Shown here: positions 1 to 44,966 of the stretch, piece after piece
Layout: every line of letters starts with the position of its first letter
Numbering within the stretch: the stretch's first letter is position 1
Source of the DNA: a virus
DNA: 44,966 nt
Direction: 5' to 3' (one strand)
Virus record (IMG/VR): IMGVR_UViG_3300025151_000073
Span: 1 to 44,966 of that record
Made by a program: the position numbers and the translations under genes
The notes under the pieces: generated by a model
What the model was told of the DNA's origin: nothing
Seen by the model: only the letters and a program-made list of their open reading frames with translations
The model's database searches: none

Positions 1-420
1 TTCACAGATGCAGAAACTCGCAAACTTTATCGCATTGGAAGGGGCGAACAAGGAGTGCTATTGGTACGCCCTTACACTAACGACATATGTGCTCATTGGA
101 GATTTTTAAATGAAACTATTGCTCGCAAATCTGCTGATAAGATATACCAAATGTTCTGTGACTATAAAACCTCTGGAGACTTCATTGGAATGGACATGGC
201 AAGGAAATTCCTTGAAATGGGATTTACTCGCGCCAGACGATATGCAAATCATTCTAGTGGACAAAAATACTTTAAAGATGGTACAGTTAGACCTCAGGAG
301 ACAGATGCACTATACAGTGTCAAAGCAAGATCGGCGGCAATTTTTAAGGTCGTAAGAGATAAGGCAGCATATGATTCTGAGTATCAGTCAATGAGAAAGG
401 AGTGGAGATCAAATGAATGA
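1..420 (+). CDS. DUF4385-like conserved phage protein, 5' partial
   Basis: The reading frame is open from base 1, so the N-terminus lies outside the window. The visible 139 residues include LYRIGRGEQGVLLV, IYQMFCDYK, GMDMARKFLEMG and RRYANH, a pattern I recall from DUF4385 proteins of cyanophages and some bacteria. Function is unknown. The stop overlaps the next start by 8 bases, suggesting translational coupling. Any start called inside the visible sequence (for example GTG at 55) would cut into the conserved region. The family call is from memory and fairly confident. Confidence 0.75.
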   Translation, partial: FTDAETRKLYRIGRGEQGVLLVRPYTNDICAHWRFLNETIARKSADKIYQMFCDYKTSGDFIGMDMARKFLEMGFTRARRYANHSSGQKYFKDGTVRPQETDALYSVKARSAAIFKVVRDKAAYDSEYQSMRKEWRSNE

Positions 421-586
421 ACAGAAACGTAAAGAAGCACCACCCATAAATGTTGGTTTTGTGTGCAATAAATGTGGTGGTAAAGGGTGTGAAATTTGTC
501 ATTCTGGGTGGGAATGTACCATGGCAGAGTTTGGCACCTGTAATAAGTGTGATATGGGATGGAAAATAGGAGAGATCAGCAAGTAA
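413..586 (+). CDS. Small Cys-rich zinc-finger-like protein, 57 aa
   Basis: A 57-residue ORF starts at ATG inside the end of the DUF4385 gene (8 nt overlap), with an AGGAG-like ribosome site about 10 nt upstream. It has seven cysteines, in the arrangement CNKCGGKGCEIC and later C-T-M then CNKC, consistent with one or two zinc knuckles. No enzyme motif is visible. It is probably co-transcribed with the gene upstream. Function is unknown; metal binding is inferred only from cysteine spacing. Confidence 0.65.
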   Translation: MNEQKRKEAPPINVGFVCNKCGGKGCEICHSGWECTMAEFGTCNKCDMGWKIGEISK

Positions 587-644
587 GTATAACTTCATAG
601 GCATAAATTTTTATGTCACAAACTTGCAAATATCAGCATATCAT

Positions 645-652
645 GATAAATA
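645..652 (+). promoter_or_regulatory. Candidate T4-type late promoter
   Basis: GATAAATA matches 7 of 8 positions of the T4-type late promoter TATAAATA. It lies about 95 nt upstream of the 53-aa gene at 744. In an AT-rich genome a single 7/8 match is weak evidence. Confidence 0.3.
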
Positions 653-676
653 TTAGGGAGACCACAAGGAGGAACA

Positions 677-685
677 ATGTCCTGA
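677..685 (+). other. Ribosome site followed by a two-codon ORF (possible gene remnant)
   Basis: A strong AAGGAGGA ribosome site is followed by ATG TCC TGA, so the frame closes after two codons. The same frame then stays open through about 30 more codons (from ATG 698). This could be the remnant of a small gene broken by a stop, or a minimal leader ORF. There is no evidence that anything functional is translated. Confidence 0.25.
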
Positions 686-743
686 AAATTTTACATCATG
701 TTTATTTTAATGGATTTGTATAACACATGGAGGTGTTCTAATT

Positions 744-905
744 ATGCACAACATAATCTCGTTCAATCAACTAGCAGGATTCAGACTTGAAGAAGACAGG
801 TTTGGACCTGAAGATGATTTAATCAACGAATATTACGAGTGCTTGGTTGAATGTGATGATGACCAATCAGTTTGCAAACGAATCTGTAAGGAGGTTCTGA
901 TTTAG
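744..905 (+). CDS. Conserved cyanophage microprotein, 53 aa
   Basis: The 53-residue ORF has a clear GGAGG ribosome site about 10 nt before ATG. It is acidic in the middle and carries three regularly spaced cysteines (YYECLVECDDDQSVCKRIC), a signature I recall from small hypothetical proteins of T4-like cyanophages. Function is unknown. It is followed by a rho-independent terminator at 992-1018, so it is probably the last gene of a short transcript. Confidence 0.7.
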   Translation: MHNIISFNQLAGFRLEEDRFGPEDDLINEYYECLVECDDDQSVCKRICKEVLI

Positions 906-991
906 ATTAAAGATTACATGTAGTCAATTAGGAGTAATTAATGTTATCTTATCTACACCCGCCCTGAAGAATTTAAAAACTAGTATAGTTT

Positions 992-1018
992 ACCCTCGCC
1001 TTTTTGGTGGGGGTTTTT
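992..1018 (+). terminator. Rho-independent terminator
   Basis: A nine-pair stem (ACCCTCGCC with GGTGGGGGT, two of the pairs being G-T) closes a TTTTT loop and is followed directly by a T run. It sits in the gap between the genes at 744 and 1055 and would end the transcript entering from the left. Confidence 0.8.
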
Positions 1019-1054
1019 AATGTTAAATACTTAAAACGTTAACGAGTTCTTAAA

Positions 1055-1207
1055 GTGGACTTATCCGATAAAAAAGCATCAAAAAAAATTATAAAGAGAT
1101 TCAAGAAACATCCTGAATGGTATACACCGGAAGATGTTATGTATGCTAAAATGATCAAGAAACAACTAAAGAAACATGGAAGACAGTCTGAAAGTAAATC
1201 AGAATGA
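1055..1207 (+). CDS. Basic microprotein, 50 aa
   Basis: The ORF begins with GTG at 1055; no ATG lies further upstream in frame before the terminator. The product is very lysine-rich (DKKASKKIIKRFKKHPEWYT, then KMIKKQLKKHG), suggesting a helical nucleic-acid-binding or host-takeover peptide. Similar short basic proteins occur in cyanomyoviruses. It overlaps the next gene by 32 nt. Function is unknown. Confidence 0.6.
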   Translation: MDLSDKKASKKIIKRFKKHPEWYTPEDVMYAKMIKKQLKKHGRQSESKSE

Positions 1208-1337
1208 TGATGGAACGTTCACTCTAGAGTGGGACAAGAATGATCCTCAATGGAATTTTCTGAATGGGTTGACAAGTAAAGAAATTAGCACTATGATTGA
1301 AAAGGTAGTTAAAGAGAGTCTTGATGAAGAAAGATGA
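1176..1337 (+). CDS. Acidic microprotein, 53 aa
   Basis: The ATG at 1176 lies within the preceding gene in another frame. The product has a beta-like start (GTFTLEWDKNDPQWNFLN) and an acidic helix (LTSKEISTMIEKVVKESLDEE). I recall the EWDKxDPxWxF-NxLT pattern from conserved small cyanophage proteins. The 3' end overlaps the next start by 14 nt, so the genes at 1055, 1176, 1324 and 1673 form one tightly packed run. Function is unknown. Confidence 0.65.
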   Translation: MEDSLKVNQNDDGTFTLEWDKNDPQWNFLNGLTSKEISTMIEKVVKESLDEER

Positions 1338-1686
1338 TTATTCGTTGATGATGTTATCAGACTGGGTAAAAGAATCAATGGAGTCTGGATATACTCCACA
1401 GCAAGTATATGAGACGATTGTGAGAACTGTGAGGGAAAGTAGAGATTATCATCGTGCATGTTTAAGTCATGCTGAGATACTTTTTAAACTTCTGAAAAAT
1501 GAAGAACTACCAGAACATTACGACGACTTTGAGAATCCTTTGCCAGAACAAAACAAAACTAATTTTTCTGGGGATGACTATTCTCCTGAATCCAGAAAAC
1601 ATTGGGACGACTTTTGGGAGAGTCTCAAACTAAATCCTTATGCACTAGAGTATACACCAATTCCAGAAAACAATGACATTATCTAA
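1324..1686 (+). CDS. Conserved cyanophage protein, 120 aa
   Basis: I chose ATG 1324 over the in-frame TTG one codon earlier. The segment SGYTPQQVYETIVRTVRESRDYHRACL, broken here only for description, followed by a C-terminal HWDDFWESL, is a recurring pattern in hypothetical proteins of marine T4-like phages. It is mostly helical and soluble, with no catalytic motif. It overlaps both neighbours. Function is unknown. Confidence 0.7.
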   Translation: MKKDDYSLMMLSDWVKESMESGYTPQQVYETIVRTVRESRDYHRACLSHAEILFKLLKNEELPEHYDDFENPLPEQNKTNFSGDDYSPESRKHWDDFWESLKLNPYALEYTPIPENNDII

Positions 1687-1900
1687 ATCAGTTGAAGAAT
1701 CTCTCAGAGAAGCAGAATCATCTCTCCGTAATGCCCTAGCATATGCTGCTAGAGGTGAAAGACCAGTGATATGCACTGAAATTGCCAAAATGATTAAAGA
1801 ATTGGAGAACATTAGATCTGTTGATTCTATCTACGATATGTTAGACAGCAGAGAACCCGGAAGCAAGGGAACCTATGGTCCCATGTTTGATGATGAATGA
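1673..1900 (+). CDS. Conserved cyanophage microprotein, 75 aa
   Basis: It starts at ATG 1673 and overlaps the upstream stop by 14 nt. The sequence AESSLRNALAYAARGERP followed by a helix ending in YDMLD is familiar from small cyanophage ORFs. It is predicted helical, with no membrane segment or catalytic motif. Function is unknown. It is the last gene of the overlapping run; an 80-nt gap follows. Confidence 0.65.
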   Translation: MTLSKSVEESLREAESSLRNALAYAARGERPVICTEIAKMIKELENIRSVDSIYDMLDSREPGSKGTYGPMFDDE

Positions 1901-1980
1901 ATCAATTCTAAAGAAAACATTAAACTTCTAACTACTTTTGTGCGGAAACGCTAAAATACCATAGAAACGACAAGACAACC

Positions 1981-2175
1981 ATGACTCTTCCACAAAACGG
2001 CAAAAAATTGACCGAAAAAGAAGCAGAAAGTATGGAAATTGCCTTAAAAGAGGCAGGTATTGTGGCAATTCACCCTGAAAGGATGGAAGCACTTGCCGAT
2101 ATGTTAGTTTCTAAACTAAAAAATACTAGTGAAACACCTATTCCATGGCGCAGAGGTAGTGCTTTGGAGGAATAA
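1981..2175 (+). CDS. Hypothetical protein, 64 aa
   Basis: The helical, acidic/basic 64-residue protein has no recognisable motif. ATG 1981 is preceded by the -10-like TAAAAT at 1952-1957, 29 nt upstream, matching the -10-to-start spacing of other small genes in this window, although no good -35 is visible. It lies immediately upstream of the candidate late promoter and cp12. Function is unknown. Confidence 0.6.
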   Translation: MTLPQNGKKLTEKEAESMEIALKEAGIVAIHPERMEALADMLVSKLKNTSETPIPWRRGSALEE

Positions 2176-2180
2176 TAGCA

Positions 2181-2187
2181 ATAAATA
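2181..2187 (+). promoter_or_regulatory. Candidate late promoter upstream of cp12
   Basis: ATAAATA, the core of the T4-type late promoter, sits just after the stop at 2175 and 26-32 nt before the cp12 start codons. That spacing resembles the late promoters of gp25 and gp8. It lacks the leading T of TATAAATA. Confidence 0.4.
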
Positions 2188-2212
2188 GTCACATCGCTTT
2201 ACAAAAATGCTT

Positions 2213-2440
2213 ATGAATAGCATCGAACAACATATTGAGATTGATAGAAAGATTCTTGAGAATCCTACTACATCTCCTCAGCAACGTCGTCATATTGAGG
2301 GTGAACTACATGATCTAGAGGATTATGTGGCACATCATAAAGAAGAAATTGAGCAGGGTGATCATCACGATCCCACTGCACTTGAACTATATTGTGACCA
2401 AAACCCATCAGAACCCGAATGTCTGGTTTATGATGATTGA
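2213..2440 (+). CDS. cp12: CP12-like Calvin-cycle inhibitor
   Basis: The 75-residue product ends in ELYCDQNPSEPECLVYDD, matching the C-terminal half of CP12: two cysteines nine residues apart (C61, C70) that form the redox loop contacting glyceraldehyde-3-phosphate dehydrogenase, then the acidic C-terminal tail. The N-terminal cysteine pair of plant CP12 is absent. CP12 in cyanobacteria holds GAPDH and phosphoribulokinase in an inactive complex. In cyanophages it is a known auxiliary gene thought to shift carbon flux from the Calvin cycle toward the pentose phosphate pathway. I prefer ATG 2213 (MNSIEQHIE) over ATG 2207. A terminator follows at once. Confidence 0.85.
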   Translation: MNSIEQHIEIDRKILENPTTSPQQRRHIEGELHDLEDYVAHHKEEIEQGDHHDPTALELYCDQNPSEPECLVYDD

Positions 2441-2464
2441 CTGTGACACTTGAATAACAGTCAC

Positions 2465-2491
2465 ACCACTCCTTGCACGGGGTGGTTTTTT
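2465..2491 (+). terminator. Rho-independent terminator after cp12
   Basis: An eight-pair stem (ACCACTCC with GGGGTGGT, one T-G pair) with loop TTGCAC runs into six Ts. It ends the cp12 transcript. The loop sequence also serves as a plausible -35 hexamer of the next promoter. Confidence 0.8.
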
Positions 2492-2501
2492 ATTGTATAA
2501 T
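2473..2501 (+). promoter_or_regulatory. Sigma70-like promoter of the restriction-modification operon
   Basis: TTGCAC (2473-2478), a 17-nt spacer and TATAAT (2496-2501) form a near-consensus promoter embedded in the preceding terminator. Transcription would begin near 2508, downstream of the ATG at 2504, so translation should start later. The ATG at 2531 has GAGG 8 nt upstream and lies 35 nt from the -10, like other genes here. Confidence 0.7.
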
Positions 2502-2530
2502 ACATGGGTAAAGCAATCGAGGCTATGCCC

Positions 2531-3217
2531 ATGCTACTTTCAGAATTCAAGCAAAAGTTTTGTGCTATCAAGGCAAGAGGTTTCATAAAATCACAACGTA
2601 AAGGTGATGGTGGTGTGGGTAACACTCTTGAAAATGAATTGGGACTGCAAGAGAATAACATCGCAGGACCAGATATTGAGGGAAATGAACTCAAAGCAGC
2701 ACGTAAAGGTGCTGGTGGTAAGCAGACACTGTTCAACAAAGAGGGTGAGTGGGTTGTATCGCAGAAAGATTACATTGCACAATACGGTTTTCCTCACACC
2801 ACAAAAATTGGTGAGATGAGTGGACAATCTACCGTCACCAAGACTGTTAACAACCGTGGTCTATCTATTGTGACCACTGATGATTATTGTGCTGTTGTGC
2901 ATGGTGATACTATCATCGTTAAGTGGGATTGGGAGACACTAGTCAACCAGTTTGGTAAGAAGTTTCCTGCATGTGTGAAAGTATTTGCTGACGTTGAAAA
3001 ACGTGACGGTGTAGAATACTTCCACTACAATGAAGTATATCGTTTCATTGGCACTGATAAGAATTTGTTTCGCACTGCAATCGAAAATAATATGATTGCC
3101 ATTGATATTCGTATGCGTACACAAAACAATATTGGCAAATCTCTTCGTAATCGTGGTACTGCATTTCGTATAAATCATGGTAGAATGGAAGAACTATTCA
3201 TTAAAGAGGAACTTTGA
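2531..3217 (+). CDS. MvaI/BcnI-family type II restriction endonuclease
   Basis: The protein carries the MvaI/BcnI signature in order: GFIKSQRKGDGGVGNTLE near the N-terminus (about residues 17-34), then NNIAGPDIEGNELKAAR. The latter holds a PD-x4-E-x-K nuclease core (PD at 47-48, E53, K55), and a C-terminal RGTAFRINHG lies near residue 207. Length (228 aa, or 237 from ATG 2504) fits the 240-250 residues I recall for MvaI and BcnI, so it looks intact. The known enzymes act as monomers on CCWGG or CCSGG; the site here cannot be read from sequence. I chose ATG 2531 from promoter position and the GAGG ribosome site. The stop overlaps the methyltransferase start. Confidence 0.85.
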   Translation: MLLSEFKQKFCAIKARGFIKSQRKGDGGVGNTLENELGLQENNIAGPDIEGNELKAARKGAGGKQTLFNKEGEWVVSQKDYIAQYGFPHTTKIGEMSGQSTVTKTVNNRGLSIVTTDDYCAVVHGDTIIVKWDWETLVNQFGKKFPACVKVFADVEKRDGVEYFHYNEVYRFIGTDKNLFRTAIENNMIAIDIRMRTQNNIGKSLRNRGTAFRINHGRMEELFIKEEL

Positions 3218-4119
3218 AGGACACTATTCTGTATGGAGACTGTAGAGAGACGTTGCGACAGTTCGCAGCGTCTGGTGTACGCGCTCGCATGTGTGTGACA
3301 TCACCACCATACTATGGGTTGCGTGACTATGGTAATGAAGATGCACAGATAGGTCTAGAAGAATCTCCAGAAGAGTTTATTCAACAATTAGTTGAAGTGT
3401 TTCGTGGTGTGCGTGATTGTCTCACCGATGATGGCACACTATGGGTTAACATTGGTGATAGTTACTATAATTATCGTGGAGGAAAGGGTCAGGCATTACC
3501 AAAACAATCTGTTGCCAACACAAATCAAGATCTGCCACAAGGAAAAAATCCTAGACGTGGTAATAAACTGAAAGGATATAAGGAGAAAGATCTTATTGGT
3601 ATTCCTTGGATGCTTGCATTTGCTTTACGTGCAGATGGATGGTACTTGAGACAAGATATCATTTGGAGTAAGCCAAATCCAATGCCAGAAAGTATGAAAG
3701 ATAGGTGTACTAAATCTCATGAATATATATTTTTACTGAGTAAAAAACAAAATTATTTCTTTGATGTTGAAAGTATAAAAGAACCTACTATTGATGGTAA
3801 ATCATTGAAAAGAAAGAAAAGTGTTTGGAATATTCAAACAAAACCTTATAAGGGTGCTCACTTCGCAGTTTATCCTCCTGAACTTATTGAACCTGCTATT
3901 CTTGCTGGTAGTGAAGAGGGTGATATCATTCTTGATCCTTTTATGGGTTCTGGAACTACGGCAATGGTTTCTAAAAGTTTAGGTAGGCATTATATTGGAT
4001 GTGAACTTCATAAAGAATATGGAGAACTAATTGATAATAGGATATCTGAATACAATAAAATATATACTGCAAAGGATAAACAAATTGGTGAAGGTAAACT
4101 TATTTTTGAGGACGAATAA
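3214..4119 (+). CDS. DNA methyltransferase of the restriction-modification pair (TSPPY type)
   Basis: A 301-residue class-beta DNA methyltransferase: catalytic TSPPY at residues 29-33 precedes the AdoMet-binding DPFMGSGTT at 241-249. SPPY (rather than DPPY) is typical of N4-cytosine enzymes, as expected for a partner of a MvaI/BcnI-type nuclease, but some adenine enzymes share it. The start is TTG at 3214, forming TTGA with the endonuclease stop; the next in-frame ATG would remove the ILYGDCRETL motif. The residue range 34-240 contains PWMLAFALRADGW and the IIWSKPNPMPES motif usual in this group. Presumably it protects phage DNA from the adjacent nuclease. A TTG start for the protective enzyme is odd. 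Confidence 0.88.
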   Translation: MKDTILYGDCRETLRQFAASGVRARMCVTSPPYYGLRDYGNEDAQIGLEESPEEFIQQLVEVFRGVRDCLTDDGTLWVNIGDSYYNYRGGKGQALPKQSVANTNQDLPQGKNPRRGNKLKGYKEKDLIGIPWMLAFALRADGWYLRQDIIWSKPNPMPESMKDRCTKSHEYIFLLSKKQNYFFDVESIKEPTIDGKSLKRKKSVWNIQTKPYKGAHFAVYPPELIEPAILAGSEEGDIILDPFMGSGTTAMVSKSLGRHYIGCELHKEYGELIDNRISEYNKIYTAKDKQIGEGKLIFEDE

Positions 4120-4132
4120 ACCACTTCTCAAA

Positions 4133-4195
4133 CTGTCCACTCTGCCCCTGACTCTGCCCCACTCTGCCCTATAATTACTAGGTAATCAAGCAAAG
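4133..4195 (+). promoter_or_regulatory. Promoter cassette A, copy 1
   Basis: TATAAT at 4170-4175 is followed by the family-specific GTAATCAAG stretch containing the ribosome site, and ATG 4201 is 31 nt downstream. A CTGTCCA box starts 37 nt before the -10, at the position where better copies have GTGTCAC. There is no good -35 hexamer. Confidence 0.65.
4139..4170 (+). repeat. Three tandem copies of ACTCTGCCC(C/T)
   Basis: Copies start at 4139, 4151 and 4161; the first two are separated by TG. They fill the spacer and upstream region of the promoter at 4170, so they could bind a regulator or be a slippage product. Confidence 0.6.
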
Positions 4196-4200
4196 GCACC

Positions 4201-4623
4201 ATGGGCACTCGTTCCCGCATCGGTATCCAACTCCAAGACAACTCCGTTCTCTCTGTCTACTGCCACTATGATGGTTATCCTGAGTTCAACGGTCGTGTTC
4301 TGCGTGACAACTACAACACTGTTGAAAAGGTAAAAGAACTGATTGATGGTGGTGATATGTCCTGCACCTGGACTAATGCAGACTGGAACAACGAAACTAT
4401 GCCTGAAATGGGTGCTCTCTACTATACTTCCCGTGGTGAATCTCTGGAGAGTAATGCACCACGATATGATGATGACATCTTTGAGTTCCTGAAAAAGGAG
4501 AATAATGAAGAGTATGCTTATATTTGGTCTGTGAATAACAAATGGGTTTGCATGAACATGAATCAGTTTAATGATAATGACCCTCAAAAGGTTGAGATTC
4601 CTGAAGGAGCAGTTGGACAATGA
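4201..4623 (+). CDS. Conserved phage protein (MGTRSRIGI family), 140 aa
   Basis: The N-terminus MGTRSRIGIQLQDN, then HYDGYPE at about residue 22, is a recurring pattern in phage hypothetical proteins. The rest is mixed alpha/beta with many aromatic residues and no catalytic triad that I can name. Codon use is richer in C-ending codons than in the AT-rich genes beside it. It is driven by cassette A copy 1 and overlaps a small membrane peptide gene at its 3' end. Function is unknown. Confidence 0.75.
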   Translation: MGTRSRIGIQLQDNSVLSVYCHYDGYPEFNGRVLRDNYNTVEKVKELIDGGDMSCTWTNADWNNETMPEMGALYYTSRGESLESNAPRYDDDIFEFLKKENNEEYAYIWSVNNKWVCMNMNQFNDNDPQKVEIPEGAVGQ

Positions 4624-4715
4624 TGCTCCATCCTGCTACAATTAACATCTGTGTTGTTATTTTGTTGTTCTACATCATCGCAAATGAAGTCAACAAAACA
4701 CCACCACCGATGTGA
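4620..4715 (+). CDS. Small membrane peptide, 31 aa
   Basis: The ATGA overlap with the upstream stop gives a 31-codon ORF with one hydrophobic helix (INICVVILLFYIIA, residues 8-21) followed by a short polar tail. Translational coupling is likely. It resembles the tiny single-pass peptides that T4-like phages encode. No function can be assigned, and at this size it could be non-functional. Confidence 0.45.
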   Translation: MMLHPATINICVVILLFYIIANEVNKTPPPM

Positions 4716-4790
4716 CACATAATAAGTGTCACAGGGCATCCTGAAACCCCACCAGGATGCCCTATGATAACAAAGTAATCAAGGGAACCA
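4712..4790 (+). promoter_or_regulatory. Two stem-loops and promoter cassette A, copy 2
   Basis: A perfect inverted repeat GTGACAC/GTGTCAC (4712-4718, 4726-4732) is followed by a ten-pair perfect stem, GGGCATCCTG (4734-4743) with CAGGATGCCC (4753-4762). The -10 TATGAT (4763-4768) abuts the second stem. The GTGTCAC box starts 37 nt before the -10 and the ATG at 4794 is 31 nt after it. The block 4725-4800 is repeated almost exactly at 7059-7136. Confidence 0.7.
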
Positions 4791-4793
4791 CCC

Positions 4794-4976
4794 ATGACCA
4801 CCTTCGACTTTGAAACCGAATATTACTGGGGTGCTCTCATGGTCAAACTGGTTCCCCTGTTTGCTATGGATTCTTATCGTGCGGATGATGATGAATTAGT
4901 ATGGGTCTATGATGTGAATAACCCTAAGAATGGGTATCACGTTCCTGCTCGCAATCTTTCCACCTATTCTTATTGA
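4794..4976 (+). CDS. Hypothetical protein, 60 aa
   Basis: The 60-residue acidic, aromatic-rich protein starts at ATG 4794, right after promoter cassette A copy 2. No motif is recognised. The first codons (MTT) and upstream leader are nearly identical to those of the gene at 7129, reflecting the duplicated cassette. Its stop lies 2 nt before the next gene. Confidence 0.6.
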   Translation: MTTFDFETEYYWGALMVKLVPLFAMDSYRADDDELVWVYDVNNPKNGYHVPARNLSTYSY

Positions 4977-4978
4977 TT

Positions 4979-5464
4979 ATGTCTAATCGTGACAATCATG
5001 CTTCTCGTGACACTACCACAGGCAAGATCAATGAGGACTCCATTGAAAAGTTTCTTCATGAATCTTTTGATGGACCTGTCTATCCACAAACAGTAGTTGG
5101 CACACAATTTAATACAAACAAACAACATATCGTTGATGTTCTTCTTGGTGGAGAAGCACACAAGAAAAAACCAAAAGCAAAACGATGGATTTCTGAACAC
5201 AAAGGTGGCAGACTGGTGAGTCTTAAGTATCAAGCGATTGAAGGAACTGCTGAAGAAAAAATTCCTTTTGAATTCTGGAAACTTAAAGATGCCATCGACA
5301 AGTATGGTTATGAATCTGCTGTGATTGTTTTATGTGGTGATTCTGGTTGGACTCTAAAACAAGAGTATCTAGATTTAGAGACTAAGAAACACTTTGAAAG
5401 TGTTTATCCTGGTGTCACTATTGTCGATGAAGAAACTTTTCGTCAACAGTTGACAACTAACTGA
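4979..5464 (+). CDS. PD-(D/E)XK-like nuclease domain protein
   Basis: The 161-residue protein contains HIVDVLL (D53) and, after a beta-strand gap, RLVSLKYQAIEGTAEEKIPFE (residues 78-98). The latter resembles small PD-(D/E)XK nucleases in which (E/S)-x-K-x-Q is followed by a GTAEEK(I/V)P(F/Y)E segment. The usual glutamate of ExK is replaced by Ser81 here, while Lys83 and Gln85 are kept. Alternating hydrophobic strand AVIVLCGD follows. It lies between a restriction-modification pair and a ParB-like/Dam pair, suggesting DNA cleavage or recognition of modified DNA. ATG 4979 was preferred to TTG 4973. Family assignment is moderate. Confidence 0.65.
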   Translation: MSNRDNHASRDTTTGKINEDSIEKFLHESFDGPVYPQTVVGTQFNTNKQHIVDVLLGGEAHKKKPKAKRWISEHKGGRLVSLKYQAIEGTAEEKIPFEFWKLKDAIDKYGYESAVIVLCGDSGWTLKQEYLDLETKKHFESVYPGVTIVDEETFRQQLTTN

Positions 5465-5478
5465 AAATAGTTTATACT
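5450..5478 (+). promoter_or_regulatory. Consensus sigma70 promoter of the ParB-like/Dam operon
   Basis: TTGACA (5450-5455) and TATACT (5473-5478) are separated by exactly 17 nt. The -35 lies inside the last codons of the upstream gene. The start codon at 5547 is about 70 nt downstream, leaving a leader of about 60 nt that contains an inverted repeat. Confidence 0.8.
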
Positions 5479-5505
5479 AAATAAATCGGTCCAAATCAGA
5501 GGATG

Positions 5506-5542
5506 ACCTTAAACTCTACTCTTATTTTCCTCCATTTAAGGT
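5506..5542 (+). repeat. Inverted repeat in the 5' leader of the ParB-like gene
   Basis: ACCTTAAA (5506-5513) and TTTAAGGT (5535-5542) are perfect complements with a 21-nt loop containing TTTTCCTCC. The right arm ends 4 nt before ATG 5547. In RNA the hairpin would cover the initiation region, so it may act as a translational operator or protein site. Confidence 0.55.
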
Positions 5543-5546
5543 TAAA

Positions 5547-6545
5547 ATGAAAAACTACTTAGAAGATCCACGTCTCCTGACACTTCAGGAAATTATTGAC
5601 GACCCAAAAAACAAAATTAGCACAGTCAAATTTTTGAAGGGTGCAGCGCATAAAGACGACATTTATGTGCATCCCATTGACGACACAAAAGTTAAAAAGA
5701 AAATATATTTTGCATTTATTCGTGCAAGTAAACTAAAAGTTAGTAGAGACTATCAACGTTACATTTGTCTCACTACGCTTAAAAAAGCAAAACAATTTGA
5801 TTATATTCTGTGCCAGACGCTTGTTGTTGCACTGCGACCAGATGGAACTTATGTTATCATCGACGGACAACATAAGGCAATTATGGCAATTCTTTCTGGA
5901 GAAGAATTGGATATTCCTTGTCAGGTAATTGTTCATGATCCTAACAGCACTCTTCAGCAGTGTATTGAAGAGGAAGCAAAACTTTTTGAAAAGTATAACA
6001 CTTCTCGCAAAAACACTAGCACACTTGATAAGGTTCGAGCAGGACTTTCTTATAGTGATGAGTGGGCAAAAGAATTTGAGGAGAACTGGATTACCATTGG
6101 TATTCAATCTGAGGGGATTGGATATGATGATGGTGTAGAAGTTAATGGTTGGGCAAAAGCAAATGAATCGATTGGAAAATGGAAGATTATTCCAACAAAA
6201 AAAGCAGTAGATTTTCTCAAACCAGTCTATAAAAAGTGGAATCTTGATGCTGTTGATGGGAGCATGATCGGTGGTCTTGCTGCAATTCAAACTCTGCTAG
6301 ATGCTGTTGGTGATGCAAAAAAAGGAACTGGACTTAAATGGTACTTAACTAATAACTTTTCCAAAATTTCAAAATCTGTTTGGACAAAAAACACTAGAGG
6401 TGCATCTGACATTTTGATTGCGCGAAAGATTGTTGACGACTATAATGGTGATGTTGCTAAAAACAACATCAAATGTGAATGTGCTGCTATTGGCGAAGAT
6501 TTGCTGAAAGGAGTAGGACTTGCAGACCCAACTAAATTGAACTGA
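5547..6545 (+). CDS. ParB-like / DGQH-motif domain protein, 332 aa
   Basis: Residues 66-71 (SRDYQR) and 104-110 (IIDGQHK) reproduce the two motifs of the ParB/sulfiredoxin fold, where ParB has DxYQR and a DGxHR nucleotide-binding loop; DndB/DGQHR-type proteins share the second. The C-terminal 200 residues (after QCIEEEAKLFEKYNTSRK) have no fold I recognise. Such proteins in phages have been annotated as ParB-like nucleases or DNA-modification partners. A 2-nt gap to the Dam-type methyltransferase indicates one operon. No ribosome site of normal strength is visible before ATG. Nuclease or CTPase activity is untested. Confidence 0.7.
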   Translation: MKNYLEDPRLLTLQEIIDDPKNKISTVKFLKGAAHKDDIYVHPIDDTKVKKKIYFAFIRASKLKVSRDYQRYICLTTLKKAKQFDYILCQTLVVALRPDGTYVIIDGQHKAIMAILSGEELDIPCQVIVHDPNSTLQQCIEEEAKLFEKYNTSRKNTSTLDKVRAGLSYSDEWAKEFEENWITIGIQSEGIGYDDGVEVNGWAKANESIGKWKIIPTKKAVDFLKPVYKKWNLDAVDGSMIGGLAAIQTLLDAVGDAKKGTGLKWYLTNNFSKISKSVWTKNTRGASDILIARKIVDDYNGDVAKNNIKCECAAIGEDLLKGVGLADPTKLN

Positions 6546-6547
6546 TT

Positions 6548-7060
6548 ATGACATCATCCACACTCAAAGTATTAACAGCAACCACAGGCAATCGTAAGGA
6601 CACATGGAACACTCCCCCCGAATTTGTGGGGGATGTTCTTAAGTTCTTCGGTGGCAGAGTTGGACTTGATCCGTGCTCTAATAGTGCGGAAGAACCTAAT
6701 GTTCCTGCCGACAAAGTTTATACTGAAGAAATGGATGGACTCAAGCAAAGTTGGGTTGCCGATAGTGTTTTTATGAATCATCCATATTCTGCCAGTAAAA
6801 CATGGATTCCCCATGCTGCTGCCCAGTATGAAAATGGAAATGCAAAAGAAATGGTTCTTCTCATTAAGTTGGACGTTTCTACCAAGTGGTGGAGATCTAT
6901 TGAGAAATATCCATGGATTGCTGTTAATCGAAGATTGAGATTCGGTGCTGCTGCTAGTGCCGCACCATTTCAATCTGCCGTAATCTATCTGGGAACTGAC
7001 CTTGAACGATTTAAGAACACTTTCGGTAAATATGGCACTTGCTATGTGCCAGTAAATTAG
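6548..7060 (+). CDS. Dam-family N6-adenine DNA methyltransferase
   Basis: The 170-residue protein fits the phage N-6-adenine methyltransferase family (PF05869 type): W20-NTPPE start, GLDPCSN (39-45) as the AdoMet-loop region, FMNHPYS (75-81) in place of the catalytic NPPYS, then WW at 114-115 and NRRLRFG...APFQSAVIYLG at 127-149. The second residue of the catalytic tetrapeptide is His instead of Pro (NHPY), which is unusual and may alter activity. It is co-transcribed with the ParB-like gene. It could protect DNA against the neighbouring PD-(D/E)XK protein or mimic host methylation. Confidence 0.82.
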   Translation: MTSSTLKVLTATTGNRKDTWNTPPEFVGDVLKFFGGRVGLDPCSNSAEEPNVPADKVYTEEMDGLKQSWVADSVFMNHPYSASKTWIPHAAAQYENGNAKEMVLLIKLDVSTKWWRSIEKYPWIAVNRRLRFGAAASAAPFQSAVIYLGTDLERFKNTFGKYGTCYVPVN

Positions 7061-7128
7061 TGTCACAGGGCACCCTGAAACCCCACCAGGATGCCCTATA
7101 ATAACAAAGTAATCAAGGGAACCACCCC
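7059..7128 (+). promoter_or_regulatory. Promoter cassette A, copy 3 (duplicate of 4725-4800)
   Basis: AGTGTCAC begins at 7059 inside the Dam stop codon region; an imperfect stem (GGGCACCCTG with CAGGATGCCC, one mismatch) follows; TATAAT is at 7097-7102, 37 nt after the GTGTCAC box and 32 nt before ATG 7129. The whole block differs from copy 2 by about three changes. Confidence 0.72.
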
Positions 7129-7602
7129 ATGACCACAACCACCTTTGCCGACTATGCTGCTGGTGCCGAGGCACGTAAGGATATTGCTGCCAAGGTTCTG
7201 GCACACTCCCTGGAGTTGTGTGAGGCACTGCGGCAGAATTACATCAATTATGCGATTCGCATGAGCAAAGTCTCTATGTCAATGGATAATGGTGTGGATA
7301 AAAAATACTATGAGGAACGTATTGCTAAACTTGAGAAGGGTATTTGTGATGTAGATTTCACCCTGGATACAGGTCGCAAGTATCACAAAATCTGGCACGT
7401 TGATAATGGTTCACGTTCCTGCCATGCTTTCATTGATAAGAAGACTGGTGAAGTTTACAAACCAGCATCATACAAGGCACCTGCGAAAGGTGTGCGTTAC
7501 AATCTGCTGATTATCAAAGAACGTGAGTATCTTCTCAATCCTGCAAACTGCGATTGGGCAGGTGGTTATCTCTATCGCAACTCTTCTTACTTCTGTTCAT
7601 GA
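7129..7602 (+). CDS. Conserved cyanophage protein, 157 aa
   Basis: The N-terminal half is helical (ADYAAGAEARKDIAAKVLAH). The C-terminal half contains GRKYHKIWHVDNGSRSCHAF, FIDKKTGEVYKPAS and KAPAKGVRYNLL, a beta-rich region I recall as conserved in hypothetical proteins of cyanophages and other phages. No catalytic motif is evident. It is driven by cassette A copy 3. Codons are more host-like (C-ending) than in the flanking Dam gene. Function is unknown. Confidence 0.75.
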   Translation: MTTTTFADYAAGAEARKDIAAKVLAHSLELCEALRQNYINYAIRMSKVSMSMDNGVDKKYYEERIAKLEKGICDVDFTLDTGRKYHKIWHVDNGSRSCHAFIDKKTGEVYKPASYKAPAKGVRYNLLIIKEREYLLNPANCDWAGGYLYRNSSYFCS

Positions 7603-7733
7603 CATCTAAAGAGAAACTTGTCTTTGTCGGATCATTTATTTGGTTAATGCACTGGGGAACATGTCTAACATCAATCATTGTGGATACGGTTATTCTAAAA
7701 TCCTCTGTGAGGATATTACCTCTTGGTTTGTGA
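7599..7733 (+). CDS. Possible small membrane peptide, 44 aa
   Basis: The ORF begins ATGA at the upstream stop and encodes KEKLVFVGSFIWLMHWG followed by TCLTSIIVDTVIL, consistent with one membrane segment. It overlaps the first 73 nt of the SprT-like gene in another frame. Coupled overlaps like this occur elsewhere in the window (4620). Coding status is uncertain. Confidence 0.4.
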   Translation: MTSKEKLVFVGSFIWLMHWGTCLTSIIVDTVILKSSVRILPLGL

Positions 7734-8161
7734 ATAACTTCTTTCCACGGCACAAAATCAATGTCACTGTTTTACATCGTGGACTGAAACGTGAACATGC
7801 TCTGGGTTACTGTGATGTGATGACTGATGTGGAAGAGTATCCACACAGACCACGTAATTTCCTGATTGAACTTGACACCTACATGGATGAGGAAACTTAT
7901 TCATTAACTCTTTTTCATGAACTGACCCACATGGCACAGTGGATACGTGGTGACCTGCGGCACCGATATGGAAAATTGTGTTATTCACTCGAACCAGTGG
8001 AAAATTATGACTATGAGGATCAACCACACGAAATTGAAGCACGTAAGGAAGAGATAAGACTACATGAACGGTACTTAAATGAGAAACAAGTGGTGCCAGC
8101 TGAGGAACCGTCACAGGGATGGTGCAACCGTCTGTGTGGTGGTGCTATAATTACAAAGTAA
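7661..8161 (+). CDS. SprT-like zinc metalloprotease domain protein
   Basis: HELTHMAQW (residues 86-94) is the HExxH zincin motif, and QPHEIEAR (121-128) supplies the likely third zinc ligand in the downstream glutamate, as in SprT/minigluzincin-type phage proteases. The protein is 166 residues from ATG 7661; a TTG at 7640 would add seven. The sequence before the motif (NFLIELDTYMDEETYSLTLF) fits the beta-strand edge and helix expected. The last six codons (GAIITK and stop) are the -10 region of the next promoter, so the 3' end has been adapted as a promoter. The substrate is unknown. Confidence 0.72.
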   Translation: MSNINHCGYGYSKILCEDITSWFVNNFFPRHKINVTVLHRGLKREHALGYCDVMTDVEEYPHRPRNFLIELDTYMDEETYSLTLFHELTHMAQWIRGDLRHRYGKLCYSLEPVENYDYEDQPHEIEARKEEIRLHERYLNEKQVVPAEEPSQGWCNRLCGGAIITK

Positions 8162-8170
8162 TCAAGGGAG
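8108..8170 (+). promoter_or_regulatory. Promoter cassette A, copy 4, inside a coding region
   Basis: TATAAT at 8146-8151 lies in the last codons of the SprT-like gene, followed by TACAAAGTAATCAAGGGA as in the other copies. A CCGTCAC box starts 38 nt before the -10. ATG 8175 is 29 nt downstream. Confidence 0.68.
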
Positions 8171-8174
8171 GGAC

Positions 8175-8375
8175 ATGCAGACCACCACTGCAACTTACAA
8201 CATCCGGATCGAATATCGTGATGGAACCGTAGAAGACTTCAACCGAACGATGCCCACCAAACCCACAACACACAAGGGTATTGTGGCACAGAACGACAGA
8301 TTGGTTAGGTGGGTTGATAAGTACGTCGGTCGCCGTGATTGCATCCGCCACACTGTAACTCCTCTTTTTTCCTGA
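8175..8375 (+). CDS. Hypothetical protein, 66 aa
   Basis: The 66-residue ORF starts 29 nt after a -10 hexamer with an AAGGGAGGG ribosome site. The pattern TYNIRIEYRDGTVEDF suggests a beta hairpin. A basic middle segment follows. No family is recognised. It is followed after 3 nt by the next gene. Confidence 0.6.
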   Translation: MQTTTATYNIRIEYRDGTVEDFNRTMPTKPTTHKGIVAQNDRLVRWVDKYVGRRDCIRHTVTPLFS

Positions 8376-8378
8376 ATC

Positions 8379-8546
8379 ATGCTCAAACAAAATGTTCTCA
8401 AAGTTGTCGGTCAAACTGCAATGAGTATTGACCACAACATGACACGATTAGAAAAATTTGAGGTTTTCTGTCGTGTCTGTGATAATCTACTGGAAGATGG
8501 TAGAATCAGCAGGATACAGCACGAACGATGGACCAACGTGTTCTAG
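8379..8546 (+). CDS. Conserved cyanophage microprotein, 55 aa
   Basis: The 55-residue ORF starts at ATG 8379. Its C-terminal half, RLEKFEVFCRVCDNLLEDGR followed by ISRIQHERWTNVF, is a pattern I recall in small cyanophage proteins; the CxxC (residues 31-34) could bind metal. It is co-transcribed with the gene at 8175. Function is unknown. Confidence 0.65.
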   Translation: MLKQNVLKVVGQTAMSIDHNMTRLEKFEVFCRVCDNLLEDGRISRIQHERWTNVF

Positions 8547-8562
8547 TGTGCCAACTGCCGAA

Positions 8563-8628
8563 CTGACCACCAACCGACCACAGGGCACCACCACCCTGCT
8601 ATAATTACAAAGTAATCAAGGGAACACA
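8563..8628 (+). promoter_or_regulatory. Promoter cassette A, copy 5
   Basis: TATAAT is at 8600-8605, with the shared TACAAAGTAATCAAGGGAA downstream and ATG 8633 33 nt after the -10. A CTGACCA box starts 37 nt upstream of the -10. CAGGG/CCCTG forms a short stem in the spacer. Confidence 0.65.
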
Positions 8629-8632
8629 CCCG

Positions 8633-8857
8633 ATGCAAATCACTTCCAAGCGTCACTCCATGGTTGTTGAGTTCCGTCCCCACAACATCCTGACCGATAA
8701 GTTTGTTTACACTCTGAAGTTCAAGGATAGTGCAATGTCCATGCGACTGATGACCAAACGTGAGATGAACGAAACAATCAATTCACGTCTGGATAAGGGT
8801 TATGAAGTCACCGACATTCTGACCGAACCCCAAGCATACTTCCCTGCTGCCTGCTGA
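8633..8857 (+). CDS. Hypothetical protein, 74 aa
   Basis: The basic 74-residue protein (about half beta-prone: MVVEFRPHNILTDKFVYTLKF) is driven by cassette A copy 5. I recognise no domain. The stop overlaps the next start by one base. Function is unknown. Confidence 0.6.
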   Translation: MQITSKRHSMVVEFRPHNILTDKFVYTLKFKDSAMSMRLMTKREMNETINSRLDKGYEVTDILTEPQAYFPAAC

Positions 8858-9003
8858 TGTTTACTAAAGAAGACCATGAGTTTATCGACTTTCTGTTCGG
8901 TAAACTCACTTCCCTGACTGATACTGACATGATCGATTTACACGATGATGACACTGCCGGTATTGATTCCCTTGAATTTGAACAACTTATGATTGACATT
9001 TAA
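8857..9003 (+). CDS. Acidic microprotein, 48 aa
   Basis: The 48-residue ORF starts at the last base of the previous stop (TGATG). It is strongly acidic (11 Asp plus Glu in the C-terminal 30 residues). Two adjacent DD-rich stretches could mimic nucleic acid. The -35 of the next promoter (TTGACA, 8993) lies in its last codons. Function is unknown. Confidence 0.55.
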   Translation: MFTKEDHEFIDFLFGKLTSLTDTDMIDLHDDDTAGIDSLEFEQLMIDI

Positions 9004-9021
9004 TCACAACTGACCTAAAAT
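8993..9021 (+). promoter_or_regulatory. Consensus sigma70 promoter
   Basis: TTGACA (8993-8998), 17-nt spacer, TAAAAT (9016-9021); ATG 9046 is 30 nt after the -10. This unit lacks the GTGTCAC box of the cassette families, so it probably represents a constitutive strong early promoter. Confidence 0.78.
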
Positions 9022-9045
9022 AGTAAGACAAATTCAATTAATTCC

Positions 9046-9222
9046 ATGGAAGAAAGACTTTACAAAATTCAGGAACTGAATACTGTTGGATGGGAGGATG
9101 TTCTTGAAGATGACAATTCTAATCGCAAATTGACCAAAGAGCAATGTGATGCCAAACTGCGAACCTATCTTGAAATTGGAATCTCACCGGAAAGACTTCG
9201 TGCAGTCATCGACAATTCATGA
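9046..9222 (+). CDS. Conserved cyanophage microprotein, 58 aa
   Basis: LYKIQELNTVGWEDV, then KLTKEQCDAKLRTYLEIG and a C-terminal RLRAVID, matches a small protein type I recall as common in cyanomyoviruses and pelagic phages. It has a likely helix-hairpin form. It overlaps the next gene by 23 nt. Function is unknown. Confidence 0.68.
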   Translation: MEERLYKIQELNTVGWEDVLEDDNSNRKLTKEQCDAKLRTYLEIGISPERLRAVIDNS

Positions 9223-9511
9223 ACTTCCTAGCGATTTCATCCATGAACCCCCGAAAGGTTTTTCCTATGAAGTTAAGTCTCACAAATCAAATGTTCTTGC
9301 TATTTGGTTACTTCATCACCGTAAGTATTGTTATAGCAGCGATCCAGTTAGGACAATCTGGGGATTCTACAACACAAAGAAGAGATGCTATTTCTCCCCT
9401 GTTAATGCCACCAAGCAAGGTAATCAGGTAGACATTTCTGATACTCGTCCCTATACTGCAATGCAACTCAAACTCACACCTCTTGAATATGCACTATACT
9501 CCACAAGTTGA
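9200..9511 (+). CDS. Conserved cyanophage protein, 103 aa
   Basis: I chose GTG 9200, giving VQSSTIHELPSDFIHEPPKG; an upstream ATG (9146) would overlap the previous gene deeply and add unrelated sequence. The body contains AIWLLHHRKYCY, IWGFYNTKKRCYFSPVNA and a C-terminal DTRPYTAMQ, a pattern familiar from cyanophage small proteins. It is beta-rich and soluble, with no catalytic motif. It overlaps the next gene by 23 nt. Confidence 0.65.
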   Translation: MQSSTIHELPSDFIHEPPKGFSYEVKSHKSNVLAIWLLHHRKYCYSSDPVRTIWGFYNTKKRCYFSPVNATKQGNQVDISDTRPYTAMQLKLTPLEYALYSTS

Positions 9512-9776
9512 TGACTATGTAAGATGGAATCGTCCAGGAATCAGTGGGCACATTGATGAGGGATGGGTCTATTTTAAGTGTGATGAAAGCATTAGCATTG
9601 AAGTTGGAGTCAAAGATAAACCATATTGCCAATATACCAAAGAGGAGAAACATAAGAAGATTCATATTTTAGTATGTTGTCCTAATTTTTTGTGGCATCA
9701 GTTGGAGTATGTAAAAAATAGAAGAGGTGATGTGGATGATTATAAATCACAAGAGCACAGACACATAGATCCGTGA
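9489..9776 (+). CDS. Conserved cyanophage protein, 95 aa
   Basis: The 95-residue ORF from ATG 9489 has the layout QVDDYVRW, EGWVYFKCDESISIEV, HILVCCPNFLWHQLEYVK, a beta-barrel-like pattern I recall in small hypothetical proteins of T4-like cyanophages. The stop overlaps the next GTG start (GTGA). Function is unknown. Confidence 0.65.
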   Translation: MHYTPQVDDYVRWNRPGISGHIDEGWVYFKCDESISIEVGVKDKPYCQYTKEEKHKKIHILVCCPNFLWHQLEYVKNRRGDVDDYKSQEHRHIDP

Positions 9777-10423
9777 ATCCATATAAAAAAGTATTATTTC
9801 CAATACATATCTTTCAGGCTCATATCAAAGAGAATGAAAGAATTAAGGAGGAATTGTGTCATATAATTGAAAAGTTCCGTAATAGTGGAAATGCAAAAAT
9901 ACCTGATGGGTGGTTGACTGATAATCTTCTGACATCATATGAGGATGAAGACTTTAACTTTGATCTTTTTACTCAGAGTGAAACCACACAAAAATTGTAT
10001 GAAAAATATATCCTGAGATTCTTTGATAGACCCACAAAGGTAAATGTATCAGACATGTGGTTCAACTATTATAGTAATGGTGAGTATCAGGAAGTGCATT
10101 CACATGTTCAACCGGATATGTTTGCACCACGCCCACATTTCTCATGTATTCATTATTTGAAGTTTGACCCGGAGGTGCATCAACCAGTTGTATTCAATGA
10201 TCCGATTAGAGAATTAAGACAGACAAATTCAATCGAACTTGATTCGAATAACTATGAGGAGAAATATGAACCACAATTAAGAGAGGGTAGCATACTCATG
10301 TTCCCACCATATTTGGAGCACTATGTGCCAAAGTCGGAACCAACTCCTGACAATCCAAGAATCACAGTGGCATTTAATATCATCCTGACAGAATATGGAG
10401 AGGACAAATTGTATGGACCTTAA
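9773..10423 (+). CDS. Putative 2OG-Fe(II) oxygenase (PF13759-like), 216 aa
   Basis: The protein shows a double-stranded beta-helix pattern: EVHSH (H109, H111) after an aromatic strand, CIHYLKFDP, then GSILMFPPYLEHYVPKSEP with distal H183 and 2-oxoglutarate-binding R196 (NPRITVAFNI). This agrees with the HxH...H...R layout of the phage 2OG-Fe(II) oxygenase family. The start is GTG 9773, coupled to the upstream stop. The substrate is unknown; in T4-like cyanophages such enzymes are often found near tail-fibre genes, and a second one follows here. Prolyl or other protein hydroxylation is a possibility only. Confidence 0.72.
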   Translation: MNPYKKVLFPIHIFQAHIKENERIKEELCHIIEKFRNSGNAKIPDGWLTDNLLTSYEDEDFNFDLFTQSETTQKLYEKYILRFFDRPTKVNVSDMWFNYYSNGEYQEVHSHVQPDMFAPRPHFSCIHYLKFDPEVHQPVVFNDPIRELRQTNSIELDSNNYEEKYEPQLREGSILMFPPYLEHYVPKSEPTPDNPRITVAFNIILTEYGEDKLYGP

Positions 10424-10892
10424 TTACATTGATCAGTTCTTTTCTGCAGAGGAGCATCAGATTATTCATGATTATTGTAATGATGCAGAATATTCATATG
10501 GTGAAAGAGATGATGTAAATTTACCTGTCACGGGTATGATTCATAATATACCAGAGACAGAGTTTGTTTATAAGTTGATTAAAAAGAGATTAAAAGACTC
10601 TGCCGAACAAGTGCAGAATAAAAAACTCTATCGAATGTATGTAAATTGTTTTGTACCATGTGAGCGTCCATACTTTCATACCGATGGTGATGAAGGAGTA
10701 ACATTTTTGTATTATCCGAATATGAAATGGGACAAAGATGATGGTGGTGAGACACAATTTTTGATGAATGATGATCTGTATGGTGTATTACCAATACCGA
10801 ATCGTATGGTCGTGTTTAGTGCCAATCTACTACATCGTGCCACCACATTCAGAAATGATCATCGATTCACCGTTGCAATTAAGTATATTTGA
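10413..10892 (+). CDS. Putative 2OG-Fe(II) oxygenase / prolyl-hydroxylase-like, 159 aa
   Basis: YFHTDGDE (H89-x-D91), distal H141 in ANLLHRATTF and R151 in HRFTVAIKY supply a complete iron and 2-oxoglutarate ligand set. GGETQFL (111-117) is the strand seen in prolyl-4-hydroxylase-like proteins. ATG 10413 is preferred over ATG 10395 because a GGAGAGGA ribosome site is correctly spaced. It overlaps the end of the first oxygenase by 11 nt, so the two are translated together. The substrate is unknown. Confidence 0.75.
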   Translation: MDLNYIDQFFSAEEHQIIHDYCNDAEYSYGERDDVNLPVTGMIHNIPETEFVYKLIKKRLKDSAEQVQNKKLYRMYVNCFVPCERPYFHTDGDEGVTFLYYPNMKWDKDDGGETQFLMNDDLYGVLPIPNRMVVFSANLLHRATTFRNDHRFTVAIKYI

Positions 10893-10903
10893 ATAAATAA
10901 ATA
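10893..10903 (+). promoter_or_regulatory. Late promoter of the glycine-rich adhesin gene
   Basis: Two overlapping ATAAATA cores (10893-10899 and 10897-10903) lie directly after the oxygenase stop and 22-32 nt before ATG 10925. This is the usual late-promoter position in this window. Confidence 0.55.
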
Positions 10904-10924
10904 TGGATAAAAACTGGTCATGTA

Positions 10925-12112
10925 ATGGCAATCAATAACACACAAACTAAATTCTTTGAGTCCGGAGAGATTAAGTTTAGTGCAATTCGTGATACGTTTG
11001 GTGATCTGGCAGGAACAGATGTAAGGGCATCGGATTATTTGAGAAATGCCGGTGATGATGTTGATTGGTCTGAGGATTCTACCATCAGTCCCAGAGTGCC
11101 GAATGCAACAGAAAATGCAGATGTATCAACGTCAACTAATTGGCAAATGTCACATCTGAGAGATTCGATTGTAGAATATAATATCACACAGAGTGGAAAT
11201 AATGAAGAATTAGAATATGCGGATAGTAATACCGGAACCTGGAATAATAATCTATCAAAGAATGTTCCAAAGAGAATGGATGTAGAGGGAGTTGTTTATG
11301 CGAATGAGGTTAGTAAGTATGCACTCAAGTTTAGTGCAGGAGAATATAATAATCTGACAATTAATGTACCTGATGGTGGTGCAATCTATGGTGAGGGTGG
11401 TGCTGCCGGAGGAGGAAATGGTGGTGGTGCTCTGTATATTGAAAATACTGCCACATATGATAATGTATCAATCACATTAGGAAGTAATGGTCGAATCTGG
11501 GCAGGTGGTGGCGGAGGAGATAATGGAAACAGTGGAAATAGTGGTAGTAGTATATCATGTTTCACTAATTCAAATCATAATGCATCTTATGGAGATGGTG
11601 GAAGAAATTATAATTCAGGTCGGGCACAAAATGCCTGTCAAAGTGCATCACCGAGTGGATCATATGGTGTTCAGGTCGTAACTGCCACTCCGACAAGTGT
11701 AAGAAGTCGTTGTCGTGGTGGAACATTTCGTAGAGGACAAGGATGGAATTCATCTAATAAAACAGGATATTCATGTAGTCCTAACTGGTCAATGAATTGT
11801 TCATCGAAGATTGCAAATAACATTGCCGGTGGTAGTGGTGGCAATGGCGGAACAGGTGGAGTCGGACAAGGATTCAGCAATCAAAGTGGACCCGGATCAG
11901 GAAATTCGGGCAATAGTGGTAATACTAACACATGTGCCGCAAGTGGTGCAACAAGTGTCGGAAATGATGGAAATAGTGGTAGTTCCGGCGGAACATGGGG
12001 AGTCGGTGCATCAAATGGTGGAAATGCAGGATTCGCGATTTTAAAGAAAAAAACGGCAGTTAATAGTGGACAATCCGGTAATACGGTCAAGGGAGCAGTC
12101 GGTAATATATAA
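10925..12112 (+). CDS. Glycine-rich tail-fibre adhesin-like protein, 395 aa
   Basis: The N-terminal 140 residues are polar and mixed. From about residue 150 the protein becomes a run of glycine-rich segments (GGAIYGEGGAAGGGNGGG, GGGGGDNGNSGNSGSS, GGSGGNGGTGGVGQG, GPGSGNSGNSGN) separated by variable loops, then ends in NAGFAILKKK. This is the architecture of gp38-type adhesins at T-even fibre tips, in which polyglycine helices carry host-specific loops. Seven cysteines fall in the loops. A late promoter precedes it, and oxygenases and zinc-ribbon proteins flank it. It could equally be a decoration protein. Confidence 0.65.
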   Translation: MAINNTQTKFFESGEIKFSAIRDTFGDLAGTDVRASDYLRNAGDDVDWSEDSTISPRVPNATENADVSTSTNWQMSHLRDSIVEYNITQSGNNEELEYADSNTGTWNNNLSKNVPKRMDVEGVVYANEVSKYALKFSAGEYNNLTINVPDGGAIYGEGGAAGGGNGGGALYIENTATYDNVSITLGSNGRIWAGGGGGDNGNSGNSGSSISCFTNSNHNASYGDGGRNYNSGRAQNACQSASPSGSYGVQVVTATPTSVRSRCRGGTFRRGQGWNSSNKTGYSCSPNWSMNCSSKIANNIAGGSGGNGGTGGVGQGFSNQSGPGSGNSGNSGNTNTCAASGATSVGNDGNSGSSGGTWGVGASNGGNAGFAILKKKTAVNSGQSGNTVKGAVGNI

Positions 12113-12128
12113 TTAAAAATATGATATA

Positions 12129-12464
12129 ATGGATGATGTGAAACTATCAACAATTGTATTTCATTTTTTGGATGAATTCTTTCTACAGGAAGCATCCGGT
12201 AAGGTATGGACTGCATCAAAGAAATGTCAAAAGGAAAGATGGTCTATTTGTGAAGGATGTGAGCACTTTGATGAACCCGAGGAGGGATGTAGGTATTGTG
12301 GATGTTATCTACCACATAAGATAATAGATCCATTTGGTGATTGCCCATTAGATAAGTGGATATCAAATAGTGATGCATGGTACGAAGAACATTTTGATTT
12401 TATCAAAGACAAACTAATTGAAAAGAATCCAGAACTGAAGGAGTATTTGAATGGAAAGGATTGA
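12129..12464 (+). CDS. Cys-rich zinc-ribbon-like protein, 111 aa
   Basis: Residues 33-77 hold a regular cysteine series: C..., ICEGCEHF, GCRYCGCYLPHK, DCPLDKW. I recall the CxxC-x8-CxxCGC-x11-CP(L/V)xKW array from small proteins of T4-like marine phages; it likely binds one or two zinc ions. A helical C-terminal tail follows. The gene overlaps the oxygenase at 12451 by 14 nt, suggesting they act together, for example as chaperone or substrate. Function is unknown. Confidence 0.68.
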   Translation: MDDVKLSTIVFHFLDEFFLQEASGKVWTASKKCQKERWSICEGCEHFDEPEEGCRYCGCYLPHKIIDPFGDCPLDKWISNSDAWYEEHFDFIKDKLIEKNPELKEYLNGKD

Positions 12465-13053
12465 ACTCAAAGGTGAATATAGTGACTTTATCGGAACATA
12501 TCATAATGCCTATGATTCGAAGTTCTGTGATGGTGTCATAAAAGCATTTGATTATTATCAGGAGATTGATGCAGTTTTCTGTGAAGATAATCAATTTGAG
12601 AACAGTAATGCCGGACGATTCGATTGGGCATTAGATCTGTCAGAGATGAATCCTGCAATGAAGGATAATCATTCACAATTATTGAATGAGACATTGCAAT
12701 CATGTTTTGATGAATATGTGAATGTCTTTGGTCATCTAAAGACTGTACCAATGTATTCACTTTCACAGAAGATACAGAAGACTCCTGCCGGTGGTGGTTA
12801 TCATGTCTGGCACGATGAGAATTCAGGATTAGAACATGCCAATCGTTGTCTTGTATGGATGATCTATTTGAATGATGATTATGAGGGCGGAGAGACTGAA
12901 TATTTGTATTATAAGAAAAGGATAAAACCTGAGAAGGGAAAGTTACTAATATGGCCCGCAGGTATGACACATTGCCATAGAGGAGGATTAGTATTATCGG
13001 GAACAAAGTATATTGCAACAGGATGGTTCTATCTGGCAAATTACAATGGATGA
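12451..13053 (+). CDS. Putative 2OG-Fe(II) oxygenase / prolyl 4-hydroxylase-like, 200 aa
   Basis: YHVWHDE with the H-x-D/E type iron ligands, CLVWMIYLNDDYEGGETEYL, then GKLLIWPAGMTHCHRGG with the distal His and KYIATGWFYL as the last strand give the complete prolyl-4-hydroxylase-like layout. It is the third such enzyme within 3.3 kb. It is embedded between two zinc-ribbon-like genes and overlaps both. A role in modifying the adhesin or host proteins is inference only. Confidence 0.75.
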   Translation: MERIELKGEYSDFIGTYHNAYDSKFCDGVIKAFDYYQEIDAVFCEDNQFENSNAGRFDWALDLSEMNPAMKDNHSQLLNETLQSCFDEYVNVFGHLKTVPMYSLSQKIQKTPAGGGYHVWHDENSGLEHANRCLVWMIYLNDDYEGGETEYLYYKKRIKPEKGKLLIWPAGMTHCHRGGLVLSGTKYIATGWFYLANYNG

Positions 13054-13315
13054 TAAGAAGGAAGAGTTTCCTAGTATAAAGGAACAAGGAAAGAATCTGG
13101 CAAAGTTTACATTTGAAGTGGTGAAGGATAGTGTGACACATTTATCTACACCATCAGAAGTATTTGCAAATGAAGAGTTAAAGGAAGAAAGAATGAGTAT
13201 ATGTAAGAAGTGTGAGTATTATAGTATAAGACAGAATAGATGTAAGCACTGTGGTTGTTGGTTAGAACATAAGGTTAAGTTTAGTTCAAGTCAGTGTCCT
13301 GTTCATAAGTGGTAA
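13046..13315 (+). CDS. Cys-rich zinc-ribbon-like protein, 89 aa
   Basis: ATG 13046 is the start that follows the upstream coding region; ORF extensions further upstream lie inside the oxygenase gene. The C-terminal half repeats the array seen at 12129: ICKKCEYY, RCKHCGCWLEHK, QCPVHKW. The N-terminal half is a helical, charged segment. The two zinc-ribbon genes are therefore paralogous in their metal-binding parts and bracket one oxygenase. Function is unknown. Confidence 0.68.
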   Translation: MDDKKEEFPSIKEQGKNLAKFTFEVVKDSVTHLSTPSEVFANEELKEERMSICKKCEYYSIRQNRCKHCGCWLEHKVKFSSSQCPVHKW

Positions 13316-13316
13316 A

Positions 13317-13523
13317 ATGAAGAGTATTTTACGTATATGGAAGTATTCATTAGGATCATTCTCTGATAGTAAGACTGAACCATATGATAATTGGATTGCA
13401 TGTATTAGAACTGTTATATTTGTCTCTTATATGGTGACGAATGCCTTTATTGTGTCCGGAGTCATTAGACATTGGAATTCAAGTGATTGTGTATCCGTTG
13501 ATACAGAATTAATTAAAAAATAG
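13317..13523 (+). CDS. Conserved small membrane protein, 68 aa
   Basis: RIWKYSLGSFSDSKTEPYDNW (described in part) followed by a hydrophobic stretch from about residue 28 to 48 (IACIRTVIFVSYMVTNAFIVSG) and a polar end GVIRHW. I recall this as a strongly conserved small protein of T4-like cyanophages with one membrane helix. It is the last gene before the 350-nt control region. Its biochemical role is unknown. Confidence 0.72.
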   Translation: MKSILRIWKYSLGSFSDSKTEPYDNWIACIRTVIFVSYMVTNAFIVSGVIRHWNSSDCVSVDTELIKK

Positions 13524-13538
13524 GTTTTAAATATGTTT

Positions 13539-13546
13539 ATAAATAT
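13539..13546 (+). promoter_or_regulatory. Perfect TATAAATA late-promoter sequence
   Basis: TATAAATA lies 16 nt after the end of the membrane-protein gene, with no start codon of a convincing gene within 300 nt downstream. It could drive a non-coding RNA, or be a chance match in AT-rich DNA. Confidence 0.45.
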
Positions 13547-13620
13547 AAAACTGTTTTTTATTTGAATTGTTAAATCTTTTGGTTTGTGGTGTCCTGAGAG
13601 GGTATTCGGAGTGTCTTTGT

Positions 13621-13648
13621 AGATACTTTGGAGTGTCTTTAAGTATCT
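13621..13648 (+). repeat. Hairpin AGATACTT / AAGTATCT
   Basis: Perfect eight-base arms (13621-13628 and 13641-13648) with a 12-nt loop that includes part of a repeated GGAGTGTCTTT. No T run follows, so this is unlikely to be a simple terminator. Confidence 0.45.
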
Positions 13649-13729
13649 CATAAAGGGTCAGATCTTATGCAAGTTTAGCGAGCGTATCATGGAGAGCGCG
13701 GTTTGTCAACCCACAGGGCGCAAAATTTT

Positions 13730-13940
13730 TCTCGACGAGATACAAAATGTAATATAAAGACATCTTATAGTATAAATATATTGATTCGATGAATCTCGAC
13801 GAGACATCATACTTGACACTCGACGAGATATCTGTTATACTCATATCATAATCATCCAATCTCGACGAGAACCATGAACGATTACGAAACATCATACATA
13901 TGGGACTACGAGATGTCATGCCATGATTATCTCGACGAGA
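13730..13940 (+). repeat. Five copies of the palindrome TCTCGACGAGA
   Basis: TCTCG-A-CGAGA (perfect five-base arms around one base) occurs at 13730, 13794, 13860 and 13930; CTCGACGAGA is at 13819. The last copy lies in the gene at 13874, coding for LDE. Copies 2-4 surround and enter a promoter. This looks like an operator set for a dimeric DNA-binding protein. Confidence 0.8.
13813..13841 (+). promoter_or_regulatory. Near-consensus sigma70 promoter with an operator in its spacer
   Basis: TTGACA (13813-13818) and TATACT (13836-13841) are separated by 17 nt, and the first ten spacer bases are CTCGACGAGA. ATG 13874 lies 38 nt after the -10. Occupation of the spacer would block RNA polymerase, so repression is the simplest reading. 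Confidence 0.82.
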
Positions 13941-14044
13941 CATATGCATATCATAATGTGTCACCATACACATATGATCTAGACGACGAGTATGCACGAG
14001 ATAGCACAGACTATCAGGCACTTGCATATAGACATTATGCATGA
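13874..14044 (+). CDS. Tyr- and Asp-rich microprotein, 56 aa
   Basis: The ORF starts 3 nt after the fourth TCTCGACGAGA. The protein is unusual in composition, with twelve tyrosines and many Asp/Glu residues (SPYTYDLDDEYARDS). It has no known domain. If the promoter array is autoregulated this could be the target gene, but an acidic protein is unlikely to be the DNA-binding regulator. Function is unknown. Confidence 0.6.
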   Translation: MNDYETSYIWDYEMSCHDYLDETYAYHNVSPYTYDLDDEYARDSTDYQALAYRHYA

Positions 14045-14074
14045 TACAATACGTAAACATCGCACGAGATTCCC

Positions 14075-14227
14075 ATGTATGCACACAAGCGCATTGTAAG
14101 TGTAACATTAGACATCGAATGTTATGAAGACCTCGACCTCAAGATGCTGGATTGGCGAGAAATCCTAGATCTTCAAGGTGACGAGAACGTCGATGTTAGC
14201 ATAAAGGAGACTGCAGACGTATACTAG
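14075..14227 (+). CDS. Conserved cyanophage microprotein, 50 aa
   Basis: KRIVSVTLDIECYEDLDLKM then LDWREILDLQGDENVDVSIKE forms a beta-alpha-beta-like pattern that I recall from many cyanophage genomes. It is acidic. It follows the gene at 13874 by 30 nt, probably on the same transcript. Function is unknown. Confidence 0.7.
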   Translation: MYAHKRIVSVTLDIECYEDLDLKMLDWREILDLQGDENVDVSIKETADVY

Positions 14228-14243
14228 TGTGCCAGTTCGGAAA

Positions 14244-14285
14244 CTGTCCACTAAATCCCCACAAGGGTAATATTTCGTGTATTGT
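14244..14285 (+). promoter_or_regulatory. Promoter cassette B, copy 1
   Basis: TATTGT is at 14280-14285 within CGTGTATTGT, 35 nt before ATG 14315; a CTGTCCA box starts 36 nt before the -10. No clear -35 hexamer. Confidence 0.55.
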
Positions 14286-14314
14286 GTACACAGTTGAGAA
14301 ATTTGTTTTCTTAA

Positions 14315-14491
14315 ATGAACACTTTCGTCCCTAATCCTCATCTGGAAATGTTAATGAGTCGTGAGCAGTTAATGGAAGATATTGACTGCATTGTTGATGG
14401 TGAACTTAGTGGCATTATTTCTCAAGAATTGTGTGAAGAACTGGTGCGGCGTCTATGTGATGCTGTCTGCCGTAATTTCCCTGCTAAGTAA
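14315..14491 (+). CDS. Hypothetical protein, 58 aa
   Basis: A helical, acidic 58-residue protein (LMSREQLMEDIDCIVDGELS) with three cysteines near the C-terminus. No family is recognised. It starts 35 nt after the -10 of cassette B copy 1. Confidence 0.6.
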   Translation: MNTFVPNPHLEMLMSREQLMEDIDCIVDGELSGIISQELCEELVRRLCDAVCRNFPAK

Positions 14492-14524
14492 CACAAACCG
14501 GTCGGCTGCCTCCCAGTCGGCAAA

Positions 14525-14566
14525 GTGTCACAAGCACACGGCACAGGGTCCAAAATCGTGTATTGT
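14525..14566 (+). promoter_or_regulatory. Promoter cassette B, copy 2
   Basis: GTGTCAC (14525-14531), then CCAAAATCGTG and TATTGT (14561-14566). The box starts exactly 36 nt before the -10; ATG 14592 is 31 nt after it. Confidence 0.68.
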
Positions 14567-14591
14567 AGTTAAGTCATCAGGAATTCACCAA

Positions 14592-14813
14592 ATGCAAGGT
14601 TACAACGGTTGGGCAAATTGGGAAACCTGGAATGTTGCTCTCTGGATTGGAAATGATGAGAGTTTGTATCACCAAGCAAGGGAATGTGCAAACTATCAGG
14701 AACTTGTGAACATTCTTTGGGAGTGTGGTAGTAAAGAAACCCCTGACGGTTGTCGTTGGGATGATGTTAAAGTTGATGGTCTCGCTATTTGTGAAATGAT
14801 GGCAGACATGTGA
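14592..14813 (+). CDS. DUF7249-like conserved phage protein, 73 aa
   Basis: YNGWANWETWNVALWIGNDE (residues 4-23) is a signature of small phage proteins I recall under DUF7249. ATG 14592 lies 31 nt after the cassette B -10; earlier in-frame codons run through the promoter and are not used. A short helical middle and acidic C-terminus follow. Function is unknown. Confidence 0.75.
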   Translation: MQGYNGWANWETWNVALWIGNDESLYHQARECANYQELVNILWECGSKETPDGCRWDDVKVDGLAICEMMADM

Positions 14814-14824
14814 CAGTTGGTAAG

Positions 14825-14866
14825 GTGCCCACCATTTCACCAAAGGGCACCAAAATCGTGTATTGT
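14825..14866 (+). promoter_or_regulatory. Promoter cassette B, copy 3
   Basis: CCAAAATCGTG is followed by TATTGT (14861-14866); GTGCCCA starts 36 nt upstream and ATG 14890 lies 29 nt downstream. The post-promoter stretch TCACAGTTGAGAAATT is shared with copy 1. Confidence 0.62.
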
Positions 14867-14889
14867 ATTCACAGTTGAGAAATTCACTC

Positions 14890-15024
14890 ATGTTTGATGA
14901 ACTTTGGTCTGAAATTGCTGATGCTCCCGGTGAGATCTTCGATGTGATTGAATACAAAGAAGAATGGGAGAAAGAAGATAAATTCGATGTTGAAGAATAC
15001 ATTAAAGGAAACACTGACTATTGA
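14890..15024 (+). CDS. Acidic microprotein, 44 aa
   Basis: The product is very acidic (FDELWSEIADAPGEIFDVIE, then KEEWEKEDKFDVEEY). ATG 14890 is 29 nt after the -10. It is possibly a DNA mimic or an adaptor peptide, but nothing in sequence proves it. The next gene begins 6 nt after the stop. Confidence 0.55.
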   Translation: MFDELWSEIADAPGEIFDVIEYKEEWEKEDKFDVEEYIKGNTDY

Positions 15025-15029
15025 GAACA

Positions 15030-15239
15030 ATGCAATTTCAAATCACAAAAATTGAGTTTGATGTTGATGAGAGCATCTACGATCCTTCACTTGAACCATT
15101 AACAAGTGAGGAACTTGCTGAGAATTATATTGGTGAAATTTGGGAAGCAGATGATGAAGATGATCTAATCGAAGAGATCACAAACGATGCGGCACATTGC
15201 ATCCTTTCTATTAACTATCAGCACGTTTTAAAACAATGA
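15030..15239 (+). CDS. Conserved cyanophage protein, 69 aa
   Basis: MQFQITKIEFDVDES, IWEADDEDDLIEEITND and a C-terminal CILSINYQHVL form a pattern common among small cyanophage proteins. The ATG at 15030 is preferred to the TTG at 15021. Acidic, alpha/beta. Function is unknown. It overlaps the next gene by 4 nt. Confidence 0.7.
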   Translation: MQFQITKIEFDVDESIYDPSLEPLTSEELAENYIGEIWEADDEDDLIEEITNDAAHCILSINYQHVLKQ

Positions 15240-15394
15240 ACGAACAACTGCAATCTCAGGCAATTGAAGTGATGGAATTGATTGAAGATTCTGTCGAACA
15301 TATTTGCACTGAAAACCTCCTAAGTGGAGAGAAAGTGTGGACAATGATTGCCGCACTTGCTGATGCCAAACTTGAAGAATTTCCTGAAAACTAA
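15236..15394 (+). CDS. Conserved cyanophage microprotein, 52 aa
   Basis: The ATGA overlap with the previous stop marks coupling. SGEKVWTMIAALADAKLEEF (residues 30-49) is a motif I recall from small cyanophage proteins. Helical. Function is unknown. The next gene starts at its last stop base. Confidence 0.68.
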   Translation: MNEQLQSQAIEVMELIEDSVEHICTENLLSGEKVWTMIAALADAKLEEFPEN

Positions 15395-15630
15395 TGTCTT
15401 TCGTTTCCACCTTCGTTGACACAAACTCCATGACTGATAACATCATCGACCGTGACAAACTTCAAGAGGACATGATCAATCGCATTATTGATGGTATGGA
15501 CACCGATGGATTGTGTCAATTAGCATATGATTATTTGAATGAGAATTATGATAAGTATTCCGTGAAAGAATTGATTACGGAAGTAGAAGAATTCTATCCA
15601 GATATGTTGGAGGAAAGTAACACAAACTGA
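15394..15630 (+). CDS. Conserved cyanophage protein, 78 aa
   Basis: The conserved segment begins DRDKLQEDMINRIIDGMDTD, followed by CQLAYDYLNENYDKYSVKEL and a C-terminal EEFYPDMLEE. A second ATG at 15430 would give a 66-residue protein starting at the conserved part; the TAATG overlap favours 15394. Helical and acidic. Function is unknown. Confidence 0.7.
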   Translation: MSFVSTFVDTNSMTDNIIDRDKLQEDMINRIIDGMDTDGLCQLAYDYLNENYDKYSVKELITEVEEFYPDMLEESNTN

Positions 15631-15655
15631 TCCGGCTGCCTGACCAGTTGGATAA

Positions 15656-15697
15656 GTGTCACACGTTTTTGGCACGACCCTCAAAACCGTGTATTGT
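15656..15697 (+). promoter_or_regulatory. Promoter cassette B, copy 4
   Basis: GTGTCAC starts at 15656, TTGGCA is at 15669-15674, a 17-nt spacer follows, and TATTGT is at 15692-15697. This is the clearest copy with a -35, and the box again begins 36 nt before the -10. Confidence 0.72.
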
Positions 15698-15721
15698 ATA
15701 CACATGATCAAAAACAACGAA

Positions 15722-15937
15722 ATGCAGACCTACACCGACCCTTGCACCTATGCTCTGCAGGAGGACATGAGAATGCTAAAGGAAATGATTGCATCAGACC
15801 TCTCTCAGTACATGTTGGAGATGATGCCTTCCCTGAACGATTGCGTCGATTGGGTATGTGATCGTTTTGCAATTGATGCAACTGATGAACTGATTGATTT
15901 CGTTGCTGATTGTCACGATGAGTTCTTCGGTAACTGA
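15722..15937 (+). CDS. Acidic hypothetical protein, 71 aa
   Basis: I chose ATG 15722 (30 nt after the -10, as in the other cassettes); ATG 15704 would lie at the predicted transcript start. The protein is acidic and helical (CTYALQEDMRMLKEMIA, then DCVDWVCDRFAIDAT). The C-terminal DELIDFVADCHDEFF has the look of a conserved small cyanophage fold. Function is unknown. Confidence 0.65.
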   Translation: MQTYTDPCTYALQEDMRMLKEMIASDLSQYMLEMMPSLNDCVDWVCDRFAIDATDELIDFVADCHDEFFGN

Positions 15938-15972
15938 CACTAACCTCTCTGCCCTTAAGTAACACAAACATC

Positions 15973-16104
15973 ATGCGTATTTTTCTCTCTGCCATTGTCA
16001 TCCTGCTGGGTGCGAATCTTCTCATTGATCTCCTGGATTCTGATATGGTGCAAATCATGCAGGAGCGTAACGAAACAATCCAGCGCAGCATAGACCGGAT
16101 GTGA
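15973..16104 (+). CDS. Small single-pass membrane peptide, 43 aa
   Basis: MRIFLSAIVILLGANLLIDLL is a clear hydrophobic N-terminal segment, followed by a polar helix (QIMQERNETIQRSIDRM). It may be an uncleaved signal anchor. It lies just before promoter cassette B copy 5. Function is unknown. Confidence 0.55.
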   Translation: MRIFLSAIVILLGANLLIDLLDSDMVQIMQERNETIQRSIDRM

Positions 16105-16115
16105 CAGTCGGATTA

Positions 16116-16157
16116 GTGTCACACATTTTTGGCACAGGTCCCAAAATCGTCTATTGT
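16116..16157 (+). promoter_or_regulatory. Promoter cassette B, copy 5
   Basis: GTGTCAC (16116-16122), TTGGCA (16129-16134), 17-nt spacer, TATTGT (16152-16157); ATG 16185 is 33 nt after the -10. Nearly the same as copy 4. Confidence 0.72.
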
Positions 16158-16184
16158 AAAAGAGTCAAAGGAATTCAACCAACC

Positions 16185-16511
16185 ATGCGTAAAATCGAAA
16201 CCCAGATGAACGAAGCAATCACCGAGGGCACCGATTGGGGCAAAGACAACACACGGGTTGAAACCATCGACGGAGTTTCGAAGGTCTATCTCCACGGGCA
16301 CCTCATTGCTGAGGTTGACGACAATGCCATCATCCTGCGTGATGGTGGGCGGCAGAGCAAGACCACTAAGAGCAGACTCAACGCAATCCTAGCAGAGCAC
16401 GGATACTCTGGCGAAAGCGTGTTTCAAAAGAACTGGACTTGGTTCGTCCGTCTCTGGACTGGCACCGACTTCACCACCACCGAATTCCGTTCGGGTATGC
16501 GACTGGCATAG
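16185..16511 (+). CDS. Conserved phage protein, 108 aa
   Basis: KVYLHGHLIAEVDDNAIIL (described in part), KSRLNAILAEHG and a C-terminal FRSGMRLA form a compact beta-alpha pattern seen in many phage hypothetical proteins. ATG 16185 is 33 nt after the -10; in-frame codons upstream read through the promoter. The gene is GC-richer than the virion genes. Function is unknown. Confidence 0.72.
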   Translation: MRKIETQMNEAITEGTDWGKDNTRVETIDGVSKVYLHGHLIAEVDDNAIILRDGGRQSKTTKSRLNAILAEHGYSGESVFQKNWTWFVRLWTGTDFTTTEFRSGMRLA

Positions 16512-16553
16512 TGGCACACTGCCACGGCAGAACGACCCCTGACCGACTATTGT
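16511..16553 (+). promoter_or_regulatory. Promoter cassette B, copy 6
   Basis: GTGGCAC (16511-16517) starts 37 nt before TATTGT (16548-16553), and ATG 16578 is 30 nt after the -10. The CCAAAATCG stretch has decayed here. Confidence 0.58.
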
Positions 16554-16577
16554 AAGAAAACAAACGAACTGAACCAC

Positions 16578-17486
16578 ATGACAAAGATCCTTCACCTTGA
16601 GCACCCTGAAGACACCATCCTCACCGGTGACGATTCGTTCCTGCAATCGCTGCGCCTTAAGGGTGACCTTTCGGTGAAGGTTGACGGAGCACCTGCCATC
16701 GTATGGGGAACCAACCCTGCGACCGGTAAGTTTTTTGTGGGGACCAAATCAGTCTTCAACAAAGTGAAGATTAAAATCAACCAATCTCATCAGGACATTG
16801 ATGCAAACCACACTGGTGAGGTTGCTACTATTCTCCACAAATGTTTTGATTATCTGCCACGTAACGGCGGTATTTTTCAGGGAGACTTTATCGGATTCGG
16901 TGGGTCTGATGAATACACACCGAACACAATCACCTATCAGTTCGATGGTATTGTAGACGCTGAAATCATCGTTGCTCCACATACACTTTACACGGCAGAA
17001 TCTGACCTGCGTGATGCTGTGGCAGAACCAATGAGGTTCATCATCACCGACACAGTTTACTGTAAGTTCGTGTTTCCCAAGGCATACACATGGAGCGGTG
17101 AATATAACTACGACCACACCGCGTTTGAGATGCCTCCGATCTTAGACTTGATTCGTCAGGTGTATGCTAAGACCACGTTCGTTACTAACAAGGAAGCAGA
17201 ACAGATTAAGCGTAATGTGAATAAGTCTATTCGCGAAGGTTATCCTATGACAAATGAGGATTTCCTGGGTAATGAGTCACTTATGCACCTGTACGGGTTG
17301 ATGATAATTTTGAAAGAAGAGTTGATGTATCAGTGCCGCAATGTAGGTCCCAGAGCATTCATCGGGCAGGATGAAGTCTCCGGAGAGGGTTATGTCTACT
17401 CCACAGAGTTGGGTACATATAAGTTCGTTGATCGTCGTCGCTTCAGTGTTGCTAACTTCAACAATACTAAGTTCACAACAGTGTAA
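16578..17486 (+). CDS. Ligase-like nucleotidyltransferase (DUF6267-like), 302 aa
   Basis: SVKVDGAPAIVWG (residues 32-44) matches the KxDGxx lysine motif I of covalent nucleotidyltransferases (ATP-dependent DNA/RNA ligases, capping enzymes), followed by FFVGTKS (52-58), FQGDFIGF (100-107, motif III-like), GEGYVYS (269-275, motif IV-like) and YKFVDRRRF (281-289, motif V-like). K34 would take the nucleotide. I recall DUF6267 as a phage family with this start. The middle region 110-265 is longer than in minimal ligases. It could seal nucleic acid or modify another substrate. Confidence 0.7.
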   Translation: MTKILHLEHPEDTILTGDDSFLQSLRLKGDLSVKVDGAPAIVWGTNPATGKFFVGTKSVFNKVKIKINQSHQDIDANHTGEVATILHKCFDYLPRNGGIFQGDFIGFGGSDEYTPNTITYQFDGIVDAEIIVAPHTLYTAESDLRDAVAEPMRFIITDTVYCKFVFPKAYTWSGEYNYDHTAFEMPPILDLIRQVYAKTTFVTNKEAEQIKRNVNKSIREGYPMTNEDFLGNESLMHLYGLMIILKEELMYQCRNVGPRAFIGQDEVSGEGYVYSTELGTYKFVDRRRFSVANFNNTKFTTV

Positions 17487-17516
17487 GGATTAGCAGTCGT
17501 TCGTTAATACAGCAGT

Positions 17517-17540
17517 CCCCCCGTTTAAGGGGGGGCGTTT
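17517..17540 (+). terminator. Rho-independent terminator
   Basis: CCCCCC (17517-17522) pairs with GGGGGG (17529-17534) around a GTTTAA loop, followed by GCGTTTAT. The stem is strong but the T run is short, so termination may be partial. It lies 30 nt after the ligase-like gene. Confidence 0.62.
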
Positions 17541-17651
17541 ATAAAACCGCATGACTCCCCTAACCTACAAAGGTTTCCAAGAGCACGATAAAAATTCAAG
17601 AGATATAAAAATTTTTTTCGCTATATAAAATCAAGTGTAGGGTTCGCGTAT

Positions 17652-17828
17652 ATGCAAAAAAATTCCGAGAAAATTTTTAGTGAAATAGAGGTCGATCCTG
17701 TAACTGGAGATTATCACATCACAGTGCCAGAGATAATCTTAAACGAAATGCAATGGTACGAAGGCACCAAAATAAGGTGGTTGGTTGACGGCAATGAGAT
17801 TATTCTGACAGAAGAAAAGGATTCTTGA
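17652..17828 (+). CDS. AbrB/SpoVT-like small protein, 58 aa
   Basis: The body GDYHITVPEIILNEMQWYEG, then TKIRWLVDGNEIILTEE, follows the swapped-hairpin pattern of AbrB/MazE-type DNA-binding domains: strand, Pro-containing helix, strand. It is 58 residues, like a lone domain. A transcriptional-regulator role is plausible but unproven. The -35 of the next promoter overlaps its stop codon. Confidence 0.6.
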   Translation: MQKNSEKIFSEIEVDPVTGDYHITVPEIILNEMQWYEGTKIRWLVDGNEIILTEEKDS

Positions 17829-17853
17829 CAACCGCTATATAATGTTGTATGAT
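17825..17853 (+). promoter_or_regulatory. Consensus sigma70 promoter
   Basis: TTGACA (17825-17830), 17-nt spacer, TATGAT (17848-17853); ATG 17877 is 29 nt downstream. The -35 overlaps the stop of the AbrB-like gene. Confidence 0.8.
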
Positions 17854-17876
17854 TCGAAAGTAAAATCGTTATTCTT

Positions 17877-18632
17877 ATGGCAAAAGGATTTACTGTAAAG
17901 GCAAAATCGCCGGTTAAAAAAGCAGCACAAGAGTGGGACTACGACAAGGCAAAAGAAATGGTAAAGGGCAAGGCAATTGTCTTCTGCTTGCCAGGTCGCG
18001 GAGTTTCATATACGTATCTGAAGAATTTTGTACAACTTTGCTTTGACTTGGTGCAGTCAGGAGCAAGTATCCAGATTTCGCAGGATTATTCCTCCATGGT
18101 AAACTTTGCAAGATGCAAGTGCCTTGGTGCTAATGTACTGCGTGGTCCGGACCAACTGCCATGGGACGGAAAATTAAAATATGATTATCAGTTGTGGATT
18201 GACAGCGATATTGTTTTTAATACTGAAAAGTTCTGGCAATTGATTCTCATGGATCAAGACATTGCATCTGGATGGTATGCGACAGAGGACGGCAGAACGA
18301 CCTCAGTGGCACACTGGATGGACGAGGACGACTTCCGCAACAATGGTGGAGTCATGAACCATGAAACAGTTGAAAGCATCTCCAAGCGCAAATCTCCATT
18401 CACCGTAGACTATGCAGGATTTGGGTGGTTGCTCATTAAGTACGGAGTCTGGGAGAATAAGGAGATGAAGTATCCTTGGTTTGCTCCGAAGATGCAGGTC
18501 TTCGAAAGTGGCGAAGTACAGGACATGTGTGGTGAGGATGTCTCGTTCTGCCTTGATGCAAAAGAGGCAGGTTACGAAATCTGGTGTGATCCTCGCGTTC
18601 GCGTTGGTCACGAAAAGACACGGGTTATTTAA
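17877..18632 (+). CDS. Glycosyltransferase-like protein (GT-A, DxD), 251 aa
   Basis: LWIDSDIVF (106-114) is a DxD metal/nucleotide-sugar motif typical of GT-A glycosyltransferases. GKAIVFCLPGRGVSYTYL near residue 31 matches the first strand-loop, and GEDVSFCLDAKEAG (from about residue 219) the C-terminal acidic motif before GYEIWCDPRVRVGHE. Proteins of this type are shared by many cyanomyoviruses. The sugar acceptor (host envelope, phage DNA or capsid) is unknown. It begins a short run with the genes at 18635 and 18809. Confidence 0.75.
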   Translation: MAKGFTVKAKSPVKKAAQEWDYDKAKEMVKGKAIVFCLPGRGVSYTYLKNFVQLCFDLVQSGASIQISQDYSSMVNFARCKCLGANVLRGPDQLPWDGKLKYDYQLWIDSDIVFNTEKFWQLILMDQDIASGWYATEDGRTTSVAHWMDEDDFRNNGGVMNHETVESISKRKSPFTVDYAGFGWLLIKYGVWENKEMKYPWFAPKMQVFESGEVQDMCGEDVSFCLDAKEAGYEIWCDPRVRVGHEKTRVI

Positions 18633-18634
18633 TA

Positions 18635-18802
18635 ATGGCACGTCAAGAATTTCACAGAATTCTTGTAAATGGAAAGATTCTTTATGATCGTTTAGGTATG
18701 ATAGAATTTTTCGATAGAATGGATGATCTTGCAATTGAATATTATCAGACAGGTCATCCAGATCCAGGTAGCATTACAACTGAAATTATTACAGAGGACT
18801 AG
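18635..18802 (+). CDS. Hypothetical protein, 55 aa
   Basis: The 55-residue ORF starts 2 nt after the upstream stop. FHRILVNGKILYDRLGMIEF, then EYYQTGHPDPGS, is the type of pattern seen in small cyanophage proteins. It has a weak helix and beta character and no motif. Function is unknown. Confidence 0.65.
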   Translation: MARQEFHRILVNGKILYDRLGMIEFFDRMDDLAIEYYQTGHPDPGSITTEIITED

Positions 18803-18808
18803 TACATT

Positions 18809-18958
18809 ATGGCAGTAAGATCAAAAGTCGGACTCAATGGTGAGCAAAACATTCAATCGACTCCGAAAAAAACTCGTCAAGGTAAAGGTAAGCACACCAA
18901 ATATGCATCTACATCCAGAAACGCGGCTCGTAAAAGATATAGAGGTCAGGGAAAATAA
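18809..18958 (+). CDS. Highly basic microprotein, 49 aa
   Basis: About one third of residues are Lys or Arg (KKTRQGKGKHTKYASTSRNA, then ARKRYRGQGK), with almost no acidic residues. I recall such a protein next to the glycosyltransferase-like gene in cyanomyoviruses. It probably binds nucleic acid, perhaps in packaging or as a histone-like condenser. It starts 6 nt after the upstream stop. Function is unknown. Confidence 0.7.
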   Translation: MAVRSKVGLNGEQNIQSTPKKTRQGKGKHTKYASTSRNAARKRYRGQGK

Positions 18959-18986
18959 TAGATAGTATCAACTATTATGTTTTTAC

Positions 18987-19661
18987 ATGTCTTGTTTGAT
19001 TTCTAATTTACCTGCCTATGAAGTATGGGTAAGAAAAGAATATCTCACTGACCATCAAAGTGGACACGGTGAATTTGTAAAGGGCGTCTGGGTATCGGTT
19101 AAATCGATTCCTGGACGTGCTTTTTATTTTGAAACGTATCTTCCAGAATATGCGGCAATGTATGATAAATTGCCAATTAGTGCGTTTGTCTCGTCTCCAG
19201 AAAAACCAACACCGGATATGGAGTTACATAACCTTCAGTTCTGGAATTGTATGGACTATGGTGTCACGACTATTCAGAAGCAATTCATTGGTTCTATGCA
19301 CTATGAGGTCTATACTCGTGACTATGGCACTCAGACCGGCACCTACATCTGTACAATTGACAATTATCACCAAGATTCTGATGCCGTTGATTACTCCACC
19401 AGTGAAAATCCATCAGAACACAAGTCTCATAACCTAATTGAACTTGATAATGGGCAATTCTGCCTCTATCCAAACAACAGAACTCGCATCTTTGACAATA
19501 GTTTGACTCCAGAAACACCAAAAATTCCAGATTTTAAGGTTTCTACCGTTTATTATCAGGTAGAAAATGGACATGATCGCGATGGACTCGGAAATGATGA
19601 GAATTATTTCTGGAAAACTGCCAAAGAACGTAAAAATGAGGATCAAATTCCCAATTATTGA
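18987..19661 (+). CDS. Conserved cyanophage protein, 224 aa
   Basis: YEVWVRKEYLTDHQSGHGEF (residues 11-30), KSIPGRAFYFETYLPEYAAM and LPISAFVSSP form a highly conserved core in cyanomyovirus proteins lying immediately before the gp25-gp6-gp8 cluster. Its C-terminus is polar and looser. Its location next to the baseplate genes suggests a virion or assembly role, but no function is established by sequence. Confidence 0.7.
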   Translation: MSCLISNLPAYEVWVRKEYLTDHQSGHGEFVKGVWVSVKSIPGRAFYFETYLPEYAAMYDKLPISAFVSSPEKPTPDMELHNLQFWNCMDYGVTTIQKQFIGSMHYEVYTRDYGTQTGTYICTIDNYHQDSDAVDYSTSENPSEHKSHNLIELDNGQFCLYPNNRTRIFDNSLTPETPKIPDFKVSTVYYQVENGHDRDGLGNDENYFWKTAKERKNEDQIPNY

Positions 19662-19663
19662 GT

Positions 19664-19671
19664 TATAAATA
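19664..19671 (+). promoter_or_regulatory. Late promoter of the gp25 operon
   Basis: TATAAATA, 26 nt before ATG 19690, directly after the stop of the preceding gene. It matches the T4-type late sequence exactly. It should drive gp25, gp6 and the giant gene, which are separated by only one base each. Confidence 0.8.
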
Positions 19672-19689
19672 AATAAAAACTCCTTGTAA

Positions 19690-20091
19690 ATGGCAATCCA
19701 AAGGATATCAAGAGCATTCAAGGACATTAGTTTGTCCTTTGATGCACATCCTGTCACCAAAGATCTACTAGTTCTAAAGAATGAAAATGCGATTCGTAGA
19801 TCGGTGAGGAATATTGTGGAAACTATCCCAACAGAAAGGTTTTTCAATTCATTATTTGGATCTGAAGTTAGGGATAGTCTATTTGAATTTGTGGATTTTG
19901 GTACTGCATCAGCAATTCAAAATCAAATTTTAGTTTCACTTGAAAATTTTGAACCAAGAATAGGAAATGTAGAGGTAAATGTTTTTCCTCGTCCAGATCA
20001 AAATTCATTCAATGTAACTGTTATATTTGATATTATTGGTCAGGAGTTTCCAACTCAAGAATATTCGTTCCTATTAGAGGCAACAAGATAA
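19690..20091 (+). CDS. 25: gp25, baseplate wedge subunit
   Basis: A 133-residue protein, close to T4 gp25 (132 aa). RFFNSLFGSEVRDSLFEFVD and the end of the fold fit the gpW/gp25 family, which is homologous to the lysozyme-like T6SS TssE. DLSLSFDAHPVTKDLLVL-type N-terminus (described loosely) is typical. It occupies the inner baseplate near gp6 and gp53 in T4. It is followed by gp6 after one base, as in other cyanomyoviruses. Confidence 0.92.
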   Translation: MAIQRISRAFKDISLSFDAHPVTKDLLVLKNENAIRRSVRNIVETIPTERFFNSLFGSEVRDSLFEFVDFGTASAIQNQILVSLENFEPRIGNVEVNVFPRPDQNSFNVTVIFDIIGQEFPTQEYSFLLEATR

Positions 20092-20092
20092 T

Positions 20093-22003
20093 ATGCCTTT
20101 TACTAAGTATACAAATCTAGACTTTGATCAGATAAAGTCATCCATCAAAGATTATCTCCGTGCAAATTCTAATTTCACTGACTTTGATTTTGAGGGATCT
20201 AACTTTTCTGTCTTAATAGACACGCTAGCATATAACACATATATCACAGCATTCAACTCAAATATGATTGTGAATGAATCCTTCTTGGATTCTGCAACTC
20301 TCAGAGAGAATGTTGTATCACTGGCAAGAAATATTGGTTATGTGCCTCGCTCTAGAACCTCTGCAAGGGCACAAATCTCATTTTCAGTGCAAAGACCCGA
20401 TGGAGATTCATCCGCGCAGGTGACCCTCAGTAGAGGTCTCGTATGCACTGGAACTAGTTCCAATAGCAATTTTGTATTTTCAATACCAGAAGATATTACC
20501 AGAAATTTTGTTGATGGGGTTGCAACGTTTAATAACATTGAAATCTATGAAGGGACATATTTAACAAAACAATTTCTATATGATGGATCTCTCGATCAAA
20601 AATTTATCCTTAATAACTCTTTTGTAGACACCTCTACACTTAAAGTTTACATTAAAAAAGAGAATGATACAGGTTTAGGGATTGAATACTCTTTAGTTGA
20701 CAATATTATCAATGTAAAATCGAGTTCTCAGATTTATCTCATACAAGAAGTGCAAGATGAAAAGTATCAACTGTTTTTTGGTGATGGATTAATCGGAAAA
20801 AAACTTGGAACTGATTTAAATTCTGATGGAAATATCATAACAGCAAATTATATTGTGTCAAATGGTTCTGATGGCAACGGAGTTAGTAATTTTTCTCTTG
20901 CCGGAAGTTTTTTAACCTCTGATGGAAATAATATTAATCCATCTACAATAACAATCACCACAAATCAGAAATCCCAAAACGGGTCTGAAATAGAATCAAT
21001 CGATTCTGTTAGATATTTTGCTCCAAAAATATATTCTGCACAATCAAGAGCAGTCACTGGTCGTGATTATGAAGCAATTATCAAAATGATCTACCCAGAC
21101 ACCGAATCTGTGGCGATTGTTGGTGGAGAAGAGATGGAACCACCACAATTTGGAACTGTAAACATTAGTATAAAACCAAAAAACGGAACTTTTGTCTCAG
21201 ATTTCAATAAATCTAGAATTTTATCACAATTGAAGCAATATACAGTCTCTGGAATTAATCAAAAAATTACAGATTTGAAAATTCTTTATGTTGAAATCGA
21301 TTCTTCTGTTTATTATGACTATTCTCGGATATCAACTGTTGAAACACTCAGAACAAGTGTCCTTAATTCGCTAAATGAGTACTCAAATTCGGTGGATATT
21401 AATAAATTTGGCGGTAGATTTAAATATAGCAAAATTCAGCAAATTATTGACAACACAAATACGTCAATAACCTCCAATATTACCAAAATAAAAATTAGAA
21501 GAGATCTGAAAGCAGTTATAAATCAATTTGCCCAGTATGAATTGTGTTATGGAAACAGATTTCACGTAAATAATGGTGGATATAACATCAAATCAACAGG
21601 TTTTAATATTGCAAATGATCCTGATGTTGTTTATTTGACAGACATTCCAAATCTTGACGGAAGAACTGGAATTTTATCAATTGTAAAACCACTTGATAGT
21701 CAAAATATAAAAGTTGTTGTGAAATCAGCAGGAACAATTGATTATATGAAAGGTGAAATAAATCTCAATACAATAAAAATTACCTCAACAGAACTTCAAA
21801 ATAATATAATTGAAATTCAAGCATTTCCAGAATCAAATGATATTGTTGGACTTAAAGATTTGTACCTTAATTTTAACGTCTCTGCAAGTACAATAAATAT
21901 GGTGAAGGATGTTATTGCATCGGGAGATGAAATATCGGGAACGGTATTTAATAGAGATTTTTACACATCAAGTTACTTAAACGGAAATTTAATAAGAGAG
22001 TAA
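20093..22003 (+). CDS. 6: gp6, baseplate wedge subunit
   Basis: 636 residues, similar to T4 gp6 (660 aa). The N-terminus FDQIKSSIKDYLRANSNFTD, then SVLIDTLAYNTYITAFNSNM and ARNIGYVPRS are typical of gp6/J-like baseplate proteins. The middle contains VNESFLDSATLRENV. gp6 forms the ring linking the six wedges. It lies between gp25 and the giant gene with one-base gaps, so the genes are translated as a unit. Confidence 0.92.
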   Translation: MPFTKYTNLDFDQIKSSIKDYLRANSNFTDFDFEGSNFSVLIDTLAYNTYITAFNSNMIVNESFLDSATLRENVVSLARNIGYVPRSRTSARAQISFSVQRPDGDSSAQVTLSRGLVCTGTSSNSNFVFSIPEDITRNFVDGVATFNNIEIYEGTYLTKQFLYDGSLDQKFILNNSFVDTSTLKVYIKKENDTGLGIEYSLVDNIINVKSSSQIYLIQEVQDEKYQLFFGDGLIGKKLGTDLNSDGNIITANYIVSNGSDGNGVSNFSLAGSFLTSDGNNINPSTITITTNQKSQNGSEIESIDSVRYFAPKIYSAQSRAVTGRDYEAIIKMIYPDTESVAIVGGEEMEPPQFGTVNISIKPKNGTFVSDFNKSRILSQLKQYTVSGINQKITDLKILYVEIDSSVYYDYSRISTVETLRTSVLNSLNEYSNSVDINKFGGRFKYSKIQQIIDNTNTSITSNITKIKIRRDLKAVINQFAQYELCYGNRFHVNNGGYNIKSTGFNIANDPDVVYLTDIPNLDGRTGILSIVKPLDSQNIKVVVKSAGTIDYMKGEINLNTIKITSTELQNNIIEIQAFPESNDIVGLKDLYLNFNVSASTINMVKDVIASGDEISGTVFNRDFYTSSYLNGNLIRE

Positions 22004-22004
22004 T

Positions 22005-25000
22005 ATGATACAAACTGGATTTGAACCCAAAGTAAAGGTTCAACAAATTATCGATAGTCAGTTGCCCGAATTTGTTTTGGATGAAAATCCAAAATCGGTA
22101 GAATTTTTAAAGCAATATTATATTTCTCAAGAATATCAAGGTGGTCCAACTGATATTACAGATAATCTAGATCAATATCTCAAACTTGATAATTTAACAC
22201 CTGAAGTAATAGTTGACACTACACGCACTACATCAGGAATTACCTCTACGGACACTACAATCGCCGTAAACAGCACTAAAGGGTTTCCTAATGAATATGG
22301 TCTCTTTAAGATAAACAATGAAGTTATAACCTATACTGGCATAACTACAAATTCATTTACTGGTTGCCAACGTGGTTTTAGTGGCATCACTTCATATCAT
22401 AGTGATTTAAATCAAGAAGAACTTGTATTTTTAGATTCTTCAAGAGAAGATCACTCAAAAGATGATGTAGTTCATAATTTAAGTTCTCTATTTTTAAAAG
22501 ATTTTTATAAAAAATTAAAATTTACTTTTGCTCCTGGTTTAGAAGATGTTGATTTTGTAAAAGAATTAGATGCTGGAAACTTTATAAAAGAGGCAAGATC
22601 ATTTTATCAGTCAAAAGGGACTGATGAATCATTTAGAATTTTGTTTAATGTTCTTTACGGTGCAACACCTAGAGTAGTTAATTTAGAAGAATTTTTAATT
22701 AAACCATCTTCTTCAAACTATTTGAGAAGAGAAGTTGCTATTGCCGAAGTTATTAGTGGAGATCCTTCAAAACTCGTTGGTCAAACAATAGTAAAATCCA
22801 CTGATTCTGGAACAACTGCTGCAATATCAGAAATAGAACCATTTACAAGAGAAAATAAACAATACTTTAAACTTTCTCTTTTTGTTGGATATGACGAATC
22901 TTCCACTATTGAGGGAACTTTTAATATAACTCCAAGTACAAAAAACATAGAAACTGTTGCCATTGGAGCATCAGTTATTACTGTCGATTCAACAATCGGT
23001 TTTGCACAAACCGGAATGGTTATATCTGGTATTAATAGCGTTAGTTATACTGATAAAAGTATCAATCAATTTATTGGATGCACTGGAATAGGTGAAACTA
23101 TTTCTGCAGCAAGTAATATAAGATCTAACGAAATTTATTTTGGATTTGAAGGTGGAGATCCAAATAAAAAAGTTGAAATAAGATTGACTGGAGTATTATC
23201 AAAATTTTTCCAAGTATCTAATGAACTTACAGTTTCTGAAAATGATGTTATTTCAGTTAAAAATATTGGCGATTTAATTGAAAATCCAAATACTGGAGAA
23301 AAAACAAATAAAGAAATTTTTGCTAACTCTTGGATTTACAATACTAGTTCAACTTTTGAAGTAGAAAGTTTTGGTAATAATTTAACATTAACCTTAAAAA
23401 GCGAAATTGATAAATCCAGTTTAAAAAAAGGTGATAGTGTTGAAATTATTCAAAAAGGTGGAAGTGATGATGGAAAAGTTGTATATCCAACATCATCTAC
23501 TCCCACAACCGTAACTGACATCTCCTCAGACAACAAATCGATTAGTTTAAATAATTTTACGTTTAATGCGGACAGTTCTGTAGAATATGGTCTAAGAAGA
23601 AAAATTAATAAAGTTAGTAGTGAATTTACTCCTATTGAATTTGGAAATAATGTAATTACAGGTGATGTACAAAATGTTTATACTGATTTAGATGGAAAAC
23701 ATGCATATGTTGCATCCAATTCTTTACCATCAAAAATAACAGGAATCACTACATCATTTACTTATGAAATAACTAAGAAAATTAATTCTGCATCTATTGA
23801 TTCTGAAGGTAGTTTGGGGGATCTTAATACTTTAAATAATTTTACAACCATAACTTTTGCAGATGATGCTCCATTCGTAACTGGAGATAGAGTTTTTTAC
23901 AAACCAGATGGGGATCCTCTTGTCGGTTTAATTGAAGGATCGTATTTTGTAGAAATTATACCAAATAATAAGAAAAAAATTAAATTATATAATTCTAGAG
24001 TTTTTGTTGGAACAGAAGATTACGTAACATTTTCAACCCCATCTTCTGGGATTGGAAAACATACTTTTACATTATTTGAACATAAATCTGGAGAAATTGC
24101 TCCGCAAAAAATATTTAAAAAGTTTCCATTACCTCCCAATAATAAAAACGGAGTTAATGAATTAACTGAACCAGGAAATTCGACTGGAATGTTAATTAAT
24201 GGCGTAGAAATTGCCAATTATAAATCTGATGACATAGTATACTATGGTCCATTAGAATCTATAAATGTTTTAAATGGTGGACGTAATTATGATGTAATTA
24301 ATTTGCCTAATGTAGTAGTTTCTACTGGACTTGGAACCACAGCATTATGTCGTCCAGTAGTTCAAGGATCCATTGAAAGAGTTGATATTGACATTTTAGA
24401 TTTTGATATAGATGAAGTCAAATCGGTGAAAGTAATAGGTGGTAATGGCAGCGGAGCAAATCTTAAGGCAATTGTTGGAAAAAAAGTTAGAGAAGTGTCT
24501 TTTGATGGACAATTGACATCAAACAATGGTGGAGTTGATAATAATACCAATCAAATTACATTCTTATCCAATCATAATTTTGTTAATGGACAAGAAGTAA
24601 TATATGATGCTAATGGAAATTTGGGGATAGGAGTTGGAATTGGAACATCTTCTCTTGTTGACAAAGCATCTTACTATGTGAAAGTTGATAATAGCAGCAC
24701 CATTAAATTATTTGAAACTTTTAGCGATTATTCCTCAAATACAAATATTGTAGGATTAAGCACTCTTTATACAACAGGCATTCATAAATTTAAAACTAAT
24801 GAAAAAACTAAAACCATATCTTCTATTAATATTATTGATGGTGGATCTGGATATACTAATAGAAAATTAATCGTTAAACCAAGTGGAATATCAACATCCA
24901 AAGACTTAATTAATTTTATAGATCACGGATTTGCTGACGGTGATGTAGTTTTATACTCCTCTGATGGAACACCAATTGCTGGATTAACAACATCAACAGG

Positions 25001-28000
25001 AATATCAACTACATCTGTTCAATATAAAATTATAAAAATTGATGATGATTCTTTTAGAGTTGCAGATGTTGGAGTCGGAGGAACATCTCCATCAAATTAT
25101 GAAAGAAAAAATTATTCCAAACTTGCATCAACTGGGGTTGGATATCAAAATTTTGCATATCCAGACATTACGGTTTCAATTGAATTTACTTCTACAGGAT
25201 TGGGAACAATCACAGAAAACAAATCAATTACGGCTACTCCTGTTGTAAAAGGAAAGGTAATTGATGCATACCTTTATGAAACTGGAACTGGGTATGGTTC
25301 CAGCACTATTAATCTTGAAAGAAAACCATTAGTTACTATAAAAAATGGCAAAGATGCTCAGTTAAAACCAATTATAATTAATGGAAATATTAACTCCGTC
25401 AATATTCAATTTGGAGGGTCTGAATATTTTTCAGCTCCAGACTTGGAAGTGTTTGATAATAGTGGATCTGGATCTGGAGCAATATTGAGACCAGTAATAT
25501 CATCGGAAGGTAAAATAACAGATGTTAAAATCATTAATACTGGAATAGGGTACTCCAGCACTTCAACTGGGATTAAAGTAATGCCTAGTGGATTTGGAGC
25601 AAAATTTGATACCAAAATTAGACAATTAAGAGTAAATAATATAAACAAATATGGAAATGAAATACTTAAAGAAAAAAATGGAAAATTACAATATTCCATA
25701 TGTGGATATTATGATGATTTAAGATCCACTTTTGATGAAAGTCAATCCAAAGTATCTGGCATAATTGGGTGGGCTTATGATGGAAATCCAATATATGGCC
25801 CATTTGGAACTGTAGATCCATTCAACACAAGTTCTGATCCGAATCGTTTAACTTCCGGTTATATTGAAAATTCATCTAATATTAATGATAGACCTTCAGG
25901 ATTTAGTGATGGATTCTTTGTTGAGGATTATGAATATACTAATTCTGGAGATTTAGATGTACATAATGGAAAATTTGTAAAAACATTAGATTATCCTAAT
26001 GGAGTTTATGCATATTTTGCTACTATCGACAATAGCGGAAATCCACAATTCCCATATTTTATTGGCAACACTTATAGATCAAATACTTTAGATGAAAATA
26101 AAACTTTAAATCAAGAATTTGATTTTAAAAATTCAGAATTACTGAGAAATACTTTCCCATATAGAGTATCTGATCCTTTTGCGGATAATGATTTCTTAAT
26201 TGAAACAAATGAAATTTCAAGACAAAAAGCAATTATTGAATCTGTAACAGAAGGTCCTATTGAAAAAATTGACATTACTAATTCTGGCACAGGATATAAA
26301 GTAAATGACGTTTTAAATTTTGACAGCAGCAATACTGGTGGGGATGGAATTATTGCAAAAGTATCATCGATATTGGGAAAAAATATAGATGATATACAAA
26401 CTTCTATAGAAACTTATGAAAATTCTATTTTTACTTGGAATGGGGAAAATGAAATAAAAGTTTCAATCTTACCCCAACACAATCTTAGAGATAAAGAATA
26501 CGTCACTATTTCGGGATTTAGTAGTTCCTTATCGGAGTTAAATGGAAACTTTCAGATTGGAATTTCATCTTTCTATTCAAATCTTACCTCAGCAATAGTT
26601 GGAACAGATGCATCTCCAGGAGCAGCCACAACAGAAATATATGTATCTCAAATACCAAATTCAATTTCTGTTGGTAGTAGTGTTGGAATTGGTTCAGAAA
26701 CTTTACAGATATTAAATATATTCCCCAACTTAAATATTCTTAGAGTCAAGAGAGGTTTAACAGGAACTTCTCACACTGCCACAACAAAAATCTCATACAT
26801 TCCAGATTCATTTACAATATCCAAAAATGTAAATTATTTTGAATCTGCAGTTAATGATAAAATATATTTCAATCCAAAAGAATCTGTTGGTGTTGGAACC
26901 ACTGTTGGAATATCCAGTTCCATGACATTCACATTTGGTGATTCTTCTATTATTAGAGATATTCCAACTAAGAGAATTTACATTGAAAATCATCCTTTTA
27001 CATCAAATCAACCGGTTAATTTGATTGTTCCTACTGGTGGAGCAATATCAGTTTCAACTTCACCAACTGGAACGCCATTTAATTTACCAGCATCTGGAAT
27101 TACTACCACAGTATACATTGTAAGAAAAACAATTAACTCAGTTGGAATTAAAACTGGAATTGGATCTGAATTTGACGAAGTATTTTTCCGCAATAATGGA
27201 AATGATAGTGATGAGTATCTATTTGAAAGTATAAAAAATCAGAAAAAATCCAGAGTTCAAAGAATAAATTCTGTTGTATCTATTTCTACTGTAGGATTTT
27301 CAACTATTGCACCGGGTTCTACTTATCATCAGTTATCGACGAATGACATCATCAAATTAAATATTCAACCAAAACTTGTTTCCGGAGTAGGAACGGATGC
27401 CTCGATAGTCGTAAAAAGAGATATTGTTTCTGACAACATTTTAATAAATCCTCTTACAATTGATCCATCTGAAATTGACATCACTACAAATCAAATAACA
27501 ATATCTTCTCATGGATTAAAAACTGGAGATAAAGTTAGTTATGCAGCATCATTACCTGCTTCAGGATTAACCACAGGATCCTATTATGCATATAGAGTTA
27601 ATGAAAATATCATTCAATTAGCAGAAACTCTTAGCGATGCAAAATTAGATCCTCCAACTATTGTAAGTATTGGAAACACTGGGGGAGGAGAGCAGACAAT
27701 TTCTCCAATCAATCCGAGAATTGCAATAATAAAAGATAATAGTGCAATTTTTGATTTGTCAGATTCCACATTATCTGGATATGATTTTAAAATTTATTAT
27801 GATAATAAATTTAATAACGAATTTGTTTCTACAGGATCTACTAGTGGAATAACTATCGCAGGAGTTGGAACTATTGGAGTTAGTGTCAACGCTTCATTAA
27901 CTATCAATTATAATACAGATCTTACCAATATATTACCTACGAGATTATATTATAATTTAGAGAAATCAGGTTACATTAGCACAGCAGACACTGAGGTTCA

Positions 28001-31000
28001 AAATTATTCCGAAATACTTTATATTGATAGTTCTTATAATTCCGAATACAAAATTTCTGGAGTAGCAGCAACTACATTCAATATTGCCCTCAATGAAGTT
28101 CCTGAAAGGTTGTTTTATAAATCTAGTGAGTGTTCCTCTTTAGAATATACTACAGAATCATTAAACGTTGAAGGTCCTATTAATAAGATTAATATTGTTT
28201 CTGGAGGATCTGGATATAAGAGTTTGCCTAGTTTTGTTGGTTCTTCAAATACAACGGCAAAGGATGCCTATTTGGTTGCCAATTCTAGTTTAATTGGCAA
28301 TACAAAGAGGGTCAGAATAATAAATCAGGGATTTGAATATTCCTCTGATAGAACACTTCAACCAAACGCAAATATACCAGTAGTAGTTTCTGTTAAAGAT
28401 TCAAATACTGTTGGAATTGTTAGTGTCATCAGTGGAGGAAAAAATTACACGTCTCCACCAAAACTTGTAATTGTAAACACATCTACAAAACAAACAATTG
28501 ATAGTGGTATTTTAAAAGCAAATCTTACCGGAAATTCCATAAATGAAGTTAAAATTATTCAAGAACCAAAAGGTCTTCCATCACAATCAGTAGAAATTTT
28601 TGCCGAAGAAAATACTAATGGAATTAGTATTCAAAAAATTTCTCAACAGTCTGATACTAAATTTATATGCAAATTGACAACACCAGTTCTTGGATTTTCT
28701 ACTGATGTGTTTAGTGTTGGAGAAGAAGTTTTTATCGAAGGAATTCAAAAAGTTGGTGCCGCAGGTTCAGGATTTAATTCTGCAGACTATGGATATCAGT
28801 TTTTTGTTGTTGAAGAATATAAAAACTCATCTTTTATTGGAACCGTTACTCAAGATGAAGTAACAATCAATTTAAGTAGTTTAACAACCAATACGGGCAC
28901 AGCAAAAACTGTTCAAGATTCTCTTGGAACGATTATAAAAAAATCTGATTATCCATCATTTGCTGTCAATCAAAAACAGACTCAGTTTGCCATTGGAGAA
29001 AAATTAAGCGTTAATGGATCTACATCTGATATGCAAATATCTGGTATTGATGCGAGCAATATAAAAATATCAGGTAGTACTTTTGAATTGTCTACAAATG
29101 ACGTTCTCAAAGGACAAACAAGTGGAAATATTGCTGTCATAGAAAATATCACAAAAAATGAAGGAAGGTTTGAAGTTGATTTTTCGAGCAGACAAAATAT
29201 TGGATGGGATGATAATATTGGAAAACTGAGTCTTGATGATCAAGTTATTCCAGATAATAATTACTACCAAAATCTTTCTTATACCATTAAGAGTCCTATT
29301 GAATGGAGAGAACTAAGAACTCCGGTTAATAGTCTTGTTCATACTAGTGGTCTTAAGAATTTTGCTGATATTGGAATATCATCAACTGCTAATGCTGAAA
29401 TTGATAGTTCAAGTAATTTAACTGTTGTTCGTGATTTACTAGAAGAACTTAGAGTGGACACAATTTACAATTTTGATAATGTATTGGACATTGATGTCAT
29501 AGGATCTCAATCTAAGTTCTTAAAATTAAAAGCAAAAAAATTAACAGATTTTACCCTCTCTAAAAGTAATATTGTATTGAAAATAGATGATATTTCAGAT
29601 TCATTCTCAAATGATGATAATGTTACTAACAATGAATTTGTTGACATCTTTGAATTTGCCAATTCCGATTCTTATGACGATGTATTAATCAGAGTAACTA
29701 ATGTTGATAATAGCGAAATTCAATTAGCAGAATTAACTATTATTAGCAACAATAGTGGAGACAACTTCTTATTGGAGAAAGGTGAAATTACCAATATTGG
29801 ATCATCTTTAACTTCAGTAGTAGATGAAATTTATGGAACTTTCTCTGTTACAGATAATAATTTCCTCAGATTCACTCCCAAAAATTCAACAGATATTGAT
29901 TATGATATTAAATATCTTAAAAATACTTTTGGTTCCTCTACATCTGGTGTAGGAACAACTTCAATTGGATTTATTGATATAACTAATGTTGCTGGAGTTG
30001 TAACTTCCGGAGGTTCCGGTATAACAAGTTCTATTATTGGAGTTGCAACGGATAAATTTACATCACTGCATGTCAATACACAAATTATTCAATCTAATAC
30101 TGATGAATTAAATTTTGTTGAGTTGTACATAACTCATGACGGAGAAAACACATTTCTTGCAGAATCATTTTTTGATACTGGAGAAAATAGTTCTTCTTTC
30201 AATTTTATTGGATCTTTTGGTGCAAATATCAGTTCTGGTGTTCTCAATTTAAATTATACAAATGATACTGCAAATGATGTTCAGTTGAAATCAAGAATCG
30301 TTGGATTTGGAACAACATCAGTAGGCACAGGAATTCACAGATTTATAACACCATCTCAACCAGAGGGTGCGGAAAGAAGTGCAGTAATTAGATCTGCGTA
30401 TGAAACTACAGTTTCTGCTGCCGCGACGACAGTTATCAGTTTTGATAGGAATTTATTTAATTCTGTTAAATCAGTGGTTGAAGTGAGCATGGGTTCAACA
30501 AAAGCAGTTCATAATGTATTGGCTTTACAAGATAAATCTTTCGATACTTATGTTCAACAATCATCTTTCCTTTCTGCTGGAGGAATAGGCGTAACCGATG
30601 GAAGAAGTGGTATGGGAACATTTGGTGTAGAGTATTCCGGAGCAAACTTTATATTAAAGTTTTATCCTGATGCAGCAATGACATCAAATCTGCAGGTTTC
30701 CTCCCTTAATGAAATTCTTTATACAGAGTTGGATTCGATTAACATTGCTCCAGAACTTCAATATGGAGATAACACTCAGTCACTTAAAGTTAAATTTTAT
30801 AATTCAGTAAACGGCGAAAGAATTAATAAAACTGATTTTATTGCAAGAAACAATAAAGTACCTATTTTTGCAAAATCTTTTAATCCCCAAGATTCTACTC
30901 AATTGAATCTCTCCACCGGAACATTCACCATAGAAAATCACTTCTTTAGAACCGGTGAAGAGTTGTCATACACTCCCAAAGCAACTTTTGTTGGAGTTGG

Positions 31001-34000
31001 ATCAACTGCAATGACATATGGAAGTGGCACCCCATTACCATCACTTGTATATGCTATTAGAGAAAATGATGACGAATTTAAACTTGCCACAACTAGAGCA
31101 AATGCAGAAGCAGGTGTAAACGTATCCTTTGGATCTTCTGGTGAAGGAAACGCTCACGAATTGGCAATGTTATTGGGCAATGAAAAAACCATAATAACAT
31201 TGGATGGGATTGGTCAGTACCCTCTCAAATTCACTCCAATTGCACATACACTATCTGGAAATGTCGGTGGACAAATTGGAACAGCATCTACAATATTTGC
31301 TTTAAGTGGAATTTCTACAATAATTCCAACGGATCTTCTAAAAATTAATGATGAATTCATGAAGATTGAAAATATAGGTTTTGGAACCATTTCAGTTGGA
31401 CCAATAACAGGAATTGGACAATCGACTATAGTTCAAGTTAAAAGAGGTGTGGTTGGATCTATAGCAACTTCTCATCTGGATGGAAGTGAAGTTAGAATTC
31501 ATAAGGGTTCTTATAATATTGTTGGTTCCAAAATACATTTTGTGGATCCCCCTAGAGGATCTTCGACAATTGAAAGAGATTCAAGTAACTTAGAACCAGA
31601 AACTGCAGATTTTACTGGAAGAGTATTTTTAAGAAACAATTATGACACCAATCAAATATATGATGATATTTCTAGTGAATTTACTGGAATAGGTGCAACA
31701 TTTACATTAACAGTTGGTGGTGCAAATACTACGGGAATTGGAAGCACCGGTGGTAATGGAGTTCTGTTCATTAATGGAATTTTCCAAACACCATCAACTG
31801 CTAATAATCCATTTAATAACTTCACATTTGATGATTTCAGCACCACAGGAATAACAAGTGTTATTTTTAGCGGGATAACTTCCGCAGATGGATCTCGTCA
31901 AGTATCGGATATTGATATTAATCAAAATCAACTTCCCAGAGGAGGAGTAATAGTTTCTTTAGGTTCTTCTGGTGGAACAGGATATGCACCTTTAGTTGGT
32001 GCTGCAGTGAGTGCTGTAGTTGGTGCTGGTGGTTCCATAGCAGGATTTACTACAGCATTGACCGGAGGAACTTTTGGATCTGGATATAACGGATTAGTAT
32101 CTATTGGAGTCAGCGTTCATGAGGATGGACACACCGGTGCTGCTGCAGTGGTGTCAGCAACTGCTTTAGTTGGAGCTGGCGGAAGTTTATCCCTTACTGT
32201 AGTTGGAAATGGAGGATCTGGATACTCCGCTCCTCAAATAATTGTTTCTGAACCAACTTATGAAGGTCTCGAAATAGAGGGAGTCTCAAGGTTGGGACTT
32301 GGAAACACTACATTAAGTGGTTCAGGATTATTGATTGATATTGGAGTTGGTGCTGCAACTACTACTGGAATAGGGTCGGATACTTTTGAAGTAACTAGTT
32401 TTGCCATTGCAAGAAACGGACATGGATTTAGAAAAGGAGATGTTATTAGACCTGTTGGTTTAGTTACACATAGCACTTTGTCTTCAACAACTTCTGAATT
32501 GTTATTCACAGTTGAACAAGTATTTGATGATTCCTTTGCTTGTTGGCAATTTGGAGAATTTGATTTTATTGATTCAATTGCAAATTTCCAAGATGGAACA
32601 AGAACTAGATTCCCATTATTCTATAATGAGGAACTCTTAAGTTTTGAAAAACAGGAGGGAAGTAGGGTAAATCTTTCTAATGCATTATTAATAGTCATTA
32701 ATGGAGTTATTCAAGATCCTGGAGTGGCATACTTATTTGAAGGTGGAACATCATTTAGTTTTACTGATGCTCCTAAAATTGAGGATAAAGTTGATATTTT
32801 CTTCTATAGAGGAACTAGAAATGATGATGATCAGTTAGTTACAAATATAAATCAAACTATTAAAAGAGGTGATAGCGTAAGAGTTTATAAAAATAATTCA
32901 ATCAATGGAACTGTAACACAAGATAGTAGAACTGTATTTGATTTATCATTCTCAGATAAATTTGAAACAAATCTGTATGGTGGAGTTGGAATAGACGAAA
33001 CAAACTTTAAACCAATCGCTTGGACAAAACAAAAAGTTGATACTTTCATTAATGGCGAAATTGTTAGAAAGGACAGAGATTCCATAGAAGCATTGGTTTT
33101 CCCAACAGCGAAAATTATTAATACTATTGAAACAAGTGATAGTGAAATATTTGTAGAAGATGCAGATTTATTTGATTACAATTCGGAAACAGAATTATCT
33201 GGTTTGATTGTGTCTGGTTCTTCGGATCCAATATCGGCTGCTGCAACAGCAGTAGTTTCTTCTGCTGGAACAATTTCATCATATATTGTCTCTGGCGGTA
33301 GTGGGTATACTGCAGTACCTACAGTCTCTGTTCTTGCCCCTCCAGAAATTGGAGTAGGAGTAGGAACCACTGCCACCGCAACTGCCACAATATCTAATGG
33401 ATCTGTGACTGCAGTTACAGTTAATAATCCAGGATTAGGATATACAATTGCTCCAAATGTAATTATTTCTCTTCCTAATCCCACTATCGAAACAGTATCT
33501 AGTATTGATGTGATTCAAGGATTCTCTGGAATTGTCACTGGAATTAGTACCGTCAATGCTCAAGGAATTGGAACTTTAGCAATTCAATTTAACTTGCATA
33601 GATTTGATGCAACAAATTACACTGATTTAAATGTTGGATATCCAATTTATATTTTTGATACTCAAGTTGGAAATGGTGTGACCTCAGTTGCAAATAATGA
33701 TCTGTCTATTGTTGGTGTGGGTACAACATTTATTGATAATATATACTTCATTCAAGAACTTTCCTCTGTTGGTGCTGCTGGATCTATTATTTGTTATGTA
33801 GATTCTGGAACATCAGTGGTCGGTGTTGCAACTACATCAAACTCTGACAATCCTGTAGGTAGATTCTCTTGGGGTAGACTTGCTGGAATTTCTAGATCAT
33901 CTTCTCCAGTTTCCATAGCAGTTACTGGAAATGTAGTTGATGTTGGATTGACAACCTTCCCAACTATTCAAAGAAGAGGTGTTGGTTTAAGAGATGGTGG

Positions 34001-34022
34001 TGCTCTTCCTAAAAGGTTATAG
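22005..34022 (+). CDS. Giant structural protein in the gp7 position, 4005 aa
   Basis: One uninterrupted 12-kb ORF fills the place of the wedge initiator gene 7 between gp6 and gp8. The first 270 residues (FLKQYYISQEYQ, then ARSFYQSKGTDESFRILF) are non-repetitive and likely dock into the baseplate. The rest is beta-rich and modular: GGxGY units, INNExxxYTG...RGxxGT units and HGFxxGDxVxY units are repeated many times, and GWAYDGNPIYGPFG near residue 1254 is a YHYH-type motif. T4 gp7 has only 1032 residues. Homology to gp7 is positional; the large tail could form peripheral baseplate arms or receptor-binding surfaces. Late promoter at 19664. Confidence 0.75.
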   Translation: MIQTGFEPKVKVQQIIDSQLPEFVLDENPKSVEFLKQYYISQEYQGGPTDITDNLDQYLKLDNLTPEVIVDTTRTTSGITSTDTTIAVNSTKGFPNEYGLFKINNEVITYTGITTNSFTGCQRGFSGITSYHSDLNQEELVFLDSSREDHSKDDVVHNLSSLFLKDFYKKLKFTFAPGLEDVDFVKELDAGNFIKEARSFYQSKGTDESFRILFNVLYGATPRVVNLEEFLIKPSSSNYLRREVAIAEVISGDPSKLVGQTIVKSTDSGTTAAISEIEPFTRENKQYFKLSLFVGYDESSTIEGTFNITPSTKNIETVAIGASVITVDSTIGFAQTGMVISGINSVSYTDKSINQFIGCTGIGETISAASNIRSNEIYFGFEGGDPNKKVEIRLTGVLSKFFQVSNELTVSENDVISVKNIGDLIENPNTGEKTNKEIFANSWIYNTSSTFEVESFGNNLTLTLKSEIDKSSLKKGDSVEIIQKGGSDDGKVVYPTSSTPTTVTDISSDNKSISLNNFTFNADSSVEYGLRRKINKVSSEFTPIEFGNNVITGDVQNVYTDLDGKHAYVASNSLPSKITGITTSFTYEITKKINSASIDSEGSLGDLNTLNNFTTITFADDAPFVTGDRVFYKPDGDPLVGLIEGSYFVEIIPNNKKKIKLYNSRVFVGTEDYVTFSTPSSGIGKHTFTLFEHKSGEIAPQKIFKKFPLPPNNKNGVNELTEPGNSTGMLINGVEIANYKSDDIVYYGPLESINVLNGGRNYDVINLPNVVVSTGLGTTALCRPVVQGSIERVDIDILDFDIDEVKSVKVIGGNGSGANLKAIVGKKVREVSFDGQLTSNNGGVDNNTNQITFLSNHNFVNGQEVIYDANGNLGIGVGIGTSSLVDKASYYVKVDNSSTIKLFETFSDYSSNTNIVGLSTLYTTGIHKFKTNEKTKTISSINIIDGGSGYTNRKLIVKPSGISTSKDLINFIDHGFADGDVVLYSSDGTPIAGLTTSTGISTTSVQYKIIKIDDDSFRVADVGVGGTSPSNYERKNYSKLASTGVGYQNFAYPDITVSIEFTSTGLGTITENKSITATPVVKGKVIDAYLYETGTGYGSSTINLERKPLVTIKNGKDAQLKPIIINGNINSVNIQFGGSEYFSAPDLEVFDNSGSGSGAILRPVISSEGKITDVKIINTGIGYSSTSTGIKVMPSGFGAKFDTKIRQLRVNNINKYGNEILKEKNGKLQYSICGYYDDLRSTFDESQSKVSGIIGWAYDGNPIYGPFGTVDPFNTSSDPNRLTSGYIENSSNINDRPSGFSDGFFVEDYEYTNSGDLDVHNGKFVKTLDYPNGVYAYFATIDNSGNPQFPYFIGNTYRSNTLDENKTLNQEFDFKNSELLRNTFPYRVSDPFADNDFLIETNEISRQKAIIESVTEGPIEKIDITNSGTGYKVNDVLNFDSSNTGGDGIIAKVSSILGKNIDDIQTSIETYENSIFTWNGENEIKVSILPQHNLRDKEYVTISGFSSSLSELNGNFQIGISSFYSNLTSAIVGTDASPGAATTEIYVSQIPNSISVGSSVGIGSETLQILNIFPNLNILRVKRGLTGTSHTATTKISYIPDSFTISKNVNYFESAVNDKIYFNPKESVGVGTTVGISSSMTFTFGDSSIIRDIPTKRIYIENHPFTSNQPVNLIVPTGGAISVSTSPTGTPFNLPASGITTTVYIVRKTINSVGIKTGIGSEFDEVFFRNNGNDSDEYLFESIKNQKKSRVQRINSVVSISTVGFSTIAPGSTYHQLSTNDIIKLNIQPKLVSGVGTDASIVVKRDIVSDNILINPLTIDPSEIDITTNQITISSHGLKTGDKVSYAASLPASGLTTGSYYAYRVNENIIQLAETLSDAKLDPPTIVSIGNTGGGEQTISPINPRIAIIKDNSAIFDLSDSTLSGYDFKIYYDNKFNNEFVSTGSTSGITIAGVGTIGVSVNASLTINYNTDLTNILPTRLYYNLEKSGYISTADTEVQNYSEILYIDSSYNSEYKISGVAATTFNIALNEVPERLFYKSSECSSLEYTTESLNVEGPINKINIVSGGSGYKSLPSFVGSSNTTAKDAYLVANSSLIGNTKRVRIINQGFEYSSDRTLQPNANIPVVVSVKDSNTVGIVSVISGGKNYTSPPKLVIVNTSTKQTIDSGILKANLTGNSINEVKIIQEPKGLPSQSVEIFAEENTNGISIQKISQQSDTKFICKLTTPVLGFSTDVFSVGEEVFIEGIQKVGAAGSGFNSADYGYQFFVVEEYKNSSFIGTVTQDEVTINLSSLTTNTGTAKTVQDSLGTIIKKSDYPSFAVNQKQTQFAIGEKLSVNGSTSDMQISGIDASNIKISGSTFELSTNDVLKGQTSGNIAVIENITKNEGRFEVDFSSRQNIGWDDNIGKLSLDDQVIPDNNYYQNLSYTIKSPIEWRELRTPVNSLVHTSGLKNFADIGISSTANAEIDSSSNLTVVRDLLEELRVDTIYNFDNVLDIDVIGSQSKFLKLKAKKLTDFTLSKSNIVLKIDDISDSFSNDDNVTNNEFVDIFEFANSDSYDDVLIRVTNVDNSEIQLAELTIISNNSGDNFLLEKGEITNIGSSLTSVVDEIYGTFSVTDNNFLRFTPKNSTDIDYDIKYLKNTFGSSTSGVGTTSIGFIDITNVAGVVTSGGSGITSSIIGVATDKFTSLHVNTQIIQSNTDELNFVELYITHDGENTFLAESFFDTGENSSSFNFIGSFGANISSGVLNLNYTNDTANDVQLKSRIVGFGTTSVGTGIHRFITPSQPEGAERSAVIRSAYETTVSAAATTVISFDRNLFNSVKSVVEVSMGSTKAVHNVLALQDKSFDTYVQQSSFLSAGGIGVTDGRSGMGTFGVEYSGANFILKFYPDAAMTSNLQVSSLNEILYTELDSINIAPELQYGDNTQSLKVKFYNSVNGERINKTDFIARNNKVPIFAKSFNPQDSTQLNLSTGTFTIENHFFRTGEELSYTPKATFVGVGSTAMTYGSGTPLPSLVYAIRENDDEFKLATTRANAEAGVNVSFGSSGEGNAHELAMLLGNEKTIITLDGIGQYPLKFTPIAHTLSGNVGGQIGTASTIFALSGISTIIPTDLLKINDEFMKIENIGFGTISVGPITGIGQSTIVQVKRGVVGSIATSHLDGSEVRIHKGSYNIVGSKIHFVDPPRGSSTIERDSSNLEPETADFTGRVFLRNNYDTNQIYDDISSEFTGIGATFTLTVGGANTTGIGSTGGNGVLFINGIFQTPSTANNPFNNFTFDDFSTTGITSVIFSGITSADGSRQVSDIDINQNQLPRGGVIVSLGSSGGTGYAPLVGAAVSAVVGAGGSIAGFTTALTGGTFGSGYNGLVSIGVSVHEDGHTGAAAVVSATALVGAGGSLSLTVVGNGGSGYSAPQIIVSEPTYEGLEIEGVSRLGLGNTTLSGSGLLIDIGVGAATTTGIGSDTFEVTSFAIARNGHGFRKGDVIRPVGLVTHSTLSSTTSELLFTVEQVFDDSFACWQFGEFDFIDSIANFQDGTRTRFPLFYNEELLSFEKQEGSRVNLSNALLIVINGVIQDPGVAYLFEGGTSFSFTDAPKIEDKVDIFFYRGTRNDDDQLVTNINQTIKRGDSVRVYKNNSINGTVTQDSRTVFDLSFSDKFETNLYGGVGIDETNFKPIAWTKQKVDTFINGEIVRKDRDSIEALVFPTAKIINTIETSDSEIFVEDADLFDYNSETELSGLIVSGSSDPISAAATAVVSSAGTISSYIVSGGSGYTAVPTVSVLAPPEIGVGVGTTATATATISNGSVTAVTVNNPGLGYTIAPNVIISLPNPTIETVSSIDVIQGFSGIVTGISTVNAQGIGTLAIQFNLHRFDATNYTDLNVGYPIYIFDTQVGNGVTSVANNDLSIVGVGTTFIDNIYFIQELSSVGAAGSIICYVDSGTSVVGVATTSNSDNPVGRFSWGRLAGISRSSSPVSIAVTGNVVDVGLTTFPTIQRRGVGLRDGGALPKRL
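22240..31510 (+). repeat. Repeated INNE-xx-YTG / RGxxGT protein module
   Basis: Copies in the giant protein at about 22250-22420 (FKINNEVITYTG...CQRGFSG), 26620-26790 (VGSETLQILN...VKRGLTGTSHT) and 31280-31500 (LKINDEFMKIEN...VKRGVVGS...HLDGSEV). A fourth copy lies in the next giant gene at about 41900-42100 (IKINNEIITYND). Spacing within the module is similar each time. Confidence 0.55.
23850..31110 (+). repeat. Repeated HGF-xx-GDxVxY / YYV protein module
   Basis: At least six copies with a strand-turn pattern of H/N-x-F-xx-G-x-x-V-x-Y, then a short loop, G-L, YY/YF-V and a final K-L-A/F. Examples begin near 23860 (VTGDRVFY), 24560 (VNGQEVIY), 24920 (ADGDVVLY), 26990 (TSNQPVNL), 27510 (KTGDKVSY) and 30935 (RTGEELSY). 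They imply stepwise duplication of a beta domain. Confidence 0.55.
24260..33460 (+). repeat. Repeated GGSGY-type beta module
   Basis: Short units of the form (N/S)GG-(S/T)-GY-x5-8-P-x-V recur, for example near 24840, 25300, 28200, 28430, 32070, 32215, 33295 and 33430. Similar units occur in gp8 (about 34760 and 34880) and in the second giant protein (about 41360). Two or three units often lie in tandem. Confidence 0.6.
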
Positions 34023-34039
34023 TAAAATTTTTTAACCCT

Positions 34040-34047
34040 TATAAATA
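34040..34047 (+). promoter_or_regulatory. Late promoter of gp8
   Basis: TATAAATA in the context CTTATAAATATCTAAAA, 25 nt before ATG 34065 and in the only gap of note (42 nt) within the baseplate block. The same TATAAATATCTAAA string recurs at 43320. Confidence 0.82.
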
Positions 34048-34064
34048 TCTAAAAAACTATTAAT

Positions 34065-35612
34065 ATGGCTGCGGTAGTAACAGATCAATTTAGAATATCC
34101 AATGCAAACAATTTTGTAGACTCGGTTTCCAACACGAGTAACTCTTACTATGTTTTTCTGGGATTACCAAATCCGTCCAATCCAGTTTCTGGTTTTGGTA
34201 GAACTACTTCAGATAGTGAGTGGAATACCAATACTCCAGTTCCCACAGATAATCTACAATTCAACTCCCATTTTAGAGACACTGCTTTATTTGGAAAAAA
34301 GGTGACAACCTCTAATATTAGAAGATTGATAAGAAAAGTTTCTTGGGCTACTAACACTCGCTATGACATGTATAGACATGATTATAGTATTTCAAATCCT
34401 GCTCCAAATTCAAACTTGAGTAGATTATATGATTCAAATTATTACGTAATCAATAGTGATTTTAGAGTTTATATTTGTATAGATAATGGTTCATCGGGAA
34501 CAAATTTGACCGGAAATGTATCCAAGGATGAACCAACTTTTACAGACTTAGAACCAACGGCAGCTGGAACTAGTGGAGATGGATATGTTTGGAAATATCT
34601 ATTTTCAGTTGCTCCGAGTGACATCATAAAATTTGATTCAACTGAATATGTTGTTGTCCCAAATGATTGGGCGACTTCAACTGATAGTCAAATTTTAAGT
34701 GTTAGAGAAGCTGGAGATTCTGACATAAATTTGAATCAAATTAAAAAGGTATATATTGCTAATGGTGGATCTAATTATAGTTCGGGAGTAGTAAATATTA
34801 ATGGGGATGGAACTGGTGCTAAAGTATCAATTGAAGTGGATTCTGCAGGAACAATAACTTCTGCTGTTATGACTGCCGGTGGAAGTGGATATACTTATGG
34901 TATTGTTGATCTTGGTTCAATTCAACCGTCAGGAAGTTTATCAGATCCAGCAAAACTGATTCCTATTATTCCACCATCTAAAGGTCATGGATATGATGTA
35001 TATACTGAATTGGGAACTGATAAAGTATTAGTTTATGCCAGATTTGATGACTCCACAAAAGATTTTCCAATTGACACAAAATTCACTCAAGTAGGTATTA
35101 TAAAAAATCCACAACAATTTTCATCCACATCAATCTATACCGCCAATGATTATTCGTCATTATTTTCATTAAAACTCAATTCAGTTACTTCAACTCCAGT
35201 TGTTGGTGCTGCGATTTCACAATCAGTTTCGGGAGGTGCTGCTAAAGGATATGTAGCATCATATGATTCAGAAACTAGGGTTTTAAAATATTTTCAAGAC
35301 AGATCTCTATACTTTGGAAATACCAAAGATCAAACTGATGTTGATAATGTCAGTTCTACTAGCAAATTACTATCATTTGAATCATCATCTTCCACTGTCT
35401 CTCCATTTACTGGGTCTATTGACACAGGATTTTCGGGAATTAAAACCACAGTAAATTCTAAAGAAATTGATTTGGGAGTTACTTTTACAGATGGACTTGC
35501 AAATCCAGAGATAAATAAAAAGACAGGGGAAATTATTTACATTGATAATAGACCTCTCATACAGAGAGACTCTCGCCAAAAAGAAGACGTTAAAATCATT
35601 CTGGAATTCTAA
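34065..35612 (+). CDS. 8: gp8, baseplate wedge subunit
   Basis: The 515-residue protein begins TDQFRISNANNFVDSVSNTS (residues 6-25) with YYVFLGLPNP and later GYVWKYLFSVAPSD, the signature of gp8 in T4-like phages. T4 gp8 has 334 residues; the extra length comes from a middle and C-terminal region with GGSNY and GGSGY modules like those in the giant neighbours. The end (RPLIQRDSRQKEDVKIILEF) is also gp8-like. It is a wedge protein connecting to the periphery. Late promoter at 34040. Confidence 0.9.
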   Translation: MAAVVTDQFRISNANNFVDSVSNTSNSYYVFLGLPNPSNPVSGFGRTTSDSEWNTNTPVPTDNLQFNSHFRDTALFGKKVTTSNIRRLIRKVSWATNTRYDMYRHDYSISNPAPNSNLSRLYDSNYYVINSDFRVYICIDNGSSGTNLTGNVSKDEPTFTDLEPTAAGTSGDGYVWKYLFSVAPSDIIKFDSTEYVVVPNDWATSTDSQILSVREAGDSDINLNQIKKVYIANGGSNYSSGVVNINGDGTGAKVSIEVDSAGTITSAVMTAGGSGYTYGIVDLGSIQPSGSLSDPAKLIPIIPPSKGHGYDVYTELGTDKVLVYARFDDSTKDFPIDTKFTQVGIIKNPQQFSSTSIYTANDYSSLFSLKLNSVTSTPVVGAAISQSVSGGAAKGYVASYDSETRVLKYFQDRSLYFGNTKDQTDVDNVSSTSKLLSFESSSSTVSPFTGSIDTGFSGIKTTVNSKEIDLGVTFTDGLANPEINKKTGEIIYIDNRPLIQRDSRQKEDVKIILEF

Positions 35613-35617
35613 AGAAA

Positions 35618-38600
35618 ATGTCACAAAAAACAAATTTAAATATTAATCCATATTATGATGATTATAATTCTGAAAAGAATTTTTACAAAGTTTTATTTAA
35701 ACCAGGATTTCCAGTCCAAGCAAGAGAATTAACAACGTTACAGTCCCTTTTACAGGGACAGGTAGAGTCTTTTGGTAGTCATATTTTCAAGGAAGGATCT
35801 GTAGTAGTTCCGGGAAATATTTCTTATGATAATCAATTCTATTCTGTAAAATTAAATGCAACTAGTTCGGGAATAGACGTAGCATTATATATTGAAAATT
35901 TTATAGGAAAGAAAATAGTAGGAGAGTCATCAGGAACTACCGCAAAAATTCAACGTGTTGAGTTTGCCGATGACAATAATTTCGAATCTTTAACAATCTA
36001 TGTCAAATATCTAGATTCTGACAACGATTTTGAATTCACTCCGTTTGAAGATGGAGAATCTTTATCTTGTGTAGATAGTGTAACTTATGGAAATACCACT
36101 ATTCCTGCTGGAACAGAGTTTGCATCTTTAATATCATCTGATGCAACTGCCATTGGTTCCGCAGCGTCTATTGGGAAGGGGATTTATTTCATTAGAGGAT
36201 ATTTTGTCAATGTTTCGAAACAAACTATACTTTTAGACAACTACACCAATACTCCATCGTATAGAGTTGGTTTAAAAATTGATGAACTAATTATTGGGTC
36301 TAAAGATGATGAGTCTTTATTTGACAATGCAAAAGGATTTACAAATTTTGCTGCACCTGGTGCTGATAGATTTAAAATAAATTTAACTCTTACCAAAAAG
36401 TTATTATCTGATACTAATGATACTGACTTTGTTGAACTTTTAAGATTAAAAAATGGTAAAATTCAAAAAATTACCACGAAAACGCAATATAATCAAATTC
36501 GCGATTATATGGCAGAAAGAACATATGATGAGTCAGGTGATTATGCTGTAGAACCATTTGATCCATCAGTTCATAACTCATTAAATAATAGACTGGGCAA
36601 TAATGGTCTTTTCTTCTCTAATGAATTAACAGAGGAAAGAAATGTGCCATCTGAAGATTTGATGTGCTTTAAAATATCACCCGGAAAAGCGTATGTCAGA
36701 GGATATGATGTAGAAAAAACGGGAACAACAATAATTGATGTAGAAAAACCAAGAGATACTCAAAAAGAATCTAATGTAACTATTCCATTTGAAATGGGAA
36801 ATTTACTCAGAGTAAACAATGTTACTGGTGTTCCTCAAAACAAAGCAACGATTAAATTATATAATAGAAAAGTCGGAGATTCTGGTGCTCAAATAGGCGA
36901 TGCCCGAGTATATACATTTAATCTTACTGATGCCGCATACTCTGGAGCAGCAACAAAGTATGATTTGAGATTATATGATGTTCAAACATATACCAAAATA
37001 ACTTTAAATAAGGATGTAGATGCCACTGACATGCCTGATGGATCATACATTAAAGGCAAGAGTAGTGGTGCTAGTGGATATCTTGTTGATGCTGGTGGCG
37101 GAACAGAATTCATCAACTTGAGAGGAACATCTGGTTCTTTTGCCAAGGGTGAGCAAATAACTGTCAATGGAGTTGATTTTCCAAGAACTATTAGAGAGTT
37201 TGTGGAATATGGAACTCAAAATATTAAATCAGTAAGGCAAGAAGCGGGTGGTAATTTTCCACTGTTCACAGCAGACTCAGTTCTTGAAAAATTTAGAATG
37301 CCCAATGGCATAGATCAGATAAACATACCTGCTGTTCTCAGTGGAGTTGCAACTGCAACTGCAGCAGGAAAAGTATTCTCAGGAATAAGAACTGATACTA
37401 TAATTTCTTATCAAAGATCGGGATTTAGCACTGAAACATTTAACAGAGTCTCTTCTGTTTCTGCAGATGGACTTTCTATAGAATTAAGTCCAATTGCTTC
37501 TGGTGCTGGTGTTACTTCTGTTTATGATGGTGCCGTATTAACAGGATCAAACGATATTTTAGTCACACCTTTCCCCCGTGGACCAATTATTGATGCAGAA
37601 AATGGGTATTTGTTTTCACAGTTGCCGGACATTAATATTTCTTCCGTGGACTTACTTAATTCAACATTTACAATTGTTGAACAAATTACGGAAGGGGAAA
37701 CGAGTGGTGCAGGAGAACTAACTTTCAACCTTTCAAGTATTTCTGGAATTACTAGCGCATCGTTTGCAACTTTTGATCAGGAAAGATATGGAGTTCACTA
37801 CTCGACTGGTATAGCAGGAACAATTACAGATGATGCTTTTGATCTTACGAATAATATTGTAACTATTAGAGGTTTAAGGCCAAGTCAAAATAATGTTGTC
37901 ATAAATACAACTCTTACAAAATTTGGTGTTCAAAGTAAAATTAAAAAATACAATAGAAGTCAAACTTTAAATATAACAAGATCAAAATATTCAGATTCTG
38001 GAGTTGGAATTAACACCTCTAATAATGATGGACTTAATTTTAACACTCAATATGGATTGAGAGTTCAAGATGAAGAAATTTCTTTGAATTATCCAGACGT
38101 TGCAAAGGTCATAGTAATTTATGAATCTTTGGGAACGGGAAATCCCACTTTAGATAGATTTCAATTTACTTCAACTGCAAGTGTTCAAACAAATGCAATA
38201 ATTGGAGAAAATGTAGTAGGGAATTCTGGCAATGCAATTGCAAGAGTTGTTTCATCACCTTCAGCAAATAATTTAGAATTAGTATATTTGACTAATGATG
38301 TCTTTAGTGTTGGGGAAACCGTAACTTTCCAAGAATCAAATATAGTTACAGAAGTAGAATCCATTACATTGGGAAGTTATAAAGATGTAACTCAATTATT
38401 CAAGTTGGATAAGGGGCAGAAGGACGAATACTATGATTATTCTAGAATTGTTAGAAATAAAAATGTTTCTGAACCAACTCGTAGATTGTTAGTTGTTTTT
38501 GATTATTATTCTGTTCCATCTGATGACAATGGAGATGCATTTACTGTATTAAGTTATGATGAAGAGAGATTTGCACAGGACATACCAAATATTGGTCGTT

Positions 38601-41600
38601 ATAAAATAAGAGCATCAGATACACTTGATTTCCGTCCAAGAGTATCTGTATTTGATCCTACCACTGCAACAGTTTCTCCATTCGATTTTTCTTCTAGAAG
38701 TTTCGATTCTGTTCCAAAACTTTTAATGGCACCTGGAGAAGGATCTATTTTAGGATACGAATATTATCTTCCCAGAATTGATAAATTATATCTTGATAGG
38801 TATGGAAGTTTTATTGTCGAAAAGGGAGTGTCCTCAAAATATCCTAAAGCACCCACTAAAAATGATGCATTATTGGAAATTGCTACTATCAATCTTCCAC
38901 CATTCCTATATACTCCACAAAACGCATCTATAACTCTAATTGACAATAGAAGATTTACCATGAGGGACATTGGTAATATCGAAGATCGAGTTGAAAATTT
39001 GGAGAGAATAACTTCACTATCATTATTGGAGTTAAATACACAAACATTACAAATTAGAGATGCGGATGGAAGAAATAGATTTAAGAGCGGGTTCTTTGTT
39101 GACGATTTTAAAAATTATTCTTTGATTGATAGACCATTATCTTCTATTCAAATTAATCCGACAGCAGAGGAATTAATACCAATTATCAGTAGAAATTCCA
39201 TTAAATCGCAGATTGTGCTGTCTGATAATATTACACCTCAAAGTGTAGATTTTACGGATAATGCTGATTTATTAGATCCAAATGTTCAAAAGACGGGAAA
39301 TTCTGTAACTTTAAGATATGATGAAATAGATTGGATTGAGCAACCAATAGCAACCACAGTAGAAAATGTCAATCCATTTAATGTTGTTGTATATACTGGA
39401 AATATTGAATTGAATCCAGCAGTTGACACTTGGGTTAGAACCATTCAACTTCCGGATAGAAGTATTAGAACTTCCACTAATAGATCTAGAACTCTTACAC
39501 AAAATCTAACTAGTTCGATAAATTTAAATCTTGGCACGGCACAAATTCAAGGTCAAACTACTAATGTAAGAGTAGGTAGACAAGATGGTGGAGTTTTAAC
39601 AAGAACTTCCACAAGAACTACCACAAGAAATAGAAATCTTAGTGCGAGTAGTTCAAGTTTTGATTCTAGTACAACTGTTGATACTATTAGTTTTGATGAC
39701 ATTAGTATTAGAAATGAACATATTTCATCTTCGGATGAAACATTCATGAGATCTAGAAACACCGAATTTTTAATATCTAATCTCAAACCATCTACAAGAT
39801 TCTATCAATTCCTTGATGGTAATAGTGGTGTTGACTTTATTCCAAAATTAATTGAAATTTCAAATAGTACATCATTGGAAAATTATGGTACTGCTGAAGG
39901 TTCTTTCCAAATTGGAGAAACGGTAGTTGGGTCTGCCATTGGTGCGGGTGGAATTGGTCCATCTATTTCATTCAGAGTTGCTACACCAAATCATAAATTT
40001 GGTATATTTAACAACCCATCATCGATATACAATATAAATCCATACATAATTTCCGAATCAATACCATCTGCTTATAGCCAATCATCTAAAATTCTTAATG
40101 TTGACACTGCTTCATTATCTGAAGAGGCACAGGGATTATACTCTGGTTATCTTATTAAGGGAATGAAATTAGTTGGACAAACTAGTGGTGCAATTGCTTA
40201 TGTTAAAGATTTGAGATTGATATCAGATAATTATGGAGATTTAAATGGTGCTTTCTTTATAAGAGATCCAAATGCAATCCCAGTTCCTTCAGTTAGACTT
40301 CAGACTGGAACAAAAACCTTTAAAATCACTTCTAGTGCTTCAAATGATCCAGGTCTTCCTGGAAGCAATACAGTTTCTTTTGCAGAATCAAATTATAGTT
40401 CTACAGGTTCTTTAGAGCAGTGGCAAAATGAAGTTACTACTCGCACTGACAACCTTACAACTACATCTACAATAAATCTCAGAACTCAAGCATCTGCATC
40501 TTTGACAATTTCGCAAGTTGATACAGAAGTTAGGGAAGAATATGGTGATCCATTAGCCCAAACGTTTGTTGTTGGAGGAAATGTAGAAGCACCTTCAGAT
40601 ATTGACACAAGTGACGATATTAATGGTGCTTTCTTAACTGCCGTTGATTTATTCTTTGCAAAAATAGATCAAGGAAATGCGCCAGTAAAAGTCCAAATAA
40701 GAACAACTGAATTAGGTTTCCCAACAAGAACAATTTTAGGAAAAACTGTCACCATAAGACCAACAACCGTTGATTCTAATGGCAATATCATAAAGAATAT
40801 TGAAGTATCAAACACTGGAGATATTGCAACAAAAGTTACTTTCCCAGAACCTATTTTCTTAGCGCCAGGTAAAGAATATGCAGTGGTAATTTTAGCAGAA
40901 ACTAGCGATGAATATGAAGTTTGGACTGCTACTATGGGAGAAACCTCTGTAGCATCTGATGAGATTCCTCCGAATTCAAACGCAGAAAGTGCTGTCTATT
41001 CAAGACAATTTGCGCTTGGAAGTTTGTTCAAATCCCAAAATGGTTCTATTTGGACTCCAAACCAATATCAAGATCTTAAATTCAAACTTTATAAGGCAGA
41101 ATTTACTTCAAATACTGGAACGGTATTTTTCTATAACCCCACCTTGGATAAGAGTAATGATTATGTTTCAAAATTATCTATTGATCCTATAAGAACTTTA
41201 TCAAAAACTGGAACAATTGGTATTACCACCGTTAGTGGATCTTCTGCTAATATTGGAATATTAACTACAGGAAGAAAACTTGCAGGTGCTAATAATACTA
41301 ACGGATCTGCAATCGTTGTTGGTAGAGGAAGTTCTGTTACATCCTTAGCGGTTCCGGAGGGTGGAACTGGGTATGTTGTGGATAGTTCGGTGGAAACCTT
41401 TAATGTTGTTGGTTCCGGTTCTGGATTAAAATTAAATATTAGCAGTATTAATGCTAATACTGGAGCAATCACGGGTATTTCTGCTGCATCTGCGAAAGAA
41501 GATCGTGGTAATGGATATAAAGTCGGTGACGTAGTTGGTGTTGTAACTTCAACTGTTTCTAGTTCAACTGGAAGAGACGCCAGAATTACAATTACTGGAA

Positions 41601-43123
41601 TCTCAACAGATGTTGATACACTTTATGTTTCTAATGTTCAAGGCGAGTTTGGTTCAAATGGTTCTGGAAAAGCATTTGCGGTGGGTGCAGGAATAAGTTA
41701 TTTTGCTGATGATGGGACATTGACATCAATAGCAACTAATGATATAAGAACTGCCACCGGAACAGGTGGAGTGAATGCAGGAAACCACATGAGAGTAAAT
41801 CACTTCAATCATGGAATGTATTCCAATACAAATAAAGTGATATTAAGTGATGTTCAATCTAATGTTGAACCAACAACTTTGTCTGCAGCATTATCAGTTA
41901 GTGAGGTCAGTAGTGTCAGTGTAGCAAATACAAGCAACTTCACTACATTTGAAGGTGTGGAAGTAAGCGCATCAAATCCAGGATACATTAAAATAAATAA
42001 TGAAATCATTACTTATAATGATGTTGGTTCTGGATCACTCACAATTGCTAGTGATGGAAGAGCAACAGATTCTACCATTGCAGAATTGCATGAAATTGGC
42101 AACATTGTTTATAAGTATGAACTTAATGGAATATCTTTAAGGAGGGTAAATAAGACTCATACTATTGCAGAACCAATTGGAATTGATGATTATCACATTA
42201 TTGTTGATCGATCTGCGAATGGAGTTGATAGAAGTGTAGACGGAACTCCTACAGGAATGCCTCAACTCAATTTCTCCAGTGAGGCATCTACAGGTAGTAA
42301 CAATTGTAGAGCAACAGAAAATATTATGTTTGACTCCATAATTCCAACTTATAATATTATTACTCCAGGATCTTCTACTTTTATTAATGGCACAATAAGA
42401 ACTATTAGTGGAACTAGTGTTGATGGAACAGAATCTTCATTTAACGATGAAGGATTCGAACCTGTTGGAATAAATGTATTAAATACTTTGAATTCTCCAA
42501 GAATAGTTTGTTCCAAAGTAAATGAGGATCAGTTCTTATCAAATCTTCCAAGAGGCAAATCTTTTACAACAGGAATAACTTTAAATTCCAATGATTCTAA
42601 TTTATCCCCACAAATAAATCTAGATACTGCATTTACAGAATTTAGATCTAGTCGTTTTAATAAACCAATTACTGATTATGCCTCTGATGGTAGAGTTAAA
42701 TCAATTTTCAATGACCCACACTCTGCCGTATATGTTTCAAACACCATATTCTTAGCAAATCCTGCTACATCACTCAAAGTAATTTTGAGTGCATACAGAG
42801 ATCAATCTGCTGATTTTAGAGTTCTTTATAATTTAATAAGGTCAGATTCTGGACAAGTTGATCAAACATTTGAATTATTCCCTGGATATGATAATGTAAC
42901 TTATACTGATGATGATGGATTTAGTGTTGTAGATGCATCCAAAAATAGTGGATTGCCTGACAAATTTGTTCCAGCAAGTTTAGATAATGAATTTTTAGAG
43001 TATGAATTTACTGCAAATGAATTGCCACTATTTACAGGATATACAATTAAAATTGTAATGTCTGGTACTAATCAGGCACATCCACCAAGAATTAGTGAAC
43101 TGAGGACTATAGCAGTAAGATGA
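35618..43123 (+). CDS. Giant DUF4815-containing virion protein, 2501 aa
   Basis: The N-terminus NPYYDDYNSEKNFYKVLFKP (residues 9-28), then GFPVQARELTTLQSLLQ and GSHIFKEGSVVVPG, is the DUF4815-type N-terminus of phage tail/baseplate proteins. The remainder is beta-rich, with GTSGA insert motifs (GESSGTTAKI, GKSSGASGYL), an arginine/threonine-rich stretch near residue 1325 (RTSTRTTTRNRN) and a C-terminal carbohydrate-binding-like sandwich (PHSAVYVSNTIFLANPATSL, residues about 2365-2385). Position after gp8 suggests the gp9/gp10 fibre-connector role. No homology to T4 gp10 is visible by eye. Confidence 0.78.
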   Translation: MSQKTNLNINPYYDDYNSEKNFYKVLFKPGFPVQARELTTLQSLLQGQVESFGSHIFKEGSVVVPGNISYDNQFYSVKLNATSSGIDVALYIENFIGKKIVGESSGTTAKIQRVEFADDNNFESLTIYVKYLDSDNDFEFTPFEDGESLSCVDSVTYGNTTIPAGTEFASLISSDATAIGSAASIGKGIYFIRGYFVNVSKQTILLDNYTNTPSYRVGLKIDELIIGSKDDESLFDNAKGFTNFAAPGADRFKINLTLTKKLLSDTNDTDFVELLRLKNGKIQKITTKTQYNQIRDYMAERTYDESGDYAVEPFDPSVHNSLNNRLGNNGLFFSNELTEERNVPSEDLMCFKISPGKAYVRGYDVEKTGTTIIDVEKPRDTQKESNVTIPFEMGNLLRVNNVTGVPQNKATIKLYNRKVGDSGAQIGDARVYTFNLTDAAYSGAATKYDLRLYDVQTYTKITLNKDVDATDMPDGSYIKGKSSGASGYLVDAGGGTEFINLRGTSGSFAKGEQITVNGVDFPRTIREFVEYGTQNIKSVRQEAGGNFPLFTADSVLEKFRMPNGIDQINIPAVLSGVATATAAGKVFSGIRTDTIISYQRSGFSTETFNRVSSVSADGLSIELSPIASGAGVTSVYDGAVLTGSNDILVTPFPRGPIIDAENGYLFSQLPDINISSVDLLNSTFTIVEQITEGETSGAGELTFNLSSISGITSASFATFDQERYGVHYSTGIAGTITDDAFDLTNNIVTIRGLRPSQNNVVINTTLTKFGVQSKIKKYNRSQTLNITRSKYSDSGVGINTSNNDGLNFNTQYGLRVQDEEISLNYPDVAKVIVIYESLGTGNPTLDRFQFTSTASVQTNAIIGENVVGNSGNAIARVVSSPSANNLELVYLTNDVFSVGETVTFQESNIVTEVESITLGSYKDVTQLFKLDKGQKDEYYDYSRIVRNKNVSEPTRRLLVVFDYYSVPSDDNGDAFTVLSYDEERFAQDIPNIGRYKIRASDTLDFRPRVSVFDPTTATVSPFDFSSRSFDSVPKLLMAPGEGSILGYEYYLPRIDKLYLDRYGSFIVEKGVSSKYPKAPTKNDALLEIATINLPPFLYTPQNASITLIDNRRFTMRDIGNIEDRVENLERITSLSLLELNTQTLQIRDADGRNRFKSGFFVDDFKNYSLIDRPLSSIQINPTAEELIPIISRNSIKSQIVLSDNITPQSVDFTDNADLLDPNVQKTGNSVTLRYDEIDWIEQPIATTVENVNPFNVVVYTGNIELNPAVDTWVRTIQLPDRSIRTSTNRSRTLTQNLTSSINLNLGTAQIQGQTTNVRVGRQDGGVLTRTSTRTTTRNRNLSASSSSFDSSTTVDTISFDDISIRNEHISSSDETFMRSRNTEFLISNLKPSTRFYQFLDGNSGVDFIPKLIEISNSTSLENYGTAEGSFQIGETVVGSAIGAGGIGPSISFRVATPNHKFGIFNNPSSIYNINPYIISESIPSAYSQSSKILNVDTASLSEEAQGLYSGYLIKGMKLVGQTSGAIAYVKDLRLISDNYGDLNGAFFIRDPNAIPVPSVRLQTGTKTFKITSSASNDPGLPGSNTVSFAESNYSSTGSLEQWQNEVTTRTDNLTTTSTINLRTQASASLTISQVDTEVREEYGDPLAQTFVVGGNVEAPSDIDTSDDINGAFLTAVDLFFAKIDQGNAPVKVQIRTTELGFPTRTILGKTVTIRPTTVDSNGNIIKNIEVSNTGDIATKVTFPEPIFLAPGKEYAVVILAETSDEYEVWTATMGETSVASDEIPPNSNAESAVYSRQFALGSLFKSQNGSIWTPNQYQDLKFKLYKAEFTSNTGTVFFYNPTLDKSNDYVSKLSIDPIRTLSKTGTIGITTVSGSSANIGILTTGRKLAGANNTNGSAIVVGRGSSVTSLAVPEGGTGYVVDSSVETFNVVGSGSGLKLNISSINANTGAITGISAASAKEDRGNGYKVGDVVGVVTSTVSSSTGRDARITITGISTDVDTLYVSNVQGEFGSNGSGKAFAVGAGISYFADDGTLTSIATNDIRTATGTGGVNAGNHMRVNHFNHGMYSNTNKVILSDVQSNVEPTTLSAALSVSEVSSVSVANTSNFTTFEGVEVSASNPGYIKINNEIITYNDVGSGSLTIASDGRATDSTIAELHEIGNIVYKYELNGISLRRVNKTHTIAEPIGIDDYHIIVDRSANGVDRSVDGTPTGMPQLNFSSEASTGSNNCRATENIMFDSIIPTYNIITPGSSTFINGTIRTISGTSVDGTESSFNDEGFEPVGINVLNTLNSPRIVCSKVNEDQFLSNLPRGKSFTTGITLNSNDSNLSPQINLDTAFTEFRSSRFNKPITDYASDGRVKSIFNDPHSAVYVSNTIFLANPATSLKVILSAYRDQSADFRVLYNLIRSDSGQVDQTFELFPGYDNVTYTDDDGFSVVDASKNSGLPDKFVPASLDNEFLEYEFTANELPLFTGYTIKIVMSGTNQAHPPRISELRTIAVR

Positions 43124-43332
43124 TTAAAGTCGAAGGGTATCAAAATTTATATCGTGATGAAAACAGTGGTGCCATAATTAATACAGATTCTATGGCATAC
43201 AATCAATATGTGAATTCACTAGAGCAAAGAGATCTTCAAAAAAAGGAGATCTCTGATATAAAAAATGATATTGATGAGATAAAATCTCTACTCAGAAATT
43301 TATTGATGAATTCTGAGAATATAAATATCTAA
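43120..43332 (+). CDS. Small coiled-coil protein, 70 aa
   Basis: VEGYQNLYRDENSGAIINTD (residues 4-23) is a recurring start in small proteins of cyanomyoviruses; residues 30-64 are a heptad-like coiled coil (LQKKEISDIKNDIDEIKSLL). It overlaps the giant gene by 4 nt (ATGA). A virion or assembly role is likely from context. Its last codons hold a late promoter. Confidence 0.7.
   Translation: MIKVEGYQNLYRDENSGAIINTDSMAYNQYVNSLEQRDLQKKEISDIKNDIDEIKSLLRNLLMNSENINI
43320..43327 (+). promoter_or_regulatory. Late promoter inside the end of the small coiled-coil gene
   Basis: TATAAATA followed by TCTAAA, the same extended string as at 34040, lies in the last codons (ENINI) of the preceding gene. ATG 43359 is 39 nt downstream. 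Confidence 0.75.
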
Positions 43333-43358
43333 AGATAAGACAGCATAATTTTTGAATA

Positions 43359-43694
43359 ATGGCAGTATTTGTATCCAACATAACAATTGAGCAAGGGTTC
43401 GACTTTGATACGTCTTTTCAATTGGAAGATACTAGAACAAACACTCCATTGGTTTTGACCGGTGCTGAAACGGAAGGCATGTTGAGAAAAAGTTATACAA
43501 GTGCAAATGCCGTCTCCTTTGCTTCTACTGTAACTGATGATGTGCAAGGTATTATTTCAATATCTTTGACATCTACTCAAACAGCAACACTGAAACCTGG
43601 AAGATACGTATATGATGTAAAACTGACCAGTGCCGGAAAAGAATTCAAAGCAGTTGAAGGATCAGCATTAGTACGAGCCGGAGTAACTAGGTAA
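43359..43694 (+). CDS. Virion-associated beta protein, 111 aa
   Basis: VSNITIEQGFDFDTSFQLED, then a beta sandwich ending in KPGRYVYDVKL and EGSALVRAGVTR. This is the layout of small immunoglobulin-like fibre-associated proteins in cyanomyovirus tail regions. It is driven by the late promoter at 43320 and overlaps the next start by one base (TAATG). Function not demonstrated. Confidence 0.68.
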   Translation: MAVFVSNITIEQGFDFDTSFQLEDTRTNTPLVLTGAETEGMLRKSYTSANAVSFASTVTDDVQGIISISLTSTQTATLKPGRYVYDVKLTSAGKEFKAVEGSALVRAGVTR

Positions 43695-44966
43695 TGCCAA
43701 GCATAAACGATAGAATTGGTTCTCAAAACGTAATTCGCGTTTTATCCAATGCCTCCGCCCCACCATCAAGACTACTTAATCTAACTGATGTTGAATCAAC
43801 ATCTCAGGCAGATGGCAATCTTTTAATTTGGGATGCTAGCACCAGCAAATTCGTCATGGGTCGCGACCTTGACGGGACAGAAGGATATGTATTTACTGGT
43901 GGAACGGGCAATGTAGGTATAGTAACGTTTTCCGGAACTACTCAGTCAGAATCAACCACAACTGGTGCAGTAATCATCAGTGGTGGTCTGGCAGTTGGAA
44001 AAAATGTAAATTTTGCTGATGGATTAAATGTTGTTGGTATCGCAACATTTTCAAATGAAGTTGACATTAATGCTGCTGTTGATATTTTAAGAGGATTAAA
44101 TGTTGCAGGTGTTACTAGTGTAGCATCTCTGAATATTGGTGCAACACAAGTAATTAGCAGTGGTAGAGAACTTCAAAATATTGCTTCTTTAGATGCCACC
44201 ACCACGGCAACTATTGAAGCTGCAATTGAAGTCGCACCAAATACATTCACTGATTTAAAAATTAGTGGAGTATCAACTTTTATTGGCATTGCAACCTATG
44301 CTGCAGGAATTCAGGTTGTCTCTGGAGTATCGACTTTTGATGTTGCTGTTGATATTAATGCTGGATTAGATGTTGATGGTCAAACCGACCTAGATGAAGT
44401 AGTAATTGCTGGTGTCACTACATTCAATAATGCTGATGTAGTTTTCCAGGGTGCTGCTGCTGGTCAGAATATAACATTTGATGCTTCTGAAAATGATTTA
44501 GAGTTTACTGATAATGCTAGAATAAAATTTGGTAATAATGATGATCTTGAGATATGGCATGATGGCACCAACAGTAATATAAAAAATTCTACGGGTGATT
44601 TTCATATTCGTAGTGATTCACTCGCACTCAAAACAGCAGATAATAGTGAGAGATATCTTAAAGCTACCAAGAATCAAGATGTAAAATTATATTATAATGG
44701 CAATGAGATATTTGCCACCACTGCTGAGGGTGTCGATGTCACTGGACGCACAGAAACCGATCTCTTAAATGTTTCTGGTGTATCTACTTTAACAGGCAAT
44801 GTATCCTTTGGAACAAGCGCCTTCTTTGGTGATAATGATAAAATCAATATGGGTGATGGTAATGACTTACAGATTTATCACGCCTCTAATGGAACTGGTG
44901 TCATTCAGAATGCTGGTTCTGGTCAACTACAACTTCGTAGTAATACAATCAGACTACTGAATCAAG
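43694..44966 (+). CDS. Tail-fibre-like protein, 3' truncated by the window
   Basis: The ORF stays open for 424 codons to the last base. After a non-repetitive start (SINDRIGSQNVIRVLSNASA) it becomes a repeating fibre: GVSTF/GIATF units, then DLEIWHDGTNSNI, KLYYNGNEIFATTAEG and DLQIYHASNGTGVI. This is the repeat type of cyanophage tail fibres, with beta-helical strands separated by hydrophobic turns. The C-terminal receptor-binding part is beyond the window. Confidence 0.75.
   Translation, partial: MPSINDRIGSQNVIRVLSNASAPPSRLLNLTDVESTSQADGNLLIWDASTSKFVMGRDLDGTEGYVFTGGTGNVGIVTFSGTTQSESTTTGAVIISGGLAVGKNVNFADGLNVVGIATFSNEVDINAAVDILRGLNVAGVTSVASLNIGATQVISSGRELQNIASLDATTTATIEAAIEVAPNTFTDLKISGVSTFIGIATYAAGIQVVSGVSTFDVAVDINAGLDVDGQTDLDEVVIAGVTTFNNADVVFQGAAAGQNITFDASENDLEFTDNARIKFGNNDDLEIWHDGTNSNIKNSTGDFHIRSDSLALKTADNSERYLKATKNQDVKLYYNGNEIFATTAEGVDVTGRTETDLLNVSGVSTLTGNVSFGTSAFFGDNDKINMGDGNDLQIYHASNGTGVIQNAGSGQLQLRSNTIRLLNQ

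Follow-up and report, generated by a model that had tools for sequence, protein, structure and literature searches.

The window, by which we mean the whole stretch of DNA analysed here, is a virus record of 44,966 nt (IMG/VR record IMGVR_UViG_3300025151_000073, positions 1 to 44,966), probably a fragment of a larger genome. Two genes that overlap by 4 nt (TTGA) lie near its beginning: the one for a nuclease, which carries the motifs GGVGNTLE and PD-IEGN-E-L-K, and the one for a methyltransferase, running from a TTG to a TAA codon. They are preceded by an intrinsic terminator to which a putative promoter is fused (Table 1). Baseplate genes of the gp25/gp6/gp8 type and a gene order matching that of Synechococcus myoviruses, Bellamy for example, agree with the T4-like cyanophage that the original prediction, made from the letters of this DNA, had recognized. 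We infer the host from these baseplate genes, which are of the T4 type, and from the resemblance to Synechococcus phages such as Bellamy and S-SKS1.

Table 1. Features of the nuclease-methyltransferase locus, in coordinates of the window
Feature	Coordinates	Strand	Evidence
Intrinsic terminator (8-bp stem, 6-nt loop, T tract) ending the upstream unit	2465..2492	+	Terminator scan; RNA fold
Putative sigma70-like promoter TTGCAC-17 nt-TATAAT, fused to the terminator	2473..2501	+	Read from sequence; layout shared with relatives
MvaI/BcnI-family type II restriction endonuclease	2504..3217	+	PF15515, R.MvaI/R.BcnI matches, AlphaFold/Foldseek, catalytic residues, dN/dS
Beta-class amino-methyltransferase (TSPPY), probable N4-cytosine methyltransferase	3214..4119	+	PF01555, plasmid methyltransferase similarity, pairing

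The family proposed for the nuclease holds. The protein matches PF15515 with 138 bits (E=5e-40, for a cut-off of 25) over profile positions 2-227 of 227, that is, over its full length, and the GGVGNTLE and PD-x4-E-x-K motifs are both present, as had been read from the translation. Among PDB sequences it retrieves R.MvaI (E=2e-13) and R.BcnI (E=4e-8) and nothing else, a family-profile search lifting these matches to 4e-39 and 2e-30, respectively. Identity with the two solved enzymes is about 24%, and no NCBIfam or PHROG family was found for the protein. An AlphaFold model (pLDDT 91) was used for a Foldseek search, where all six matches at E<=0.001 are BcnI or MvaI; compared with the DNA-bound structures, the model reaches a TM score of 0.80 for MvaI and 0.77 for BcnI. 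The catalytic residues of MvaI, which we take to be E36, D50, E55 and K57, align with E34, D48, E53 and K55 of the phage protein (numbered in its 228-aa form). All four are invariant in 23 aligned sequences, and the active site is unmutated. Also kept are arginines aligned with MvaI R209 and R230, BcnI having a cysteine at the R209 position. Pairwise dN/dS values of 0.08-0.32 are those of purifying selection, and the gene has therefore been kept functional. Its translation probably starts at ATG 2531, giving 228 aa, rather than at ATG 2504, which would give 237: the majority of relatives start at ATG 2531 and a GAGG lies 8 nt upstream of it, whereas ATG 2504 comes just 2 nt after the TATAAT of the -10 box (2496-2501), too near to be favoured.

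The methyltransferase matches PF01555 with 184 bits (E=3.5e-54). Its motifs are intact and in the order of the beta class, with TSPPYYGLRDYG near the N-terminus (TSPPY) and DPFMGSGTT near the C-terminus. The TTG start is supported by a GAGG upstream and by its conservation in nearly all nuclease-bearing relatives, so that the prediction of an intact TSPPY enzyme, beginning with TTG inside the nuclease gene, has been confirmed. The closest characterized counterparts, at 49-50% identity, are plasmid enzymes whose partner nucleases are of the XcyI and SmaI types, M.Pac25I among them; the phage enzyme is probably likewise an N4-cytosine methyltransferase. The same TSPPY beta-class layout is found in these systems, which recognize CCCGGG. 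The phage pair differs from them in that its nuclease is of the MvaI/BcnI type and its nuclease gene comes first.

Upstream of the pair, the RNA of the terminator folds with -12.8 kcal/mol (z -4.4), and its loop contains the -35-like TTGCAC of the promoter. This -35 box is weak and the promoter falls below the threshold of a consensus scan. Relatives with a like layout have TATAAT, TATAGT or TATATT at the equivalent place: one contig (L008) displays a similar hairpin before the pair with TTGACA in its loop (TTGACA-17-TATATT), and the L009 group has TTGCAA-17-TATAGT. It would be this promoter that drives the pair, and both genes appear to share it. The arrangement recalls the PeSL promoter-terminator cassettes of T4-type phages (a concept summarized in PMC4503421), in which a variable region holds a stem-loop terminator joined to a promoter of the early type, a likeness that we take only as a lead. 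It had been argued that an order with the nuclease first needs timing control. In principle it does not: virion DNA would arrive already methylated from the previous cycle, so that only newly replicated DNA needs protection, and the genes appear to be under one promoter. Just downstream of the pair lies a promoter-like CTGACT-16-TATAAT, in an intergenic block (4131-4190) of which parts are about 96% identical to sequences between genes of several Synechococcus phages, where the flanking genes differ. Further on, three genes in a row (4973-7060) may make up another nuclease-methylase cluster: they code for a weak PD-(D/E)XK-type protein (PDDEXK_11, slightly below cut-off), for a ParB-like/DUF6551 protein and for a phage Dam methylase. 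In another contig (L178), a relative of the PD-(D/E)XK-type gene is found upstream of an adenine methylase that is different and D12-like.

How widespread is the pair? A scan of IMG/VR found the nuclease in 30 contigs. Leaving aside one contig that ends too early, all but two have the methyltransferase directly downstream (27 of 29), and the comparison with related cyanophages thus supports the pairing. A scan with the methyltransferase added two pairs (L053 and L054), which brings to 29 the IMG/VR contigs carrying both genes. As some contigs with the nuclease nearly duplicate others, the number of distinct nuclease sequences is 21, counting the window and a single-cell genome. The latter, an unannotated single-cell-derived Kyanoviridae genome with the methyltransferase adjacent, is the sole carrier of the nuclease among 50,697 phage records, and all cultured phages in that set lack it. 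A methyltransferase 60-80% identical to that of the window is present in 39 phage records, this genome being the only one of them to have the nuclease. Many phage isolates carry the methyltransferase alone, and its frequent retention without the nuclease means that it has a role of its own too. Two IMG/VR contigs have the nuclease with no adjacent methyltransferase (L025, 8007-8699; L030, 7980-8681). In L025, a T4-like contig of 127 kb, no PF01555 or PF00145 gene was found, so that the nuclease may sometimes manage without such a partner, unless the contig is incomplete. The two intact, adjacent genes expected of a type II restriction-modification system are in place, with the 4-nt overlap of the window and an adjacency conserved in relatives. 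Chance does not explain this adjacency, which many contigs share and purifying selection maintains. The pair had been considered unusual for a lytic cyanomyovirus. It is no isolated oddity, being a module that is met repeatedly in T4-like cyanophages not yet cultured. In the literature searched, mostly outside subscription journals, no publication on a restriction-modification pair in cyanophages was found.

Two pair-bearing contigs (L123 and L124) are assigned to metagenome-assembled genomes of Rhodopirellula and of a euryarchaeote; these contigs look like cyanophage sequences that have contaminated the bins. In two others (L081, 242-691; L166, 2501-2950) a nuclease-like protein of 149 aa (GDIYVDGVPINIKS) abuts the same methyltransferase. 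It was considered as a general second partner and rejected: of its 13 relatives in viral contigs few are beside the methyltransferase, those in other marine phage contigs being mostly away from it.

The history of the module is one of exchange. In the nuclease tree the cyanophage enzymes make up one clade (100/100), which excludes the bacterial relatives as well as one distant viral copy. They resemble R.MvaI and R.BcnI in profile, fold and catalytic set (E, D, E, K), and differ from them by this clade of their own and by their methyltransferase partner. Most of the bacterial family members examined adjoin a different methyltransferase, of about 420 aa, and among these bacterial neighbours no MvaI/BcnI-type nuclease was seen with a methyltransferase of the SmaI/XcyI type. 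The trees of the two phage genes conflict. L029 and L032 have sister nucleases and distant methyltransferases, the methyltransferase of L029 falling in a clade with those of L009, L010 and L014, whose nucleases differ. The genes must thus have changed partners, neither of them being damaged, in keeping with a single target common to both. The flanking genes are mostly unrelated between groups of pair-bearing contigs and, as a consequence, the module must have moved between sites.

MvaI cuts CCWGG and BcnI cuts CCSGG. By profile score the phage nuclease is nearer to MvaI (138 bits) than to BcnI (109 bits), and the residues at the R209 and R230 positions presumably matter for specificity. CCWGG is our best guess for the target of the pair, judged somewhat better than an even bet. 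This site is abundant in pair-bearing genomes, which display no strong depletion of it (104 seen for 117 expected in 95 kb, 33 for 25 and 30 for 40 in two others), as expected if it is protected. In a marine metaepigenome, m4C at CCWGG was reported solely in viral genomes; the gene pair was not linked to it there, and much of the marine viral methylation was ascribed to previous hosts (PMC9516812). Counting against CCWGG, the nearest characterized relatives of the methyltransferase recognize CCCGGG. However, while the window has CCGG sites, which would allow CCCGGG as its own target, close relatives of its methyltransferase sit in phages with none over 49-95 kb, making CCCGGG unlikely as the common target; it cannot be that of the many methyltransferase-carrying phages devoid of CCGG in the DNA examined. 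Several pair-bearing phages are themselves without CCGG, hence without CCSGG and CCCGGG, in the 9-95 kb examined, and there the methyltransferase would have nothing to protect unless its target is another.

Site avoidance was tried as a readout of the target and rejected. CCGG was compared between phages almost or wholly without it (L159, L160, L161, L162, L154-L158) and those that have it (the window, L163, L164). It is lacking in S-PM2 (0 seen for 38 expected in 49 kb), S-SSM5 (0 for 34), P-SSM7 (0 for 18) and a 95-kb contig (0 for 79), nearly so in syn9 (1 for 40), and present in the window (59), Bellamy (29) and S-SKS1 (40). Its total absence, the strongest signal obtained, is shared by many T4-like cyanophages, whether or not they carry one of the two genes, and does not extend to the window, and so it says nothing direct about the pair; in the 49 kb examined of each of S-PM2 and syn9, no relative of the methyltransferase was seen. 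This scarcity looks like avoidance of some CCGG-cutting activity, possibly the phages' own, and is not tied to the pair. The 127-kb contig with the nuclease alone has lost none of the candidate sites (CCWGG, 102 seen for 85 expected; CCSGG, 29 for 32). Over positions 1-44966 of the window, GGCC (3 for 44) and AGCT (7 for 104) are strongly depleted, and similarly in other cyanophages.

What could a lytic phage do with such a pair? Our preferred reading, with a probability of about 0.7, is that it is a working type II restriction-modification system with which a lytic T4-like cyanophage cuts unmodified host DNA, and perhaps that of rival phages. One phage promoter, acting early, would give a shared message from which the nuclease, then the methyltransferase, is translated. 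The methyltransferase, probably of the N4-cytosine type with a CCWGG-like site, would mark new phage DNA, so that virion DNA is protected upon its next entry. The MvaI-like nuclease would cut unmarked DNA at the same site, with the host chromosome as first victim, freeing nucleotides and silencing the host, and unmarked genomes of rival phages as further ones. A similar role has been proposed for the chlorovirus systems (that of PBCV-1, for example), where a lytic virus also codes for adjacent nuclease and methyltransferase: their nucleases are held responsible for rapid degradation of host DNA, with self-protection (PMC7019647). These viruses differ in having a eukaryotic algal host and other enzymes; their nucleases are packaged in the virion.

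The same enzymes might rather serve mainly against co-infecting phages, the nuclease destroying their unmarked DNA while other phage nucleases break that of the host. Isolates where no relative of the methyltransferase was seen offer plenty of candidate CCWGG sites (in 49 kb of each, S-PM2 has 53 and syn9 has 85), lone methyltransferases are common in isolates, as an antidote would be, and on the methyltransferase tree the nuclease must have been gained or lost at least four times. Yet the same cell contains, in the host chromosome, a much bigger unmarked target, and chlorovirus nucleases, when tested as the cause of mutual exclusion between viruses, were found not to be responsible (PMC7019647). 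We hold this use as the main one to be a minority possibility, the host chromosome being probably the main victim and rival phages a second one. Its extension to restriction warfare between cyanophages, where the pair would be the weapon and the lone methyltransferases of cultured cyanophages antidotes giving immunity, is more doubtful still.

It is improbable that the methyltransferase is all that counts, for anti-restriction or regulation, with the nuclease as a passenger or repurposed for other DNA processing. Methyltransferase-only phages are common and the 127-kb contig has a nuclease without methyltransferase, as this would allow; against it, the catalytic residues of the nuclease are all invariant, dN/dS goes down to 0.08, and the adjacency is kept across unrelated gene neighbourhoods. 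These varied neighbourhoods, where the module sometimes stands behind its own terminator-promoter cassette, would also suit a selfish addiction module of no benefit to the phage, whose genome would not survive loss of the methyltransferase. Several close methyltransferase relatives (the L036, L046 and L051 groups), however, are without the nuclease, which was thus readily lost or not gained, and addiction appears very unlikely.

If the pair is a working restriction-modification system, as we favour, several consequences follow. Its combination of an MvaI/BcnI nuclease with a SmaI/XcyI methyltransferase may yield a new reagent. Lone phage methyltransferases are common, and they are read as anti-restriction devices. 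An intact pair under selection in lytic cyanophages reverses the roles: here it is the virus that restricts, not the cell. Ocean cyanophages are not known to have the hydroxymethylcytosine of T4. The pair offers a testable way for them to tell their own DNA from that of their host, and it may account for the persistence, in other cyanophages, of lone methyltransferases that belong to this lineage.
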